Made by a program: the position numbers and the translations under genes
In this document: positions 1 to 64,000 of the stretch, one piece after another
Layout: each line of letters begins with the position of its first letter
How positions within the stretch are numbered: the first letter of the stretch is position 1
Notes under the pieces: generated by a model
Told to the model about the DNA's origin: nothing
Seen by the model: the letters and a program-made list of their open reading frames with translations, nothing else
Databases searched by the model: none
From: Desulfofundulus kuznetsovii DSM 6115
GTDB taxonomy: Bacteria; Bacillota; Desulfotomaculia; Desulfotomaculales; Desulfovirgulaceae
Length of the DNA stretch: 64,000 nt
Direction of reading: 5' to 3'
Assembly (NCBI RefSeq): GCF_000214705.1
Contig: NC_015573.1
Coordinates: forward strand, 260,501 to 324,500

Positions 1-2175
1 GGCGGTGCCCACGGCCGGGATGGTGGCCGGGCGGGGAGGACGGAAACCCCGGCGGGCCATTTCCAGCACCAGGTTCTTGGCATCGCCGATAACCCGGTCC
101 CGGTTGGTGGTGATGCGGTCGGTGGGGCGCAGGTAACCCAGCTTGACGGCCTCCGGGCCGCTGGTGGATACCCTGGCCATGGCAATGGTTTCAAAGGCCC
201 GGTTAATCAGGGGCTGGACCGTGTTAATGCCTCCCACCTTGATCTGGGTTTCGGGAGTCTGCCGTTCCATGGCCCGCAGGACCATTTCCTTGCACCCGCC
301 GCCTGCCGGCAGCAGGCCCACGCCCACCTCCACCAGGCCCATGTAGGTTTCCGCGTGGGCGTTGACCCGGTGGCAGTGCAGGCAGACCTCGCAGCCCCCG
401 CCCACGGCCATGCTGTGGGGCGCGGCCACCACCGGTTTGGAGCAGAACTTCAACTTCATGTTGGCCTGTTGAAACTCCCGGATCATCAGGTCCAGTTCGT
501 CCCATTCCTCGTCTTCCGCTTCCATTAAAATGAGCATCAGGTTGGCACCCACGGAGAAGTGGCGACCGTAATTGCCTATGACCAGGCCCTCGTAATTTTG
601 TTCCACTTCCTTCACGGCATAGTTAATCATTTGAACAATATCGCCGCCGATGGCATTGGCCCTGGAATGAAACTCCAGGCAGAGTACCCCGTCTCCCAGG
701 TCAATTAAACTGGCGCCGGAATTGGACTTGACTACCCGGTTCTGCTCCTTCAGGGGGGCGAGGAAAATGACCCCTTCCGGGATGTGCTCCTGCCTGCTTT
801 CCTTGGTGCGCCAGTCGAAGATGTAACGGATGCCTTCCCTCTTTTCATAGAAAGAGGTCCGGCCCGCTGCCAGCAGTTCCTCCACCACGGGCGGCACGGG
901 TTCCCCTTCGGCTTTCAGCCTTTCCACCATGCGCGGCACGCCGATGGCGTCCCACAGCTCAAAGGGGCCCAGGTCCCAGTTGAAGCCCCATTTCATGGCT
1001 TCGTCCACGGACTGGATGTCGCCGGCAATTTCGGGCAGCTTGCTGGCCGCGTACACCAGCACTTCCTTGGTAATGCGCCAGGCAAATTGCGCCCCCTTGT
1101 CCTTGTCGAAAAGCAGCGCCTGGAGCTGTTTGTCGGGGCTGCCGGCGGTCCTGGCCGTTTCCAGGGAGGGGAACCGGACCTTTTGCCTGGGGCGGTATTC
1201 CAGGGTCTTGTAGTCCAGGGCATAGATCTCGGTTCCGGCAGCGCCCTTCACTTTTTTGTAAAAGCCCTGGCCGGTTTTATCCCCCAGCCAGCCCCTGGCC
1301 ACCATTTCCTTTAAGAAGTCGGGAACGGTAAAGGTTTCCTTTTCCGCCGGGTCGTCCACGGCCTCATACATGTTCCGGGCCACATGGGCCAGCACGTCCA
1401 GCCCGACCATGTCCAGGGTGCGGAAGGAGGCGCTTTTCGGCCGCAGCAGGGCCCGGCCGGTGAGGGCGTCCACCTCCTCCACCGTGAGGCCGGTGTCCAG
1501 CATGGCCCGGATGGTGGCGCACATGCCGTAGACGCCTATGCGGTTGGCAATAAAGTTGGGGGTGTCCTTGCAGATTACCACGCCCTTGCCCAGCACCCGT
1601 TCACCGAAATCCTTCATGAAGTCCACGATTTCCGGCAGGGTGTCCCGGGCCGGGATGATCTCTAAAAGGCGCATGTAGCGGGGAGGGTTGAAGAAGTGGG
1701 TGCCCAGAAAGTGCTGCCTGAATTCCAGCTGGCGGCCTTCCACCATCTTGTTGATGGAAAGGCCCGAGGTATTGGAACTGACGATGGTGCCCGGCCGGCG
1801 GTATTTCTCCACCCGGGCCAGGAGGTTTTGCTTGATGTCCAGCCGTTCCACCACCACTTCGATGATCCAGTCCACTTCGGCCAGCCTGTCCAGGTGGTCC
1901 TCCAGGTTGCCCGGGGTGATCAGCCCGGCGTTTTCCGGCAGGTAGAGGGGGGCCGGTTTGGCCTTCACCAGTTGTTCAATGGCCTTTGTCGCCAGACGGT
2001 TGCGTACCCGGGGGTGTTCCAGGGTCAGGCCCTGTTTGGCTTCCTCCGGGGTGAGTTCCCCGGGTACGATGTCGAGCAGGTAAGTGGGGATGCCTGCGTT
2101 GGCCAGGTGTCCGGCTATGGCCGCGCCCATCACGCCGGCGCCCAGCACGGCAGCTTTCCTGATCCTGCGCCGCAT
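1..2175 (-). CDS. fadN: 3-hydroxyacyl-CoA dehydrogenase / enoyl-CoA hydratase fusion (FadN type), 3' end outside window
   Basis: Bifunctional beta-oxidation enzyme: hydrates enoyl-CoA and oxidises 3-hydroxyacyl-CoA with NAD. The frame is open for 725 codons from ATG 2175 to the window edge, so the C-terminus is missing; Bacillus FadN is about 790 residues. Residues 8-20 carry the Rossmann motif VLGAGVMGAAIAG. Near residue 160 is the HCDH signature THFFNPPRYM, and after about residue 450 a crotonase-like part includes APHSMAVGGGCEV. The start is supported by AAAAAGGAGG (complement of 2183-2192), 7 nt upstream. A FadR-like palindrome lies directly upstream. Partners such as fadA and fadE would be expected beyond the left edge (family knowledge, not visible). 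Confidence 0.92.
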   Translation of the reverse strand, partial: MRRRIRKAAVLGAGVMGAAIAGHLANAGIPTYLLDIVPGELTPEEAKQGLTLEHPRVRNRLATKAIEQLVKAKPAPLYLPENAGLITPGNLEDHLDRLAEVDWIIEVVVERLDIKQNLLARVEKYRRPGTIVSSNTSGLSINKMVEGRQLEFRQHFLGTHFFNPPRYMRLLEIIPARDTLPEIVDFMKDFGERVLGKGVVICKDTPNFIANRIGVYGMCATIRAMLDTGLTVEEVDALTGRALLRPKSASFRTLDMVGLDVLAHVARNMYEAVDDPAEKETFTVPDFLKEMVARGWLGDKTGQGFYKKVKGAAGTEIYALDYKTLEYRPRQKVRFPSLETARTAGSPDKQLQALLFDKDKGAQFAWRITKEVLVYAASKLPEIAGDIQSVDEAMKWGFNWDLGPFELWDAIGVPRMVERLKAEGEPVPPVVEELLAAGRTSFYEKREGIRYIFDWRTKESRQEHIPEGVIFLAPLKEQNRVVKSNSGASLIDLGDGVLCLEFHSRANAIGGDIVQMINYAVKEVEQNYEGLVIGNYGRHFSVGANLMLILMEAEDEEWDELDLMIREFQQANMKLKFCSKPVVAAPHSMAVGGGCEVCLHCHRVNAHAETYMGLVEVGVGLLPAGGGCKEMVLRAMERQTPETQIKVGGINTVQPLINRAFETIAMARVSTSGPEAVKLGYLRPTDRITTNRDRVIGDAKNLVLEMARRGFRPPRPATIPAVGTA

Positions 2176-2196
2176 AACCTCGCCTCCTTTTTGAAA

Positions 2197-2214
2197 TGAG
2201 TGAGCATTCAGTCA
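2197..2214 (-). promoter_or_regulatory. FadR-like operator upstream of fadN
   Basis: The 18-bp interrupted palindrome TGAGTGAGCATTCAGTCA has arms TGAnTGA and TCAnTCA. It resembles the TGAATGA-N3-TCATTCA operator of the TetR-type FadR of Bacillus, which represses beta-oxidation genes until long-chain acyl-CoA binds. It sits just upstream of the fadN ribosome site. No fadR gene is visible in the window. Confidence 0.5.
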
Positions 2215-2394
2215 TATAAAGAATATTCTATTTTTTCTTGCCGGTCAAGGGGTTTTTACAAAAAGGGGAAAAGGGGAACACTTATGATAATCATTTTGTC
2301 CGGCGGGTCCAACACGGGTACCGGGGCAAAATTTTGTACCCGGGCAGGATTTTCCTCCACATATACAGAAAATGTTGCCCGGGGAGGGATTTTA

Positions 2395-3234
2395 TTGGAA
2401 CTGATGGCCATTTTTACAACGGCTTTTGTGGTGGGACTTTCCGGTGCCATGATGCCCGGGCCTCTTCTCACGGTGACCATCGGGGAAAGCGCCCGGCGGG
2501 GGTTTGCGGCTGGCCCCCTGATTGTGCTGGGCCATGCCCTGCTTGAGGGGACGCTGGTCATAGCCCTGTCCCTGGGCCTGGCTTCCCTGCTCACCGCCCC
2601 CGTGGTGGGCAGGAGCATTGCCGTGGTGGGGGGGATTTTTTTAATCTACCTGGGTTGGGGTATGGCCCGGGATGCCTGGTTGGGCCGGGTGGTGCTGAAC
2701 GTGGGCTGCGGGCAGCCGGTTCAGGCAGGTCCGGCGCCGCCGGGAGGCGGTTCCCGGGCAGAGCGGGCCGGTGCGGGGCGGCAGATGGCCGGAGCCGGTG
2801 TGCCCGGTTCCCGTGCGGAGGAGAACGCCCGTTCCCTTTCGCCCGATTTCCAGCCGGCCAATTCCGGTGCCGGTTCTCTCAACCCCGGCTCTCGAAGGGT
2901 CGACCCCCTGCCCGCCGGGAGGATGCACCCCGTGCTGGCGGGGGTTCTAGTCAGCCTGTCCAACCCCTACTGGACGCTGTGGTGGGCCACGGTGGGGTTG
3001 GGTTACATAGTCCTCTCCTTAAAGCAGGGAACCGCCGGGCTGGTGAGCTTCTATGGCGGCCATATTTTATCGGACCTGGCCTGGTACGGCCTGGTGGCGG
3101 CGGCGGTGGCCGGCGGCCGGCGCTTTTTAACCCCGTCCATTTACCGGGGCATCCTGGTGGCGTGCGGCGCCTTCCTGGTTTTTTTGGGTGCTTCCTTCAT
3201 CTACATGGGTGCTGCAGGGCGGATGGCGATATAA
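2395..3234 (+). CDS. LysE-family transporter with an expanded hydrophilic loop
   Basis: Predicted inner-membrane exporter of the LysE/RhtB superfamily (amino acids or related small molecules; substrate not deducible). TTG 2395 is preferred because GGGGAGGG (2381-2388) lies 6 nt upstream and the protein then opens with a typical LysE start, FTTAFVVGLSGAMMPGPLLT. Upstream in-frame ATG codons lack a site. The product is 279 residues. Hydrophobic segments flank a Gly/Pro/Arg-rich stretch of about 75 residues (roughly 100-180), longer than the usual cytoplasmic loop. The second half resumes with SLSNPYWTLWWATVG, a conserved LysE feature, so the frame is intact on both sides. It ends 46 nt before the MEMO/AMMECR1 gene, but a functional link is unproven. 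Confidence 0.8.
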   Translation: MELMAIFTTAFVVGLSGAMMPGPLLTVTIGESARRGFAAGPLIVLGHALLEGTLVIALSLGLASLLTAPVVGRSIAVVGGIFLIYLGWGMARDAWLGRVVLNVGCGQPVQAGPAPPGGGSRAERAGAGRQMAGAGVPGSRAEENARSLSPDFQPANSGAGSLNPGSRRVDPLPAGRMHPVLAGVLVSLSNPYWTLWWATVGLGYIVLSLKQGTAGLVSFYGGHILSDLAWYGLVAAAVAGGRRFLTPSIYRGILVACGAFLVFLGASFIYMGAAGRMAI

Positions 3235-3280
3235 TTTTTATTGCACCTGGTGGAATCCGCGGTTAAGCGAGGTGGTTGAA

Positions 3281-4684
3281 ATGCCCGTTGTTTACGGTGG
3301 TATCTGCCCGCACCCCCCGATCATGGTCCCCGAGGTGGGCGGGGCGGAGGCGGACAGGGTTATTTCCACCCGGCAGGCCATGCTGGAACTGGGCCGCCGG
3401 GTGAAGGAAAGCGGGGCCGATACGCTGGTGGTGATTTCCCCCCACGGCCCGGTCTTCCGGGACGGCATCGCCATCCTGGCGGCTCAAGAGGTGCGGGGTG
3501 ACCTGGGCCGGTTTGGCGCCCGCCGGGTAAGCTTCAAGGTGGAAAACGACCCGGCCCTGGTGCGGGAAATAGCGGCCCGGGCCGGGGAACCGGGCATAAC
3601 CGTCCTGCAGGTGGATGAAAAAACGGCCCGGCGCTACGGTCTGGACCTGGAACTGGACCACGGGACCATGGTGCCCCTTTACTTCCTGCGCGCGGCGGGT
3701 GTGAACCTGCCCCTGGTGCCGGTGGCCATGGGGCTTTTGCCTTACCGCCAGCTCTACGCCTTCGGCATGGCCGTGGCCGGGGCGGCGGAGAAGCTGGGGA
3801 AAAAGGTGGCCGTTCTGGCCAGCGGCGACCTGTCCCACCGCCTGACCCCGGACGCGCCGGCCGGTTACGATCCCCGGGGCCGGGAGTTCGACCGGGAAAT
3901 CGCCCGGCTGGTGGCGGCTGCCGACATCGAGGGAATTTTGAACCTGGACGCCGGGCTGGTGGAGCGGGCCGGGGAATGCGGCCTGCGGCCCATTATCATG
4001 GCCTTCGGCGCCTTTGACGGGCTGGCTGTAGAGGCGGAGGTTCTTTCTTACGAAGGGCCGTTTGGCGTGGGTTACATGGTGGCCTCCCTTGCTCCCGGAG
4101 AACCGGATCCCCGGAGGCGGATATGGGAAAAATTAAGCGCGGCGGAACAAAAGGCCCGGGAAGAACGTCTACGTAATGAAAGCTTTCTCGTGCGGGTGGC
4201 CCGGCGCTCCCTGGAAAACTACTTTGCCGGGCGGTCCCGGCTTTACGATGAAACGGGCATCCCGCCGGAGTTTGCCCGCCGGGCCGGTGCCTTTGTTTCC
4301 CTCCACAAGCACGGCCAGCTGCGGGGGTGTATCGGCACCGTCACACCCCAGTACAAGCATATTGTGGAAGAGGTGGCCATGAACGCCATCAGCGCCGCCG
4401 TGCGGGACCCCCGGTTTTACCCGGTTACGGAAGATGAACTGCCGGACCTGGAAATCTCCGTGGACGTGCTCCAGGAGCCGGAACCGGTGGAGAGCATGGC
4501 CGGCCTGGATCCCAAAAAATACGGCGTCATTGTGCAGGCGGGCGGCCGGCAGGGGTTGCTCCTGCCCGACCTGGAAGGCATAGATACGGCCGAACAGCAG
4601 GTGGCCATCGCCCGGCGGAAGGCGGGCATCGGCCCCCATGAGCCCGTCAAGCTCATGCGCTTTGAAGTGAAAAGGTATCACTGA
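3281..4684 (+). CDS. AmmeMemoRadiSam system protein, MEMO-like (B) and AMMECR1 (A) domains fused
   Basis: A 467-residue fusion. Residues 1 to about 265 are MEMO1-like with the class III extradiol dioxygenase (LigB) fold: ICPHPPIMVPEVGG at the N-terminus, VVISPHGPVF near 55, SGDLSHRLTPD near 185. Residues from about 290 to the end are AMMECR1, with its hallmark LRGCIGT near 346 and FVSLHKHGQ before it. In many genomes these are two proteins (A and B); here they are one polypeptide in B-A order. ATG 3281 follows GAGGTGG. The radical SAM member lies downstream across a repeat element. The three families co-occur in bacteria and archaea, but the reaction is not established to my knowledge. Confidence 0.92.
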   Translation: MPVVYGGICPHPPIMVPEVGGAEADRVISTRQAMLELGRRVKESGADTLVVISPHGPVFRDGIAILAAQEVRGDLGRFGARRVSFKVENDPALVREIAARAGEPGITVLQVDEKTARRYGLDLELDHGTMVPLYFLRAAGVNLPLVPVAMGLLPYRQLYAFGMAVAGAAEKLGKKVAVLASGDLSHRLTPDAPAGYDPRGREFDREIARLVAAADIEGILNLDAGLVERAGECGLRPIIMAFGAFDGLAVEAEVLSYEGPFGVGYMVASLAPGEPDPRRRIWEKLSAAEQKAREERLRNESFLVRVARRSLENYFAGRSRLYDETGIPPEFARRAGAFVSLHKHGQLRGCIGTVTPQYKHIVEEVAMNAISAAVRDPRFYPVTEDELPDLEISVDVLQEPEPVESMAGLDPKKYGVIVQAGGRQGLLLPDLEGIDTAEQQVAIARRKAGIGPHEPVKLMRFEVKRYH

Positions 4685-4702
4685 AGGTGGGGTAAGGGTA
4701 AG

Positions 4703-5003
4703 TATTCAGTAAACCCGGTTGGATGCGGCGCTGTCCCCGCTCACTCCAGTGCTTCGCGCCGACAGCACCGCGGCTCGCTTCGGACCGGACTAGCGGTGCT
4801 GCAAAGGCGGCACGGTATGTGTGTACTGTTTTGTTACTCTGTTTTTACAGTTACTTTTGTTGATATTAAGCAATGTTTGGGTGCCGCTGGTTTCGCACCG
4901 CAGTCCGGTTACCCTCGCTTCGCCGGGTGCAGTTACCGGCGCTTCGCAAGTCGTTCGCTCCGGACAGCGCCGCATCCCTGTCACAACGGTTTTACTGGAT
5001 GTT
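4703..5003 (+). repeat. MITE-like inverted-repeat element, copy A
   Basis: About 301 bp. The left end reads TATTCAGTAAACCCGGTTGG followed by ATGCGGCGCTGTCC. The right end, read on the other strand, gives ATCCAGTAAAACCG and again GGATGCGGCGCTGTCC. The interior holds further inverted segments (ACAGCACCGCGGCTCGCTTC; CCGGTTACCCTCGCTTCGCC). Related copies lie at 52788, 54586 and 59987. It fills the gap between the MEMO/AMMECR1 gene and its radical SAM partner and ends 21 nt before that start, so upstream in-frame extensions of the radical SAM gene are repeat sequence rather than protein. Confidence 0.82.
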
Positions 5004-5024
5004 TGCGGTAAGGGGGGATTATGC

Positions 5025-6023
5025 GTGCAGGAGGCGCTTTTTTACGAAAAAGGGGACGGCGGCCGCACTTTTTGCCGCCTCTGCCCCAGGCTCTGCAGCA
5101 TCAGGGACGGCCATACCGGCTTTTGCCGGGTGCGCAAAAACCAGCAGGGCATCCTGTATACCCTCAATTACGGCCGGGTTTCCTCTTACGCCCTGGATCC
5201 GATTGAAAAAAAGCCCCTTTACCACTTCTACCCGGGCAGCGATATTCTTTCCCTGGGCAGCGTGGGCTGCAACCTGCGCTGCGGCTTCTGCCAGAACTGG
5301 CAGATTGCCCACGCCGACCCCCATACCCTCTATTTGAGCCCGGCCCAGGCCGTGGCCGCGGCCAGGGAGCAAATCGCCCGGGGCTACCCCAACGTGGGCC
5401 TGGCCTATACCTATAACGAGCCTTTCATGTGGTACGAGTACGTTTACGATACGGCCCGCCTGGCCCACCAGGAGGGTTTGAAGAACGTGCTGGTTACCAA
5501 CGGATACGTCAATGAAGAACCCCTGCGGCAGATCCTGCCCTACATCGACGCCATGAATATTGACGTGAAGGGCTTTACTGATGAATATTACCGCGGGACG
5601 TGCGCCGGCCACCTGGAACCGGTGCTGCGTGCGGTGGAGATCGCCCACGGGCACTGCCACGTGGAGCTGACCACCCTGCTGGTTCCCGGCTTAAACGATT
5701 CGGAAGAGGAGATCCGCCGCCTGGTGGACTGGGTGGCCGGGCTCGACCCGGATATACCCCTGCACTTTTCCCGCTATTTCCCCAATTATAAGTTTGACCT
5801 GCCGCCCACGCCCCTGGAGACTTTGCAAAAAGCCTGGCAGATAGCCCTGGAAAAGCTCCGCTACGTCTACATCGGCAACGCCCCGGAGCTGGGCGGCAGT
5901 GACACCCTCTGCCCGGCCTGCGGCGAAACCCTCATCCGCCGCACCGGCTACAGGGTGCAGGTGCGTGGACTGGAAGGGAACCGGTGCCGTTACTGCGGGG
6001 CGGAAGTGAAGGTTGTGGTGTGA
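5025..6023 (+). CDS. AmmeMemoRadiSam system radical SAM enzyme
   Basis: A 332-residue radical SAM protein of the family formerly called pyruvate-formate-lyase-activating-enzyme-like. GTG 5025 is chosen because AGGGGGG lies 7 nt upstream; upstream in-frame starts are inside a repeat. A Cys-rich N-terminus (CRLCPRLC, then GHTGFCRVR) precedes the cluster motif GCNLRCGFCQNW (CxxxCxxC, about residues 82-89). NVGLAYTYNEPFMWYEYV and VTNGYVNEEPLR are typical of the family. A C-terminal CPACG...CRYCG pair suggests a zinc ribbon or extra Fe-S site. It pairs with the MEMO/AMMECR1 fusion upstream; the substrate is unknown. Confidence 0.93.
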   Translation: MQEALFYEKGDGGRTFCRLCPRLCSIRDGHTGFCRVRKNQQGILYTLNYGRVSSYALDPIEKKPLYHFYPGSDILSLGSVGCNLRCGFCQNWQIAHADPHTLYLSPAQAVAAAREQIARGYPNVGLAYTYNEPFMWYEYVYDTARLAHQEGLKNVLVTNGYVNEEPLRQILPYIDAMNIDVKGFTDEYYRGTCAGHLEPVLRAVEIAHGHCHVELTTLLVPGLNDSEEEIRRLVDWVAGLDPDIPLHFSRYFPNYKFDLPPTPLETLQKAWQIALEKLRYVYIGNAPELGGSDTLCPACGETLIRRTGYRVQVRGLEGNRCRYCGAEVKVVV

Positions 6024-6024
6024 A

Positions 6025-7308
6025 ATGCAAAAATTACCTGATTACGAAAAAGTATTACTTATAACCCTTCAACTGCCCCATGAGGATGAACGTGAAGTTG
6101 AGGAGTCCCTGGACGAGCTGGCCCGGCTGGCGGACACGGCCGGGGCCCGGGTGGTGGGCAGGGTGGTACAGCGCGCCCGCCGGCCGGACCCGGCCACCTT
6201 TCTGGGGCGGGGCAAGGTGCGCGAGGAAATAGCTCCCGCCTGCCGGGAACTGGGGGTTGACCTGGTCATCTGCGACCATGAGCTTTCCCCCGCCCAGGTG
6301 CGCAACCTGGAGGAGGAACTGGGGGTACGGGTTATCGACCGCACCCAGCTCATCCTGGACATCTTTGCCCGGCGGGCCCGTACCCGGGAGGGCAAGCTGC
6401 AGGTAGAACTGGCCCAACTGGAATACCTCTACCCCCGGCTGGCGGGGAAAGGAACCGAGCTTTCCCGGCTGGGGGGCGGCATTGGCACCCGGGGGCCCGG
6501 CGAAACGAAGCTGGAAACCGACCGTCGGCGCATAAAAAGGCGCATCACCGAGTTGCGCCGGGAGCTCGACGAAGTACGGCGGCACCGGACCCTGCTGCGC
6601 ACCAGGCGGCAGGATGTGCCCGTAACCCTGGTCAGCCTGGTGGGGTATACCAACGCCGGCAAGTCCACCCTCCTCAATGCCCTCACGGGGGCAGGCGTCC
6701 CGGCCGAAGACAAATTGTTTGCCACCCTGGACCCCACCACCCGGCGCCTCGTGCTGCCAAACAATGATGTGGTGCTGCTTACTGATACGGTCGGTTTCAT
6801 CCGCCGCCTGCCCCACCACCTGGTGGCCGCCTTCCGGGCCACCCTGGAGGAAGTGACGGAAGCGGACCTGCTCCTGCACGTGGTGGACGTGAGCAACCCG
6901 GATTACCCGGACCAGGTTAAAGCGGTGGAGGATGTGCTGGCCTCCCTGGGGGCGGGGGAGAAGCCCGCCATTCTGGTTTTCAATAAAGTTGACCGTTTGA
7001 CTGCTGAAGAACCCTGGCTGCTTCCGTCGGGCAGGCCGGCGGTGGCGGTTTCCGCTCTGACGGGTCAGGGCCTGGATGAACTGCGCCGGCTCATCATGGA
7101 AGTCTTGAGGGATCAAAGGGTGCGGCGGGAGTTCCTGGTGCCCTACCAGCGGGGAGACGTGCTCAACCTGCTCTACGAAAAAGGGGAGGTATTGTCGCGG
7201 GAATATACCCCGGAGGGCGTGCGCCTGGAAGTGGAACTGGGTGCGGTGTGGGCCTCCCGGGCGGCGGCCCGGCTGGGGAAGGATAATCCCGGCAGAATTT
7301 CCGGGTAA
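6025..7308 (+). CDS. hflX: GTPase HflX
   Basis: Ribosome-associated GTPase that rescues or splits stalled 70S ribosomes. About 427 residues. The N-terminal glycine-rich linker region (LSRLGGGIGTRGPGETKLE) and coiled segment are typical. The GTPase domain shows G1 GYTNAGKSTLL near 206, DPTTR, G3 DTVGFIRRLPHHLV and G4 NKVD. ATG 6025 begins 1 nt after the previous stop; an in-frame TTG at 6013 would overlap that gene. The close spacing suggests translational coupling to the radical SAM gene. The stop lies inside a 9-bp hairpin. Confidence 0.95.
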   Translation: MQKLPDYEKVLLITLQLPHEDEREVEESLDELARLADTAGARVVGRVVQRARRPDPATFLGRGKVREEIAPACRELGVDLVICDHELSPAQVRNLEEELGVRVIDRTQLILDIFARRARTREGKLQVELAQLEYLYPRLAGKGTELSRLGGGIGTRGPGETKLETDRRRIKRRITELRRELDEVRRHRTLLRTRRQDVPVTLVSLVGYTNAGKSTLLNALTGAGVPAEDKLFATLDPTTRRLVLPNNDVVLLTDTVGFIRRLPHHLVAAFRATLEEVTEADLLLHVVDVSNPDYPDQVKAVEDVLASLGAGEKPAILVFNKVDRLTAEEPWLLPSGRPAVAVSALTGQGLDELRRLIMEVLRDQRVRREFLVPYQRGDVLNLLYEKGEVLSREYTPEGVRLEVELGAVWASRAAARLGKDNPGRISG

Positions 7309-7315
7309 TTCTGCC
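7291..7315. terminator. Hairpin between convergent genes
   Basis: A perfect 9-bp stem GGCAGAATT / AATTCTGCC encloses a 7-nt loop. It overlaps the hflX stop codon and touches the end of the convergent gene. There is no strong U-tract on either side, so termination efficiency is uncertain. Confidence 0.45.
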
Positions 7316-7845
7316 TAAAGTCTCCCGGCGGCCGGCCGGGCGCCTGCCGGGAAGGGGGCGTACTCCTGAACCACATGTTCGTGCTTTGTCAACCACTTTT
7401 CCAGGTTGAACCGGCGGCGCACCAGGGGTGCGGGTATGTGAAAGGCATCTGCCACTTCATGAATCTTCTGGAATTTCGTCCCTGCACTGCCCGTTCCCGG
7501 GGGCAGCAGGAGGAGGGCGGCAAAATCTTCGGCGGCGTTTTCTTCTTCCCCTCTCCCGGTCAACCCGTCCACGTATATGCCGCTGGTGACATTCAGGCAG
7601 TGCTGGCCCAGGCCGTAGGCCAGCATGTGCTTCAGTTCCGGCCTGGTAAGCCCCTTTTTCACCGTGAGCAGCGCGATGCCGTCCCCCGTGCGCACGTATC
7701 TTGCCCTGACCCGGCCTTTAAACGGGAAGCGGGTCAGGATGATCCCTTCGCTCCTGGCTATCCTGTACAGCTGGTAAACACCCGGCGGCCCCTCGAGACG
7801 GTACTTCTTGATCAGGGCCAGGGCCAGCCGGACGGCTGAACTCAA
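7315..7845 (-). CDS. ImmA/IrrE-like protein with degenerate metalloprotease motif
   Basis: A 176-residue protein resembling ImmA/IrrE (DUF955) metallopeptidases, which cleave or regulate Xre repressors. The family helix normally reads LAHELGH; here it is LAYGLGQHC (about residues 75-83), so the first His and the catalytic Glu are replaced. The second conserved stretch, ENAAEDFAALLLLP, matches the family ExxANxFAxxLLMP. TTG 7845 is chosen because GGAGGGG lies 5 nt upstream; an ATG at 7872 has no good site. An Xre regulator lies upstream on the same strand, the usual partner arrangement. It is probably a pseudo-protease or ligand-binding regulator. Confidence 0.62.
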   Translation of the reverse strand: MSSAVRLALALIKKYRLEGPPGVYQLYRIARSEGIILTRFPFKGRVRARYVRTGDGIALLTVKKGLTRPELKHMLAYGLGQHCLNVTSGIYVDGLTGRGEEENAAEDFAALLLLPPGTGSAGTKFQKIHEVADAFHIPAPLVRRRFNLEKWLTKHEHVVQEYAPFPAGARPAAGRL

Positions 7846-8007
7846 GGCTACCCCTCCGCTCGGCAGAAACATTCTCAAGGATACCAGCGTGTCCTTGAAC
7901 TATTTCTCATTTTATTATAAACCACGGTTGTGTCGGATTTTGTCGAAAGGCTGGGGAGGATAAAAAAATCATTACTCCTCGCTGGATGAGGCGCTGTCCT
8001 CGCCCTG

Positions 8008-8436
8008 TCATCCCTTCCGGTTCCCTTCCTCCCTTTTCCTGCGCCGCTCCCTCTCCTTCTTTATAAAGCGCAGGGCCCACTCCCAGTGCTCAACCAGGGA
8101 CTGTTTTTCTTCCTCCGTCAGGTCCGGTACCTGCCTGAGCAGGTCGGCAAACAGGGGGTCGGCCGCAACTGCATACAGCTTCGCGTCATGGGGTGCATTC
8201 CCGGGTGCACCCTCTCCGCCGGTTCCGTAAGGCCGGTCGGTGCGCCCCAGCAGGTAATCCGTCGAAACGCCGAAGAAATCGGCCAGCCGTTTGAGAGACT
8301 GGTTGTCCGGCGAGCGCCTGTTTTTCTCGTACATGGCAATGGTGCTCTGCCCCATATGTAACAGGCGGGCCAGTTCCGCCTGGGACAATCCCCTTTGATT
8401 ACGCAAGTAGGCCAGCCTTTCGCCGAGGGAAGGCAT
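8008..8436 (-). CDS. Xre-family transcriptional regulator
   Basis: 142 residues. The N-terminal HTH_3 domain (about residues 4-62) includes LAYLRNQRGLSQAELARLL and GQSTIAMYEKNRRSPD and ends in the typical FGVSTDYLLGRT. The C-terminal half is charged and helical (LTEEEKQSLVEHWEWALRF, then a Lys/Arg-rich tail), probably for dimerisation. It is divergent from a second, smaller Xre gene and upstream of the ImmA-like gene, so it may be an autoregulated repressor acting on the shared intergenic region. Confidence 0.88.
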   Translation of the reverse strand: MPSLGERLAYLRNQRGLSQAELARLLHMGQSTIAMYEKNRRSPDNQSLKRLADFFGVSTDYLLGRTDRPYGTGGEGAPGNAPHDAKLYAVAADPLFADLLRQVPDLTEEEKQSLVEHWEWALRFIKKERERRRKREEGNRKG

Positions 8437-8738
8437 GTTGGTTCACCCCGATCGTAATTTAACACGTTTTGTGAAGTCGGGAAAGAAAATAAAAAACGGA
8501 TTTTCCGTTCAAGCGCATAATGTGATAAGAAATAAAAACCTTCTACTAATTATTTACGTTCGGCGCAAATTTTAACCGGTGGACCCTTGACAGCAATCGC
8601 GAATTGTGATTATAGTAATAGTCAGAGGGTGACGGCAGCCGGCCGGCACCGCGGGGTTGAAACGGGCCGGCCGGGTGCTGCAGCCGGTAGGAAGGGGGGA
8701 GGTTTTGTTCTTTCAACACCAGCCGAAGGGTGAGCGGG
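8437..8738. other. Divergent intergenic region between two Xre genes
   Basis: About 300 bp, AT-rich next to the left gene and GC-rich next to the right one. It holds one clear plus-strand promoter (see next entry). I see no further gene. Confidence 0.5.
8587..8616 (+). promoter_or_regulatory. Sigma-A type promoter for the small Xre gene
   Basis: TTGACA (8587-8592), an 18-nt spacer and TATAGT (8611-8616). It lies about 120 nt upstream of the 80-residue Xre gene, leaving a GC-rich leader. AT-rich flanks would suit binding by either neighbouring Xre protein. Confidence 0.65.
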
Positions 8739-8981
8739 GTGAGAAATGAAAAGATGTACCAGTTGAGGCTCAAAATGGGCCTCAGCCAGCGGCAGGTAGC
8801 CGAAGCCGTGGGCATCAGCCAGAGCTCCTACGCCATGATTGAGGGCGGCCACCGCCACCCCCGCAAGGAGGTGGAGAAGAAACTGGCCGACTTCTTCGGC
8901 GTGACCGTGGACGAGCTTTTTTTTGGCCGGGATAATCACGGTTCGCGATTGGAGGAACCTGACCCGGGGGAACAGCAGTAA
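8739..8981 (+). CDS. Small Xre-family regulator
   Basis: 80 residues, essentially a lone HTH_3 domain: LRLKMGLSQRQVAEAVGISQ, SSYAMIEGGHRHPRKE and LADFFGVTVDELFFG, plus a short acidic tail. In-frame starts at 8730 (GTG), 8739 (GTG) and 8754 (ATG) are all possible; 8739 is a compromise, with GAAGGG and GCGGGG upstream. It precedes the S-layer protein gene by 105 bp. A link to the S-layer cluster is possible but unproven. Confidence 0.8.
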   Translation: MRNEKMYQLRLKMGLSQRQVAEAVGISQSSYAMIEGGHRHPRKEVEKKLADFFGVTVDELFFGRDNHGSRLEEPDPGEQQ

Positions 8982-9086
8982 TTACACGTAATGAATTTTG
9001 ATTATCAGGGCTGATGTCCCGGTGGAAGACGCGAGCAGGAAGCGCTGTGAAGGGCTGCATTTAGGGAAAGGTGGTAATAGCGCGCG

Positions 9087-10736
9087 ATGAAGTCGAAATT
9101 GCTGGCAGTAACCCTGGTGTTCTGCCTGCTTCTGGCCCTGGCCGGTGCGGCCTATGCCGGTTTTTCCGATCTGAACGGCCACTGGGCGCAGAAACAGGTG
9201 GAAAAATGGGCGGATAAGGGCCTGGTTGGCGGCTACCAGGACGGCACCTTCCGGCCGAATAAAGCCGTGACCAGAGCCGAATTCGTTGCCCTGGTAAACA
9301 GGGCCATGAACAAGCAGAATACCGGCGCAGCAGTCAATTTCAAAGATGTCAGGGCCGGTGACTGGTTTTACCGTGAGGTTGCCGCGGCCGTGAGCGCCGG
9401 CTATGTGGGCGGCTATGAAGACGGGACCTTCCGGCCGAACCAGCCCATCACCCGCCAGGAAGCCGCCTCCATCATCAGCCGTCTTTTGAACCTGGGGAGC
9501 GGCGAGGCAAGCGTACTGGGCAAATTTAAAGATGCCGGTCGAATCGGCAGCTGGGCCCGGGGCAGCGTGGCCGCTGTGGTGGCCAGAGGCCTGATGGGCG
9601 GCTACTCCGACGGCACCTTTGGGCCGGCCAGGTCCATCACCCGGGCGGAAACCGTGGTGGTTCTTGACCGGGCCATCACCGGAGAAACTCCGCAGCCGCC
9701 GGGGGGAGAAGTGAAGGTTACCGGGGTAAAGCTGGATAGGAATACGCTGAGCCTCAGCGTGGGCTCCACGGTACAGCTGAAGGCCACCGTTATCCCGGAC
9801 AACGCCACCAATAAGGAAGTGACCTGGTCCACCAGCGACGAGAAGATCGCTACCGTGGATGACCAGGGCAACGTTAAAGGCGTGGCTGAAGGCAAGGCTA
9901 CCATCACTGTCACCACCGCGGACGGCAATTTTAAGGATACCTGCGAAGTGACCGTAGTGCGCACCAGCGGTAGCGGTGGCGGTGGTGGCGGCGGTGGGTC
10001 GACCACCATACCCGTTACCGGCGTAACCCTTGATAAGACCAGCCTGACCATGACCGTCGGTGAAAGTGTCCAGCTGACGGCCACCGTGTCACCGGGCAAC
10101 GCTACCAATAAAAAGGTTACCTGGAGCAGCAGTAACACCGCCGTGGCCACGGTGGACGACACCGGCAGGGTGACCGCAGTGGCGGCCGGCACGGCCAACA
10201 TCACCGTTAAAACCGAAGACGGCGGCAAGACGGCCACCTGCGTGGTGACGGTTAATCCGGCACCGCCCGTATCAGCTCTGCCCGTAGAGATTAAATCCTA
10301 CGTGACCCTGACCGACCCCCTGGGCAACACCGTGGTGGTGGCCGAGATCAAGCCGGAGTATGCCGACCAGGTCGATACGGTCACGGTAAAGGGCCAGGTG
10401 ATGAACCGGCGCCCCGGCACCAATGAGTGGCAGAAGACCCTGGAAGGCAGCGTCACCGTGGTGGACGCCGACTTTAAGGTTACCCTGAAGCCGGCGGTGG
10501 ATGTGATTGAGAAAGCCGATGCCGGTTTGGGGTTGTTCGGCGATACCAACGTATATGTATGGCTCAAAAGCGGGGTGACTGCCACCAGCGTCACCGCCAA
10601 CGGTCAGCCCATGACCTTGAGCGGCGACTTTTACAAGGTCACTCTCTGGGGGCTGAATAAGGGCGACACGGTAACGGTGAAGGTAACCACGGCTCAGGAC
10701 GTACAGACCCGGGATGTTACCGTGCGGGAACTTTAA
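9087..10736 (+). CDS. Secreted S-layer-homology protein with two Big_2 domains
   Basis: 549 residues. The signal peptide (LLAVTLVFCLLLALAG, cleavage near AYA) is followed by three SLH domains (about 26-80, 86-145, 148-200), each with GYxDGTFxPxxxITRxE; these anchor proteins to pyruvylated cell-wall polymer. Two Big_2 Ig-like domains (about 208-290 and 308-385; VTGVxLD, TVTP/IPDNATNK, VTWSS) are separated by a poly-Gly linker (SGSGGGGGGGGS). The C-terminal ~140 residues hold two modules also seen in the next protein: EIKPEYADQVDTVTVKGQ and LFGDTNVYVWLKSGVTATSV. The gene is probably co-transcribed with the next (23-nt gap). Confidence 0.92.
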   Translation: MKSKLLAVTLVFCLLLALAGAAYAGFSDLNGHWAQKQVEKWADKGLVGGYQDGTFRPNKAVTRAEFVALVNRAMNKQNTGAAVNFKDVRAGDWFYREVAAAVSAGYVGGYEDGTFRPNQPITRQEAASIISRLLNLGSGEASVLGKFKDAGRIGSWARGSVAAVVARGLMGGYSDGTFGPARSITRAETVVVLDRAITGETPQPPGGEVKVTGVKLDRNTLSLSVGSTVQLKATVIPDNATNKEVTWSTSDEKIATVDDQGNVKGVAEGKATITVTTADGNFKDTCEVTVVRTSGSGGGGGGGGSTTIPVTGVTLDKTSLTMTVGESVQLTATVSPGNATNKKVTWSSSNTAVATVDDTGRVTAVAAGTANITVKTEDGGKTATCVVTVNPAPPVSALPVEIKSYVTLTDPLGNTVVVAEIKPEYADQVDTVTVKGQVMNRRPGTNEWQKTLEGSVTVVDADFKVTLKPAVDVIEKADAGLGLFGDTNVYVWLKSGVTATSVTANGQPMTLSGDFYKVTLWGLNKGDTVTVKVTTAQDVQTRDVTVREL

Positions 10737-10759
10737 TGAAAAAGGGGAGAGAGCCGTAA

Positions 10760-11914
10760 ATGAACGCTAAAAAAGCGCTGCGCGTTCTGGCATTGACCCT
10801 GGCGCTGGTGTTCATGTTCAGCGCCGTGGCGTTCGCAGCAACTCCCAGTATCATTTTCTATCAAAATGCCGCAGGCCAGATAGTGCAGGTGGACTATCAG
10901 AAGGCTATGGACCAGGCTGCGGCCGGGAATACCGCCCTGCTGCAGGAACTGAAGAGGGCCTATATTGACGCCCAGGACAATTTCCGGCCCATTGTGGTAA
11001 AAAACGACGACGGCTCGGTGGTTGACTGGAGCAAGGCCTTGAAGGACAAAAAGCCCTACCAGCAGGTGGTGGCCGACGATAATTACAAAGGAACCGAACC
11101 CAGGCCCGATGTGGAACTGGTGGTTGATGAAACCGGCAAAGCGGTGGAAAAACCCGTAGCCAAACCGTGGCCCGCTGAAATGGAAGGGCTGCCGCTGATC
11201 AGCTACAGCGACCTTACCCAGAAGACCTACGCCACCATCACCATCAAGGCCGAGTATGTGGATAAGGTAACGGCTGTGACCATTGCAGGTAAAGCGGCGG
11301 TGCAGCAGCCTGACAGGAGCAAGTGGCGCGCGGAAGTGCCCGCCGGCACCACTGCGGAATCCCTGGCCGGCAAGATCGTCATCACCGTGCAGGAACCTCC
11401 CGCTCCCGGCCAGTGGCCTGAGCAGATGGAAGGGCTGCCGCTGATCAGCTACAGCGACCTTACCCAGAAGACCTACGCCACCATCACCATCAAGGCCGAG
11501 TATGTGGATAAGGTAACGGCCGTGACCATCGCGGGTAAGGCGGCGGTGCAGCAGCCCGACAGGAGCAAGTGGCGTGCGGAAGTGCCCGCCGGCACCACTG
11601 CGGAATCCCTGGCCGGCAAGATCGTCATCACCGTGCAGGAACCTCCCGCTCCCGGCCCTGTGGAGGCCATCAAGGAAATACGCGCCAAACTGGACCTGTT
11701 TGGCCAGACCCGCGTTTGGGTGTTCCTTAATGAAGGCGTTGAAGCTGCTTCCGTCACCGCCAACGGCCAGGCCCTGCAGTATAATGCAGTGGATCAGAGA
11801 TGGGAAGGCGTTTTGGACAACCTGAAGGTGGGAGACCCCGTTAAGGTCGTGGTCACCACCACCGGCGGCAGCAACGACGAAGGCACCGCAACAGTGGTTG
11901 CCATGGGTTCTTAA
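10760..11914 (+). CDS. Secreted protein with duplicated 82-residue module
   Basis: 384 residues; GGGGAGAG precedes ATG 10760. A signal peptide ends near AVAFAA. The N-terminal domain (QIVQVDYQKAMDQAA ... PRPDVELVVDE) is shared with the 1007-residue protein downstream. Two almost identical 82-residue modules follow (LPLISYSDLTQKTYATITIK, AEYVDKVTAVTIAGKAAVQQ), encoded by the direct repeat at 11168-11659. The C-terminal module (LFGQTRVWVFLNEGVEAASV) matches the end of the SLH protein upstream. No catalytic motif is recognisable. I infer a cell-surface structural or matrix protein; the family is not one I recognise. Confidence 0.8.
   Translation: MNAKKALRVLALTLALVFMFSAVAFAATPSIIFYQNAAGQIVQVDYQKAMDQAAAGNTALLQELKRAYIDAQDNFRPIVVKNDDGSVVDWSKALKDKKPYQQVVADDNYKGTEPRPDVELVVDETGKAVEKPVAKPWPAEMEGLPLISYSDLTQKTYATITIKAEYVDKVTAVTIAGKAAVQQPDRSKWRAEVPAGTTAESLAGKIVITVQEPPAPGQWPEQMEGLPLISYSDLTQKTYATITIKAEYVDKVTAVTIAGKAAVQQPDRSKWRAEVPAGTTAESLAGKIVITVQEPPAPGPVEAIKEIRAKLDLFGQTRVWVFLNEGVEAASVTANGQALQYNAVDQRWEGVLDNLKVGDPVKVVVTTTGGSNDEGTATVVAMGS
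11168..11659 (+). repeat. Tandem 246-bp in-gene duplication
   Basis: Two copies with a 246-bp period (11168-11413 and 11414-11659) differ at only a few positions by eye, for example TGGCCCGCTGAAATGG versus TGGCCTGAGCAGATGG. The period is a multiple of three, so the frame is kept and 82 residues are duplicated. The near identity suggests recent duplication or continuing gene conversion. Confidence 0.9.
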
Positions 11915-12040
11915 ATGAAACTGGCCAGCCATTGTGAAGGGGTGATGGGATGGTCTGAGGGTGTTTTATAACAAATAACTGAATTGTTAATGATTGTAAT
12001 GTGAAAAACGTTTGGAAATCAAAGGAGGTTGTGTCACTTG

Positions 12041-15000
12041 ATGCCTCGCGTTAAGCACATGCGGGTTATCGCCTTAGCCGTGGCGCTGGTGTTCCTGTTC
12101 TCCAGCGTGGCCTTTGCCGCCGTGCCGCAGTACGTCTACTTCAAGAGCGGCAGCGACATGGTGAAGGTGGACTACGCCAAAGCTGTAAACGACGCCATGA
12201 ACGATGATAACACCCTGTACAATGCCGTCAAGCAGTACGTCGGTGAAGCCGAAGAAACCGGCGCGCCGGTTATTGTGGAAACCGACGACCAGAAAGTCCT
12301 GGACTATCAGAAGGCCCTTGGTGCGGGCAAGCGCTTCGCCGACATCGTCAATGACCCCGCTTACCAGACCAGCAGGCCTGATGTTCAAAAGGAACTGCGT
12401 GTGGAAAACGGCCAGGCCGTGATTGGGGATGTCCAGCCGGCAGTTGTGGAGATTGTCTCGGTGAGTGCTGTTAAAGCTAATGGTTCCGTAGACCTGGAAG
12501 TTGTTTTAAGCGCTGTTCCCGAGGAAACTCCAACGGCTCCATCTGTTGATATAAAAAGATACATTAACGGTGAATTGGACGAAACATTCGTATGGAGAGG
12601 CGGAACTTCTAGCTGGGACGAGGCAACAAAAACATTGAGAATAATAGGAGTAGCTTTGCCGGAAGCCACCAATGTTGATCAGGAAGTAGTGTACAGCGTA
12701 GCTTACGGCGACTCTGGGAATTATGTTGACTCAAACACTGTAACTGTTGAAGCTGAAGCTGCCGACCGGGAAGCAGCAGCAGCAGCAGCTGTTGATGCCC
12801 TGATTGCTGCCCTTCCTCCTGTAGAAGAGCTGACTCTTGATGATAAAGCTGCCGTAGAAGCTGCCCGTGAAGCTTATGATGCATTAACAGAAGCGCAGAA
12901 AGCCTTAGTAGAGAACCTTGCAGTTCTCGAAGCAGCCGAGGCTAGGATAGCTGAATTAGAAGCCCAGCAAGCTTTAGTGCGCGCAGCTGAACAAGCAGTG
13001 GTAGCCTATGAAGAATTCGTGGTTGCAAACTACAATGATATCGCAACTGCGGAAGATTTAAGAACAGCAGCTCAAGAAGCCGTTGAAAGAGTAAGAGACA
13101 TAAATGAAGAAATAGCGGGGGCGTTTGAGGTAAGAATAGCCGCTAAGGCAGCTGCTATTGATGAAGCGTTAGCGGGTGTGGTTGCTAGGGTGAACGCCGC
13201 GCGCAACCAGGTCGAACTGTTGAGAGCGCTGGAGGGCTTCTTCCTGGCGGTGAACGCGGATAACATTGGTAGGTATGCGGAATTGGTAAGGGACGCACGA
13301 CCCGCTACGGTGGATGAGATACAGTTCGGTGTGGTTTACACGGCGAACATTGAAGTGGCCGTGAGTCTCGCCCGGACCCAAGTGCAGCTCTTGAACGCGC
13401 TTTTGGAAGGCGAAGCGCTGGGCCTGCTGCAGAACGTCGATCCGGACCTGATTGGAACCTATTTTAATGAAATTGCTCAAAGACTGGATGATGGAGTAGA
13501 ACTAGTGAACCTTGCCGATATTCAGGCGGTAATTGACGGCGCGGTGGGTGACCTGGTGGCGGCTGCGGAAGCGGCCGTGGCCGCGGCTGAAGGAAACCCC
13601 GCGGGAGACGAGTTAATTAACACTGCTCAGGCGGCCATTGATGCCCTGCCCGCTTACGCCGCGGAGCGGGACGAATTGCAGGCGCGACTGGACGCCGTCC
13701 GGGTGGTCAACGCCGTGCTGACTGCCACCAACGATATTCGGTTGCTGGCGGCGCTGCAGGTCGATGCTTTTGTACGCGTGAACCCGGACTGGGTCGCCGA
13801 ATACCGTGGTTTGAATGCAACAACCATCGCCGGGCTGCAGGACCGGATCGATGAAGTCAACGCAGAACAGGTTGATGTTGTAATCGCGGACCTTGAAGGA
13901 GCGCCCACCCGTGCCGGCTACGTAGAGGCGCTGGCCCTGGTAAACAATTTCGTGGCGCCGGGCGAGCAGCAGCAACAGTTCCTGGACCGGCTGGCCGTGG
14001 TTGACGCCGTCCTCAACGTGCAGGAAGCGCGCAACGCCGATGACCTGCTGGCGGCGCTGCAGTCTGACCTGCTCGGGCTTGACTTCGTGTACGGGCAGAA
14101 CAGCGCGTTCTACTGGGCCGTGCATCAGGATGAGGATGCCCCCGAAATGAATAGTGCGGAAGATATACAAGTCAACATCGTGGACGCCGGCAACGCGCGT
14201 GCCATTGCTGAAGTAATCGATGCGATCAACGGAGTTGATGAAAGCTCCACCGGGGCGCAGCTCCTGGCCCTGCTGGAGCGGCTGGCGGCCATCACTCCTA
14301 CGAACGATGAGGATGGCTTCGACCTCGGGATCGTGGTCGAAGACTGGCTGGCGGACTATGTCACCGCGTTCGTTGGTGGGGATGATGTCGACAGTGTTGG
14401 CGGCGTTACGGGCATCATTAGCAATGTGAATAACAATAGAGGCACAATATCTGTAGAGCACTCGACCATCACCGCGGACCGGGAGCCGGCGGAATACACT
14501 TCCGGTGAGAGCATCACGCTCACGCTCACCCTGTGCAACGATAGTGACAATGTCGTGCTGACCGAGAACGGCACCTATGCGGCCACCATTACGATCGGGA
14601 CTGACACCTACAACACTGACACCTACAACAGGAACATCACCTTTAACCGGGGCGTGGCCGTGATAACGGTACCGGCCCGGACGGCTGGCGAGGGCCTCAA
14701 TGTTGCCATTACAGTTCCCGGCCTAGACGCTGGTCTGACCTTCACTAGTGAGGGCTATATAACGATTAATGTCGGCGCCCCGGCGGCGCTCGTCATAGAG
14801 CCGGAGACGGAGAGCTTCACCATTACGGTCACTGACCGGATTAACACCGTCGACACTGTGAATGGCAACTACATCGTGAACGTCACCGTGGTTGATGCAA
14901 ACGGGAATCCCAGAGCAGTCAACAACGCGGATGCCGAGGGCAATGTCAACGTCGCATTCACCCAGGGAGTGTCTGCGCCCATAGTAGTGGACGGACTCAG

Positions 15001-15064
15001 TAGTGGCGACGTCATCACGGTGGAAATCGAGAGCCTCGGGCTGACGGCCCAACTGACCGTTTAG
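12041..15064 (+). CDS. Large secreted surface protein, helical repeats plus Ig-like C-terminus
   Basis: About 1007 residues from ATG 12041 (TTG 12038, directly before it, sits closer to GGAGG at 12024-12028). The signal peptide (VIALAVALVFLFSSVAFAA) is followed by the N-terminal domain shared with the previous protein (MVKVDYAKAVNDAM ... SRPDVQ). A helical part from about 240 to 790 starts with AAAAAVDALIAALPP and LTEAQKALVENLAVLEAAEA, a pattern common in clostridial surface proteins, then Ala/Asp/Glu-rich repeats with periodic LLAALQ. The C-terminal ~200 residues are beta-rich Ig-like domains. The segment at about 12430-13170 is visibly richer in A/T-ending codons than its flanks. No enzymatic motif is seen. 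Confidence 0.8.
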   Translation: MPRVKHMRVIALAVALVFLFSSVAFAAVPQYVYFKSGSDMVKVDYAKAVNDAMNDDNTLYNAVKQYVGEAEETGAPVIVETDDQKVLDYQKALGAGKRFADIVNDPAYQTSRPDVQKELRVENGQAVIGDVQPAVVEIVSVSAVKANGSVDLEVVLSAVPEETPTAPSVDIKRYINGELDETFVWRGGTSSWDEATKTLRIIGVALPEATNVDQEVVYSVAYGDSGNYVDSNTVTVEAEAADREAAAAAAVDALIAALPPVEELTLDDKAAVEAAREAYDALTEAQKALVENLAVLEAAEARIAELEAQQALVRAAEQAVVAYEEFVVANYNDIATAEDLRTAAQEAVERVRDINEEIAGAFEVRIAAKAAAIDEALAGVVARVNAARNQVELLRALEGFFLAVNADNIGRYAELVRDARPATVDEIQFGVVYTANIEVAVSLARTQVQLLNALLEGEALGLLQNVDPDLIGTYFNEIAQRLDDGVELVNLADIQAVIDGAVGDLVAAAEAAVAAAEGNPAGDELINTAQAAIDALPAYAAERDELQARLDAVRVVNAVLTATNDIRLLAALQVDAFVRVNPDWVAEYRGLNATTIAGLQDRIDEVNAEQVDVVIADLEGAPTRAGYVEALALVNNFVAPGEQQQQFLDRLAVVDAVLNVQEARNADDLLAALQSDLLGLDFVYGQNSAFYWAVHQDEDAPEMNSAEDIQVNIVDAGNARAIAEVIDAINGVDESSTGAQLLALLERLAAITPTNDEDGFDLGIVVEDWLADYVTAFVGGDDVDSVGGVTGIISNVNNNRGTISVEHSTITADREPAEYTSGESITLTLTLCNDSDNVVLTENGTYAATITIGTDTYNTDTYNRNITFNRGVAVITVPARTAGEGLNVAITVPGLDAGLTFTSEGYITINVGAPAALVIEPETESFTITVTDRINTVDTVNGNYIVNVTVVDANGNPRAVNNADAEGNVNVAFTQGVSAPIVVDGLSSGDVITVEIESLGLTAQLTV

Positions 15065-15214
15065 GAAATGAATGGTGCCAGGCACTTAACTTATTAACTT
15101 ATTGATAAGTGCGTGCCCGTGGTTGGCGCCCCCGGTGGGTTGAGCCCCACAGAGTTAGTAGACTGTGCCAGGCACTTAGCTTATTAACTTATTGATAAGT
15201 GTGTGCCCGTGGCC

Positions 15215-15252
15215 GGCGCCCCCGATGGGTTGAGCCCCAACGGGGCGCCTTT
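15215..15252 (+). terminator. Intrinsic terminator in array unit 2
   Basis: GGCGCCCC (from 15215) pairs with GGGGCGCC (15242-15249) and is followed by TTTCATT. It is the most likely transcription end for the upstream surface-protein gene. Confidence 0.55.
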
Positions 15253-15328
15253 CATTACTTTTGAACTTGAATTGAATGGTGCCAGGCACTTAACTTATTA
15301 ACTTATTGATAAGGGTATGCTTGTGGCC

Positions 15329-15361
15329 GGTGCCCCCGGGGCTTGTCCTTCCGGGGGCGCC
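15329..15361 (+). terminator. Intrinsic terminator in array unit 3
   Basis: GGTGCCCCCGG pairs with CCGGGGGCGCC across an 11-nt loop and is followed by TTATCTTAT. It is a second terminator-like hairpin in the same gap. Confidence 0.5.
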
Positions 15362-15506
15362 TTATCTTATCGCCGCGACAGTGGTAGGGAACAAACCGTC
15401 CCGCAGGACGGCCTGTGACGGTCGAAAAATGGCCGGCGAAGGGAACCAGCTGAGCGGGCTGTCCGGAGAGGCCGTTTTGGGAAAAACTGAGGGCAAGGTG
15501 AAGGCG

Positions 15507-18500
15507 ATGAAAAAACTCATTTTCACAGGCCTGATGGTACTGGTAATGTTTGTGGTCAACATTTCTTTGCCATCCTGGGCAGGCAGATGTGCCTGGGCAC
15601 GTACTTTTGATGGAAAAGCAGGGGTTAGCCAGTCCGGGCAGGCAGGGCAGCAAGATATAAACCAGTTGCTGTCCGTAAATTCCGTTGCCAGTGCGGCGTA
15701 CGGCCAAGTAAAGGCAGTACCTCAGGGGGATCGTTTGCTCCGGCCCACCCTGCCGCCCGAGTTGAGCAAAAAACTTTTCGGGGATAAGCTTAAGACAGCA
15801 AAAAGAGAGCTTTTCCGAACGGCAACAAGTGAGCTGCCCAAGAGCCCATGGGACTATTTAAGGCCGGGTCCCTGGGACCCGTACTGGGACATTCCCAGTG
15901 ATGATCCGGAAATAACCGGCCTGGTGCAGGAAATAACCCGCGGTTTGACCAGTGATAAAGAAAAGGCAGCGGCCATTTACAAATGGGTGGTTCAGAACAT
16001 TAAATATGACTATAGTTATTCAATTTACGAAGCGCTGCCCACTTTACACGCCCGCAAGGGGGTCTGCAACGGCTTTTCCCTCCTTCTGGCGGCCATGATG
16101 CGGGCAGGCGGCATACCGGCGAAATTTGTTACAGGTGCTGCTGATGGTGTGGGCGGGTGGCCCCGGCTGCCGGAGAAGACAAATCATGCCTGGAATGAAA
16201 TTTATATTGACGGTAAGTGGTACAGCGTGGATGTCACCTGGGATTCATGCAGGTATCATGATTTAATGGAAAGCCATCTGGAATATCCTTTTGATTATTA
16301 TCTGGAATATTATCTGATTGACGAAAAGCAATTCTCTGCCGATCACCATAAAATCCTGGTCAATGCCGACTGGTTTGATTACCAGGGGGAAGAGCTGGAC
16401 CTGGAACTTTCCTGCTCCGAGGCGGGGGCAAAAATATTTTACACCCTGGATCTCTCCGAGCCAACCAGCAACTCCACCCTTTACTCCACCCCGCTGCACA
16501 TCACCAATGGAACCACCATCAAGGCCATTGCCGTGGTTCCCCAGGGGGTGGTCAGCTATGTGGAAATACCTTTTATTTACATTAACGAGGGGGTTAAATT
16601 CTTTGACTCCCAGCGCGGCGTCCTGGTGGACATCCCCTTAGACAGGGAGTCTCAACAAATATACGCCTACTTTCTGAATGGCCAGAAGGGCAATTATATA
16701 CCCGGCTTTATCATTGCGGCAGAGTCGCTGAATGAGGTTACGGTATGGTCTCAAAGTCCTTTGGGGGGCTACTGGGGTAGCTCCAAAATAGGACGCCGGA
16801 TTTTTGACCTGAAAGAGGGCGGCATGCGGGTCACTATTTCCAAGGGAGGCGAAATGTTGGAGATTGACTTTACGGTTTATTCGTTGCCTCCCGACTTTCA
16901 AAAGCCCCGGCCTCCCCTGTCCAGTGTTTCCCCGGGCCGGTATGACCGGCCGCTGGATGTGAGCCTGGACTGCCCGCGCGCGGAAGACAATCCCTGGAGC
17001 GCCATTTACTACACCACCGACGGCAGTGTTCCCGGGCCGGGCACAGCCCGCCTCTGGGACGGGAAGCCCGTGCACATAGCCGCCGACACGACCGTCAAAG
17101 CGGTGGCGGTGCTGGGCAACTGGGATTACGTCAGCGACGTTGCGGAGTTGAAATACGAAATACGCCTCAGCGACTATTACGCGGTGGCCGAAGACATGAC
17201 AGCCCTGGCCATCGGGTTTGCCCCCGGAGACAGCAGTACCAGCGTCACCCGTGATTTAACCCTACCGGTGCAGGGAAAATACGGCTCCACTATCCGGTGG
17301 CAGTCCGACAGGCCGGAGATCATCTCTGAAGACGGAAAAGTATCCCGGCCGGTAATGCCCCGCTGGTTGGTGGAGAGGTACCTTTCGGGAGAAAATCCAA
17401 TTATCGAAGAGCGTGTAAGTTTAACGGCTACCGTGACCAGGGGAAATGCAAGCGATACGAAAGAGTTTACTCTTGTTGTGCCGGGAAGGTGCAAGCTGGC
17501 AGATACCTGCTGGGCGCCGGTGGGGGCCATAGGAGATGGTGCCGGGGCGTTGTGGGGAGTGGCTGCCGGCGGGAACCTCTGGCTAGCCGTAGGCGATCAC
17601 GGTGCCATTTATACCTCTCCCGATGGGTTTAGCTGGACCAAACAGGACGCCGGGACAAGGGAAAACCTGCGGGCCGTGGCTTTTAACGGCCGGATGTGGG
17701 TGGCCGTTGGAGAGCACTTCCTTGTTTCCCGGGACGGGGTAAAATGGGATGTAAGAAGTGCGTCCGTTGTCAATCCTTACCTGGTAGGAGTTGCGGGGAG
17801 TTCTTCCCTCTGGGTGGCCATTTCGCATGACGGCTTCATCTTTACTTCCCCGGACGGGTATGTTTGGGAGCGGCGGGACCTGAACGAAAAAGGGCCGCGT
17901 ACATTCAATGCCATTGCCTGGAACGGGAAGATGTGGATAATAGCGGGCGATAAAGGTCTCATCCTTACTTCCTCCGACGGGCTGAACTGGACGGAGCAGG
18001 TTTCCGGCACCACGGGCAGCTTGCGTGATGTGGCCTGGGACGGCAGCCGGTGGGTAGTAACGGGGCAGAACGAGGTGCTTACTTCGTCCGATGGTGTGGT
18101 GTGGAAGAGATATGATTGCCTTGATGCGCCGGTCCGCATTGCCTGGGGCGGTTCTCAATGGGTGGGCATTCCCTCTTTTTCTGGCAACGGCATACTAACC
18201 TCACTGGACGGAACCAGTTGGGATCGGGTTATAAAAGACCCAACCGGCTTCCCCTCTGGCCAGGTAAATGACATTGCCTCCTGGGACCATCGCTGTGTAG
18301 CGGTTGGTGAGCGGGGGGTAGTGCACGTCATTGATTCCATCGGCTTCCCGGATCCCGGCCTGGAGGCGGCAGTCCGGAAGAGCTTGAATAAACCGTTGGG
18401 TGCCATTACCAGGGAGGATATAAAGGGTTTACAGCAATTGGATGCCAGTCAACGCAATATTGCTGATCTCGCCAGGCTTGAGTTTGCCATTAACCTGGTT

Positions 18501-19091
18501 TCCTTAAATCTTGCCGGGAATCGGATTGAAAGTATCCGGGAGATTGAAAATTTACAGAACTTAAAATACCTCAACCTTGCCCACAACAATATCCGGGATA
18601 TAAGTCCTCTGGTTAAAAACAGTGAACAGGGCGGTTTAGGATGGGGCGCGGTGGTGGATCTGCGGGATAATCCCCTGGATCTGGAAGAAGGGTCGCAGGC
18701 TTATCAAGATATTGCCAGGCTGATCAGCAGGGGAGTAACAGTAAAATACGGCAATGACCGGGAAGAAGACGATGCCCGGGAATGGGCTCCGCAAGTAAAT
18801 GTGCCGCCCAATAAGGTGTGGACTATTAAATTCAATATGCCTGTGGATCCAGGTACCATAACCATTCAGAACATAAGTGTCAAAGATGCCAGCGGTAATG
18901 TAGTAAACGTTACGGTAGAAATGGGCAATGACGGCAGGTCGGTTATAGTTAAGCCGCCGCCGGCGGGGTACACCCCGGGGCAGGTTTACACCCTGTATAT
19001 TGGCAGGGGTATTAAATCCACATCCGGCCTAAATTTGAAGAATGCGGTAAAAATGCAGTTTATAATTGGTGCCGGGCACTTAACTTATTAA
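15507..19091 (+). CDS. Secreted multidomain protein: transglutaminase-like, chitobiase-like, propeller repeats, LRR, Ig-like
   Basis: 1194 residues; AAGGTG lies 6 nt before ATG 15507. Domains in order: signal peptide (LIFTGLMVLVMFVVNISLPS). Transglutaminase-like fold at about 135-245 with the expected triad Cys in KGVCNGFS (~185), His in NHAWNEIY (~226) and Asp in VDVTWDS (~241). Chitobiase-C-terminal-like Ig domains near 295-345 and 473-552 (IFYTLDLSEPT; IYYTTDGSVPG). Seven or so propeller-type repeats at 670-940 (WNGKMWIIAGDKG, ILTSSDGLNWTEQ). Leucine-rich repeats near 975-1045 (LNLAGNRIESI, LNLAHNNIRDI). An SbsA/Big_5-like domain ends the protein. The last residues (AGHLTY) and the stop codon come from the dispersed repeat at 19069. 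Likely a cell-wall-associated protease or cross-linking enzyme; substrate unknown. Confidence 0.85.
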   Translation: MKKLIFTGLMVLVMFVVNISLPSWAGRCAWARTFDGKAGVSQSGQAGQQDINQLLSVNSVASAAYGQVKAVPQGDRLLRPTLPPELSKKLFGDKLKTAKRELFRTATSELPKSPWDYLRPGPWDPYWDIPSDDPEITGLVQEITRGLTSDKEKAAAIYKWVVQNIKYDYSYSIYEALPTLHARKGVCNGFSLLLAAMMRAGGIPAKFVTGAADGVGGWPRLPEKTNHAWNEIYIDGKWYSVDVTWDSCRYHDLMESHLEYPFDYYLEYYLIDEKQFSADHHKILVNADWFDYQGEELDLELSCSEAGAKIFYTLDLSEPTSNSTLYSTPLHITNGTTIKAIAVVPQGVVSYVEIPFIYINEGVKFFDSQRGVLVDIPLDRESQQIYAYFLNGQKGNYIPGFIIAAESLNEVTVWSQSPLGGYWGSSKIGRRIFDLKEGGMRVTISKGGEMLEIDFTVYSLPPDFQKPRPPLSSVSPGRYDRPLDVSLDCPRAEDNPWSAIYYTTDGSVPGPGTARLWDGKPVHIAADTTVKAVAVLGNWDYVSDVAELKYEIRLSDYYAVAEDMTALAIGFAPGDSSTSVTRDLTLPVQGKYGSTIRWQSDRPEIISEDGKVSRPVMPRWLVERYLSGENPIIEERVSLTATVTRGNASDTKEFTLVVPGRCKLADTCWAPVGAIGDGAGALWGVAAGGNLWLAVGDHGAIYTSPDGFSWTKQDAGTRENLRAVAFNGRMWVAVGEHFLVSRDGVKWDVRSASVVNPYLVGVAGSSSLWVAISHDGFIFTSPDGYVWERRDLNEKGPRTFNAIAWNGKMWIIAGDKGLILTSSDGLNWTEQVSGTTGSLRDVAWDGSRWVVTGQNEVLTSSDGVVWKRYDCLDAPVRIAWGGSQWVGIPSFSGNGILTSLDGTSWDRVIKDPTGFPSGQVNDIASWDHRCVAVGERGVVHVIDSIGFPDPGLEAAVRKSLNKPLGAITREDIKGLQQLDASQRNIADLARLEFAINLVSLNLAGNRIESIREIENLQNLKYLNLAHNNIRDISPLVKNSEQGGLGWGAVVDLRDNPLDLEEGSQAYQDIARLISRGVTVKYGNDREEDDAREWAPQVNVPPNKVWTIKFNMPVDPGTITIQNISVKDASGNVVNVTVEMGNDGRSVIVKPPPAGYTPGQVYTLYIGRGIKSTSGLNLKNAVKMQFIIGAGHLTY

Positions 19092-19096
19092 CTTAT
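19069..19096 (+). repeat. 28-bp dispersed motif, copy 4 (supplies a stop codon)
   Basis: GTGCCGGGCACTTAAC then TTATTAACTTAT. The reading frame of the upstream gene runs through it and stops at its second TAA (19089-19091). A terminator follows immediately. Confidence 0.85.
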
Positions 19097-19098
19097 CG

Positions 19099-19130
19099 AG
19101 CCCCGGTCCCGCGCCGGCGGGGCTTTTTCT
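19099..19130 (+). terminator. Intrinsic terminator after the multidomain surface protein
   Basis: The GCCCCG / CGGGGC stem (19100-19105 with 19118-19123) has a GC-rich loop and is followed by TTTTTCTTTT. The same hairpin design follows copies at 20258, 21516 and 28970 of the 28-bp motif. Confidence 0.8.
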
Positions 19131-19196
19131 TTTCACTGCCGGTGTACGATTCGGTATCCGGTCCAGTTCCGCCTCATGTCAATCCCCGGCCGGATG

Positions 19197-19267
19197 TGGT
19201 ATAATACAGCCACAGGAGGAATGAACCCGTGCCGGACAAAAGACAGCCCCATCCCAAAAGGACATAA
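19197..19267 (+). pseudogene. Orphan promoter and first 12 codons of a Transposase_31-type Rpn gene
   Basis: The extended -10 TGGTATAAT (19197-19205), AGGAGG and GTG start (19229) match the upstream regions at 20386 and 21644. The reading frame keeps only MPDKRQPHPKRT before TAA 19265-19267. It is a 5' remnant of the gene family found intact at 20418 and 21676, left in front of a different Rpn-type gene. Confidence 0.65.
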
Positions 19268-19329
19268 GCTAATTTTTTAGAGGCTGGTGGGATCTTACGA
19301 GTTATCCAGAAGAGGGTGAATGAATGTAA

Positions 19330-20254
19330 ATGCCCAGGATAGACATACCAATAAAGCGGCTGTTCCAGCGCCGGCCCGCCGACTGGGCCAGATACGTGCA
19401 ACCGGGCTGCAGGGAAGAATGGGTAAGGCCCTATAAAACGGAGTACACCCCCAAAAAGGAATCCCGGCTGGATAACGTACTGGAAATAGATGACCCCAGC
19501 AGCCCGTACCTGCTTCACTTCGAGCCTATGGGCTACCGCGACGAGGCGCTGCCGGCCCGCATGCTGCGCTACCGTAGCGACATATGGGAGGCCACGCTGG
19601 CTGGCGGCAGGGGCACCCCGTCCATACGCCAGGTGGTGATGTTTTTTCTACAAGGAAGACGACAACGGGCTGCACCGGTTAAGTGACCGGTGGGATACGG
19701 GAGGGCTGGAATATTCCTATACGGTGATCCGGGTGTGGGAAGAGCGCAGGCAACCGGTGATAACCGCCAAACTGGTGGGGCTTTACCCCCTGCTGCCGTT
19801 GATGAAAGGCGATGATGCAAAGGAAAGCCCCGAGCAGGCACTGAAGAAATGTATAGACGCCGTGCAGGAAATAGAGGACGAATCGCTGCGGCAGGACCTG
19901 CTGGCGGCCATGGCGATACTGGCCGGCGGTAAGTACCCGCCGGACCTGGTACTATCGATGATAAGGAGGGAAATGGTCATGGAATCACCGATTTTCCAGG
20001 AGTGGGTCAGGGAAGAGCGCGCCGAGGCAGAGGCCAAGGGCGAGGCGAGGGGTAAGGTTGAAGCAAAGCAGGATGCCATCTGCAAGTACCTCAGGAGGAG
20101 GTTTGGTGATGCATCTGCCGGCCTGCAGCAGGAAGTCCGGGAGATGGCCAGCCTGGAAGTGCTGGACGGCGTAATGGAGGAACTGTTTGCCGCCAACACC
20201 CTGGAAGAGGCGCAGGCCATCATCAGGGACGGCATGGAGAGGTTTATGCAGTGA
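19330..20254 (+). pseudogene. Rpn/PD-(D/E)XK nuclease-family gene broken by one-base frameshift
   Basis: Frame one gives 118 residues (RRPADWARYVQPGCREEW, VLEIDDPSSPYLLHFEPMGY) and stops at 19686. Slipping one base within the T6 run at about 19641-19646 restores FFYKEDDNGLHRLSDRWD and joins it to the downstream frame through 20254, giving a 307-residue protein. It resembles the Rpn-like recombination-promoting nuclease / PDDEXK transposase families. The C-terminal ~60 residues (AICKYLRRRFGDASAGLQQ onward, DUF4351-like) are nearly identical to those of the neighbouring Transposase_31-type genes although the N-terminal part is unrelated. Transcriptional slippage on T6 could in principle rescue the product. 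Confidence 0.75.
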
Positions 20255-20257
20255 GCG

Positions 20258-20285
20258 GTACCAGGCACTTAACTTATTAACTTAT
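20258..20285 (+). repeat. 28-bp dispersed motif, copy 5
   Basis: GTACCAGGCACTTAAC then TTATTAACTTAT, 3 nt after the stop of the frameshifted Rpn gene. Confidence 0.8.
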
Positions 20286-20288
20286 CGA

Positions 20289-20317
20289 GCCCCGGTCCCG
20301 TGCCGGCGGGGCTTTTT
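20289..20317 (+). terminator. Intrinsic terminator
   Basis: The GCCCCG / CGGGGC stem is followed by TTTTTCTTTT, directly after the 28-bp motif. Confidence 0.8.
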
Positions 20318-20385
20318 CTTTTCACTGGCGGTACACGGTTCAGTATCCGGTCCATTTCCGCCTCATGTCAATCTCCGGCCGGATG

Positions 20386-20394
20386 TGGTATAAT
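20386..20394 (+). promoter_or_regulatory. Extended -10 promoter of the Rpn gene
   Basis: TGGTATAAT, with no convincing -35 box. The same sequence context precedes 19229 and 21676. AGGAGG (20403-20408) and the GTG start follow closely, so the leader is very short. Confidence 0.55.
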
Positions 20395-20417
20395 ACAGCC
20401 ACAGGAGGAATGAACCC

Positions 20418-21500
20418 GTGCCGGACAAAAGACAGCCCCACCACACCCACGACAGAGGATACAGGGAGCTTCTCTCCAGCAAGCGGGCGTTTCTGGAATT
20501 GCTCAAGACCTTTGTGCATGAGGAATGGGCGAAAGACATAGACGAAAACAGCCTGGTACGGGTGGAGAAGTCCTACATCCTGCAGGACTTCAGCGAGAAA
20601 GAAGCGGACATCGTCTACCGTCTGAAAGCGAAAGGGAACGACGTGATATTCTACGTTCTGCTGGAGCTGCAGTCAACGGTGGACTACCTGATGCCCTTCC
20701 GGCTGCTGCTGTACATGGTGGAGATATGGCGGGACATTTACCACAACACGCCGGAGAAGGAGCGGAGGCGCAAGGGATTCAGGCTGCCGGCCATCGTTCC
20801 CGCCGTCCTCTACAACGGCAGGAGGAGCTGGACGGCCTGCAGGAGCTTCAGGGAATACCAGGCGGGGCACGAGCGGTTCCCCGGTTACCTGCTGGACTTC
20901 TCCTACATCCTTTTCGACGTCGTGCGCTACAGCGAAGAGGACCTGTACGGGGCGGCCAACGTGGTGTCCAGCGTGTTTTACCTGGACCAGACCGTGGATC
21001 CCCTGGAGCTGGTAGTCCGGCTCAGGAAGCTCACCGGCGTACTGAAAGGGATGACTCCGGAGCAGTTTCGTCAGGTGACGGTGTGGCTGAAGAACGTCAT
21101 CAAGCGCAAATTGCCGGTACACCTGCGAGAAGAGGTGGAACGCGTGCTGGAGGAAAACGATCCCCGGGAGGTGGAAAAGATGATCACCAACATAGAACGG
21201 GCACTGGATGAGATGAAGAGGCAAGCTGTGATGGAAGGCGTTTTGAGAGGGAAGGCCGAAGGCAGGGCTGAAGGCGAGGCCATCGGCGAAGCCAGGGGCA
21301 AAGTTGAGAAAGCACAGGACGCCATCTGCAAGTACCTCAGGAGGAGGTTTGGTGATGCATCTGCCGGCCTGCAGCAGAAAGTCCGGGAGATGGCCAGCCT
21401 GGAAGTGCTGGACGGCGTAATGGAGGAACTGTTTGCCGCCAACACCCTGGAAGAGGCGCGGGCCATCATCAGAGACGGTATTGAGAGGTTTATGCAGTAA
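20418..21500 (+). CDS. Rpn-family nuclease / Transposase_31 (YhgA-like), copy 1
   Basis: 360 residues; GTG 20418 lies 9 nt after AGGAGG. The N-terminal PD-(D/E)XK domain (about 1-250) shows HDRGYRELLSSKRAFLELL, EADIVYRL and IFYVLLELQSTVDYLMPFRL, the Asp and ExQ pattern of the active site. A charged Gly/Glu-rich linker (GKAEGRAEGEAIGEARGK) and a DUF4351-like C-terminus (AICKYLRRRFGDAS) follow. Members of this family (RpnA-E) promote RecA-independent recombination in E. coli; mobility as transposases is doubtful. It is nearly identical to the next gene, with a 1258-bp period. Confidence 0.88.
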   Translation: MPDKRQPHHTHDRGYRELLSSKRAFLELLKTFVHEEWAKDIDENSLVRVEKSYILQDFSEKEADIVYRLKAKGNDVIFYVLLELQSTVDYLMPFRLLLYMVEIWRDIYHNTPEKERRRKGFRLPAIVPAVLYNGRRSWTACRSFREYQAGHERFPGYLLDFSYILFDVVRYSEEDLYGAANVVSSVFYLDQTVDPLELVVRLRKLTGVLKGMTPEQFRQVTVWLKNVIKRKLPVHLREEVERVLEENDPREVEKMITNIERALDEMKRQAVMEGVLRGKAEGRAEGEAIGEARGKVEKAQDAICKYLRRRFGDASAGLQQKVREMASLEVLDGVMEELFAANTLEEARAIIRDGIERFMQ

Positions 21501-21515
21501 AGGGGAGTAAAAATA

Positions 21516-21543
21516 GTGCCAGGCACTTAACTTATTAACTTAT
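21516..21543 (+). repeat. 28-bp dispersed motif, copy 6
   Basis: GTGCCAGGCACTTAAC then TTATTAACTTAT, 15 nt after the stop of Rpn copy 1. Confidence 0.82.
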
Positions 21544-21546
21544 CGA

Positions 21547-21575
21547 GCCCCGGTCCCGTGCCGGCGGGGCTTTTT
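21547..21575 (+). terminator. Intrinsic terminator after Rpn copy 1
   Basis: GCCCCG (21547-21552) pairs with CGGGGC (21565-21570), followed by TTTTTCTTTT. Confidence 0.8.
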
Positions 21576-21643
21576 CTTTTCACTGGCGGTACACGGTTCA
21601 GTATCCGGTCCATTTCCGCCTCATGTCAATCCCCGGCCGGATG

Positions 21644-21652
21644 TGGTATAAT
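21644..21652 (+). promoter_or_regulatory. Extended -10 promoter of Rpn copy 2
   Basis: TGGTATAAT in the same context as 20386, followed by AGGAGG and GTG 21676. Confidence 0.55.
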
Positions 21653-21675
21653 ACAGCCACAGGAGGAATGAACCC

Positions 21676-22746
21676 GTGCCGGACAAAAGACAGCCCCACC
21701 ATTCCCACGACAAAGGATACAGGGAGCTTCTCTCCAGCAAGCGGGCGTTTCTGGAATTGCTCAAGACCTTTGTCCGTGAGGAATGGGCGAAAGACATAGA
21801 CGAAGACAGTCTGGTGCGGGTGGAGAAGTCCTACATCCTGCAGGACTTCAGCGAGAAAGAAGCGGATATCGTCTACCGTCTGAAGACGAAAGGTAACGAC
21901 GTAATATTCTACGTCCTGCTGGAGCTGCAGTCAACGGTGGACTACCTGATGCCCTTCCGGCTGCTGCTGTACATGGTGGAGATATGGCGGGACATTTATA
22001 ACAACACGCCGGAGAAGGAGCGGAGGCGCAAGGGATTCAGGCTGCCGGCCATCGTTCCCGCCGTCCTCTACAACGGCAGGAGAAGCTGGACGGCCTGCAG
22101 GAGCTTCAGGGAATACCAGGCGGGGCACGAGCGGTTCTCCGGTTACCTGCTGGACTTCTCCTACATCCTTTTCGACGTCGTCCGCTACAGCGAAGAGGAC
22201 CTGTACGGGGCGGCCAACGTGGTGTCCAGCGTGTTTTACCTGGACCAGACCGTGGATCCCCTGGAGCTGGTAGTCCGGCTCAGGAAGCTCGCCGGCGTAC
22301 TGAAAGGGATGACTCCGGAGCAGTTTCGTCAAGTGACGGTGTGGCTGAAGAACGTCATCAAGCGCAAATTGCCGGTACACCTGCGAGAAGAGGTGGAACG
22401 CGTGCTGGAGGAAAACGATCCCCGGGAGGTGGAAAAGATGATCACCAACATAGAACGGGCACTGGATGAGATGAAGAGGCAAGCTGTGATGGAAGGCGTT
22501 TTGAGAGGGAAGGCCGAAGGCAGGGCTGAAGGCGAGGCCAGGGGCAAGGTTGAGAAAGCACAGGACGCCATCTGCAAGTACCTCAGGAGGAGGTTTGGTG
22601 ATGCATCTGCCGGCCTGCAGCAGAAAGTCCGGGAGATGGCCAGCCTGGAAGTGCTGGACGGCGTGATGGAGGAACTGTTTGCCGCCAACACCCTGGAAGA
22701 GGCGCAGGCCATCATCAGGGACGGCATGGAGAGGTTTATGCAGTGA
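21676..22746 (+). CDS. Rpn-family nuclease / Transposase_31, copy 2
   Basis: 356 residues, differing from copy 1 at only a few positions (HSHDKGY for HTHDRGY, EDSLVR for ENSLVR, a 4-residue deletion in the Gly/Glu linker). Start site, PD-(D/E)XK motifs and DUF4351-like end are the same. The duplicated unit includes promoter, gene, 28-bp motif and terminator, so it probably arose by unequal exchange between flanking repeats. Its 3' end and downstream sequence are copied again at 27060-28050. Confidence 0.88.
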   Translation: MPDKRQPHHSHDKGYRELLSSKRAFLELLKTFVREEWAKDIDEDSLVRVEKSYILQDFSEKEADIVYRLKTKGNDVIFYVLLELQSTVDYLMPFRLLLYMVEIWRDIYNNTPEKERRRKGFRLPAIVPAVLYNGRRSWTACRSFREYQAGHERFSGYLLDFSYILFDVVRYSEEDLYGAANVVSSVFYLDQTVDPLELVVRLRKLAGVLKGMTPEQFRQVTVWLKNVIKRKLPVHLREEVERVLEENDPREVEKMITNIERALDEMKRQAVMEGVLRGKAEGRAEGEARGKVEKAQDAICKYLRRRFGDASAGLQQKVREMASLEVLDGVMEELFAANTLEEAQAIIRDGMERFMQ

Positions 22747-22777
22747 GGGAAACGACATAATGGCAGGGAGAGCTCAT

Positions 22778-22818
22778 CCCCGCAGCCCGCATGTTATAAG
22801 GCTTGCGGGGATTTTATT
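22778..22818 (+). terminator. Intrinsic terminator after Rpn copy 2
   Basis: CCCCGCA (22778-22784) pairs with TGCGGGG (22804-22810), extended by GCC/GGC beyond a bulge, followed by ATTTTATT. An identical hairpin is at 27408-27448. The rest of the 22747-22961 gap holds nothing I recognise. Confidence 0.65.
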
Positions 22819-22961
22819 AGGAATCGACTAGTGGGTGCTGCACACGATCAATGCCGCCGGGGCATAGGATAAGCTGGCGCCAATTCAACTATTTTCGAGC
22901 CAGGCCCCAGCCGAAAGCCCCTCCGCAGGCCACCGGTAAGGCTTTACCTTGTCTCCGGGCG

Positions 22962-23939
22962 TTACACTTCTTCCAAGAGCCGGGCGAACTCCTCGAGGCT
23001 CTTCACCCTGACGCTTTTTTTGAGCAGGGAACGGAGCACCGCCGGGTCGTCAATGGCGGCCAGCTTCTTGCCCATACCTTTTTTGACTCGGCCGAAGCGT
23101 TCCTCCAGGACTTCCTGGATGTCCCTTTGCAGCGTCTCGATCTCTCCCTCAAGCTTTCCCGCCTTCCTGCCCTTTTCAAGGCCTTCCGCCAGGCCCTTTT
23201 CAAGGCCTTCCGCCAGGCCCTTTTCCAGGCCTTCCGCCAGGCCTTCTTTCCGGCCTCTCTCCAGGCCTTCGTTTATCCATTCCTGGACAATACTGGCTTC
23301 CTGCAGCATCTCCATTTCCCCCTTGAAAAACTCGAGCAAAAAATCGCGACTGAAGTAGCGCGCCGCCACGGTGATAGCCACCGACAGGGCATCGGCCCGG
23401 TGCTTCTCGTCGCCGATGGCCAGGACCAGTTCTCTAGTTCTGGCCAGGGCAGCTTCTTCTTTACCCTTTTCAGCCAGCAGGACGAGCAGGGGAGCGAGTT
23501 CCTTCAGCTCGCCGCCGGCAATGGCTTCTTCGTACTCCCAAAGCCTGATGACCCGGTAGGTGAAGGTGTGGACCGCCCTGCTCCGGAAGGTCACGGCATA
23601 GGCTTCGGGTAAACGGCGGTATTCCTGCCGCGCCAGGTAAATGACCGCCGAGATGGCCGGTCGCCGGTAGGCGGCGGTCAGGAGCGCGTTGTAAGTGAAC
23701 ATTCGTTCCGGCAGGTCGGTCTCGTGCTGGAGCTGGAATTCGAGGTGCAGCAGGTACTCCTGGTCATCCAGGCGCAGGCCGTAGACGAAATCGAGCCGCC
23801 TTTCCGGGAGGTTGATCTCCGGGTTTTCGATGGTGGCCACGGCCACCCCTTCTGTGGAGCCCAGGACAAGTTTGACAAAGGGTTTCGGGTAACGGCGGGC
23901 CAGAGCCTTGAGACTTCGGTCAATGACATTAACGGCCAA
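22962..23939 (-). CDS. Rpn-family PD-(D/E)XK nuclease with 8-residue tandem repeats
   Basis: 325 residues from TTG 23939. The N-terminal nuclease-like part shows RRLDFVYGLRLDDQEYLLHLEFQ (Asp then ExQ), TYNALLTAAYRRP and AVIYL, typical of the Rpn / PDDEXK_2 transposase-like families. A long helical tail carries three 8-residue repeats GLEKGLAE within a 24-bp DNA repeat, then VLEERFGRVKKGMGKKL, a degenerate DUF4351-like end. It runs opposite to copies 1 and 2. A 5'-truncated second copy lies at 27592-28050. Confidence 0.82.
   Translation of the reverse strand: MAVNVIDRSLKALARRYPKPFVKLVLGSTEGVAVATIENPEINLPERRLDFVYGLRLDDQEYLLHLEFQLQHETDLPERMFTYNALLTAAYRRPAISAVIYLARQEYRRLPEAYAVTFRSRAVHTFTYRVIRLWEYEEAIAGGELKELAPLLVLLAEKGKEEAALARTRELVLAIGDEKHRADALSVAITVAARYFSRDFLLEFFKGEMEMLQEASIVQEWINEGLERGRKEGLAEGLEKGLAEGLEKGLAEGLEKGRKAGKLEGEIETLQRDIQEVLEERFGRVKKGMGKKLAAIDDPAVLRSLLKKSVRVKSLEEFARLLEEV
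23172..23243. repeat. 24-bp tandem repeat, three units
   Basis: The 24-bp unit CTTTTCAAGGCCTTCCGCCA plus GGCC occurs three times here and once at the matching place near 27802. It encodes GLEKGLAE on the minus strand. The 48-bp difference between the two loci is exactly two units, showing in-frame contraction or expansion. Confidence 0.88.
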
Positions 23940-24069
23940 CTATCCCAGTCCTCTCAACGGCAGGCAATTAAATCTTGCGTGTATACTATAATCTATTATA
24001 TCATGCCGCGGGCGGCAGGAGGAAGATGGAATTGACAGTTTCAGATTTTGGCCCGCGCGCAGAATCTGG

Positions 24070-24075
24070 TATAAT
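24070..24075 (+). promoter_or_regulatory. Extended -10 promoter of the split Rpn gene
   Basis: TGGTATAAT (24067-24075) precedes TTG 24113 by about 40 nt, the same extended -10 form as at the other Rpn genes. GGTGGGGGGA is the ribosome site. Confidence 0.5.
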
Positions 24076-24112
24076 AACGTTGACAAGAATAAACGGGGCG
24101 GGGGTGGGGGGA

Positions 24113-24159
24113 TTGGCGGAGATCAGGGGGATCAACCGGACCAACGACTACGCCTTTAA
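24113..24159 (+). pseudogene. Rpn-family gene, 5' fragment before the insertion
   Basis: TTG 24113 opens LAEIRGINRTNDYAF, the normal start of Rpn/PDDEXK proteins (RTNDYAFKRIFG). The frame breaks after TTTAA (24155-24159), where the IS element begins. Joining 24159 to 26074 restores the codon AAG and the reading frame KRIFGSEEGKEALLSFLNAV, giving an original protein of about 307 residues. Confidence 0.9.
24155..24159. repeat. Target-site duplication, left copy
   Basis: TTTAA, repeated directly at 26069-26073 on the other side of the IS element. The minimal shared sequence could be read as TTTA plus A. Confidence 0.82.
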
Positions 24160-26068
24160 TCGAAGTTTGAAACTTTCAAATTAAAACCTCCCGGAAATCA
24201 AGGGCTCCGGGGCAATAATTAAAGACGTACCACTACATTTTCCTTCATTTTACAATAATGAGGGTGTGTGGTAATCATCGGAAGTCCGAGCACTTTGTTT
24301 GCAAGTGCCGTTACCGTCGTTTTTGATTTCAGCTACCTTTAGGGGTGGCCGGATTCCCAGTGCTCTGAATGCTTCATATGCGTTGCCCACCAGTTCCGTG
24401 CGGCATAGGTACTTGTCTTCCCCAATACTGAGTTCCACTGCTTTTAACTGTTGCAGGTCCCTGAGCAGGTAAACGTACTCCAGTTCAACTTCTTTTTCTG
24501 CCAGTTTTCTCTGTAAGGCCGATTCCAGGACCAGGGCCAGGAAACAGACCATGATGTGTCCCCGGACACGGCTGTCTTTCCAGTGGTAGACCGGGCGCAG
24601 GTCCAGACTGGATTTCATTTCCCGGAAGGCCCGCTCTACACGCCAGAGGTCTTTATAGGCCAGGGCCACTTCTTCGGTACTGAGTTGAGAGTTGGTACGC
24701 AGGACGTACTTGCCATCATACCGGGCTTCTTCTCTCAGGGCTTCCTGATCTATACCCACCACGGCGTCTTTGTTAAGCAATAGATACCGGCGGTAACCAC
24801 GGTTGCCCACCAGCGATTTGATTCCGCCGTTTTTAAGCTGTTCTTCCAGCTTCCGGCACATTTCCTCCCGGGCCTTTTTGTCGTGTTCGGCCTGGACGGG
24901 ATTATGGCAAACGATGTACCGGTCAGCATCGTACCAGACTTCTTTTACTTTCAGGTTTCCTTTGACGGTCCGGTACCTGCCGCCTGTTTTGAGTACTTCG
25001 CCGACGTCTTTGACTTTACGCATGCGCATACCCACAATATATTCGATGTGATTTTTGTCCAAATGTTCCAGAATATCCTGGCTGACCATGCCCCGGTCGC
25101 CTACAAAGACGACCCGGGTCAGTTGAAACCGTTCGCGGACGTCGGCAATGATTTGACTGAATGTGTTGACATCAGCTGTATTGCCGGGAAAAACCTCATG
25201 GGCTATAGGTATGCCGGCACGGGTCATTACCACGCCGACCATTACCTGGATTCTGTCCGGTCGATGATCTTTGGAGTGGCCGTAACGACCCAATTCCTCT
25301 GGCCCTCTGCCTTCAAAGTATGTGGATGTGGTGTCCCAGAAAATCATGTCCACTTCCAGGTCGAACAGGTTTCTGGTGCTGTCAAAAAGGTCCAGTTCTA
25401 TCCTCTCTTTATATTCGGCCAGAAAATCAAGGGCACGGTAAAGATGGTGCAGTTCCAGCTGGTCAAAGGACGGCCGGTAAACTTCTTTGAGCCATTCATT
25501 AACGCCCCGTTTGGAAAGCGGGTCGCTGATCCGGTTCAGCACCATGGCGTAGACGGCCTCAGCCAGTTGGCTGCAGGTGTATGCCTGGGAGAAATGGCGT
25601 TTCAGGATAAAGTCCAGGCCAAGTTGTTCCCACAGATGCCGGAAAATTAAATCCAACCCCCATTCCTTGGCACTGTGAACCATCAGTTTATCAGCTTCGG
25701 CCTGTATCCATTTCGTTTTTGAGAATTTAGCCAGGCTGGCAATGAGCCGGTCAAGGCTGCCTTTCTGAAGTTCGTCGATGCGGCCCAGGTTGGCCACCAC
25801 TTTCTGGCGCACTTTGCCGTGCTCCCTGACGGCTTCGACTATCTGGACATAAGTTCTTTTTGAGCCGTCCTTGTTGGTGAAAGTTTTTGTTCTGGCATAC
25901 ATGGCATAGATATTATACCATGTTAAGGCAGGTTAGAAAAACTAAATATTTACAGACGTGGCACTACACTTTCGCAATTTTTAAGTATTCCGCTAACTAA
26001 GACCCTTGATTTTACTGGGTTTCCAGCTTCGTTGGAAATGTATGGGGCGCTAAAGTTTCAAACTTGAG
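24160..26068 (-). mobile_element. IS1634-type insertion sequence (1909 bp) inside an Rpn gene
   Basis: The ends are inverted: left TCGAAGTTTGAAACTTTC, right (read inward) CTCAAGTTTGAAACTTTAG, sharing AAGTTTGAAACTTT and further in ATCAAGGG. A 5-bp duplication TTTAA flanks it. It carries a single transposase gene on the minus strand. A subterminal sequence AGACGTnnCACTACA occurs in the same orientation near both ends (24223 and 25954). Excision in silico restores the host Rpn frame exactly. Confidence 0.88.
24250..25902 (-). CDS. IS1634-family (IS4-like DDE) transposase
   Basis: 550 residues, full-length for the family. The N-terminus MYARTKTFTNKDGSKRTYVQ is characteristic. DDE residues are visible in VDMIFWDTTSTYFEG (first Asp), VVFVGDRGMVSQ (second Asp) and WRVERAFREMKSSLDLRPV (Glu in the YREK-like segment). 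The frame is uninterrupted, so the element may still be active. It is the only gene in the IS. Confidence 0.93.
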   Translation of the reverse strand: MYARTKTFTNKDGSKRTYVQIVEAVREHGKVRQKVVANLGRIDELQKGSLDRLIASLAKFSKTKWIQAEADKLMVHSAKEWGLDLIFRHLWEQLGLDFILKRHFSQAYTCSQLAEAVYAMVLNRISDPLSKRGVNEWLKEVYRPSFDQLELHHLYRALDFLAEYKERIELDLFDSTRNLFDLEVDMIFWDTTSTYFEGRGPEELGRYGHSKDHRPDRIQVMVGVVMTRAGIPIAHEVFPGNTADVNTFSQIIADVRERFQLTRVVFVGDRGMVSQDILEHLDKNHIEYIVGMRMRKVKDVGEVLKTGGRYRTVKGNLKVKEVWYDADRYIVCHNPVQAEHDKKAREEMCRKLEEQLKNGGIKSLVGNRGYRRYLLLNKDAVVGIDQEALREEARYDGKYVLRTNSQLSTEEVALAYKDLWRVERAFREMKSSLDLRPVYHWKDSRVRGHIMVCFLALVLESALQRKLAEKEVELEYVYLLRDLQQLKAVELSIGEDKYLCRTELVGNAYEAFRALGIRPPLKVAEIKNDGNGTCKQSARTSDDYHTPSLL

Positions 26069-26073
26069 TTTAA
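26069..26073. repeat. Target-site duplication, right copy
   Basis: TTTAA, matching 24155-24159. Confidence 0.82.
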
Positions 26074-26950
26074 GCGGATCTTCGGGTCGGAAGAAGGGAA
26101 AGAGGCGCTGCTGAGTTTTCTCAACGCGGTACTGAAGTTACCGTCCGGCCGGGAACTGACCGGCGTGGAACTGCTGGACCGGGAGATAGACCCAAGATAC
26201 CTGCTGGACCGCGGCGCCAGGCTGGACGTCCTGGCCCGTACGAAAGAAGGCACGCTCATCAACATCGAAGTCCAGGTGACCAACCAGTACAACATTGACA
26301 AGCGGACCATGTACTACTGGGCGGGGCTGTACCACGGGCAGCTGACCAGCGGTCAGAAGTTCGCCGACCTTCGCAAAACCGTGACCATAAACATTCTGGC
26401 CTTTGACTGGTTCCGGGGTGACGGGCGGTACCACCGGGCCTTCCACGTGCGGGACGATGAGAGCGGTGAGCTGTTGTGCGACGATCTGGAGATCCACTTT
26501 CTGGAGCTGGAGAAGATAAAGACGATCAAACGCAGGCCGAAGGATGCGCTGGAGGCGTGGATGATGTACCTGAGCAACCTGGAAGGAGAAGAGATGGAGG
26601 CGATAGCCATGGAGAACCCGGGGATCAGGAAAGCGTTGACCATCGAGAAAGCCTTCTGGCAGAGCAAGAAGGAACGCAGGCTCTACGAGCTGAGGGAGAA
26701 GGCCATGCGGGATGAGATTTCCGCCCTGGCCGGCGCCAGAGCCGAGGGCGAGGCCAAGGGCAAAGTCACGATGGCCCAGGAAGCCATCTGCAAGTACCTT
26801 GACGCCAGGTTTGGGGAGGCCTCACGGGACCTGCAGGAGCGGGTCAGGCAGATCGACAGGCTGGAGGCCCTGGACAAGATCATCAACAGGATTTACACCG
26901 CCGGCTCGCTGGAAGAGGCGGGTTCCGTGATCGACATTGCCGTGAAGTAA
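26074..26950 (+). pseudogene. Rpn-family gene, 3' fragment after the insertion
   Basis: It continues the 24113 fragment in frame: ELLDREIDPRYLLDRGARLD, VLARTKEGTLINIEVQVTNQ (Asp and ExQ of the nuclease core), YYWAGLYHGQLTSGQKF and a C-terminal DUF4351-like part (AICKYLDARFGEASRDLQ) that is diverged from the identical 3' ends of the other copies. An internal ATG at 26165 could initiate a shortened product lacking the first nuclease motifs. This PDDEXK_2-like subtype differs from the Transposase_31 type at 20418. Confidence 0.85.
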
Positions 26951-26998
26951 CTGAATCATTGTTACACATTACACATCTATTGTCAAGTAATGCCACTG

Positions 26999-27376
26999 CC
27001 AATAAGTGGGGAAGTCCTACATTCTGCAGGACTTCAGCGAGAAAGAAGCAGACATCGGGTGGAAAAGATGATTACGAACCTGGAAATAACCCTTGAAGAG
27101 ATGCAGCAGCAGGCAGAAATGCGCGGGTTAATTAAAGGCAGGGCTGAAGGCGAGGCTATCGGCGAGGCGAGGGGCAAGGTTGAGAAAGCACAGGACGCCA
27201 TCTGCAAATACCTCAGGAGGAGGTTCGGCGATGCATCCGCCGGCCTGCAGCGGAAGGTCCGGGAGATGACCAGTCTGGAAGTGCTGGACGGCGTGATGGA
27301 GGAACTGTTTGCCGCCAACACCCTGGAAGAGGCGCAGGCCATCATCCGGGACGGCATGGAGAGGTTTATGCAGTGA
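26999..27376 (+). pseudogene. Internally deleted Rpn / Transposase_31 remnant
   Basis: 26999-27054 matches the VEKSYILQDFSEKEADI region of copies 1 and 2, then jumps at about 27055 to the VEKMITN region, deleting roughly 180 codons and shifting frame. The 3' part (GRAEGEAIGEARGKVEKAQ and DAICKYLRRRFGDAS to FMQ) is intact and nearly identical to the other copies. No ribosome site is seen; it is probably non-functional. Confidence 0.8.
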
Positions 27377-28050
27377 GGGAAACGACATAATGGCAGGGAG
27401 AGCTCATCCCCGCAGCCCGCATGTTATAAGGCTTGCGGGGATTTTATTAGGAATCGACCAGTGGGTGCTGCACACGATCAATGCTGCCGGGGCATGGGAT
27501 AAGCTGGCGCCAATTCAACTATTTTCGAGCCAGGCCCCAGCCGAAAGCCCCTCCGCAGGCCACCGGTAAGGCTTTACCTTGTCTCCGGGCGTTACACTTC
27601 TTCCAAGAGCCGGGCGAACTCCTCGAGGCTCTTCACCCTGACGCTTTTTTTGAGCAGGGAACGGAGCACCGCCGGGTCGTCAATGGCGGCCAGCTTCTTG
27701 CCCATACCTTTTTTGACTCGGCCGAAGCGTTCCTCCAGGACTTCCTGGATGTCCCTTTGCAGCGTCTCGATCTCTCCCTCAAGCTTTCCCGCCTTCCTGC
27801 CCTTTTCCAGGCCTTCCGCCAGGCCTTCTTTCCGGCCTCTCTCCAGGCCTTCGTTTATCCATTCCTGGACAATACTGGCTTCCTGCAGCATCTCCATTTC
27901 CCCCTTGAAAAACTCGAGCAAAAAATCGCGACTGAAGTAGCGCGCCGCCACGGTGATAGCCACCGACAGGGCATCGGCCCGGTGCTTCTCGTCGCCGATG
28001 GCCAGGACCAGTTCTCTAGTTCTGGCCAGGGCAGCTTCTTCTTTACCCTT
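27060..28050. repeat. Second copy of the 22430-23468 block
   Basis: From the Rpn 3' end through the terminator and the minus-strand Rpn 3' half, this block repeats 22430-23468 almost exactly, apart from scattered substitutions and a 48-bp (two-unit) contraction near 27802. Homology stops abruptly after CTTTACCCTT at 28050. Confidence 0.85.
27592..28050 (-). pseudogene. 5'-truncated copy of the minus-strand Rpn gene
   Basis: Encodes the C-terminal ~150 residues of the 22962-23939 protein (LVLAIGDEKHRADALSVAIT to FARLLEEV) with one rather than three GLEKGLAE-type repeats. The nuclease domain is missing because the duplication ends at 28050. Confidence 0.85.
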
Positions 28051-28073
28051 CGGAAGGAACTTTGCCGGAGGAA

Positions 28074-28175
28074 ATGATACAGCAGCCGACCCTCTATGAA
28101 GGTGCCCTGGTCAGCGCCTTCATCCGGGCGCACAAGCCCCTGTATACTCACCCCAAATGTAAAAAGTTATGGTAA
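28074..28175 (+). other. Coding-like fragment at a duplication boundary
   Basis: Right after the duplicated block, a plus-strand frame reads MIQQPTLYEGALVSAFIRAH and KPLYTHPKCKKLW before TAA 28173-28175. It looks like the 3' end of an otherwise lost protein gene rather than random sequence. The family is not recognised. Confidence 0.25.
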
Positions 28176-28222
28176 AATAATAAAGCATCAAAATCTCATC
28201 AACTGTAGCAGGGGTGTTTGTT

Positions 28223-28984
28223 TTGCGTATTGGCCGTTTTCATCACAGGGGAGAAATTTTCTACGGCATAGTTGAAGGTGACACGGTTCTACCGGTGGCC
28301 GATCCCTTTCAATCTTTGGAACCGGTATCCGGGCGGCAGTTCGCCCTGCCGGAGCTGGACCTGCTGGCTCCCTGCCTGCCCACCAAGGCGGTGTGTGTGG
28401 GGCTCAATTACCGGGACCACGCCCTGGAGCTGGGTATGGCCCTCCCGGAAGAGCCGGTCCTGTTCCTGAAGCCGTCCACCGCCGTGATCGGCCCCGGGGA
28501 ACCCATTGTTTACCCGGCCATGAGCCATCAGGTGGACTACGAGGCCGAGCTGGCGGTGGTGATCGGGAAAAAGGCGCGGCAGGTGCGGGAGGAAGAAGCG
28601 GCCGGGTACATACTGGGCTATACCTGTGCCAATGACGTTACCGCCCGGGACCTGCAGAAAAAGGACGGGCAGTGGACCCGGGCCAAGTCGTTTGATACCT
28701 TCCTGCCCCTGGGTCCCTACATCGTCACCGGCGTTGACCCGGGGGACAGGGAAGTTTCGCTCTACCTCAACGGGGAGCGAAAACAGCACTCCTCCACGTC
28801 CCAGCTGATCTTTCCGGTATACCGGCTGGTCAGCTTTATCTCCCGCATCATGACCCTTTTGCCCGGCGATGTCATCCTTACCGGCACGCCTGCGGGGGTG
28901 GGGCCGGTACAGCCGGGGGACACGGTAGAGGTGGTTGTATCCGGCATCGGCCGGCTGGCAAACGTAATAGTGCCGGGCACTTAA
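28223..28984 (+). CDS. Fumarylacetoacetate hydrolase (FAH) family protein
   Basis: About 253 residues. TTG 28223 is preferred (AGGGG 8 nt upstream); GTG 28214 is in frame but touches that site. FAH-family enzymes hydrolyse, hydrate or decarboxylate 2-keto acids with Mg2+. Visible motifs: VGLNYRDHALELG, LFLKPSTAVIGPGEPI, VDYEAELAVVIGKKAR (metal-binding ExE...D set), GYTCANDVTARDLQ, FDTFLPLGPYIV and LTGTPAGVGPVQPGD. The last residues VPGT and the stop come from the 28-bp dispersed motif, so the natural C-terminus has been replaced. The gene stands alone; substrate unknown. Confidence 0.88.
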   Translation: MRIGRFHHRGEIFYGIVEGDTVLPVADPFQSLEPVSGRQFALPELDLLAPCLPTKAVCVGLNYRDHALELGMALPEEPVLFLKPSTAVIGPGEPIVYPAMSHQVDYEAELAVVIGKKARQVREEEAAGYILGYTCANDVTARDLQKKDGQWTRAKSFDTFLPLGPYIVTGVDPGDREVSLYLNGERKQHSSTSQLIFPVYRLVSFISRIMTLLPGDVILTGTPAGVGPVQPGDTVEVVVSGIGRLANVIVPGT

Positions 28985-28997
28985 CTTATTAGCTTAT
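28970..28997 (+). repeat. 28-bp dispersed motif, copy 7 (supplies a stop codon)
   Basis: GTGCCGGGCACTTAAC then TTATTAGCTTAT. The FAH frame enters it and stops at its TAA (28982-28984). Confidence 0.85.
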
Positions 28998-29014
28998 TGA
29001 GTTTCCCCCTCCCG

Positions 29015-29036
29015 GCCCCGTGCCGGCGGGGCTTTT
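29015..29036 (+). terminator. Intrinsic terminator after the FAH gene
   Basis: GCCCCG / CGGGGC stem with loop TGCCGG, followed by TTTTAG. Confidence 0.75.
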
Positions 29037-29051
29037 AGTTTGCGCCCGGCT

Positions 29052-29564
29052 TCAATCAATCCAGAATTCCCAGGCGCAGTAATATTCTTCCGGGTGTTCA
29101 TCGGGCGGGCAGCAGATGCAGCGGGTTTTTATGCGCGGGTCGATGGCCCGGGCAAAGCCGGCATACTCCACCAGCCCGACAGTTTTGCAGGGGAAGTCGG
29201 GCAGGTTTTTTCTTTTGCGGGCGGATTGCACCCGGCAGTCATTCATGCGGAAAATGATCCGGTTTTCGTTCACATCAACGATTTCCTGGCGGTTGAGCAG
29301 GGCGTACATGCGGTAGCCCAGTGCCTTTTTCAAAGCCGGGATGCCCCCGTTTTCCGGGATGCCGTGCAACTTCATGATCCGCCTGGCTTCATTCACCGTG
29401 AATTGTTCCCAGGCTGCCGCATCGGCCCTGATTGCCGCATCCATACCATGCTCCCGCTCCACGGCCTGGAACCAAAGACCATCGTGGGCCAGCCAGCGCC
29501 TGGCAAAGTCCCCTAACACGACCAGCAATTCTTCCCTGGTAAGCTCGGAAAACTGGTTGGACAT
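29052..29564 (-). CDS. DUF6125-like cysteine-containing protein
   Basis: 170 residues. It resembles the DUF6125 / L-2-amino-thiazoline-4-carboxylic-acid-hydrolase-like group: LGDFARRWLAHDGLWFQAVE, EHGMDAAIRADAAAWEQF and, near the C-terminus, the Cys-rich RCICCPPDEHPEEYYCAWEF. These cysteines suggest metal or ligand binding. It is convergent with the FAH gene and divergent from the riboswitch operon. The function of the family is not clear to me. Confidence 0.7.
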   Translation of the reverse strand: MSNQFSELTREELLVVLGDFARRWLAHDGLWFQAVEREHGMDAAIRADAAAWEQFTVNEARRIMKLHGIPENGGIPALKKALGYRMYALLNRQEIVDVNENRIIFRMNDCRVQSARKRKNLPDFPCKTVGLVEYAGFARAIDPRIKTRCICCPPDEHPEEYYCAWEFWID

Positions 29565-29729
29565 TTTCTATCTCCCTACCTTTCCCTTCCCGGATTATTA
29601 ATAATTATTAAAATAATACCACATATTTTATAGACATTTCTATAGAATCTATAGAGCGGGATGATGCCAGGCCGCCGCCCCGGACGGTGCTTACCGGCCT
29701 CTTCAAGATATGTGTCCGGAAAAATGTTC
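29565..29729. other. AT-rich divergent intergenic region
   Basis: Upstream of the DUF6125-like gene lies TTATTAATAATTATTAAAAT and a palindromic stretch around TATAGACATTTCTATAGAAT; this is probably the promoter/operator area of that gene. No coding sequence is seen. Confidence 0.4.
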
Positions 29730-29758
29730 TTGATGCCCCGCGCCGGTTGTGATAAAAT
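29730..29758 (+). promoter_or_regulatory. Promoter of the riboswitch operon
   Basis: TTGATG (29730-29735), a 17-nt spacer and TAAAAT (29753-29758), about 25 nt upstream of the aptamer. Confidence 0.65.
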
Positions 29759-29781
29759 GGTGGCAATAACTGAATAGTCAA

Positions 29782-30026
29782 ACAGGTGCCCCGCAGGGGG
29801 AGAATAGGGAAGTCCGGACGGGTGGCATACCACCCGGAAACGGCGCGGTCCCGCCACTGTAGTCGGGGAGCTTATCCCGGTCACTGGCCCACCACTCACT
29901 GTATCCAGTGGCACGCTTGTTCAGCAGTAACATAGTAACGGTATGATCAAGCGATGTCACGGGTGAGTGCTGGCCGGGAAGGCCTGGATAAATAGCGATG
30001 ATCCGTTAGCCAGGAGACCTGCCTGT
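29782..30026 (+). ncRNA. Cobalamin riboswitch aptamer
   Basis: It holds the conserved blocks in order: CAGGTGCC, GAATAGGGAAGTCCGG, CGGTCCCGCCACTGT, GGGGAG, the CCAGTGGC segment, GGGAAGGCC, and the B12 box GCCAGGAGACCTGCCTG (30009-30025). The 5' CAGGT can pair with ACCTG of the B12 box to close the aptamer. It senses cobalamin-type cofactors and normally shuts transcription or translation when bound. A peripheral arm at about 29885-29970 is longer than usual. Confidence 0.93.
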
Positions 30027-30080
30027 TTGAGGGATGGTCGCCCTCGCGAGAAAGGGCGGCCGTGCGCGGAGGATGATGGT

Positions 30081-30124
30081 AAAGTCCTCAGCCAGGTAAA
30101 GTTTTGGCTGGGGACTTTTTATTT
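30081..30124 (+). terminator. Riboswitch-controlled terminator
   Basis: AAAGTCCTCAGCCA (30081-30094) pairs with TGGCTGGGGACTTT (30105-30118), followed by TTTATTTT. It lies between the aptamer and the first ThiC-like gene, so it is the probable expression platform: termination when cobamide is bound. Confidence 0.82.
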
Positions 30125-30148
30125 TACTTCCATGGAGGTGGATCGAAA

Positions 30149-31447
30149 ATGCCGACGCAAATGGCCAGGGCCCTGGCCGGAGAGATTACCCCCGAGATGA
30201 AAAGGGTGGCCGGGCGGGAGGGGGTGGACCCGGAGTTCGTCCGCCGGGGAGTGGCGGAAGGCACCATTGTCATTCCCCGCAACCGCAGGAGAAAGAACAT
30301 CGATCCCGTGGGCATCGGAACAGGACTTCGGGTGAAGGTAAGCGCCAGCGTGGGCCTGGCGGGGGAAGGGGACACCATCGAGGGCGAGGTGGCCAAGGTG
30401 CGTGCCGCCGTGGAGGCCGGGACGGACGCCATCATGGATTTGAGCGTGTGCGGGGATATTGACGGTGCCCGGCGGGCCGTGCTGGCGGCAACGACCACGC
30501 CCGTGGGCACCCTGCCCGTGTACCAGGCCCTGGCCGAGGCCCGGGAGAAGTACGGGGCGGCGGTAAAAATGAAGGTGGACGAAATGTTCGAGGTAATCGA
30601 GCGGCAGGCCGCCGACGGGGTGGATTTTCTGGCCCTGCACTGCGCCACCACCTGGCAGACCCTGCGGGCGGCAAAGAAACACCGCCGGGTCGATTACCTG
30701 GTCAGTCACGGGGGCAGCCACTTAATGGGCTGGATGATTTACAATCAGCAGGAGAATCCCCTATACGAGCATTTCGACCGGCTGCTGGAGATCTGCCGCC
30801 GCTACGATGTTACCTTGAGCCTGGCCGACGGGTGGCGCCCCGGCTGCCTGGCCGATTCCCTGGACGCGGCCCAGGTGCAGGAACTGGTGGTGCTGGGGGA
30901 ACTGGTGGCCCGGGCCCGGCAACAGCAGGTGCAGGTGATGGTCAAAGGGCCGGGGCACGTCCCCCTGGGGCACCTGAAGGCCACCGTGCAGCTGGAAAAG
31001 CAGCTCTGCCACGGGGCGCCCTATTTTGTCTTCGGCCCGGTGGTTACGGACATCGCTCCGGGATACGACCATATTACGGCGGCCATCGGCGGGGCCCTTG
31101 CGGCCTGGGCCGGGGCGGAATTTCTCTGTTATGTCACCGCCGCGGAGCACCTGGGACTGCCCGATGTGGAACAGGTGCGGGAAGGGGTCGTTGCCGCCCG
31201 TATTGCCGCCCATGCAGCCGACGTGGCCAGGGAGCCCCGGTCGGCGCAGTGGGACCTGGAAATGTCCCGGGCACGCAAGGCCCTGGACTGGGACAGGCAA
31301 ATCGAACTGGCCCTCGACCCCGGCCGGGCCGGTGCCCTTCGCCGGGAGCGCAGCCGCGGCTCACACCGGACATGTGCCATGTGCGGCAGGTACTGCGCCA
31401 TGCAGGTGGTAGGGGAATATCTGGGCAAAGAGCAGGGGGTGTGTTAG
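30149..31447 (+). CDS. bzaA: ThiC paralogue, anaerobic benzimidazole synthesis (BzaA-like)
   Basis: 432 residues; GGAGGTG lies 8 nt before ATG 30149. ThiC-family enzymes rearrange aminoimidazole ribotide through radical SAM chemistry; paired paralogues BzaA/BzaB make 5-hydroxybenzimidazole. Visible: PEMKRVAGREGVDPEFVRRG, VGIGTGLRVKVSASVG, DAIMDLSVCGDIDGARR, PLYEHFDRLLE, TLSLADGWRPGCLADSLDAAQ in two overlapping pieces, CYVTAAEHLGLPD and the C-terminal CAMCGRYC (CX2CX3C). The usual EGPGHVP motif is KGPGHVP here. The cobalamin riboswitch, the tandem second paralogue (3-nt gap) and downstream methylating enzymes support bza rather than thiamine synthesis. The A/B naming follows order only. Confidence 0.85.
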   Translation: MPTQMARALAGEITPEMKRVAGREGVDPEFVRRGVAEGTIVIPRNRRRKNIDPVGIGTGLRVKVSASVGLAGEGDTIEGEVAKVRAAVEAGTDAIMDLSVCGDIDGARRAVLAATTTPVGTLPVYQALAEAREKYGAAVKMKVDEMFEVIERQAADGVDFLALHCATTWQTLRAAKKHRRVDYLVSHGGSHLMGWMIYNQQENPLYEHFDRLLEICRRYDVTLSLADGWRPGCLADSLDAAQVQELVVLGELVARARQQQVQVMVKGPGHVPLGHLKATVQLEKQLCHGAPYFVFGPVVTDIAPGYDHITAAIGGALAAWAGAEFLCYVTAAEHLGLPDVEQVREGVVAARIAAHAADVAREPRSAQWDLEMSRARKALDWDRQIELALDPGRAGALRRERSRGSHRTCAMCGRYCAMQVVGEYLGKEQGVC

Positions 31448-31450
31448 GTT

Positions 31451-32725
31451 ATGACCCAGTTGTTGGCGGCCAGGAAGGGCTTTATTACGCCGGAGATGGA
31501 GGAGGTGGCCCGGCAGGAGGGAGTGGACCCGGAATTTATCCGGGCCGGGGTGGCCGCCGGTACCATCGTCATCCCGAAAAACAGGTTGCGGAAAGGAATC
31601 CGGACCTGCGCCATCGGGCGGGGCCTGCGGACCAAGGTAAATGCCCTCATTGGCACCTCCAGCGACCGGGACGACCCGGAAATGGAGGCCCGTAAAATCG
31701 AGGTGGCCATTTCCGCCGGGGCTGATGCCATTATGGATCTCTCCACCGGGGGGGACATCGACGGCATGCGCCGCGTTAGCCTGGAAAGGGCCACGGTTCC
31801 CGTGGGAAGCGTGCCCATCTACCAGGCGGGCATTGAGGCCATCGAGAAGAGGGGCGGCATTGTGGCCATGACCCCGGTGGACATGTTTGAAGCCATAGAA
31901 AAGCAGGCGGCCGCGGGCATTGATTTCATGGCCATTCACTGCGCCCTGAATTTTGAAGTGGTCGAGCGCCTCCAGAAAACCGGCCGGGTGACGGATATTG
32001 TCAGCCGGGGCGGTGCCTTCCTCACCGGCTGGATGCTGCACAACAGGAAGGAAAATCCCCTTTATGAGGAGTTCGACCGGGTGCTGGACATCCTGCGGGA
32101 GTACGACGTCACCTTGAGCCTGGGCGATGCCATCCGCCCCGGGTGCATTGCCGATTCCCTGGACGGCGCCCAGATCCAGGGCCTGCTGGTGGCCGGGGAG
32201 CTTGTGGCCCGGGCCAGGGAAAAGGGGGTGCAGGTGATGGTGGAAGGGCCGGGGCACGTGCCCATCCATCACGTGGAAACCACCATGCTTTTGCAAAAAC
32301 AGCTCTGCCACCAGGCTCCCTATTTTGTCCTGGGCACCCTGGCCATTGACGTGGCGCCGGGGTACGACCACATCACCGCGGCCATCGGCGGCGCCCTGGC
32401 CGGGGCTTCCGGGGCGGACTTCATCTGCTACGTCACGCCGGCGGAGCACCTGGGCCTGCCCACGGAAGAGGACGTGCGCGTGGGGGTGATGGCCGCCCGC
32501 ATTGCCGCCCACGCTGCCGACATTGCCAAAGGTGTAAAAGGCGCCTGGGAGTGGGATTTAAAAATGGCCCGGGCCCGGGCTTCCCTGGACCGGGAGGCCG
32601 TGGCCGGCCTGGCTATCGACCCGGCCCTGGTGCGCTGTTACCTTGAGAAAGAAAAAGGGGAACCTTGCAGCGCCTGCGGGGATGAATGCGCCCTGCGGCT
32701 GGTCTCGGAGTATTTTCAGCAGTGA
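31451..32725 (+). CDS. bzaB: ThiC paralogue, anaerobic benzimidazole synthesis (BzaB-like)
   Basis: 424 residues, starting 4 nt after the upstream stop codon. It keeps the standard ThiC motifs: AIGRGLRTKVNALIGTSS, DAIMDLSTGGDIDGMRR, DIVSRGGAFLTGWML, SLGDAIRPGCIADSLDGAQ, VEGPGHVPIHH, APGYDHITAAIGGALAG and CYVTPAEHLGLPTEEDV. The C-terminal cluster motif is CSACGDEC (CX2CX3C). It is more ThiC-like than its partner. By analogy with known bza operons the pair converts aminoimidazole ribotide to 5-hydroxybenzimidazole. A plain thiC duplication is the alternative, but the cobalamin rather than TPP riboswitch argues against it. Confidence 0.85.
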   Translation: MTQLLAARKGFITPEMEEVARQEGVDPEFIRAGVAAGTIVIPKNRLRKGIRTCAIGRGLRTKVNALIGTSSDRDDPEMEARKIEVAISAGADAIMDLSTGGDIDGMRRVSLERATVPVGSVPIYQAGIEAIEKRGGIVAMTPVDMFEAIEKQAAAGIDFMAIHCALNFEVVERLQKTGRVTDIVSRGGAFLTGWMLHNRKENPLYEEFDRVLDILREYDVTLSLGDAIRPGCIADSLDGAQIQGLLVAGELVARAREKGVQVMVEGPGHVPIHHVETTMLLQKQLCHQAPYFVLGTLAIDVAPGYDHITAAIGGALAGASGADFICYVTPAEHLGLPTEEDVRVGVMAARIAAHAADIAKGVKGAWEWDLKMARARASLDREAVAGLAIDPALVRCYLEKEKGEPCSACGDECALRLVSEYFQQ

Positions 32726-32825
32726 CCCGCCCGGTTATTCAAAAAACCGTTGCAGAACCAAAGAGGTACGGGCAGCGGTCCTCAACGGGGCGGCGGGGGA
32801 CGACCGCAGGTTCCGGCGGTTATTT

Positions 32826-32927
32826 GAGGTGACAGGTACTTGTATACCGGTGAAGTTAAGAACCCTGCTGGCTGCTGCGGCTGCTGCCGGTTCTACCGGA
32901 GGTGCCAGGCGGATGTATACCGGTGAA
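32826..32927 (+). repeat. 29-bp imperfect direct repeat around the bzaC start
   Basis: 32826-32854 and 32899-32927 match at 24 of 29 positions by eye. Both run from GAGGTG, through a CAGG block, to TGTATACCGGTGAA. The second copy contains the ribosome site and ATG of the methyltransferase; the first has TTG in place of ATG and is out of frame. It appears to be a duplicated translation-start region in the 187-bp bzaB-bzaC gap. Confidence 0.7.
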
Positions 32928-33929
32928 ACGCGTTTTTCCCCCAGTGGCTGGTATATAATGGACATCTGCCGCGGCCACTGGGCGGCTCAGGTGCTTTTTA
33001 CTGCCGTGGACCTGGGCCTTTTCGACATCCTGGCCCGGGGCGCCCAAACTCCCGCCCGGGTGGCCGCGGCCCTGGGCACCCACCCGGAAGCCACCGCCCG
33101 CCTGCTGGTTGCCCTGGAGGGGCTGGGGCTGGTGAAAAGGGAGGGCGAGTTTTACCGCAACGCTCCCCTGGCCGGCCGCCACCTGGTACGGGGAGGGGAC
33201 GCCTACCTGGGCCATGCAGTGCACCACTTTGCCAACCTGGCCGAGGGTTGGTCCCGGCTGGGCGAGGCCGTGCGCACCGGCCGCCCGGTGGGTTTCGAGG
33301 CCGTGGAACGGGCGAACTATGAAGAGCGCCTGCGGGACTACATCCTGGCCATGGGGGACCAGGCCCGGCTCAAGGCGGATCGACTGGCCGCCGCCCTGGA
33401 TTTAAGCGGTTGTGAACGCATACTGGATTTGGGCGGCGGGCCCGGGGTGCATACCGTTGCCCTGTTGAAGAAAGAGCCCCGGGCACGGGCCACCATCCTG
33501 GACCTGGCCCCCACCCTGAAGATCACCCGGGAATTGATAGAAGCGGCGGGGATGATGGAGCGGGTGGAGCTATGTGCCGGGGATTTCACCAGGGACGAAC
33601 TGGGTGAAGGGGTTTACGACCTGGTGCTGGCCTCCAATGTGGTGCACATTTATGACGCTGCTACCAACCGGCAAATCATGGACCGGGTCTTCCGGGCCCT
33701 GCGCCCGGGCGGGCAGGTGGTGATCCACGATTACGTCCTGGCTGAAGAGCCCTCCCTGGAAGCCGCCCTCTTTGACCTGAACATGCTGGTGGGCACCCTT
33801 ACCGGCCGGGTGTACGGCGTTCAGGAAATGGGCAGCTGGCTGGAGGACGCCGGTTTTGTGGATGTGACTTACCACCCCCTGACCCCAGGCAGCGGGTTGT
33901 TAAAGGGGAGAAAATGGAATGACAAATAG
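32913..33929 (+). CDS. bzaC: SAM-dependent O-methyltransferase (BzaC-like)
   Basis: 338 residues; GGAGGTG lies 8 nt before ATG 32913. An N-terminal winged-helix dimerisation domain (GHWAAQVLFTAVDLGLFDIL, TPARVAAALGTHPEATARLL) precedes a class I methyltransferase fold with motif I ILDLGGGPGVHTVALL and LASNVVHIY, HDYVLAEEP typical of the plant/bacterial O-methyltransferase family. In known bza operons BzaC methylates the 5-hydroxyl of 5-hydroxybenzimidazole to 5-methoxybenzimidazole. The position directly after the ThiC pair supports this role, and the next gene overlaps its 3' end by 11 nt. Confidence 0.82.
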   Translation: MYTGETRFSPSGWYIMDICRGHWAAQVLFTAVDLGLFDILARGAQTPARVAAALGTHPEATARLLVALEGLGLVKREGEFYRNAPLAGRHLVRGGDAYLGHAVHHFANLAEGWSRLGEAVRTGRPVGFEAVERANYEERLRDYILAMGDQARLKADRLAAALDLSGCERILDLGGGPGVHTVALLKKEPRARATILDLAPTLKITRELIEAAGMMERVELCAGDFTRDELGEGVYDLVLASNVVHIYDAATNRQIMDRVFRALRPGGQVVIHDYVLAEEPSLEAALFDLNMLVGTLTGRVYGVQEMGSWLEDAGFVDVTYHPLTPGSGLLKGRKWNDK

Positions 33930-34512
33930 AAGGGAGGAAGAGTCCTTGACAGGAACTTTTAACAACAGGGGCGGGCCCGTTGCCGGGCCGGCTGAAGCCG
34001 TGGCCCTGGATGATCTGGTGGAGCATCTTTGCCGGGTGGCCCGGGAAGCCGGGGCAACGGAAACCAGGGTAATAGATGTCAAAACGGTCACCGTGGCCCC
34101 CTGGGTGCGCTGGAAATGCCAGTACGGCTGCCCCGGCTACGGCAGGAGCCTTACCTGCCCTCCCTTCAGCCCCCGGCCCGGGGAGACGGAAAAAGTGCTG
34201 GACTGTTACCGTACGGGCCTTCTCTTTCTGGCCCCGACATCCTGGCTGGTGCGCTACCTGGCCGCCCACCTGGAGCACCTTGCCTTCCGGGCCGGTTATT
34301 ACAGGGCTTTCGGGCTGGGGGCGGGGCCGTGCGGCCTGTGTGAGGAGTGCAATACCGGGGGGGCGTGCCGCCGTCCCGGGGAGGCCCGCCCTTCCCTGGA
34401 GGCCTGCGGTATAGATGTGTTCCAGACGGCACGCAACAACGGCCTGAATCTAACCCCGGCCCGGGAACCGGGAGAACCCTGCCCCCGGGTGGGCCTCGTG
34501 CTGCTGGAGTAA
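33919..34512 (+). CDS. DUF2284 putative metal-binding protein in the bza operon
   Basis: 197 residues; AGGGGAG lies 8 nt before ATG 33919, which overlaps the bzaC stop. Cysteines are grouped as RWKCQYGCPGYGRSLTCPPF and GPCGLCEECNTGGACRRP, then PCPRVG, matching DUF2284 (predicted metal-binding, possibly Fe-S) proteins. No biochemical role is established for the family to my knowledge. Overlap with bzaC and the absence of an internal terminator place it in the same operon. It could help electron delivery or cluster supply to the radical SAM steps, but that is inference. It is not among the bzaA-E genes I know. Confidence 0.8.
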   Translation: MTNRREEESLTGTFNNRGGPVAGPAEAVALDDLVEHLCRVAREAGATETRVIDVKTVTVAPWVRWKCQYGCPGYGRSLTCPPFSPRPGETEKVLDCYRTGLLFLAPTSWLVRYLAAHLEHLAFRAGYYRAFGLGAGPCGLCEECNTGGACRRPGEARPSLEACGIDVFQTARNNGLNLTPAREPGEPCPRVGLVLLE

Positions 34513-34635
34513 AAACCGCCCTGTTAACTGTAAAGATAGCGACGAGGCACAGCTGTCACCCGTACCAAAGAACCGTGGGTGAAAATAGCTGCTGAACATT
34601 ACCTTTAACATTACTTCCCGGAGAGGTGAGCTGCC

Positions 34636-36255
34636 ATGCGGGTTTTACTCCTCAACCCACCCCTGCTGACCGATCCCTATACCGATGACCTGGTGGTCAA
34701 CGCCCCCCTGTCGGCCTGCCTGCTCACCGGTTACGCCGGGGCCTGTTTAAAGCAGGCCGGATTGGACGTAGCCGTTATGGATGCGGACCTGGCCGGGCTG
34801 GACGTGGAGGCAACCAGGGAGCAGCTGCTGGCCGAAGACTTTGATTTGCTGGGTGTGCACTTAAAATTCCTGTGGGGACGGACGGCGGAGATAATGGCCA
34901 TGCTGCAGGAGATCAAGCGGGAGAAACCCCACATCCACCTCAATCTCTACGGCCACTACCCCACCTTTGCCTGGGAACCGCTGTTGCGGCAGTTTCCCTT
35001 TGTGGATTCGGTGGTTCTGGGCGAACCGGAGCTCACCCTCACGGATCTGGCCCGCCGGCTGGCAGGCCTGGACGAAGGGTTCTGGCAAGGCACTGCAGGG
35101 CTGGCCGTGAACGGCGAAGGGGGCCCGGTGCAAAACCCCCCGCGCTGTGCCATCGCCGACCTGGATGCCCTGCCTTTCCCCCTGCGGCCTTCTCCGGAGC
35201 TGGCCGCCCGGCGCAACATGCACAACTACATCCTGGGCAGCCGCGGCTGTTTTGGCCGCTGCACTTTCTGCTACCTCAATTCCTTTTACGGACCCGGAAC
35301 GGTCTGGCGGGGGCGCAGCCCGGAAAATATCGTGGTTGAAATTGATGAGGTATACAAGGCCACCGGCAACCCTTCCTTTTACTTTGCCGACGCCAACTTT
35401 TTCGGCCCCGGGGAAAGGGGACGGCAGCGCGCCCTGGAACTGGCCGGCCGGTTGAGGCAGCTGGACTTCCCCCTGGTCTTTGGCCTGGAATGCCGGTCCT
35501 CCGATGTGGATGAGCGGGTGTTCTATTCGCTGGTGGAGGCCGGCCTGCGGGATGTATTCCTGGGTGTGGAAAGCGGCTCCCAGAGCGCCCTGGACCGTTT
35601 TCAAAAGGGCACCACGGTGGCCCAGAATGAAAGGGCCATTACTATCCTACGCCGGCTGGGCCTGAACATCTCCCTGGGTTTCATTAATTTCGATCCCGGT
35701 ACCACGCTGGAGGAAATCCGGGAGAATCTGGACTTTCTGCAGCGCATGGAGCTGCTGGACTGCCCCTCCACCACCGCCCACCTGTTTTTTCACCGCCAGG
35801 TCGTCCTGCGGGGAACCCCGGCCTACAACCAGCTGCTGGCCCGGGGGCAGTTAAGGCCGGTTGGTTTCACCGCCCACGAGGGGGAGTACACCATCGTAGA
35901 CCCCCGGGCGGAGGCGGTGGCCCGGGTGATGGGTGCTGTGGCCCGGAGGGTGCTGGAGATTACCGGAGGCGAAGATATGTACACCGCCAGGGGGCCGAAA
36001 GTAAGTTGCTGCGGGGGAGTGGGCGATGGAGGCTGCAGCGGTTTGGGTGAATGTCTCACTGCCGGTGGCGGCAACCGTTCCATCCCGGCCCATGTCCAGC
36101 GGCAGGAAATTTTCCGGCGGTTAAATCTTTTCCTGCAGGACTTCCTTTCCCGCCTTCTGGATGCCGCCGGCAGGGGGGAACTGAACCTGGGCACGGTGGC
36201 CGACTTTGTCACCGCCGGGCACACGGCGATAGAGGAGATGATGAGGAACTCTTAG
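34636..36255 (+). CDS. bzaD: B12-binding domain radical SAM enzyme (BzaD-like C-methyltransferase)
   Basis: 539 residues; GAGAGGTGAG precedes ATG 34636. The N-terminal ~170 residues resemble a cobalamin-binding Rossmann domain (VLLLNPPLLTDPY, DLLGVHLKFLWGR, LYGHYPTFAWEPLL, VVLGEPELTLTDL). The radical SAM core has SRGCFGRCTFCYLN (Cys 204, 208, 211) and VFLGVESGSQSALDRF. A C-terminal insert SCCGGVGDGGCSGLGECL is Cys-rich. In bza operons such enzymes methylate the benzimidazole ring; one copy predicts 5-methoxy-6-methylbenzimidazole. A second copy (BzaE), needed for DMB, is absent. Assignment as BzaD rather than E rests on operon content. Confidence 0.75.
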   Translation: MRVLLLNPPLLTDPYTDDLVVNAPLSACLLTGYAGACLKQAGLDVAVMDADLAGLDVEATREQLLAEDFDLLGVHLKFLWGRTAEIMAMLQEIKREKPHIHLNLYGHYPTFAWEPLLRQFPFVDSVVLGEPELTLTDLARRLAGLDEGFWQGTAGLAVNGEGGPVQNPPRCAIADLDALPFPLRPSPELAARRNMHNYILGSRGCFGRCTFCYLNSFYGPGTVWRGRSPENIVVEIDEVYKATGNPSFYFADANFFGPGERGRQRALELAGRLRQLDFPLVFGLECRSSDVDERVFYSLVEAGLRDVFLGVESGSQSALDRFQKGTTVAQNERAITILRRLGLNISLGFINFDPGTTLEEIRENLDFLQRMELLDCPSTTAHLFFHRQVVLRGTPAYNQLLARGQLRPVGFTAHEGEYTIVDPRAEAVARVMGAVARRVLEITGGEDMYTARGPKVSCCGGVGDGGCSGLGECLTAGGGNRSIPAHVQRQEIFRRLNLFLQDFLSRLLDAAGRGELNLGTVADFVTAGHTAIEEMMRNS

Positions 36256-36258
36256 CAG

Positions 36259-36281
36259 AGCTGCCGGAAGGCAGCTTTTTC
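36259..36281 (+). terminator. Intrinsic terminator of the bza operon
   Basis: The AGCTGCC / GGCAGCT stem with loop GGAA is followed by TTTTT, 3 nt after the bzaD stop codon. Confidence 0.88.
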
Positions 36282-36408
36282 TCCGGTTGCCAACGGTGGC
36301 GGCACCGGCAGGGTCATATGTTCTATCGACTAATTGACGGAAGAGAGTTAAATTAATATATAATAAATTTACGGGAAGGTTTTTCATCTCGGAAAGAAGG
36401 CATGCTTT

Positions 36409-37548
36409 TTGGGTACATACCCGGAACCTGAAACAAATATAGCCATTCAAAGGACGCCCCATATCCTGTTCATCAGCCTGGTCAATTTTTTGCTCAACTT
36501 TGCCGTGCAGGGCTCCCTTATCTTCATCCCCCTGCTGGGAGCCCAGCTGGGGGCGAGGGACTGGCAAATCGGCGTGGTGGGGGCATCTTACGGGGCGGCC
36601 TTTCTCTTTTCTTCCCTGATTTGCGGCTGGAAGTCCGACTCTTTGGGAAGGCTTTTATTTGTGCGCCTGGGGTTAGCCGCCAGCGGTATGGCCTTTGCCG
36701 CCCAGTTGTTGGTTCAAAATCTTTTCGTTTTGATCGTGGTGCGTTCGGCCGTGGGCCTGTCCCTGGGAATTGCCACCGCGGCCTTGATTGCTTACGCCTT
36801 TGAGTCCGGCGCCGATATGGGCAAATATAGCTCTTACGGCTCCCTGGGCTGGATCTTCGGCGCTCTGGGGGCGGCGCTGTTGAAGGAATTCCACCTGCTC
36901 TTTATCACCAGCTCCATCTGCTGCCTGGTGGCCCTGGTCCTTTCCCTGGCTTTCAAGGAAAGTGCCGTTAAAAAAAGCAAAATTAACCCGAAGATAAGAC
37001 TGGTGGTCAGGCGCAATTTCCGGCTCTACCTGGCCGTATTCCTGCGCCACCTGGGGGCCACGGCCGTCTGGATTATCCTGCCCCTGTACTTTTCGTTGCT
37101 GGGCATAGACCGGTTCTGGATCGGTTTGCTCTGGGGAACTAATTTTGCCGTGCAGTTTGTGGTTATGCGCTTTTTGGAAAGGTTTGACGAAAATAAAGTC
37201 TTTGCCTTTGGTCAACTGCTCTCCATCGGGGTATTTACCGCCTATGCCTTTATCACCGCACGGCCGGCCCTGTTTGCGGTGCAGGCCCTCCTGGGGGTAG
37301 CGTGGTCCTGTCTTTATGTAGGCGCCCTGATTATTGTCCTGCGGAGCGGGGAAGAAAGGGGTACCGCCAGCGGTATCTTCCAGTCCACCTTAAACCTCTG
37401 TGGTGCCGTGGGCCCCTTCCTGGGCGGGTTGATCGCCGAGATTTGGGGGTACCATGGAGTGATGCTTTTCGCCGCCGGGCTGGGGGTGGCCGGCCTGCTG
37501 GTGGCCGTACCGGCAGCCCGGGAGGCGCCCGGGCACTCAGCTCGATGA
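36409..37548 (+). CDS. MFS transporter
   Basis: 379 residues; TTG 36409 lies 8 nt after GGAAAGAAGG. It has about 12 hydrophobic segments, the loop 2-3 motif CGWKSDSLGRLLFVRLG (MFS signature GxxxDxxGRR-like), and SGIFQSTLNLCGAVGPFLGG in the second half. It has its own promoter area after the bza terminator (AT-rich around 36340-36375) and its own strong terminator. The substrate cannot be predicted; co-location with cobamide genes makes a precursor transporter possible but speculative. Confidence 0.85.
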   Translation: MGTYPEPETNIAIQRTPHILFISLVNFLLNFAVQGSLIFIPLLGAQLGARDWQIGVVGASYGAAFLFSSLICGWKSDSLGRLLFVRLGLAASGMAFAAQLLVQNLFVLIVVRSAVGLSLGIATAALIAYAFESGADMGKYSSYGSLGWIFGALGAALLKEFHLLFITSSICCLVALVLSLAFKESAVKKSKINPKIRLVVRRNFRLYLAVFLRHLGATAVWIILPLYFSLLGIDRFWIGLLWGTNFAVQFVVMRFLERFDENKVFAFGQLLSIGVFTAYAFITARPALFAVQALLGVAWSCLYVGALIIVLRSGEERGTASGIFQSTLNLCGAVGPFLGGLIAEIWGYHGVMLFAAGLGVAGLLVAVPAAREAPGHSAR

Positions 37549-37568
37549 AAAAATAGCATTGCTGCCAG

Positions 37569-37617
37569 AGCATAACTGGTTCTTGCCGGCAGGAACCGGT
37601 TATGCTATTATATTTTT
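37569..37617 (+). terminator. Intrinsic terminator after the MFS gene
   Basis: AGCATAACTGGTTC pairs with GAACCGGTTATGCT (one G-U pair) over loop TTGCCGGCAG, followed by ATTATATTTTT. Confidence 0.88.
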
Positions 37618-37657
37618 AAGAATAAGTGCAGCGTGCTAATAGCTGAGGTGCGCTATT

Positions 37658-38056
37658 ATGTGCAAGAACGATTGTTCCTGGAACTTAACGGCGGACCGGT
37701 TATTGCAGCCGGTACTGCTGTTTCTGCTGCGTTTAAAGCCTTCCCATGGTTACGAACTCATCCAGAGGCTGGCGCAGCTCGATTTGCTGGAGGGGGAAGC
37801 GGATCCGGCCACGGTGTACCGCAATTTGCGCCGCATGGAGCAGGAAGAGCTGGTCATCTCCAGCTGGGAGGCTACGGGAACCGGACCGGCCCGCCGCAGG
37901 TACGCGGTCACGCCTAAAGGGGACGAGTTGCTGGATGCCTGGATGGTGGCCGTACGCAGGCAGAAGGAGAAGCTGGAGAAGTTTATCCAGCTTTATGAAA
38001 ATCACCTGGACTCGGAAAAGGCACGGGGAGGTGAAAACCTTTTACCGGAGGGATGA
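37658..38056 (+). CDS. PadR-family regulator with N-terminal Cys motif
   Basis: 132 residues; GAGGTG precedes ATG 37658. The winged-helix PadR core has LLQPVLLFLLRLKPSHGYEL, DPATVYRNLRRMEQEEL and RYAVTPKGDELLDAW. It begins MCKNDCSW, giving a CxxxC pair ahead of the DNA-binding domain. A paralogue at 52391 also has a Cys/His-rich N-terminus. It may sense metal, thiol or metalloid and control the nearby transport genes. The WtpA-like gene follows after 54 nt. Confidence 0.85.
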   Translation: MCKNDCSWNLTADRLLQPVLLFLLRLKPSHGYELIQRLAQLDLLEGEADPATVYRNLRRMEQEELVISSWEATGTGPARRRYAVTPKGDELLDAWMVAVRRQKEKLEKFIQLYENHLDSEKARGGENLLPEG

Positions 38057-38110
38057 TTGTCCGCCCTGGAGTTTTGTGTCTGCCCGTTGCTGTGGAGGTG
38101 TGTGTGAACA

Positions 38111-38923
38111 ATGTCACGAGCTCCCTTTCGCATCCTCCATGCCGGGGCCTTGCGGAGGCCCATGGGGGAGTGCGCGCAGGTTTTCAAGGAACGCTACCCG
38201 GACCTTCCCGTGGAGCTGGAGTCGGCGGGATCCCGGGAATGTGCCGCTCGCATTTGCGACGGCGGCATATATGATGTGGTGGCCCTGGCCGATACAGCTG
38301 TATTTGCCCGCTGGCTGGCACCCGATTATGTGGACTGCTATTTTGTCTTTGCCACCGACCAGATTGTGGTGGCCTTTGATCGCTTTTCCCGGGGCAGTGA
38401 GGAAATCACCCGGGACAACTGGATAGATGTGCTCCTTTCTCCGGGGGTGATCTACGGCCGTTCGAACCATAACCTGGATCCCTGCGGCTACCGGACGCTG
38501 ATGGTCTGGCAGCTGGCGGAAAAGTTTTACGGCCGGCCGGGGCTTTACGAAGCCCTGCAGGACGGTTGTTCCCGGGTATATCCCAAATCCATCGATTTGG
38601 CCGGGGCGCTGGTGGAAGGAAGGGTGGACTACGCATTTTTGTACTCCTCGGTAGTCCGCCAGCTGGGCTTGTGCCAGGTCAACCTGCCCTCCCGGATCAA
38701 TCTTTCCAACCCCGCCCTGGCCGATTACTATGCCGCGGCCAGCGTCACTCTGGAAGGCAGGATGCCGGGGGAAAAGGTTCTGCTTACCGGTGCGCCCATC
38801 GAGTTTGCCGTGGCAGTGCCCCGCAATGCCCGCTATCCCGTGGAGGCTCAATGGTTTGTAGAGTTCATTACCGGGGTGGAGGGCCAGCAGATCCTGGAGG
38901 GCTGCGGGCTTATTCCCTGTTAG
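38111..38923 (+). CDS. WtpA/ModA-like oxyanion-binding protein without signal peptide
   Basis: 270 residues; GGAGGTG precedes ATG 38111. It resembles the tungstate/molybdate-binding WtpA group: RILHAGALRRPMGECAQVF, ELESAGSRECAARICDGG, YDVVALADTAVFARWL, DCYFVFATDQIVVAF and VAVPRNARYPVEAQWF. The protein starts directly with the first beta strand, without lipobox or signal peptide, and no ABC permease or ATPase gene is adjacent. It therefore may act in the cytoplasm as an oxyanion sensor or buffer, possibly with the PadR regulator upstream; this is inference. The frame upstream is closed, so a missed signal peptide is unlikely. Confidence 0.75.
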   Translation: MSRAPFRILHAGALRRPMGECAQVFKERYPDLPVELESAGSRECAARICDGGIYDVVALADTAVFARWLAPDYVDCYFVFATDQIVVAFDRFSRGSEEITRDNWIDVLLSPGVIYGRSNHNLDPCGYRTLMVWQLAEKFYGRPGLYEALQDGCSRVYPKSIDLAGALVEGRVDYAFLYSSVVRQLGLCQVNLPSRINLSNPALADYYAAASVTLEGRMPGEKVLLTGAPIEFAVAVPRNARYPVEAQWFVEFITGVEGQQILEGCGLIPC

Positions 38924-39088
38924 CCTGGGTTGGGCTCTATCTCAGCTCAACCGGCTACCCCCCGGGTCAGAGCGGGGCCGATCCCCCATCAACAGGTATG
39001 GGCTGTAACCGGAATTAGTTAACTGCCGTTCTTCCAAATAAAAAAGCCCTGCCTGGCCGACAAACCTGTTTGTAAAGGAGGTCTTCTT

Positions 39089-40057
39089 ATGCATTTCCCC
39101 GTGTCTGGAGTCGATGTTTTCCCCCTTATACCCCCGCTGGTAGCTTTCCTGGTTTCTTCGATTACGGCCTCGGCCGGGGTGTCCGGAGCCTTTCTGCTCC
39201 TGCCTTTTATGGTCAGCGTCCTCGGGTTTACCACTCCTGCCGTCAGTCCCACCAACCTGATCTACAATATTGTGGCCATCCCCGGGGGGCTGGCCCGTTA
39301 CATAAGGGAGGGGCGCATGGCCTGGCCCCTCACCTGGGTGGTGGTAATTGCCACCTTACCGGGCGTTTTACTGGGTGCCTGGATCCGCATCCGGTACCTG
39401 CCCGACCCGAAAGCCTTTAAGTTTTTTGTGGGCCTGGTTCTGCTCTACCTGGGTGTCCGGTTGTTGTATGAAACCACCGGGCGTTACCTGAAGAGCAAAG
39501 AGCAGACCAAAAACCTGGAAAAGAAGTTCCGCGAGCGGGTGCAGCAGATCAAAAGCGAATCGGCAGGCCGCATTGCTGCGGGCCTGCCCCCGGAGGCGGT
39601 GGTCAAAACCCGCTCGGTATCCCTGCGCAAAATCGAATATGATTTCTGGGGGGAAACCTTTTCCTTCAGCACCATGGTAGTTTTTACCCTGGCCCTGGTG
39701 GTTGGTTTGATCGGCGGTATTTACGGCATCGGCGGGGGAGCCATCATTGCCCCCTTTGTGGTCTCTGTTCTGGGTCTGCCCGTATATACCGTTGCAGGGG
39801 CCGCACTGGCCGGCACTTTTCTCACCTCCATTGCCGGGGTTATCGTCTACCACCTCCTGTCCCTTACTGCAGCAGGGGCCCAGGCCAGCGTCTCTCCCGA
39901 CTGGCTGCTTGGAGCGCTTTTTGGCGTGGGTGGTCTGCTGGGCACCTATTTTGGAGCCTATCTCCAAAAGTATTTGCCCGACCGGCTGATCCGGGGGATC
40001 CTGGGCTCCCTGGTCACCTTTCTGGCAGTAAGTTACATCCTGCAATTTTTTGTTTAA
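39089..40057 (+). CDS. TSUP-family (TauE/SafE) membrane permease
   Basis: 322 residues; AAGGAGG precedes ATG 39089. Two hydrophobic halves carry the TSUP repeats: SITASAGVSGAFLLLPFMVS with SPTNLIYNIVAIPGGLARY, and GLIGGIYGIGGGAIIAPFVV with AGAALAGTFLTSIAGVIVYH. The central hydrophilic segment (KEQTKNLEKKFRERVQQIKS) is longer than usual. Family members export or import sulfite, sulfonates or other C/S compounds; the substrate is not deducible. No operon partner is obvious. Confidence 0.88.
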   Translation: MHFPVSGVDVFPLIPPLVAFLVSSITASAGVSGAFLLLPFMVSVLGFTTPAVSPTNLIYNIVAIPGGLARYIREGRMAWPLTWVVVIATLPGVLLGAWIRIRYLPDPKAFKFFVGLVLLYLGVRLLYETTGRYLKSKEQTKNLEKKFRERVQQIKSESAGRIAAGLPPEAVVKTRSVSLRKIEYDFWGETFSFSTMVVFTLALVVGLIGGIYGIGGGAIIAPFVVSVLGLPVYTVAGAALAGTFLTSIAGVIVYHLLSLTAAGAQASVSPDWLLGALFGVGGLLGTYFGAYLQKYLPDRLIRGILGSLVTFLAVSYILQFFV

Positions 40058-40171
40058 AAAATGTCGTCTATTATTCATTGAAAAGCGGAAGTCGTTATGT
40101 TAACATGGGCTCAGATTCGATAGACCCACTTGTCAAATATGCTCCGGCTTGGCCTAATAAGGAGGATAGTG

Positions 40172-40402
40172 GTGGTGGGCAGTGAAAATCTGGTCCTGCG
40201 TATCGAGGGTATCCGTTCCGAGGATGATAGATTGGAAGTAAAAAAGGTTCTGGAAAGTATAGACGGTGTCAGCTGGGTTTGCGTGGACGAAACGGCCGGC
40301 ACCGCTGTGGTTATATTCGATCCCGATCACACTCCCCAGGATGAGCTGATCAACGCGGTGATGGAAGCGGGCTACACGGTGAAGCGGTTTTTTAACAGTT
40401 AA
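40172..40402 (+). CDS. HMA-like ferredoxin-fold protein lacking the CxxC motif
   Basis: About 76 residues; GTG 40172 lies 6 nt after GGAGG (GTG 40169 and 40175 are also possible). The pattern LVLRIEGIRSEDDRLEVKKV, LESIDGVSWVCVDETAGTAV and VMEAGYTVK fits heavy-metal-associated domains, but the metal-binding CxxC loop is replaced by RSEDD. It is probably a regulator or evolved non-metal relative. It lies 67 nt before the DUF2703 gene. Confidence 0.65.
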   Translation: MVGSENLVLRIEGIRSEDDRLEVKKVLESIDGVSWVCVDETAGTAVVIFDPDHTPQDELINAVMEAGYTVKRFFNS

Positions 40403-40468
40403 AGTCCGTCGTCTTTTTAGCATGAAGGCCTGAGAAGGCCCGGAGAACAAAAGGAGGGGACGCAAGAT

Positions 40469-41119
40469 ATGGAAACGAAGATCAGGGAGGCAGGTACGGG
40501 CTGTGGCTGCCCGGGAAATAACGCCGGGGCTTTATCTTCTTCAACGAAAGGATGCTGCTCTCCCCCGGATGATGTCTCCGGGAAATACGCCGTCTCATGT
40601 TGCGGGCCGGAAAGCGTAACGGCGCGGCCAGCCGGCAATCAAGCTGAGAAAAGACGGCTGGACATCGAGTTTATGTATCTGGACTTGAGCGTGTGCACCC
40701 GGTGCCGGGGAACCGAAAAAAATCTGGAGGAAGCTGTTTCGGAAGTCGCCCGGATTCTGGAAGCGGCGGGCTTCGAGGTAAAATTGCACAAAATTCACGT
40801 TCAAAACGAGGAGCAGGCCCTTGCCCTGGGGTTCGTCAGTTCCCCCACCATCCGCATCAACGGGCGGGACATCCAGCTGGATGTGAGGGAAAGCCTCTGC
40901 GAGTCCTGCGGTGATCTCTGCGGAGAAGATGTGGATTGCCGTGTCTGGGTATACCAGGGCAGGGAATACACTGTTCCACCTAAAGGCATGATCATCGATG
41001 CCATCCTCCGGGAAGTATATGGGGGACCAGCCGGGGCGGTGCATGCTCCTTCTAAAATGGAAGCCCTGCCGGATAATTTGAAGCGGTTTTTCGCCGCCCG
41101 GCGAAATAAAGAAACGTGA
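40469..41119 (+). CDS. DUF2703 protein with Cys-rich N-terminal extension
   Basis: 216 residues; AGGAGGGG precedes ATG 40469. The C-terminal ~150 residues match DUF2703: FMYLDLSVCTRCRGTEKNLE, ALGFVSSPTIRINGRDIQLD, ESLCESCGDLCGEDVDCRVW and PPKGMIIDAILREVY. The fold is probably thioredoxin-like. The first 50 residues add CGCPGN, GCCSPP and CCGPES. DUF2703 genes tend to occur with arsenic/mercury genes, in line with the cluster downstream; function unproven. Confidence 0.82.
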   Translation: METKIREAGTGCGCPGNNAGALSSSTKGCCSPPDDVSGKYAVSCCGPESVTARPAGNQAEKRRLDIEFMYLDLSVCTRCRGTEKNLEEAVSEVARILEAAGFEVKLHKIHVQNEEQALALGFVSSPTIRINGRDIQLDVRESLCESCGDLCGEDVDCRVWVYQGREYTVPPKGMIIDAILREVYGGPAGAVHAPSKMEALPDNLKRFFAARRNKET

Positions 41120-41153
41120 ACCTCCTCCGGGACAAGCCCGGGGGCTTCGTCCC

Positions 41154-41223
41154 CCCAGCACTCAACACCTAAATTAAGTTCTCACTTAGAAGTCAAGTGT
41201 TGCGATGGGTGTTGAGTGCTGGG
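41154..41223. repeat. Hairpin element, CCCAGCACTCAACAC family, copy 1
   Basis: CCCAGCACTCAACAC (41154-41168) and its exact reverse complement (41209-41223) form a 15-bp stem. The loop contains CAAGTGTTGCGATGG, shared in similar form with the copy at 63773. Confidence 0.8.
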
Positions 41224-41556
41224 TCATGTCATCGGAATGCTGCCTGCTAAAGCGCAGGTCTTACGCTTTCCTCGTGAGCTACATCCCGGCATTTGCCGGG
41301 AAGGCCCGGTCCATGGGCGTCTACTACTTCGCCATTTGGCTACGTAGATACGTGCTTACTTCAAAGCACCAGTCTCTTTCGGGAATCAGTTTTACGCAGC
41401 GGCCCATTGACCCGCTGCAACCCCATACTGATTGTCAAAGAGCACAGGAATGTTATACCACGGAAACAGATGTTTGTGAAGTATTTATCGTCCTACCGGG
41501 CGATGCCTCTTTCATCCTACGGCACAAGGCCGTAGGTTTTCAGAGGCAATTTTTCT

Positions 41557-41590
41557 ATAAAAAAGAGTGGCGTAAATGCCGCTCTTTTTT
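41557..41590 (+). terminator. Intrinsic terminator
   Basis: AAAAGAGTGGC / GCCGCTCTTTT stem around GTAAAT, with A-run before and T-run after, so it may act in both directions. Nothing recognisable is transcribed into it. Confidence 0.65.
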
Positions 41591-41664
41591 ATGACAAGCG
41601 TTTGTTGCCAGCTGTTGTTGCTCAGAACAAAAATGCAAAAACTATGGCAATTTACAACAGCCTA

Positions 41665-41694
41665 TTGTATTAGAGTAATAGCATATAGTATAAT
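41665..41694 (+). promoter_or_regulatory. Promoter with internal palindrome, arsenic-type cluster
   Basis: TTGTAT (41665-41670), an 18-nt spacer and TATAAT (41689-41694). TATTA-GAG-TAATA (41668-41680) overlaps the -35 box and spacer and could be a repressor site. Confidence 0.55.
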
Positions 41695-41717
41695 AATGAT
41701 TGTTAAATTATAGTGGG

Positions 41718-41966
41718 ATGCATTTACTCGAAGGGGAGGTGTTTGAACTGCTACAAGATTGCCGTAAGTGCGGCCTGGCAGTGCTCGATGCTGCGGAACC
41801 ACAACAAATCCGTTGCTTTGTGACCAGAAGGCCGGTGCCGCCTGCTGATCAGCTGCACCGGTGGCATTGCCTTTATTACATGGACCCGATTATTGAGGAC
41901 GGGAACGTTCTTACGGCCGAGCAGCATTACCTGATCAAGCAGGCCGAACTGGACGGTAAAAAATGA
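41718..41966 (+). CDS. Small CxxC protein of unknown function
   Basis: 82 residues from ATG 41718. The only strong ribosome site (GGGGAGG, 41733-41739) lies downstream, in front of CTG 41748, so the true start may be later. Cysteines in LLQDCRKCGLAVLD, IRCFV and HRWHCLYYMDP suggest zinc or other metal binding. It is first in the cluster, 99 bp before the ACR3 gene. The family is not recognised. Confidence 0.55.
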   Translation: MHLLEGEVFELLQDCRKCGLAVLDAAEPQQIRCFVTRRPVPPADQLHRWHCLYYMDPIIEDGNVLTAEQHYLIKQAELDGKK

Positions 41967-42065
41967 AGGTTGCCCTTGGGGTAGCACCCGGTGGGTGTTT
42001 TACGGCTCAATGGGCAAACTATTACAGGTTTTCCCGGGAGAAAGAGATAACAGGAGGTAGCAAAT

Positions 42066-43121
42066 ATGGTTCAATCCGTGACACGCAGGCTTTCATTCTT
42101 CGATCGTTACCTGACCCTCTGGATTTTCCTGACTATGGCCGTGGGCGTGCTGGCGGGCTACATATACCCGCAAATTGCCGGTTTTTGGGGCAGGTTTCAG
42201 GTCGGTACGACCAACATACCCATTGCCATTGGCCTCATCCTGATGATGTACCCGCCCCTGGCGAAAGTTCGCTACGAAGAACTGCCCGCGGTTTTTAGCA
42301 ATAAAAAAATATTAACCCTCTCCCTGATCATGAACTGGATTGTCGGCCCGGTAGTTATGTTCTCCCTGGCCATACTGCTGTTGCGCGATAAACCGGATCT
42401 GATGGCCGGTGTTATCCTGGTAGGGCTGGCCCGTTGTATAGCCATGGTTCTGGTCTGGAACGACCTGGCCGAAGGCAGTCCGGAATACGCCGCCGGGCTG
42501 GTGGCCTTCAACGCCATTTTCCAGGTGCTTACCTATTCTATTTACGCTTATATATTCCTTACGGTAATTCCTGCCTGGCTGGGCCTTTCCAGCGTTCTGG
42601 TGAATGTTTCCATGGCTGAAATAGCCAAAAGCGTTTTCATTTACCTGGGGATTCCTTTTATTGCGGCAATCATTACCCGTACCGCCATGGTCGGATCGAG
42701 GGGGCGGGACTGGTATGAGCAGAACTTTATTCCCAGGATCAGAATGATTACTCCGGTTGCCCTGTTGTTTACCATCCTGGTGATGTTTTCCTTGAAGGGT
42801 GAAGTGATCGTTACATTACCTGTTGATGTAATCCGGGTGGTCATCCCTCTCACTTTATATTTTGTGTTCATGTGGCTGGTCACCTTTTACCTGGGGAGAT
42901 TGATTGGAGCGGATTATGCAACTACAACCACTCTTGCCTTTACCGCCGCCAGCAACGACTTCGAACTGGCCATCGCCGTGGCCGTGGCGGTCTTCGGCAT
43001 CAACTCCGGGCAGGCCTTTGCTACCGTCATCGGCCCCCTGGTGGAGGTGCCCGTGCTGATCGGCCTGGTCAACGTGGCCCTGGCCTTCAGGCGCAAGTAT
43101 TTCGCGTATGAATTGCGCTGA
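42066..43121 (+). CDS. acr3: Arsenite efflux transporter, ACR3 type
   Basis: 351 residues; CAGGAGG precedes ATG 42066. It has about ten hydrophobic segments. ACR3 carriers extrude As(III) using the proton gradient. The essential Cys of TM4 is present in [18 protein letters not shown], and the conserved Glu in [17 protein letters not shown] near TM9. [17 protein letters not shown] and [15 protein letters not shown] are also typical. A second, more distant relative is at 45383. Confidence 0.92.
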
Positions 43122-43236
43122 GCCAGCCAGTTTTTCAAATGTGACCGGCTTTTGGCAGGTTCCGTTCCACGGGATAGCTATTCTGGCATAATCAATGCCG
43201 GTAATATGCCAATAAATCATGGAGGTGCAGATTGTT

Positions 43237-43479
43237 ATGGAGATCAAGATTTTCGGGCCCGGCTGCCCAAAATGCAAGGCGCTGCATAAGGCGGTGACTG
43301 AAGTGGTCAGCGAGATGGGCTTGAGTGCTGATGTTAAGAAGGTGGAAAAATTAGAGGAGATAGTTCAAGCCGGGGTCATGCTAACCCCGGGCCTGATGGT
43401 TAACGGCAAGCTCAAGGTGTTCGGCAAGGTGCCCGGAAAAGAAGACATCAAGCGTTACATCGAGGAGGAGAAACAATAA
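43237..43479 (+). CDS. Small thioredoxin-like protein (CPKC)
   Basis: 80 residues; ATG 43237 lies 9 nt after GGAGGTG (ATG 43219 is in frame but without a site). MEIKIFGPGCPKCKALHKAV has the redox CxxC, and VMLTPGLMVNGKLKVFGKVP contains the cis-Pro before the final beta hairpin. This TM0996/redox-active-disulfide type often sits with ArsP/ACR3-like permeases and may deliver thiols or reduce bound metalloid. The next gene follows after 14 nt. Confidence 0.88.
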   Translation: MEIKIFGPGCPKCKALHKAVTEVVSEMGLSADVKKVEKLEEIVQAGVMLTPGLMVNGKLKVFGKVPGKEDIKRYIEEEKQ

Positions 43480-43493
43480 GGGGGGATTTGGGA

Positions 43494-43871
43494 ATGGCAG
43501 ATACCTGTACCTGTGAGGCGGCACCGGTGCTCATCTTTCCGTGTTCCGGTGGTTCAAATGTCGGTCAAATAGCCAACCAGGCAGCCGTAGAGCTCACTAA
43601 GGAGGGGGTGGGGAAGCTCTTTTGCCTGGCCGGGATAGGCGGTCATGTGGAAAGCTTCATTGAATCTTCAAAGGGAAACCGGCTGGTGGTCATCGACGGC
43701 TGCCCGACGGCCTGCGCCAGAAAAATTTTTGATCATGTAAATCTGCCTGTTACCGATTATATAGTCGTTACCGGGCTGGATATCAAGAAGGCCCATAATT
43801 TCGACCTCGAAAGAAATGACATCGAGAAAGTTTGTGCGGAAGTGAAGAGACGCCTGCAGTGTAATCTGTAA
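43494..43871 (+). CDS. DGC-domain putative zinc-binding protein
   Basis: 125 residues; GGGGGG lies 8 nt before ATG 43494. DGC-domain features: PVLIFPCSGGSNVGQIANQA, LFCLAGIGGHVESF and the name-giving VVIDGCPTACARKIFDH. Cys positions suggest metal or thiolate binding. It is commonly found with thioredoxin-like and permease genes of metalloid clusters; its function is unproven. It ends the first transcription unit, just before a terminator. Confidence 0.85.
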   Translation: MADTCTCEAAPVLIFPCSGGSNVGQIANQAAVELTKEGVGKLFCLAGIGGHVESFIESSKGNRLVVIDGCPTACARKIFDHVNLPVTDYIVVTGLDIKKAHNFDLERNDIEKVCAEVKRRLQCNL

Positions 43872-43883
43872 ATCACAGACACG

Positions 43884-43917
43884 AAAAAGCGTGGGAGAAG
43901 CACTCCCGCTTTTTTTC
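43884..43917 (+). terminator. Intrinsic terminator of the first metalloid unit
   Basis: AAAGCGTGGGAG / CTCCCGCTTT with one bulge and loop AAGCA, followed by TTTTTT. Confidence 0.85.
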
Positions 43918-43987
43918 TGCCTGGATATTGAGTTATCCCCACTTTCCAACCCACCCTGTTTTGGTTCTCGAACGCTGCATAAAGCGA

Positions 43988-44016
43988 TTGACAATATTAT
44001 AATAATCTAATATACT
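43988..44016 (+). promoter_or_regulatory. Promoter with operator-like palindrome
   Basis: TTGACA (43988-43993), a 17-nt spacer and TATACT (44011-44016). ATATTA-N8-TAATAT (43994-44013) fills the spacer, a good position for a repressor (ArsR- or PadR-like). Confidence 0.75.
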
Positions 44017-44129
44017 TAACTTGGGCGGGTTCACAGGAGGTGAGGGCGTTTCAATTAGTCCGGGATGAAAAGCATGTAATGAGCTATCTAACTTTGTTGT
44101 AATTTGAAAAGATGAAAGGAGCGCCGGCA

Positions 44130-45302
44130 ATGAAAGAACGCGATAAATTCCTTTTAATGGTTGCTATTTTCCTGGCGGCGTTTTTCATCCCGCTGCACAA
44201 CCCGCGGGTTCAGTCGGCCATCCTGGAAGCATTTTTCATGCTCCAGGATTACGCCCAGAAGCACGTTTTGACCTGCCTGGTGCCGGCCTTTTTCATCGCC
44301 GGGGCCATTGCGGTGTTTGTTTCCCAGGCTTCGGTCTTAAAATACTTCGGGGCGGGGGCAAATAAAATTTTATCCTACGGGGTTGCCTCGGTGTCGGGTA
44401 CCGTACTGGCTGTGTGTTCCTGCACGGTGTTGCCGCTTTTTGCGGGGATCTACACCCGCGGTGCCGGTATCGGCCCGGCCACGGCATTTCTTTATTCCGG
44501 CCCGGCCATCAATGTTCTGGCCATTATTCTCACTGCCCGTGTGCTGGGCTTCGATCTGGGAGTGGCCCGGGCGGTGGGTGCGGTTGTCTTTTCCATTATC
44601 ATCGGCCTGCTCATGCACCTGATCTTTATCAAGGAGGAAAAGGCCAGGGAAGAGGCCGCCCTTACTTTACCGCCCCCCCCGGAAGACAGGAGGTCTCTGT
44701 GGCAGTACGGAGTTTACTTCCTGACCATGGTCCTGATCCTGATCTTTGCCGCCTGGGGCAAGCCGGCCCAGCCGGTGGGTTTCTTCAGCGCCGTCTACCA
44801 GGTACACTGGTATCTCACCGTTTTCTTCCTGGTTGTGCTGGCGATAATATTGAAGCTCTGGTTTACTAAAGACGAGCTGGTCGGCTGGGTGGAATCTACC
44901 TGGGGCTTTGCCAAGCAGATCTTCCCGCTTCTGCTGGGCGGGGTGCTGGTGGCCGGCTTTCTCATGGGCCGGCCCGGGGCCGATACGGGGATCATCCCGG
45001 CCAAATATATTTCGGCCCTGGTGGGAGGAAACTCCCTTGGCGCCAACTTCCTTGCTTCCATAGTCGGGGCTTTGATGTACTTTGCCACCCTGACGGAAGT
45101 TCCCATCCTGCAGGGGCTCATCGGCAGCGGGATGGGTAAAGGCCCGGCACTGGCCCTGCTTCTGGCCGGGCCGGCCTTAAGCCTGCCGAACATGATTGTG
45201 ATCAGGCAGATAATGGGAACCAAAAAGGCCGCCGTCTATATTTCACTGGTTGTGATTATGTCCACCATTGCCGGGATGATTTACGGGGCCATCTGGGGGT
45301 AG
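44130..45302 (+). CDS. ArsP-type permease (PF03773-like)
   Basis: 390 residues; AAAGGAG lies 8 nt before ATG 44130. It has about ten hydrophobic segments in two halves. The motif SGTVLAVCSCTVLPLFAGIY continuing into GPATAFLYSGPAINVLAII is the hallmark of this permease family, with CxC in the membrane. Some members (ArsP) export trivalent organoarsenicals; others are linked to copper or thioredoxin-like proteins. It has its own promoter and lies between thioredoxin/DGC and a second ACR3-like gene. Confidence 0.85.
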   Translation: MKERDKFLLMVAIFLAAFFIPLHNPRVQSAILEAFFMLQDYAQKHVLTCLVPAFFIAGAIAVFVSQASVLKYFGAGANKILSYGVASVSGTVLAVCSCTVLPLFAGIYTRGAGIGPATAFLYSGPAINVLAIILTARVLGFDLGVARAVGAVVFSIIIGLLMHLIFIKEEKAREEAALTLPPPPEDRRSLWQYGVYFLTMVLILIFAAWGKPAQPVGFFSAVYQVHWYLTVFFLVVLAIILKLWFTKDELVGWVESTWGFAKQIFPLLLGGVLVAGFLMGRPGADTGIIPAKYISALVGGNSLGANFLASIVGALMYFATLTEVPILQGLIGSGMGKGPALALLLAGPALSLPNMIVIRQIMGTKKAAVYISLVVIMSTIAGMIYGAIWG

Positions 45303-45382
45303 GAACCCGGCCGGGGCTGCTGGCCCTAAACGGACAGTGCAGCATCCAACTTGAGATTCTGGTATAGCCGGAGGGAAGTCGC

Positions 45383-46375
45383 GTGCGAGTGGCACAATTC
45401 ATTAATAAACACATGATCCAGCTTTTGATGGCAGTAATTGCCCTGGGACTGCTGCTGGGCTACCTGCTGCCCGATACCGGCAAGCGGCTGCAGGTTTTCT
45501 ACCCGGTAGCGCTGTTCATTATGCTTTACCCCATGATGGTGGGAATTAAAATCGGCGAAGTGGTCGGAGCGGCCAGGCGGGTGGGGTTCATGACGGTGGT
45601 GATGGTCTTTAATTACCTCATATCCCCCCTGCTGGCGGCGCTCCTGGCCAGGGTGTTTTTATCCGGTTACCCGGACTTTGCAGTAGGCCTTATCCTCACC
45701 GGGGTGGTTCCCTGCGCGGGCATGATCGTGGCGTGGACGGCAATGGCCAAAGGAAATGCACCCATGACGCTGGTGATCACGGTAACCAGTTTGCTGGCCG
45801 GCATTGTGTTAATACCGCTGTGGATGAGCGCCCTAGCCGGCAAATACGTTCCCGTAGATGCCTGGAAAATGCTGCAAACGATTTTTTATACTATTGTTGT
45901 TCCCCTGGTCCTGGGTAACCTGACCAGGGTGTGGCTGGTGAAAAAATGGGGACAGAAGAAATTTGCCGATTATAAGCCCGTTTTCCCTGCCGTTTCGGCC
46001 CTGGGCATGTACCTGGTATTCTTTATCTCCATGATGTCCGAATCCGTAACTCTGGTACGCAACCCGCAATACCTGGGTGTAATCGCCCTGCCGCTGGTGA
46101 TATTTTATACGCTTTTATTTGGTGTCTCCATCCTGTACGCCCGGTTGACTCGCACCGGTTACCCGGATATGGTGGCCCTGGCCTACGGGGTCAGCGGTAA
46201 AAACATTTCCATCGCCCTGGCCCTGGCCGTGGTGTTCTTCTCGCCATTGACGGTCATGATCATCGCCGTCAAACCGCTCATCCAGGTGCTTTTTATGGCG
46301 GGATTTTTCAGGCTGTCCCCTTACCTGCAGAAATACTGGGTTAAAGTGGTACCCGAACCGGGAGCGGCCAGATGA
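45383..46375 (+). CDS. ACR3/BASS-superfamily transporter
   Basis: 330 residues; GTG 45383 follows GGAGGGAAG. It is an ACR3-like carrier with the TM4 Cys in TGVVPCAGMIVAWTAMAKGN and the later GVSGKNISIALALAVVFF, where the ACR3 Glu region is NIS, unlike the FELA of the 42066 protein. It may carry another anion or metalloid (or be the pair-specific arsenite carrier); family known, substrate inferred. It is probably co-transcribed with the permease (80-nt gap). Confidence 0.82.
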   Translation: MRVAQFINKHMIQLLMAVIALGLLLGYLLPDTGKRLQVFYPVALFIMLYPMMVGIKIGEVVGAARRVGFMTVVMVFNYLISPLLAALLARVFLSGYPDFAVGLILTGVVPCAGMIVAWTAMAKGNAPMTLVITVTSLLAGIVLIPLWMSALAGKYVPVDAWKMLQTIFYTIVVPLVLGNLTRVWLVKKWGQKKFADYKPVFPAVSALGMYLVFFISMMSESVTLVRNPQYLGVIALPLVIFYTLLFGVSILYARLTRTGYPDMVALAYGVSGKNISIALALAVVFFSPLTVMIIAVKPLIQVLFMAGFFRLSPYLQKYWVKVVPEPGAAR

Positions 46376-46388
46376 AGTTGCAGGCTGC

Positions 46389-46922
46389 TTAAACAGGATA
46401 CCCTGCCTCTTGGAGCAGGCGGGTGAGCTTTTCCCGCGCCGCATCCTGCGCGGGTTCTTGAAGCGGGGTGCAATCAGCCAGGGTGAATTCCTGTTTGATC
46501 AGCCTCGCTGCAAATGCCATGCAGTTTTTTTCTCCGCAATTCCCGCAGTTGGTGCGGGGCAGCAGCTTGTATACGTCAAGTACCTTCAATTCAGTGCCGC
46601 GGCGAAAACTGGGGACAATTTCCCCGCGCCTTGCCCATGTGTCTTCCAGCAGCTTCCGGATGAACTCCACCATGCGGTGGGCTTGCTCTTCATCCTCCAG
46701 GCCGTTTATGGTAAAGTGGGAGGGGTGGAGAGTGAAGACTTTCCCCCCCTGGGCAAAACGCAAGAATGGTGCTTCCGGGTGGTAAAAGCAGTTGCCCAGT
46801 TCCGCGTTGAGATACGGAAATATTTCCCGGATATCTACATCCAGTTCCACAATTGCGTTTACCCGCAGCCGGGAAGGGTGGCACTGGGGCCGCACCAATT
46901 TTAAGCTGTATTTTTCAAACAT
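46389..46922 (-). CDS. Fe-S domain protein
   Basis: 177 residues; TAAGGAGG precedes ATG 46922. The N-terminal ~110 residues (LRVNAIVELDVDIREIFPYL, TINGLEDEEQAHRMVEF) are of unknown type. The C-terminal part carries LLPRTNCGNCGEKNCMAFA and ADCTP, the CxxCxxxxC...C pattern of the RnfB/CO-dehydrogenase-type 4Fe-4S domain (PF04060). It is convergent with the ACR3-like gene, only 13 bp apart. Probably an electron carrier or corrinoid-protein partner; role unknown. Confidence 0.8.
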   Translation of the reverse strand: MFEKYSLKLVRPQCHPSRLRVNAIVELDVDIREIFPYLNAELGNCFYHPEAPFLRFAQGGKVFTLHPSHFTINGLEDEEQAHRMVEFIRKLLEDTWARRGEIVPSFRRGTELKVLDVYKLLPRTNCGNCGEKNCMAFAARLIKQEFTLADCTPLQEPAQDAAREKLTRLLQEAGYPV

Positions 46923-47041
46923 GCCTCTTCAACCTCCTTATTTTTAATAGGCTTCAGAATTGAGTGAACATTTAATGGGTCTAAATGCCCGGGTCCTTTT
47001 TACCTGAATGGAGCCCGGGCATTTTCTTTCTGCTATATCGG

Positions 47042-47287
47042 CTAACCATAACGTTTCTTGTACTCGGCAACCAGGGCGGCGGCGTATTTTTTCTCCGCGG
47101 AAGGCGGCACGTAATTTCTTGCCTTAAAACGGGACAGCAACTCGGATGCCAGTTTTTCCTCATCTTTTAACGAAAGCCAAGAAACTTCTTCCATGATCTC
47201 GTCCAGACCGAGTACGCCTACCTCGCCGTCGTCCACCAGTAGCTTTTGCGGCCTGGGAGCCCTGGGGTCGCAACACCCTCTGCCCAT
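47042..47287 (-). CDS. Small protein with N-terminal CC motif, unknown function
   Basis: 81 residues from ATG 47287, with GGAGGG 5 nt upstream. It begins MGRGCCDPRAPRPQKLLVDD and continues with helical SWLSLKDEEKLASELLSRF. The vicinal cysteines could bind arsenic(III) or metals. It has a good promoter and lies beside the metalloid cluster. Family not recognised. Confidence 0.6.
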   Translation of the reverse strand: MGRGCCDPRAPRPQKLLVDDGEVGVLGLDEIMEEVSWLSLKDEEKLASELLSRFKARNYVPPSAEKKYAAALVAEYKKRYG

Positions 47288-47338
47288 GGAAAACCCTCCT
47301 CGCATGTAGCAAAACATAAAGCTACGGTTAATAACTAT

Positions 47339-47367
47339 ATAGTAATAGACTAATGAAGTGTTGTCAA
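47339..47367 (-). promoter_or_regulatory. Promoter of the small CC protein
   Basis: On the minus strand: TTGACA (complement of 47362-47367), a 17-nt spacer and TACTAT (complement of 47339-47344). Confidence 0.6.
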
Positions 47368-47456
47368 TATATGCTCAAAACCCATTTTCAAGGGTGCTTG
47401 CTTTAAAAATTTGTTACCTTATCAAGTATTGTTGATAATGTGCTGCCTGTGGTATT

Positions 47457-47478
47457 ATATATTAGTAAATTAATATAT
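47457..47478. promoter_or_regulatory. Perfect AT-rich palindrome (operator candidate)
   Basis: ATATATTA-GTAAAT-TAATATAT: 8-bp perfect arms with a 6-bp centre. It lies in the promoter area of the radical SAM gene (TTGATA at 47432) and resembles the ATATTA/TAATAT palindrome at 43994. Confidence 0.5.
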
Positions 47479-47667
47479 TGTTATTTTGGGGTAAATGTCA
47501 AAATTGTGGGGAAGTGTGTTACCACCACCATCTGTTTTGCTGGCAAGCAAATTGCGAAAAGTATAGACGTTATTGTGCAAACACGGTCTGGGGTATGCGC
47601 CAAAATGCAACAATTGTTCTGTTTTGATACATAAAACCATATAAAATTAGGACAGGAGGTTTGTTAT

Positions 47668-48882
47668 ATGTCCCCCCAGAGACCCATTTCCGTCAATAAC
47701 TTTAAAATGGGAAAGCCCATTGTTATTACCCGGGATGGGAATACAACGTTGCCTTTTGATTTCACCCGGTATGCGGGGGAATCGGGTTGGGTGGATGCCC
47801 TGTGTGTTAGAACGGAAGATGGTTTTTTAGTCCTTCCCCGGGTTCCGGATGTTAAAAAATTATATGTTGAGCCAACTACAGTGTGTAATTTTGCCTGCAT
47901 CACCTGCATAAGAAATTCCTGGGAAGACCCCCTTGCCCATATGGAGTGGCCTGTCTTTGAGCGCATTCTGGACAGCCTTCCCCGTCTATCCGGACTGGAG
48001 TGTGTGCATTTCGGCGGCTTCGGCGAGCCCTTCAGCCACCCCCGCCTGCTGGACATGCTGGAGTTGGTCAAGTCGCGGGGGTACAGGGTTGAGGTTATAA
48101 CCAATGGTTCTTTTTTAAATGTGGATGTAATCAATAAGCTGATCGATATCAAACTGGACATGCTTTTCGTCTCGCTGGACGGCCCGGATGAGGAAGAATA
48201 CTGCCTGATCAGGCAAGGAGCCGACTTTCAAGGTGTTATGGGGAATATCCGTTTGCTGCAGGAGATAAAAAGACAAAGGGGTGTGGGGTTTCCGGAACTT
48301 GGTATAGAGTTTGTGGCTACAAAAGACAACTATCATAAATTGCCCCGGTTGGGTGAGCTTGTTGTAAAACTCAAGGCGCGCCGGATGATCGTGACCAATG
48401 TTTTGCCCTATAATGAAGCGATGAAGGAACAAATTCTTTACGACATGGAAGATACGGAGATTCCTTTTGACTACCAGTCGTTATTGCTGATGATCCAGGC
48501 CCAGCTTCCTTACATGAAGTTGCGTACCGACCGGTATTGCAAATTTATCGAGGACAAGTCCATGGTGATCAACCACAGGGGACTTGTATCCCCTTGTTAT
48601 GCTTTAATGCATTCGTACCGCTGCTTTATCTACGGCCGGGCCAAAGAAATTCGTCCTTTCTACCTGGGCGATGTAAAGGAACAATATCTGGATGAAATCT
48701 GGACCGATCCAGCATATATCAACTTCAGGGTGGCTGTAAAAAACTTCAGGTTCCCCTCCTGCACGGACTGCAAGTTTCTGGAGGGTTGTACCATGGCCGA
48801 CGACAATGAAATGGATTGCTGGGGCAACAGCCCGTCCTGTGCCGAATGCCTGTGGTCCAGGCAAATAGTGGCCTGTCCTTGA
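47668..48882 (+). CDS. Radical SAM/SPASM-like protein, possible tungsto-oxidoreductase maturase
   Basis: 404 residues; GACAGGAGG precedes ATG 47668. The cluster motif is TVCNFACITCIRNSW (CxxxCxxC, near residues 73-80), preceded by VKKLYVEP. VHFGGFGEPFSHPRLLDMLE and VEVITNGSFL follow. The C-terminus is Cys-rich as in SPASM domains (RGLVSPCYAL, PSCTDCKFLEGCTMADDNE, DCWGNSPSCAECLW). The layout recalls the family described as tungsten cofactor oxidoreductase radical SAM maturase, but no such oxidoreductase gene is in the window, so this is tentative. It stands alone between its own promoter and terminator. Confidence 0.75.
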   Translation: MSPQRPISVNNFKMGKPIVITRDGNTTLPFDFTRYAGESGWVDALCVRTEDGFLVLPRVPDVKKLYVEPTTVCNFACITCIRNSWEDPLAHMEWPVFERILDSLPRLSGLECVHFGGFGEPFSHPRLLDMLELVKSRGYRVEVITNGSFLNVDVINKLIDIKLDMLFVSLDGPDEEEYCLIRQGADFQGVMGNIRLLQEIKRQRGVGFPELGIEFVATKDNYHKLPRLGELVVKLKARRMIVTNVLPYNEAMKEQILYDMEDTEIPFDYQSLLLMIQAQLPYMKLRTDRYCKFIEDKSMVINHRGLVSPCYALMHSYRCFIYGRAKEIRPFYLGDVKEQYLDEIWTDPAYINFRVAVKNFRFPSCTDCKFLEGCTMADDNEMDCWGNSPSCAECLWSRQIVACP

Positions 48883-48979
48883 AATACGGCGTTCTTTCTT
48901 ATTTTGAAAAGCACCCCCCTGGTTGTGTCAATCAAAAAGTTACACGCCACAGTAATCAGGAATGGGATCACCACCCAGG

Positions 48980-49012
48980 CGCTCCGGTCAAATCATAGAC
49001 CGGGCGTTTTTT
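48980..49012 (+). terminator. Intrinsic terminator after the radical SAM gene
   Basis: CGCTCCGGTC / GACCGGGCG stem with one bulge and loop AAATCATA, followed by TTTTTTG. The rest of 48883-49194 (312 bp) is AT-rich and shows nothing else I can name. Confidence 0.75.
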
Positions 49013-49194
49013 GTTTATGCCCCATTCCCATAGAGTGTGGATAAAACAATAGGGAGGATGCCATATTAGCACAATTATAAGCAAACTTTTTTACATAAAA
49101 TTGATGTATTTAAAAATTAAATGCGAGTGATAAAGGAATTTTTTGAGACAACCGAAAATAAAAAGAATGTAATATTTCCGGGAAGTGGTAATGT

Positions 49195-50277
49195 TTGAGC
49201 GGCAAAAGGGTGCTGGTTGTTGCGGCCGGGGGTACCCTGGGTCTACTGGCGGTAGTGCTGGTGGCCATGGGCAACCCGGCCAACATGGGCTACTGTGTGG
49301 CCTGTTTCCTCCGCGATATCACCGGTGGATTGGGTTTACACCGGGCTGCCCCGGTACAGTACATAAGGCCTGAAATTATTGGTCTGGTGCTGGGAGCCTT
49401 CCTTGCATCCCAGGCAACAAAGGAGTTCCGGCCCATTGGCGGTTCCAGTTCTTTTACCCGCTTTGTACTGGGTTTTCTGGCCATGATCGGCATGCTGGTT
49501 TTCCTGGGCTGTCCCGTACGTGCCGTCCTGCGGCTGGCCGGCGGTGATCTCAACGCCGGGGTGGGGCTGCTGGGTCTGGTAGCGGGGGTAGCCATCGGAG
49601 TCCAGTTTCTCAAGTCCGGTTTCAGCCTGGGGCGGGCTGTTCCCCAGCAAAAGGGTAACGGCTATTTGTTTACGGGACTTATGGTACTGCTCCTCATTCT
49701 ACTGCTTGCACGTCCTTCCTTTATATTTTTCAGCGAGAAGGGCCCCGGTTCCATGCATGCTCCCGTATGGGCCGCCCTGGGAGCGGGCCTGGTGATTGGT
49801 GTGCTGGCCCAGCGTTCCCGGCTGTGCATGGTCGGCGGAATCAGGGACTTCATTATGTTCCGGGATGCCCACCTCTTGTATGGTTTTGTGGCCATATTTG
49901 TGGTTGCCCTGGTGGGAAACCTGGCGGTGGGGGCCTTCAAGATTGGGTTTGTGGGACAGCCGGTGGCTCATACCGACGGGCTGTGGAACTTTCTGGGGAT
50001 GACCCTCGCCGGATGGGCGGCAGTGCTTCTGGGCGGGTGCCCGCTGCGCCAGCTGGTTGCCGCCGCCGAAGGAAATACCGACAGTGCTTTGACTGTAATG
50101 GGTATTATATTTGGAGCTGCAGTTTCGCATAACTTCGGCCTTGCCGGCAGCCCCACCGGAGTGCCGGCAGGCGGCCAGATAGCCGTTGTTCTGGGGTTGA
50201 TAGCGGTGTTTATTATAGGTTATGTAAACCGTCCAGCGGCAGTAAAGCGAGGTGTAAGCATTGGTAAGGGAAGTTGA
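49195..50277 (+). CDS. yedE: YedE-family putative selenium transporter
   Basis: 360 residues; TTG 49195 lies 6 nt after GGGAAGTGG. Polytopic membrane protein related to YeeE/YedE. NPANMGYCVACFLRDITGGL and VFLGCPVRAVLRLAGGDLNA in the first half, and AQRSRLCMVGGIRDFIMFR with LLGGCPLRQLVAAAEGNTDS in the second, are the paired Cys motifs of the family thought to pass selenium or sulfur species. It overlaps the TusA-like yedF gene by 17 nt, a typical pairing. No selD or selenoprotein gene is in view. Confidence 0.88.
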   Translation: MSGKRVLVVAAGGTLGLLAVVLVAMGNPANMGYCVACFLRDITGGLGLHRAAPVQYIRPEIIGLVLGAFLASQATKEFRPIGGSSSFTRFVLGFLAMIGMLVFLGCPVRAVLRLAGGDLNAGVGLLGLVAGVAIGVQFLKSGFSLGRAVPQQKGNGYLFTGLMVLLLILLLARPSFIFFSEKGPGSMHAPVWAALGAGLVIGVLAQRSRLCMVGGIRDFIMFRDAHLLYGFVAIFVVALVGNLAVGAFKIGFVGQPVAHTDGLWNFLGMTLAGWAAVLLGGCPLRQLVAAAEGNTDSALTVMGIIFGAAVSHNFGLAGSPTGVPAGGQIAVVLGLIAVFIIGYVNRPAAVKRGVSIGKGS

Positions 50278-50476
50278 CGCCAGGGGTTTGCTGTGTCCCG
50301 AGCCGGTTTTACTGACCAAACAGGCTCTGGATGCTCTCGGGGCCGGAACCGTTAAGGTGCTGGTCAGCAGCGCCGCGGCCAGGGAAAATGTCTCCCGGCT
50401 GGCTGAAAGCAGGGGCTGGCAGGTTGAGGTTTTGGAGCAGGGTGATGATATTTTACTGGTCTTAACAAAAAAATGA
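50261..50476 (+). CDS. yedF: YedF/TusA-like sulfur (selenium) carrier protein
   Basis: 71 residues; TTG 50261 lies 6 nt after AGCGAGGTG, inside the end of yedE. DARGLLCPEPVLLTKQAL has the CPxP motif of TusA-fold carriers, where the Cys forms the persulfide or selenopersulfide. It is single-domain, shorter than the longer YedF proteins with an extra C-terminal domain. Translational coupling with yedE suggests transfer of the imported element. Confidence 0.88.
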   Translation: MVREVDARGLLCPEPVLLTKQALDALGAGTVKVLVSSAAARENVSRLAESRGWQVEVLEQGDDILLVLTKK

Positions 50477-50502
50477 TTCAGCAGCTATGGGATGACTATG
50501 TT

Positions 50503-50537
50503 AAAAAACCCCCGGAAGCGATTCCCGGGGGTTTTTA
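50503..50537 (+). terminator. Intrinsic terminator after yedEF
   Basis: AAAAACCCCCGGAA / TTCCCGGGGGTTTTT, a very strong hairpin that can act in both directions. Confidence 0.92.
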
Positions 50538-50624
50538 TGCTAAGCTAAACTGGCCGCTGCTTTTTGCCAGATGTACTTCCTTTCGTCAACAGAAAAATGA
50601 CCAAATATTTTTTTTGAAAAGGCG

Positions 50625-50653
50625 TTTACAAAAACAATTGATGATGCTATATT
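50625..50653 (+). promoter_or_regulatory. Promoter of the His-rich protein gene
   Basis: TTTACA (50625-50630), a 17-nt spacer and TATATT (50648-50653). An AT-rich inverted pair CTATAT (50647) / ATATAG (50666) spans the start-site area. Confidence 0.6.
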
Positions 50654-50701
50654 ATTTATAGAACTATATAGGCAAATAACATATAAAGGGGGTATATTCA
50701 T

Positions 50702-50929
50702 ATGTTCTTCTCGCCCGAAAAGGGACATTGTTGCGGTCACCTGGGGTATGGTCACGGTTATGTTCACGGGCATGCCCCCGGGCACCGGGGCTGCCACTGT
50801 CACGGCGGTCACTTTCAACGGCATTTTTACGGCAAGGAAGAACAGCTGGCTCGCCTGGAAAACTACCTGAAGCAACTGCAGGCCGAAGTTAAGGCGGTAG
50901 AGGAAAGGATTAAGGAGTTAAAGGGTTAA
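50702..50929 (+). CDS. Small His/Cys-rich coiled-coil protein (DUF5320-like)
   Basis: 75 residues; AAAGGGGG lies 8 nt before ATG 50702. The first half is rich in His, Gly and Cys (GHCCGHLGYGHGYVHGHAPG, GCHCHGGHFQRHF), the second a coiled coil (EEQLARLENYLKQLQAEVKA). Such proteins accompany metalloid and molybdenum-type genes in clostridia and could bind metal through the His/Cys cluster. Function unknown. It precedes the split permease pair. Confidence 0.7.
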   Translation: MFFSPEKGHCCGHLGYGHGYVHGHAPGHRGCHCHGGHFQRHFYGKEEQLARLENYLKQLQAEVKAVEERIKELKG

Positions 50930-51061
50930 CCGGTAAGTTGTCCTGGTCAGAAGGGATTATTTCCCTTCTGACCTGTATTTTGAGAATTAGGGAGATACTG
51001 GGAAGGTAATACATAATCAATCCCTCATCTGGCTTCCGCAATACGGTGCAGGGGTGATGTA

Positions 51062-51541
51062 ATGTTATTTAACATTGTTCTATATGTACTGGCGGCAGCA
51101 GCCTTATGTATTTCTTTCCGGCGGGACCGGCAGAAGACAAAAAAGGCCCTGGCCATAGCCTGGAACTCCTTTCGCAACCTGATCCCCACCATGCTGGGGA
51201 TCATCGGGCTGATTGGCCTTATGCTGGCGCTGGTGCCCCGGGAGGTTATTGCGGGGCTCTTTGGAAATAACAGTCCTGCGGGCATTCTCCTCATTTCCCT
51301 GGCCGGCGCCGTTACCCTGATGCCCGCCTTTATCGCTTTTCCCCTGGCGGCTTCCCTTTTGCAATCCGGGGCCAGTGTGATGGCGGTGGCCTGTTTTATT
51401 ACGACCCTGTTAATGGTGGGGATTATCACAGCCCCCATGGAAGTTAACTTTTTTGGTAAGAAATTTACCTTCTGGCGCAATGCCATCGGGTTTGTCCTGG
51501 CCCTGGTGATTGGGGGCGTGATGGGAGTGGTTCTGCAGTGA
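51062..51541 (+). CDS. Permease, N-terminal half of a split ArsP/DUF318-like pair
   Basis: 159 residues with four or five hydrophobic segments (LGIIGLIGLMLALVPREVIA, ILLISLAGAVTLMPAFIAFP). The 3' end overlaps the next gene by 4 nt (GTGA). Each protein is about half the length of PF03773-type permeases such as the one at 44130, so the two are expected to assemble. Substrate unknown. Confidence 0.72.
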   Translation: MLFNIVLYVLAAAALCISFRRDRQKTKKALAIAWNSFRNLIPTMLGIIGLIGLMLALVPREVIAGLFGNNSPAGILLISLAGAVTLMPAFIAFPLAASLLQSGASVMAVACFITTLLMVGIITAPMEVNFFGKKFTFWRNAIGFVLALVIGGVMGVVLQ

Positions 51542-52077
51542 AATCCCAGCTCAGGAGATATGCCCTGTTTGCTTTAGTGATGGTTGCCGACCTGTTTCTT
51601 TCCTGGCAATATCCAGCTAGGGGTAGTGAAGCTGTGAAAAGTGCCCTGGATTATCTGGTGGAAATGCTATTGTTCATGCCGCCGATTTTCGTCCTGGTAG
51701 GCCTGCTGGACGTATGGGTTCCCCGTCAGATTGTGGAGAAGAACGTAGGACCGGACTCCGGTGTGCGCGGTGTGGTTATCTCCATTCTGGTGGCCACTGC
51801 GGCGGCCGGTCCCCTTTATGCCGGTTTCCCGGTGGCCGACGCGCTGCTCAGAAAGGGCTGTCGCCTGGCCAATGCGGTAATTTTCCTGGGTACCTGGGCG
51901 ACCATTAAGATTCCCATGTTAATGATGGAAGTCAAGTTTGTTGGGCTGCCCTTTGCCCTTTTGCGCCTGGCGTTAACCCTGCCGGCCATAATTGCTACGG
52001 GGTACCTCATGGAGATGATTTTAAAGGTCGGGGAAACGGGAAGGTTTGCGCAGGGTGCCGGCGAAAAAAACTATTAA
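51538..52077 (+). CDS. Permease, partner half of the split pair
   Basis: 179 residues from GTG 51538, translationally coupled to the previous gene. LLFMPPIFVLVGLLDVWVPR and VISILVATAAAGPLYAGFPV are membrane segments; GFPVADALLRKGCRLANAVI carries a conserved-looking Cys. It ends with a short hydrophilic tail. Confidence 0.72.
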   Translation: MKSQLRRYALFALVMVADLFLSWQYPARGSEAVKSALDYLVEMLLFMPPIFVLVGLLDVWVPRQIVEKNVGPDSGVRGVVISILVATAAAGPLYAGFPVADALLRKGCRLANAVIFLGTWATIKIPMLMMEVKFVGLPFALLRLALTLPAIIATGYLMEMILKVGETGRFAQGAGEKNY

Positions 52078-52164
52078 TAAGATGTTTGCCCGGTACTCAC
52101 TGCAACCAGAGTTCGTTGGTGGGATGATTCCTGCCTATGTGCAGTTTCAATTTCTACTCAGGTA

Positions 52165-52279
52165 CCCAGCACTCACAGCAACCGGGTTCTCTATAGTAAC
52201 TGCTAACCATATGCGGCTTTAGTCTCTGCGCAGGTACCTGGATCCGGTGAGTGCTGGGTGAGTGCTGGGTGAGTGTTGG
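52165..52279. repeat. CCCAGCACTCAC inverted/tandem repeat cluster
   Basis: CCCAGCACTCAC (52165-52176) faces three tandem 11-bp units of GTGAGTGCTGG (52247-52279). This is a variant of the hairpin family at 41154 and 63773. It lies in the 313-bp gap before the second PadR gene; the rest of that gap shows nothing else. Confidence 0.7.
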
Positions 52280-52390
52280 GTCACCGGAGCAAGCGAGAAC
52301 CAGAACTGGGTAGCTGGAAGGTGGGGACAACCCGGACCCGGGGTGGGGGTTATCTTACATAGGTTTCGTCTGGTAAGTGAGGGATGCCTG

Positions 52391-52786
52391 ATGTGCAGAA
52401 ATCACGGTCCCGGCCACCGGCACGGCGACTGCCGGTGTGCCGGGGCTCCTATGGAGCGGTTTATGCAGCCGTGCCTTTTGCTTTTGCTTCACCGTCGTTC
52501 GGCCCACGGTTACGAACTGATGCAAAGCTTGAGGGAGTTTGGCTTCCATGACAGTGAGGCCGACCCGGGTACGGTTTACCGTAACCTGCGTCGCCTGGAA
52601 GAGGAGGGCCTGGTTTCTTCCCGGTGGGACACCAGCGGTGGCGGTCCGGCCAGGCGCCTGTACCGTTTAACTCCGGAAGGGGAGGAACTGCTCCATGCCT
52701 GGGCGGAAGCAATAACACACAACAAAAGGCGGCTGGAATATTTTCTGGCCAGGTACCGGGAGGAGTTTGCGCAAAGTAAATATTAA
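52391..52786 (+). CDS. PadR-family regulator with His/Cys-rich N-terminus
   Basis: 131 residues; GAGGGAT lies just before ATG 52391. It begins MCRNHGPGHRHGDCRCAGAP, a 20-residue His/Cys cluster, then the PadR core MQPCLLLLLHRRSAHGYELM, DPGTVYRNLRRLEEEGLVSS and RLYRLTPEGEELLHAW. It is a paralogue of the 37658 protein. The cluster could bind a metal or metalloid and make this a metal-responsive PadR. It follows the split permease genes and is followed at once by a MITE copy. Confidence 0.85.
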   Translation: MCRNHGPGHRHGDCRCAGAPMERFMQPCLLLLLHRRSAHGYELMQSLREFGFHDSEADPGTVYRNLRRLEEEGLVSSRWDTSGGGPARRLYRLTPEGEELLHAWAEAITHNKRRLEYFLARYREEFAQSKY

Positions 52787-52787
52787 A

Positions 52788-53082
52788 TATTCAGTAAGCC
52801 GTTGTGACAAGGATGCGGCGCTGTCCGGAGCGAACGACTTGCGAAGCGCCGGTAACAGCACCCGGTGAAGCGAGGCCGCCGGCTCGGCTCTCGAGGACGC
52901 AAGAACAACTAATCGAAAGAAAAGTTGGAAACACATTAGTTTAAGAACTTTACAACGAAGCGCAATTAGTCACGGGCAATCCGCAGAGAGCCAGAGCCGG
53001 CCCGAAGCGAGCCGCGGTGCTGTCGGCGCGGAGCACTGGAGTGAGCGAGGAGAGCACCGCATCCAACCGGGTTCACTGAATA
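52788..53082 (-). repeat. MITE-like inverted-repeat element, copy B (inverted relative to A)
   Basis: 295 bp from TATTCAGTAAGCCGTTGTGA to CCGGGTTCACTGAATA. It matches the reverse complement of copy A at both ends (GGATGCGGCGCTGTCCGGAG; GCCGCGGTGCTGTCGGCGCG), with a unique AT-richer centre near 52900-52975. It begins 2 nt after the padR stop codon. The remaining 53083-53263 gap before hcp holds no gene I recognise. Confidence 0.82.
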
Positions 53083-53263
53083 ATTAATTACTGTGCAAAG
53101 ATGACACGTTCGCAGCCGGGATGCGGTTCTTCAGGTGAAGGATGGGTCCCGGGATGGTCTTGGTAACATAAAGGCCCCAGCCGGTGTCCATAAACCGGCG
53201 GGACCTTTATCCATGGCCTTATTACTGCAACAGCAAGTCGTTTTAACGAGCCGGATGCGATTA

Positions 53264-54547
53264 TTAACCCAGGATTTCCTTCAAGTCCTGATCGGGAGTG
53301 GTGATCAGCTTCAGGTTGTAGTTGTCCTGCAGCACCTTGAGCACGTTCGGTGAAATGAACGCTGGTGCGGACGGGCCGATGCGGATGTTCTTGATCCCCA
53401 GGTGGAACAGGGTGAGCAGGATGGCCACGGCTTTTTGCTCGAACCAGGACAGCACCAGGCTCAGGGGCAGGTCGTTCACGCTGCAGTTAAAGGCCCTGGC
53501 CAGAGCTGCGGCCACCTGGATGGCCGAGTAGGCGTTGTTGCACTGGCCCATATCGATCAACCGCGGGATGCCTTCAATTTCGCCCAGATCCAGGTGGTTG
53601 AACTTGAACTTGCCGCAACCCAGGGTCAGCACCACGCAGTCCCCGGGCACTTTCTGTACGAATTCGGTGTAGTAGTTCCGGGACTTCTTCACCCCGTCGC
53701 AGCCGCCCACCAGGAAGAAGTGGCGGATCTTGCCGGCCTTGACGGCGTCGATGATTTTACCGGCCAGGGCTAAAACGGCGTTGTGGTGGAAGCCCGTCAG
53801 CAGTGTCCCGCCCTCTTTTTCCGGCAGGGGTGGCAGCGTTCTGGCTTTTTCGATAACCGGCGTGAAGTCCCGGTTTTTAATATGGGTTACATCCGGCAGC
53901 CCGGCTATGCCGCAGGTAAACATGCGGTCCTTGTAGGATTCTCTGGGAATGAGCACGCAGTTGGTGGTGCCCAGAATGGCGCCGGGAAACTGTTCGAATT
54001 CAGTTTTCTGGTTCTGCCAGGCACTGCCGTAGTGACCGGCCAGGTGGGGGAATTTTTTCAGCTCCGGGTAAGCGTGGGCCGGGAGCATTTCCCCGTGGGT
54101 GTAAACGTTAATTCCAGTGCCTTCCGTTTGTTTCAGCAATTCGTACAGGTCTAAAAGGTCGTGTCCGGTGATCAGGATGGCCGGGCCGGCCTTGGTGCCC
54201 GTGGATACCCTGGTGGGTTCGGGCGAACCGAAGCGTTCCACGTGGGCCTTATCCAAAAGCTCCATGACCCGTAAGTTCATTTCGCCGCACTTGAGCACCA
54301 GTTCAATGTGCCGGTTTAAATCGAAGTCCACGTTGGTCAGGGTGGTAAACAGCGCTTCATGCATGAAGGCGTCCACCTGTTCATCCCTGGCACCCAGTTC
54401 CCGGGCGTGATAGGCGTAGGCGGCAATCCCTTTCAAAGCGATGATTATGGTATCCTGCAAGCTGGCGATGTCCTCGTTTTTGCCGCATACACCTGCTTTA
54501 GTACAACCTGTGCCGTTGGCCGTCTGTTCACACTGGTAACAAAACAT
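53264..54547 (-). CDS. hcp: Hybrid cluster protein (short, class III-like)
   Basis: 427 residues; AAGGAGGG precedes ATG 54547. Hcp carries a [4Fe-4S] and a hybrid 4Fe-2S-2O cluster and acts as nitric oxide or hydroxylamine reductase. The N-terminal cluster Cys are at 3, 6, 15 and 21 (MFCYQCEQT, GCTKAGVCGK). Hybrid-cluster ligands appear in MEGLE-type segments here read as LGTTNCVLIP, YKDRMFTCGIAGLPD, FFLVGGCDGVKKSRNYYTEF and LTLGCGKFKFN. The protein is about 100 residues shorter than class I/II Hcp, as in class III, which lack part of the second helical bundle. A MITE end lies 38 nt upstream of the start, likely within its promoter. Confidence 0.92.
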   Translation of the reverse strand: MFCYQCEQTANGTGCTKAGVCGKNEDIASLQDTIIIALKGIAAYAYHARELGARDEQVDAFMHEALFTTLTNVDFDLNRHIELVLKCGEMNLRVMELLDKAHVERFGSPEPTRVSTGTKAGPAILITGHDLLDLYELLKQTEGTGINVYTHGEMLPAHAYPELKKFPHLAGHYGSAWQNQKTEFEQFPGAILGTTNCVLIPRESYKDRMFTCGIAGLPDVTHIKNRDFTPVIEKARTLPPLPEKEGGTLLTGFHHNAVLALAGKIIDAVKAGKIRHFFLVGGCDGVKKSRNYYTEFVQKVPGDCVVLTLGCGKFKFNHLDLGEIEGIPRLIDMGQCNNAYSAIQVAAALARAFNCSVNDLPLSLVLSWFEQKAVAILLTLFHLGIKNIRIGPSAPAFISPNVLKVLQDNYNLKLITTPDQDLKEILG

Positions 54548-54585
54548 GTACTTTTCACCCTCCTTGAGAATTTTTTTGCTATAAA

Positions 54586-54887
54586 TGTTCAGTGATCCCG
54601 CTACGGTGCCGCGTTGTCCACGCTCACTCCGGTGCTCCGCGCTGACAGCACCGCGGCTCGCTTCGGACCGGACTAGCGGCGCTGCAAATGCGGCATGACA
54701 GTCGTACCTTACTATAATCTTTTTACCGTTATAGTAGGTTACCTTATTCTTAAGCTACATTTCGGTGCCGCTGGTTTCGCGCCGCAGTCCGGTTACCCTC
54801 GCTTCGCCGGGTGCTGTTACCAGCGCTCCGCAAGTCGCTCGCTTTGGACAACGCGGCACCTGCCGGTGGTAGCGGTTTTGCTGAACA
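54586..54887 (+). repeat. MITE-like inverted-repeat element, copy C
   Basis: 302 bp from TGTTCAGTGATCCCGC to GCGGTTTTGCTGAACA, in the orientation of copy A. The shared interior includes CGCGGCTCGCTTCGGACCGG and GGTTACCCTCGCTTCGCC. It lies in the gap between divergent hcp and helicase genes. The remaining 54888-55088 is AT-rich at first and holds no recognised gene. Confidence 0.82.
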
Positions 54888-55088
54888 TTTACTTTTTGTT
54901 TAACCATTTGCTTACATTATAGGCCTGGCAAGGAAACGGGGCAGTGATTTGGCTCACAGCAAAGATGTGCTTTTAGTAATCCTCACCGGTCCGCCGATGA
55001 TCCGGCCTTTCATTGAGCGGCTGCCTGTTTCATACCCGGGCAGGGAACGGCTAATAAATGTCGAAACATTCCTTTAGGGTGAATATTG

Positions 55089-58000
55089 ATGCTGGTTTTG
55101 CACGGAACCTGGCTTCCCGCCGGTGTGGTGGGTAAGGGCAGCGGCTATTTTTTTGTGTGGGGAGAACTGGCTCCCGGGACAGAGTTCGGTGATAAGGTGC
55201 TGCCCCGCCGGCGGGGACGCCGGCCCCGGGGATGGCACCCCGGACAGGCTGAAGTGGCCGATTTATACCAGGGGATGGATTTAAAGCGGGTGCCGGATAC
55301 CGTAGAGCTCTGGGTCCTGCTGCCCTCCTCCGGGGGGCGGCCGCTGCCTTCACCCCTTTTACCGGTGGCCGGTGCTGCCGATGAACCTGTTTTTTTTCCG
55401 GATGAAGAGGTCGTCTTAAGGCCCTGGCTGGTGGAGGGGTTTTTGTTTCCTGCCGGGCAGGCCGCAGAGATGCTTTTAAGGGGCCGCTTTTCCCAGGAGG
55501 TGGTCATGCCGTCTGCCGGCTGGCACTACTGGCGCCGGGTAACGCTCTGGGCCATGGAGCTGATGGTCAGGCAGCGGTTTATCCCCCTGCTGGATGAAAA
55601 AAGCTATCAGGCTGTCTGGAGACCCGTGTTCAACGCCCGGGAAGACCTCTCCCGGCTGGAGTTGCTGGCCCGGTCCATGCCCCCCGTATGTCGTGCCGTG
55701 GCCGCTTTGAAAAATGGCCCCGGCCTGCCGGAAGGGACTGCAACCATCCTGCCGGCACCCGATGTTCTGGTGATGGATTTTGTCCGCCGGGTGGTGCAGG
55801 AAAAAATATCCGGATGGCTGGCCCCATCGCCCGGAGCACGTATCAAGGACCGTCAAAACGATCCGGCTGCTCGCTGGGTGCAGGCGCTGGGCCGTGGGGG
55901 AGGGCCGGTGGAACTGCCGGAGGACATGCTCAAGGAAATGACCGGGCAATTAATAGCCTGGCGCTTGCCCTTGTCCCGGCGCCGGCAGGTGCCTTTTCGC
56001 ACCTGTTTCCGCCTGGAACCGCCGCCCGATGGCGAAAAAACCTGGACTTTAAGTTTCTTTTTACAGGCCGTGGATGATCCCAGCCTGCTGGTGCCGGTGG
56101 AAATGGTGTGGAAGGAAAGCGGCGCCGCCCTGACCTTCCTGCACCGGCGCTTTGAAAACCCCCAGGAGCGCCTCCTGGCCGACCTGGGGCAGGCCTGCCG
56201 GCTGTTTCCGCCGCTGGAAAGGTCCCTGCAGGACCCCTGCCCCACCCGTTGTGAACTCAGCACCGCCGAGGCGTATACTTTCCTGAAGCAGGCCGTGCCG
56301 TTGTTTCAGGAAAGGGGTTTGGGCGTGCTGGTACCTTCCTGGTGGGGTGAGGGAGCTGCCGGCCCCGTCCCGGGTGTGCGTTTGAGGTTGAGAAGGTACA
56401 AGGAGGGGCAGAGCGAAGGGGTGGGCCGGGGGCTCCTCGGACTGGATACCCTGGTGGAGTTCCACTGGGAGCTGGCCCTGGGCGGGGAAACCATCAGCAG
56501 GGAAGAATTTGAAAAGCTGGTGGCCATAAAGCTTCCCCTGGTGAAGGTGAGGGGGCAGTGGGTGGAACTGGAGCCCCGGCAGGTGGAGAAGATTCTGGAA
56601 TTGCTGGCCGGCAACAGGAAAAATAACGTCATAACCCTGGGAGAAGCCATGCGCCTGGCGGCGGGGATGCCGGCCCGGGCCGGCCTGGAGCTGGATGACC
56701 TGCCGGTGCTGGACGTGACGGGAGAGGGAGAACTTTCCCCGCTGCTGGAGAAATTGAAGAATGAGGATAAACTGGACCCGCAGCCGGTGCCGGCGGGATT
56801 CCGGGGGCAGTTGCGCCCGTACCAGGAAAGGGGTTTTTCCTGGCTGGCCTTTTTAGCCCGCATGGGTATGGGCGGCTGCCTGGCTGACGATATGGGACTG
56901 GGCAAGACCGTGCAGTTTATTGCTTTTTTGCTCCACCGCCTGGAAGAGGGGCAACCCCGGGGGCCGGCGCTGCTGGTTTGCCCCACTTCAGTGGTGGGCA
57001 ACTGGCAGCGGGAAATGGCCCGTTTCGCCCCGGGCTTGAAGGTTCTGGTTCATCACGGGCCGCAGCGGTTGCGGGGAAAGAAGTTTGTCCGGGAGGCCGG
57101 GGCCTGCCACCTGGTTCTGACTACCTATTCCCTGGCCCAGCGGGATGAACGCCTGCTGGCGGAAGTGGAATGGGACGGGGTGGTGCTGGACGAGGCCCAG
57201 AACATCAAAAACCCGGCTGCCAAGCAGACCCGCAGCGTGAAGAAATTGAAGGCCGGCTACCGTTTTGCCCTTACCGGCACACCGGTGGAAAACCGCCTTT
57301 CGGAATTATGGTCCATCATGGACTTTTTAAACCCCGGTTTTTTAGGCCCGGCGGCCGATTTCAACCGCCGTTTTGCCCTGCCCATAGAGCGGTACGGGAA
57401 CCAGGAAAAGACCCGGCGGCTGCAGCAGCTGGTGAAGCCATTCATCCTGCGCCGGGTGAAAACCGACCCCCGCATTATCCAGGACCTGCCGGAAAAACAG
57501 GAAAGCCGGGTCTACTGTAACCTCACCAGGGAGCAGGCCACCCTGTATGAAGCGGTGGTCCAGGAGATGATGGAACGCATAGAAGAGGCGGAAGGCATGG
57601 AGCGCCGGGGCCTGATTCTGTCCGCCCTCACCAGGTTGAAGCAGATCTGCAACCACCCGGCGCAGTTTCTTGGCGACGGCATACTGGCGGCCCGGCGGTC
57701 CGGTAAAATGAAGCGTCTTCTGGAAATGCTGGAAGAAGTGCTGGCCGGCGGCGAGAAGGCGTTGATCTTTACCCAGTTTGCCCGCATGGGGGAAATATTG
57801 AAGAACCACCTGCAGGCCCATTTTGGCCGGGAGGTACTTTTCCTGCACGGTGGTGTGGGCCAGCGCCAGCGGGACCGCATGGTGGAGCGCTTCCAGCAGC
57901 AGTCCGGGCCGCCGTTTTTCGTGATTTCCCTGAAGGCCGGCGGGGTGGGCCTGAACCTGACGCGGGCCAACCACGTTTTCCACTTCGACCGCTGGTGGAA

Positions 58001-58241
58001 CCCGGCAGTGGAAGACCAGGCCACCGACCGGGCCTTCCGCATAGGACAGAAGCTCAATGTTTTCGTTTACAAGTTTGTCACCAGTGGCACCCTGGAAGAG
58101 CGCATAGACCAGCTGATTGAGGAAAAAAAGACCCTGGCCGCCAGTATTGTAAGCGGCGCCGAGGAGTGGCTGACGGAAATGACCACTGCAGAATTGCGGG
58201 AGTTGTTGACCCTGCGCGCCCAGGCCCTGGGTGAAGAATAG
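55089..58241 (+). CDS. SWI2/SNF2-type DEAD/DEAH helicase
   Basis: 1050 residues; ATG 55089 lies 7 nt after AGGGTG. The N-terminal ~550 residues form the SNF2-associated region of bacterial HepA-like proteins. The motor carries motif I CLADDMGLGKTVQFIAFLLH (near 603), DEAQNIKNP (motif II, near 700), LTGTPVENRLSELWSIMDFL (motif III), FTQFARMGEI and the motif V/VI region SLKAGGVGLNLTRANHVFHF ... DRAFRIGQ. Such proteins remodel nucleoprotein, for example recycling RNA polymerase. It is followed after 21 nt by a SWIM zinc-finger gene, a recurrent pairing. Confidence 0.94.
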   Translation: MLVLHGTWLPAGVVGKGSGYFFVWGELAPGTEFGDKVLPRRRGRRPRGWHPGQAEVADLYQGMDLKRVPDTVELWVLLPSSGGRPLPSPLLPVAGAADEPVFFPDEEVVLRPWLVEGFLFPAGQAAEMLLRGRFSQEVVMPSAGWHYWRRVTLWAMELMVRQRFIPLLDEKSYQAVWRPVFNAREDLSRLELLARSMPPVCRAVAALKNGPGLPEGTATILPAPDVLVMDFVRRVVQEKISGWLAPSPGARIKDRQNDPAARWVQALGRGGGPVELPEDMLKEMTGQLIAWRLPLSRRRQVPFRTCFRLEPPPDGEKTWTLSFFLQAVDDPSLLVPVEMVWKESGAALTFLHRRFENPQERLLADLGQACRLFPPLERSLQDPCPTRCELSTAEAYTFLKQAVPLFQERGLGVLVPSWWGEGAAGPVPGVRLRLRRYKEGQSEGVGRGLLGLDTLVEFHWELALGGETISREEFEKLVAIKLPLVKVRGQWVELEPRQVEKILELLAGNRKNNVITLGEAMRLAAGMPARAGLELDDLPVLDVTGEGELSPLLEKLKNEDKLDPQPVPAGFRGQLRPYQERGFSWLAFLARMGMGGCLADDMGLGKTVQFIAFLLHRLEEGQPRGPALLVCPTSVVGNWQREMARFAPGLKVLVHHGPQRLRGKKFVREAGACHLVLTTYSLAQRDERLLAEVEWDGVVLDEAQNIKNPAAKQTRSVKKLKAGYRFALTGTPVENRLSELWSIMDFLNPGFLGPAADFNRRFALPIERYGNQEKTRRLQQLVKPFILRRVKTDPRIIQDLPEKQESRVYCNLTREQATLYEAVVQEMMERIEEAEGMERRGLILSALTRLKQICNHPAQFLGDGILAARRSGKMKRLLEMLEEVLAGGEKALIFTQFARMGEILKNHLQAHFGREVLFLHGGVGQRQRDRMVERFQQQSGPPFFVISLKAGGVGLNLTRANHVFHFDRWWNPAVEDQATDRAFRIGQKLNVFVYKFVTSGTLEERIDQLIEEKKTLAASIVSGAEEWLTEMTTAELRELLTLRAQALGEE

Positions 58242-58262
58242 CAAGGGGGATGGTGAAGGCTT

Positions 58263-59081
58263 TTGGCTCCCAAAAGAGGTTTTGGTGCCACCTGGTGGGG
58301 CAGGCGCTGGCTCGAGGTACTGGAATCCTTCGGCTGGGATACGCGACTGCGGCGGGGACGGGCTTACGCCCGGGCAGGCAATGTTCTGGAAATCGATATA
58401 AAACCCGGGGTGGTTTCGGCCCGGGTGCAGGGCAGCCGCCCGCGTCCCTACCGGGTAAGCATAGAGGTTAAGACCCTTTCGGACCGGGAATGGGAAAGGG
58501 TAACAGGTATAATGGCCGGCCGGGCCGTTTTTGCCGCCCTGCTGCTGGCGGGGGAAATGCCCCGGGACATTGAAGAGGCCTTCCGCCAGGCGGGCCTGTC
58601 CCTGTTCCCCCGCTCGGCAGGGGATATCAGGACCGACTGCTCGTGTCCCGACTGGGCCAATCCCTGCAAGCATATTGCCGCCGTCTATTACCTGCTGGGG
58701 GAGAAATTTGATGAAGACCCCTTTTTCCTCTTCCTGCTCCGGGGGCGCACCCGGGAGCAGTTGATTTCCGCCCTGAGGGAAAAAAGGGCGGCCCGGGTAG
58801 AACAGGAGCAGGGGGAAGAGATTGCCCCGGCTTCCCCGGAACCAGCCGGCCCGTCCCTGGAAGGGCAACTGGACCGCTTCTGGGATGAGGGTGAAGAGCT
58901 GGCCGGCCTGCGCTTTTTGCCGGTGCCGCCGGAAGTGGAGGCCGGGCTGTTGAAAACCCTTGGACCGCCTCCCTTCTGGAAGGGCAAGGAGCCGCCGGAG
59001 GTGGTCCTGGCCGGCATCTACCGGCTCATAAGCCGCCGGGCGCAGGAAGAATGGCCAGGCGATAATGACCGTGGCGGTTGA
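58263..59081 (+). CDS. SWIM zinc-finger protein
   Basis: 272 residues from TTG 58263. It starts FGATWWGRRWLEVLESFGWD as usual for this family; the SWIM motif CSCPDWANPCKHIAAVYYLL (CxCx...CxH, about residues 125-140) binds zinc and probably DNA or protein. The C-terminal region is variable. Co-occurrence with a SNF2 helicase directly upstream is common and suggests a joint role in nucleic-acid transactions. The next gene begins 91 nt later. Confidence 0.88.
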   Translation: MAPKRGFGATWWGRRWLEVLESFGWDTRLRRGRAYARAGNVLEIDIKPGVVSARVQGSRPRPYRVSIEVKTLSDREWERVTGIMAGRAVFAALLLAGEMPRDIEEAFRQAGLSLFPRSAGDIRTDCSCPDWANPCKHIAAVYYLLGEKFDEDPFFLFLLRGRTREQLISALREKRAARVEQEQGEEIAPASPEPAGPSLEGQLDRFWDEGEELAGLRFLPVPPEVEAGLLKTLGPPPFWKGKEPPEVVLAGIYRLISRRAQEEWPGDNDRGG

Positions 59082-59172
59082 TCCTGTCCGGCGGGGAAAG
59101 CTGCTCTTGATTCCAGAAGGAAGCCGGTGGCAAAGAGTTAAAAAGAGCTGGTTAATGCTGGGGAGGATAAGT

Positions 59173-59913
59173 ATGGAAAAGCTGATTGAAGAAATTATTT
59201 CCCGGGTGGTAAATAACCACCGGGGCAAAACCGGCTACCGCACTCCTCTGGTGGGTTTTGCCCGGGCCGGTGATCCCGGATTTGCTAAATTAAAGGAAGT
59301 GGTCGGTCCCGGCCATTTGCTGCCGCAGGACTTGCTGCCGGGTGCCCGCTCCGTGGTGGCCTTTTTCCTGCCCTTTACTCCGGAACTGGTGAAAATCCAC
59401 CGCCGGGATCCTTACGTGAGCCGCCGGTGGGCGGAGGCCTACATTGAAACAAACCAGTTGATCGGCGAAACATGCCGTGTGCTGGCCCGGGAACTGGAAG
59501 ACCGCGGGGTAAAGGCCGCCTGGTGTGAGCCCACCCATAATTTTGACCCGGTGGCCCTGGTGTCTTTCTGGTCCCACAAACATATAGCCTGCCTTTGCGG
59601 GCTGGGTACCTTCGGGCTGCACCACATGCTCATCACCCCGTCCGGGTGTGCCGGCCGCCTGGGGAGCCTGGTGGTGGACGTGGACCTTTCCCCTAACCCG
59701 CCGGCTGCCGGGGAGAACTGCCTGTACCGGCGGGAGGGATCCTGCACGGCCTGTGTAAAGCTCTGCCCCACCGGGGCGTTGAGTGTGGAGGGGCTGGACA
59801 AAGAGAAATGTTACCGGCGCCTTCTGGAGGTGGACGCTTACTACACCGACCTCGGCCTTTGCGACGTTTGCGGCAAATGCGCCACCGGCCCCTGCGCCCT
59901 GGGGGTGCCGTGA
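59173..59913 (+). CDS. QueG-like 4Fe-4S reductase-family protein
   Basis: 246 residues; GGGGAGG lies 7 nt before ATG 59173. The N-terminal domain is like epoxyqueuosine reductase (LPGARSVVAFFLPFTPELV, SRRWAEAYIETNQLIGETCR, HKHIACLCGLGTFGLHHMLI). Two Fe-S motifs follow: SCTACVKLCPTGAL and LCDVCGKCATGPC. It is shorter than QueG (about 380 residues) and lacks its C-terminal repeats, so the substrate may differ. Confidence 0.78.
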   Translation: MEKLIEEIISRVVNNHRGKTGYRTPLVGFARAGDPGFAKLKEVVGPGHLLPQDLLPGARSVVAFFLPFTPELVKIHRRDPYVSRRWAEAYIETNQLIGETCRVLARELEDRGVKAAWCEPTHNFDPVALVSFWSHKHIACLCGLGTFGLHHMLITPSGCAGRLGSLVVDVDLSPNPPAAGENCLYRREGSCTACVKLCPTGALSVEGLDKEKCYRRLLEVDAYYTDLGLCDVCGKCATGPCALGVP

Positions 59914-59986
59914 CATGGGCGATGGTTCGTTCGCGACGAGAGAAGAGCGCTGCGAAAAGGTGCGGCAGGATTTGGCAACAGGTAAA

Positions 59987-60233
59987 TATTCAGTAAAACC
60001 GTTATGACGAGGATGCGGCGCTGTCCGGAGCGAACGACGCAGCACACGCCGTTAACAGCACCCGGTGAACCCAGCACTCACCGGCAAAGATGATCATTCC
60101 AGGGCAAATGCAAAAGGCAGTAGAAAATTTGGCCTTCGCAGAATGGCTTACTCAGTGATTGCTGGACGGCCCGAAGCGAGCCGCGGTGCTGTCGGCGCGT
60201 GACAGCGCCGCATCCAACCGGGTTCACTGAATA
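59987..60233 (-). repeat. MITE-like inverted-repeat element, copy D
   Basis: 247 bp in the orientation of copy B. The outer ends are the clearest of the four: GTAAATATTCAGT-type sequence on both sides (left GGTAAATATTCAGT, right ACTGAATATTTACGG). The interior is shortened and contains CCCAGCACTCACCGG, a piece of the other hairpin family, at 60066. It fills most of the 494-bp gap before the thiolase. Confidence 0.82.
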
Positions 60234-60407
60234 TTTACGGTTATTAAAACTTTAAGGGCCGGGCGAATGAAGAAAACCCTGCCCGTTTTTTTTCTTCCTG
60301 GTACTGTTGTTGCATGAATTTTTAGAATTAAAATACTGGTGCAAAAACCGCCCGGCGGGCGAATAAACCGTATTTGGGGGAGTAATAACGAGGGGGAGTT
60401 GAAGAAT

Positions 60408-61454
60408 ATGCAGGACGTGGTAATAGTTGCGGCTGCGCGAACGGCCATCGGTGACTTTGGCGGTGCCTTCAGGAACATGCTTTCCCACCAGCTGGCCGTT
60501 CCGGTAATTCAAGAAGTGTTAAGGCGGGCGGGCATAGCAGGGGATATGGTAGATGAAGTGATCCTGGGGAATTGCGTCCAGCGTTCCGACGAACCCAACG
60601 TGGCCAGGACGGCGGCCCTGGTGGCCGGTTTGCCGGTGCAGGTCACGGGTATGACCATCCAGCGCCAGTGTTCCTCTGCGATGCAGGCCATTGTTTCCGG
60701 CTACCAGCAAATCGCCACCGGTGATTCGGAAATTGTGGTGGCCGGGGGTACCGAGTCCATGAGTTCCGCCCCCTATGTGCTGAAGGGCGCCCGCTGGGGT
60801 CAGCGCCTGCAGCATGGTGAAATGACCGATGCTCTCTGGGAGACTTTGACTGACCCCATCCACCGCATTCTTATGGGTGAAACGGCCGAAAGGCTGGCGG
60901 ACAAATACGGGATCACCCGGGAGGAACAGGACGAGATTGCCCTGCGCAGCCACCAGAACGCCTGCCGGGCCATTGAAGAAGGGCGTTTTAAGGAGGAAAT
61001 TGTCCCGGTGGCCGTACCGCAGCGCAAAGGGCCCCCCAAGGTGGTGGACAGGGACGAACACCCCCGCCCGGACGTGACCATGGAAAAGCTGGCCCAGCTT
61101 CCTCCGGTTTTCCGCAAGAACGGTACGGTTACGGCCGGCAACGCCTCGGGGCTCAACGACGGCGCAGCGGCGGTGTTGCTCATGTCCGCGTCTAAAGCCG
61201 GGGAGCTGGGTTTAAAGCCCATGGCCCGCATTGTCAGTTTCGCCCGGGCCGGGGTGGAGCCGGACCTGATGGGTTACGGGCCGGTGCCGGCCATCCGCAA
61301 GGCACTCAAGAGAGCCGGTCTTACCCTGGGAGATATCCAGTTGATTGAATTAAACGAAGCCTTTGCCGCCCAGTATCTGGCCTGCGAAAAGCTATTGGAA
61401 TTAAACCGGGAGGTAGAAAACAGCTTCTTCCCTTGTAATAATTATCCCAAATAG
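60408..61454 (+). pseudogene. Acetyl-CoA acetyltransferase (thiolase), C-terminus lost
   Basis: 348 residues from ATG 60408 (GAGGGGGAG 9 nt upstream). Thiolase features: VVIVAAARTAIGDFGGAF, catalytic Cys in [57 protein letters not shown] and ELNEAFAAQYLACEKL. After ELNRE (about 61412) the sequence no longer matches: the GHPxGxxGAR and CxGxG regions with the catalytic His and second Cys are missing, about 40-45 residues. An IS607-type element begins here. The truncated product should be inactive. Confidence 0.85.
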
Positions 61455-61506
61455 GTATTGCCAAACAACACTGTCTGATATAAGTTAATATCAGGCGGTG
61501 ATTTTT

Positions 61507-62163
61507 ATGAAGCTATATACAATAAGCGAGTTTGCCGAAAAACTTGGTGTCAGCGTATCAACGCTCCGCGCTTGGGATAAAGAGGGTAAACTGGTTGCTT
61601 TACGTACACCAACCAACAAGCGAAGGTATACTGAAGAGATGCTCTACCGGGCACTGGGCATAAAGAACCGCCAGGAGCCAAAGAAAATCGTTTTATACGC
61701 CCGGGTGTCATCAGCCGGCCAGAAACCGGACCTGGAAAACCAGCTTAAGTACCTGAAGGATTTTGCCGCCGGCAGGGGGCTGACCGTGGACGAAATACTT
61801 GCCGACGTCGGCTCCGCCCTCAATTATAAGCGCAAGAATTTCCTGAAGCTGTGCGGCATGGTCACCCGGGGAGAAGTCAAAACTGTTATCGTTGCTCACA
61901 AGGACTGCCTGGTGCGGTTCGGCTTTGAATTTTTTGAAGACCTGTTTGCCAAGTTCGGCTGCGAAATACTGGTGGTCAACAAAGCCGAAGACATGTCCCC
62001 GGCCCAGGAGTTGACCGAAGACCTGATCAGCATCGTCCAGCACTTCGCGGCCAGGTTGTACGGCCAGAGGACATATAAGGCGCGAAAGCTCACCAGAACC
62101 GTCCGGGAGGCGCTGAAAGATGCAGCAGACAGTAAGGCAGAAGAGCCTGCCGCTGAACAATGA
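61507..62163 (+). CDS. tnpA: IS607-family serine recombinase TnpA
   Basis: 218 residues; AGGCGGTG lies 8 nt before ATG 61507 (GTG 61498 in frame). The N-terminal MerR-like HTH (LYTISEFAEKLGVSVSTLRA) is followed by the resolvase domain with the nucleophile Ser in VLYARVSSAGQ and later LSIVQHFAARLYGQRTYKAR-like helix. It overlaps tnpB by 44 nt. Confidence 0.93.
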   Translation: MKLYTISEFAEKLGVSVSTLRAWDKEGKLVALRTPTNKRRYTEEMLYRALGIKNRQEPKKIVLYARVSSAGQKPDLENQLKYLKDFAAGRGLTVDEILADVGSALNYKRKNFLKLCGMVTRGEVKTVIVAHKDCLVRFGFEFFEDLFAKFGCEILVVNKAEDMSPAQELTEDLISIVQHFAARLYGQRTYKARKLTRTVREALKDAADSKAEEPAAEQ

Positions 62164-63553
62164 GAAGTGGGCCAGGATAACTGAAACTGCCGAAGCATAT
62201 GCCCGGCAGAAGGACACCTTCCTGGTGGAGTACGGGCATGTAAAATACCTGCACTATCTGGGCGAAAAGCGCAAGCTGCGGGACGAACTGGTTTCCACCG
62301 GTTTCGTCAGTCCCTTTGGCTTGCAGGCCCGGCAGTGGAAGCTGGCCCTGGAAGATGCTCTTTACACCCTGGAGAGGCAGTGGGAGGCCGCCGTTGTCGA
62401 AGTCAAAGAGCGCCTTTACCGCCACGAAGGGCTGACCGATGAAGAAAAGCACTACGCCTTCTGGTTGCTGTACAGGCACGAGAAGCACAGCCGCAACTGG
62501 AAACGCATCCAGGCGGTCTTCACCGGTGAAGATATTGTCAGCGAAGAGATAAAGCTGGACGCGGGAGGCCGCGCCAGGGTGAGAAAGTACTTAAAGCGTA
62601 CCTTCCGGCGCGTTCTGGGCAGAAAGCCCCGGGTCAAGAAGGCCCGCAGCTTCACCGTCGACCAGCAGATGTACCGGGTTTTCACCAGTGAAAAGCGGCA
62701 GTACATTGCTGTAGCAACTCTAACTCCCGGCGAGAGGGTGATCATCCCGCTGGCTGGCGTGCACGCCATAGAAGGCAACGTGCGGGTGGTTCTGATTCCC
62801 GAAGAAAACTGCGTGGAAATCCACCTGACCAGGGAACCGCGGACTTTCCCGCCTGGTGAGGGAGAAGCGGGCATCGACCTGGGCGTGACTGAGGTGTTCA
62901 CCGACGACACGGGCAAAAAATACCGGCCCGAATACGGTGAGGCCCTGCAGGAAATGTCCGACCATATCCTGGACAAGAGCCGGAAGCGCGGCAAGCTGTG
63001 GGCGCTGCGCCGGAAGTTCCTCGAACAGGACCCGAACAAGGCCCGGCGGATCTTAAAACACAACCTGGGCCTTACCAAGCAAACCAAAAGAAACAAAAAA
63101 TACCGAACCAGGTGCGAGAACGAAATCAACCGGGCGTTTAACGAATTCTACAAAGAACGCCGGCCGAAGATAATTGCCTACGAAGACCTTGCCCATCTGC
63201 GCGGGAAGGCCGGGAGCAGGGGTCTCTCCCGCAAGGTGAGCGGCTGGCAGCGCAGCATCATCAAAGAGCGGCTGGGATATAAAAATTACATTTACTCCGC
63301 CACCGACCCCGGTCCAGTGAACGCGGCGTACTCCAGCCAGACGTGTCCCGTGTGCGGGTGGGTGGACGCGAAGAACCGCCACGGGGACGTTTTCAAATGC
63401 CAAAAATGCGGTTTTACATGCGACGCTGACCAGGTTTCGGGCATAAACCTGAAGATGAGATTGCACGATGAAGAAATAACCCGGTATATGCCATATAAGA
63501 AAGTAAAAGAACTTTTACTCCAGCGTTATTATCAGAAACAGCAAGCCAATTAA
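62120..63553 (+). CDS. tnpB: TnpB, IS607-associated RNA-guided nuclease
   Basis: 477 residues. TnpB proteins use an omega (right-end) RNA to cut DNA and help element retention; ancestors of Cas12. RuvC residues are present: Asp in GIDLGVTEVFTDD (near 253), Glu in IIAYEDLAHLRG (near 355), Asp in CDADQVSGINLKMR (near 435). The zinc ribbon is TCPVCGWVDAKN ... KCQKCGFTC. All catalytic positions are intact, so it is likely active. The start overlaps tnpA. Confidence 0.93.
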   Translation: MQQTVRQKSLPLNNEKWARITETAEAYARQKDTFLVEYGHVKYLHYLGEKRKLRDELVSTGFVSPFGLQARQWKLALEDALYTLERQWEAAVVEVKERLYRHEGLTDEEKHYAFWLLYRHEKHSRNWKRIQAVFTGEDIVSEEIKLDAGGRARVRKYLKRTFRRVLGRKPRVKKARSFTVDQQMYRVFTSEKRQYIAVATLTPGERVIIPLAGVHAIEGNVRVVLIPEENCVEIHLTREPRTFPPGEGEAGIDLGVTEVFTDDTGKKYRPEYGEALQEMSDHILDKSRKRGKLWALRRKFLEQDPNKARRILKHNLGLTKQTKRNKKYRTRCENEINRAFNEFYKERRPKIIAYEDLAHLRGKAGSRGLSRKVSGWQRSIIKERLGYKNYIYSATDPGPVNAAYSSQTCPVCGWVDAKNRHGDVFKCQKCGFTCDADQVSGINLKMRLHDEEITRYMPYKKVKELLLQRYYQKQQAN

Positions 63554-63953
63554 TCCTTTATTCTCCTGGGATGTTCCCGGGAAAGGGCAGGGGCTGGCCC
63601 GGTGGGAGAAAGCTCCGACGGAACGTGCGCTGGCTGGCAGTGGCGCACGCGAAGCGGGCTTTAACGATGAGGTTTCCTTTGGGGGACTGAGCACTGCCGG
63701 GTAGCCGTGCACTGGGGTGTACGGGAAACGGCATTCCGGTCGGCCAAACCGTCCCTGTCCTTCAGGTGGGAGCCCAGCACTCAACACGGAAGTTGAGTGT
63801 TACGATGGGTGTTGAGTGCTGGGGCGATAAAACCACTCCGCCGTTTGGAAGCCGTCAGGCTGGATAAAGACGGTGGGCCTGTGAGTCTGCCGGATGACGT
63901 ACCGGTTTGGCGGTGACTGTTTCGGGCGGGACTCCAGAAGCCCGTGGTCCGCC
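63554..63953 (+). ncRNA. Candidate omega (right-end) RNA region of the IS607 element
   Basis: GC-rich non-coding sequence after tnpB with several short inverted repeats (CCCGGGAA, GGCTGGCAGTGGCG, GCCGTGCACTGG) and a late hairpin-like block CAGAAGCCCGTGGTCCGCC ... GGGCAGGTGGGGG near 63935-63955. In known elements the guide RNA starts near the tnpB 3' end and runs to the right end, where the guide begins. Boundaries are not determinable here, and a hairpin repeat (63773-63823) interrupts it. Confidence 0.35.
63773..63823. repeat. Hairpin element, CCCAGCACTCAACAC family, copy 2
   Basis: 15-bp perfect stem: CCCAGCACTCAACAC (63773-63787) with GTGTTGAGTGCTGGG (63809-63823). The loop GGAAGTTGAGTGTTACGATGG resembles that of the 41154 copy and contains a second partial copy of the arm. 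Confidence 0.8.
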
Positions 63954-64000
63954 TGCCCCGTCAGCCGGGCAGGTGGGGGTACCCGGCCTCTCGGAGAGCG

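Follow-up and report, generated by a model that had tools for sequence, protein, structure and literature searches.

A probable Bacillota form of the AmmeMemoRadiSam system: a MEMO-like/AMMECR1 fusion gene beside a radical SAM gene

A fusion gene, a radical SAM gene and the insert between them

The 64,000-nucleotide stretch of Desulfofundulus kuznetsovii DSM 6115 DNA that we analysed (the window) carries a gene for a 467-residue fusion protein followed on the same strand by a radical SAM gene, with a short insert separating the two:

3281..4684, + strand: fusion gene, 467 aa, ATG start; identified by Pfam and NCBIfam matches, invariant residues, predicted structure and fold matches
3281..4105, + strand: LigB/MEMO-like domain (residues 1-275), the N-terminal part of the fusion
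4181..4681, + strand: AMMECR1 domain (residues 301-467), the C-terminal part of the fusion
4691..4698, no strand: left-hand 8-bp target duplication GGTAAGGG, present once at the empty site in G231
4699..5006, no strand: MITE-like insertion of 308 bp with imperfect inverted ends; identified by its multiple copies, the empty site in the congener G231 and the inverted repeats
5007..5014, no strand: right-hand 8-bp target duplication GGTAAGGG, shortly ahead of the radical SAM start codon; present once at the empty site in G231
5025..6023, + strand: radical SAM gene, AmmeMemoRadiSam (TIGR04337), 332 aa, GTG start; identified by NCBIfam, Pfam and conserved cysteines

Pfam and NCBIfam searches bore out the original prediction of a 467-residue MEMO-like/AMMECR1 fusion beside a radical SAM gene, including its coordinates. 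Pfam assigned residues 9-267 of the fusion to LigB (PF02900; 154.5 bits, cut-off 26.3) and residues 304-465 to AMMECR1 (PF01871; 161.5 bits), and the protein passed the NCBIfam cut-offs of TIGR04335 (141.7 bits, cut-off 99) and TIGR04336 (37.2 bits, cut-off 26). The predicted structure of the fusion (pLDDT 94, pTM 0.83) has helices that join the LigB-like and AMMECR1 domains, and its fold matches included TK2203, extradiol dioxygenases, MEMO1 and AMMECR1 proteins.

The 332-residue product of the downstream gene scored 337.7 bits against TIGR04337, above the cut-off of 220, and matched Radical_SAM (PF04055) at 86.5 bits; its predicted structure had a pLDDT of 97. The CX3CX2C motif corresponds to C82/C86/C89, which were invariant among aligned relatives, and there are additional conserved four-cysteine sites near the N terminus (C17/C20/C24/C34) and the C terminus (C296/C299/C321/C324). 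By both sequence and fold, the closest solved relative is pyruvate formate-lyase activating enzyme, with which the protein shares the radical SAM core, but it differs in its extra four-cysteine sites and falls far below the cut-off of the PFLA equivalog model (53.9 bits, cut-off 231.75). NCBIfam has already named the system to which these genes belong AmmeMemoRadiSam: as in that system, all three models (TIGR04335, TIGR04336 and TIGR04337) pass their cut-offs and the genes are adjacent, whereas here two components reside in one protein and the B component is weak (37 bits) and LigB-like by Pfam, as is usual in the phylum. Elsewhere in the survey described below, one genome (G048) carries two extra copies of the radical SAM gene (L118 and L119) without LigB or AMMECR1 genes nearby. 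A candidate natural radical SAM-AMMECR1 fusion in a 735-codon open frame of another genome (G130) was rejected, as the two matches lie in different frames.

The mobile repeat that had been proposed to lie between the two genes proved to be real. It is a 308-bp MITE-like insert with an 8-bp duplication and an empty site: the octamer GGTAAGGG occurs once, with no insert, in the congener G231, and the same insertion is found in the congener G252. As a query, the insert region gave 72 matches in the window's genome, which was searched as one contig of 3,601,386 bp, and many of these consist of two conserved ends of approximately 90 bp around a variable middle. The element thus has the features of a MITE, being short and multicopy with inverted ends and a target-site duplication. 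The right duplication restores a purine-rich stretch ahead of the GTG start of the radical SAM gene. The strand of the insert folds strongly (z -4.4), and a simple pattern search found no promoter-like or terminator-like match inside it. Further MITE-like copies lie in the window at 52785-53086, 54582-54883 and 59984-60238, and MITE-like pieces lie directly downstream of rpsI elsewhere in the genome (L150, G000:C1:3035000-3046000, about 6690-7360). The spot downstream of rpsI is the place of the fusion gene in many relatives. We dropped the idea that the MITE drove the gene pair away from the rpsI site, because the LysE neighbour is shared by G252, which carries the insert, and because in G231 the pair lacks both the insert and an adjacent rpsI.

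Distribution of the fusion and its radical SAM partner

The fusion is the ordinary, usual architecture in Bacillota. About 140 of the 150 AMMECR1 matches listed in the phylum sit in open frames of at least 430 codons, the length of a fusion, and among 54 aligned loci, the window included, 46 were fused and 8 were split. The split loci carry separate genes side by side that keep the order LigB, AMMECR1, radical SAM. This order, on one strand, was found in 30 of the best 30 loci of the AMMECR1 survey. In 53 loci, AMMECR1 and the radical SAM gene are usually less than 60 bp apart and often overlap; one outlying spacing of -221 reflects the choice of start codon.

The surveys covered 299 Bacillota genomes and 100 genomes of the archaeal phylum that contains Methanosarcina, about 400 in total. 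AMMECR1 was present in 230 of the 299 Bacillota genomes, and a radical SAM protein above the TIGR04337 cut-off was found in 222 of these 230, as opposed to 0 of the 69 AMMECR1-negative genomes (Fisher p 3e-59, with relatedness ignored). Comparison of the tables for the radical SAM model showed that 44 of the 69 negative genomes have sub-cut-off matches alone and 25 have none. The original prediction had named rare co-occurrence of the domains as a result that would speak against it, and the survey did not show this.

Of the 100 archaeal genomes, 84 had Memo, 86 the radical SAM gene and 98 AMMECR1. Memo and the radical SAM gene were both present in 84 genomes and both absent from 14, and only two genomes had the radical SAM gene alone (n=100; Fisher p 3e-15, with relatedness ignored). 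In most of these archaea the two genes lie kilobases apart or on separate contigs, so linkage cannot account for their agreement. Haloarchaea-like genomes retain AMMECR1 without Memo or the radical SAM enzyme. Eight AMMECR1-positive Bacillota genomes have no radical SAM match above the cut-off, one of them being G161, which looks finished and has its fusion intact; this indicates that the fusion can be kept alone. Because the genes are kept or lost together across the surveyed genomes, the domains of the fusion and the radical SAM enzyme very probably share one job. The proposal that the MEMO-like and AMMECR1 domains act jointly, with the radical SAM enzyme as partner, is thus supported by the constant gene order and by tight co-occurrence in two phyla.

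Metal-site residues and AMMECR1 motifs

In the N-terminal domain, H11, H55 and C233, which lie at putative metal-ligand positions, are invariant in 54 of 54 aligned loci. D183 and H186 are also invariant, and E232, directly before C233, is conserved in 50 of the 54. In a profile alignment with archaeal Memo, ECGLRPI of the fusion pairs with the motif VCGYGPI and C233 coincides with the Memo cysteine, and E232 aligns with the glutamate region of the dioxygenases, adjoining the invariant C233. Human MEMO1 binds iron through H49, H81 and C244, and dioxygenases have a glutamate at the position of the cysteine (PMC11081632). These alignments suggest that the family carries both candidate metal ligands, glutamate and cysteine, in adjacent positions.

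The Memo model (PF01875) had no match in the window protein or its genome, but several fused orthologues score above its cut-off. Few genomes of the phylum have a separate canonical Memo gene, with 3 clear cases among 61. Seven other Memo matches in these genomes are weak, and those in G001, G002, G036, G038 and G053 lie inside the fusion gene, beside the AMMECR1 match. With few separate Memo genes and with Memo matches inside the fusion, the LigB-like domain appears, as judged from sequence, to take the place of Memo in Bacillota. The label 'MEMO' therefore holds for the Memo-type active-site pattern H11/H55/C233 but not for the family assignment, as Pfam calls the domain LigB and finds no PF01875 match.

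The domain resembles human MEMO1 and archaeal Memo in its fold and its His-His-Cys metal-ligand pattern, and differs from them in the missing PF01875 match, the conserved glutamate before the cysteine and the fusion to AMMECR1. To our knowledge, humans have no radical SAM partner. With the class III extradiol dioxygenases of the LigB family (PF02900) and TK2203, it shares the sequence profile, the fold and the two histidine ligand positions, but the window family has an invariant cysteine next to the glutamate position and is tied to a radical SAM gene. The fold ranking for this domain was led by TK2203, followed by aminophenol and dihydroxyphenylacetate dioxygenases, with MEMO1 lower.

In the AMMECR1 domain, LRGC-G, DPRF and K447 are invariant across the aligned Bacillota loci. 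In thirteen archaeal genomes with neither Memo nor the radical SAM enzyme, AMMECR1 is retained in a diverged form (E-values 1e-35 to 1e-42; L137-L149). Against a comparison set of 20 archaeal and 54 Bacillota sequences, the PRF of DPRF is changed to SCG in 13 of 13; the 13 genomes probably form a single clade, presumably haloarchaea, and the change may thus be one event. I351, L426 and L428 are likewise changed in all 13, and LRGC-G, E386 and K447 are kept. The pattern points to a role of DPRF in the joint function with Memo and the radical SAM enzyme. The partnerless proteins also have GW-YP where others have GLLLP. AMMECR1 occurs in 429 of 524 archaeal genomes and has been listed as a top-priority unknown (PMC6393860).

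Readings of the joint function

We favour, at a probability of roughly 0.6, the reading that the locus encodes the Bacillota form of AmmeMemoRadiSam, where the fusion and its radical SAM partner serve one pathway and share a substrate, probably as parts of a complex, although a common pathway does not require one. In this reading, the radical SAM enzyme would abstract a hydrogen with a SAM-derived radical. The product would then be processed at a metal site, probably Fe2+, held by H11, H55 and C233 and/or E232, with H127, D183 and H186 as putative acid/base residues nearby. The AMMECR1 domain, with LRGC-G, DPRF and K447, may partner the MEMO-like site, either in substrate binding or as a second catalytic group. 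Gene order, fusion, co-occurrence and invariant residues were observed directly; we infer the identity of the metal, the order of the steps and the formation of a complex, and family membership suggests the radical step and the metal chemistry (Pfam; PMC11081632).

The radical SAM protein could instead be an activase that modifies the fusion, for example at the GPFGVGY strand (residues 259-265), which would make the fusion the catalyst. Its closest solved relatives, by sequence and fold, are the pyruvate formate-lyase activating enzymes, and YEGPFGVGY is nearly invariant in the 54 aligned loci; archaeal Memo also has VGY, and human MEMO1, which is not known to us to have such an enzyme, has VSY. 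Yet the score against the PFLA model is far below the cut-off, aminophenol dioxygenase has the same glycine (GTG), suggesting a structural role, and the Pfam search found no glycyl radical enzyme match for the fusion, and we judge this role improbable. We give still less credence, to the point of near dismissal, to an N-terminal domain that is an O2-dependent extradiol dioxygenase of aromatic breakdown and a chance neighbour of the radical SAM gene. Such an identity would fit the LigB call, the dihydroxyphenylacetate and aminophenol dioxygenases among the closest solved folds and the alignment of E232 with the dioxygenase glutamate. It does not fit the invariant Cys233 at the Memo ligand position, the Memo model passing on several orthologues where separate Memo genes are so rare, or the tight tie to the radical SAM gene.

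Upstream of 55 Bacillota loci, on the same strand, we found cwlD in 26, rpsI in 24, rplM in 23 and truA in 22, and downstream argC in 19 and cdaA in 12 (the rpsI, rplM, truA, cwlD, arg, cdaA and glm names were read from their sequences; Pfam was used to check the LysE, HflX, arginase, MGMT, M20, M29 and symporter neighbours). Four archaeal Memo loci are preceded by genes read as L18e, L13, S9, rpoN/K and S2 and are followed by apparent mevalonate kinase, IPP kinase and fni genes. In the window, a LysE-type transporter gene and hflX flank the pair, and rpsI lies elsewhere in the genome, at position 3,042,446. The system could modify part of the translation machinery, whether tRNA, rRNA or a ribosomal protein, a possibility that we hold tentatively and with more doubt than belief. 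The position of the triple downstream of truA-rplM-rpsI in 22-24 of the 55 Bacillota loci, that of Memo after L13-S9-rpoN/K-S2 in the four archaeal loci, hflX directly 3' in the window and a reported link between archaeal AMMECR1 and a protein with PIN and Zn-ribbon domains (PMC6393860) all point that way. However, ribosomal operons serve as ancient anchors around which unrelated genes gather; the neighbours also include arg, cdaA-glmM, cwlD and mevalonate-pathway genes, and the Pfam search found no RNA-binding domain. An unlikely extension would have a metalloenzyme made of the Glu-Cys MEMO-like and AMMECR1 domains with the radical SAM enzyme act on a translation component conserved from bacteria to archaea, with eukaryotic MEMO1 and AMMECR1 as a remnant without the radical step.

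A 2020 paper that cites Burroughs et al. 2019 mentions 'recently-described Memo-Ammecr1 systems' with a related radical SAM domain (PMC7159879). Human MEMO1 is described as a protein whose primary molecular function is unknown (PMC11081632). In the literature we found no functional study of the bacterial system and no earlier description of the Glu-Cys pair, the co-loss figures or the DPRF change. The invariant metal-site residues, the co-loss with the radical SAM gene and the disappearance of DPRF along with Memo point to particular residues and deletions to test, in bacteria that hold all parts of the system in two adjacent genes. Burroughs et al., in 2019 work on the PCAD-Memo superfamily, reportedly proposed modification of a nucleotide base or an isoprenoid.

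Several other features of the window were noted. The hflX gene (ribosome-associated GTPase family; 6025-7308) has its ATG one base past the radical SAM stop, so the two genes are probably translated from one transcript. A c-di-GMP-II riboswitch candidate at 930-1011 was rejected as a chance match (25.7 bits, gathering threshold 53.5). Two adjacent ORFs, at 9087-10736 and 10760-11914, look secreted; by eye, the first has S-layer-homology-like and Ig-like repeats, and the second contains an internal duplicated segment.
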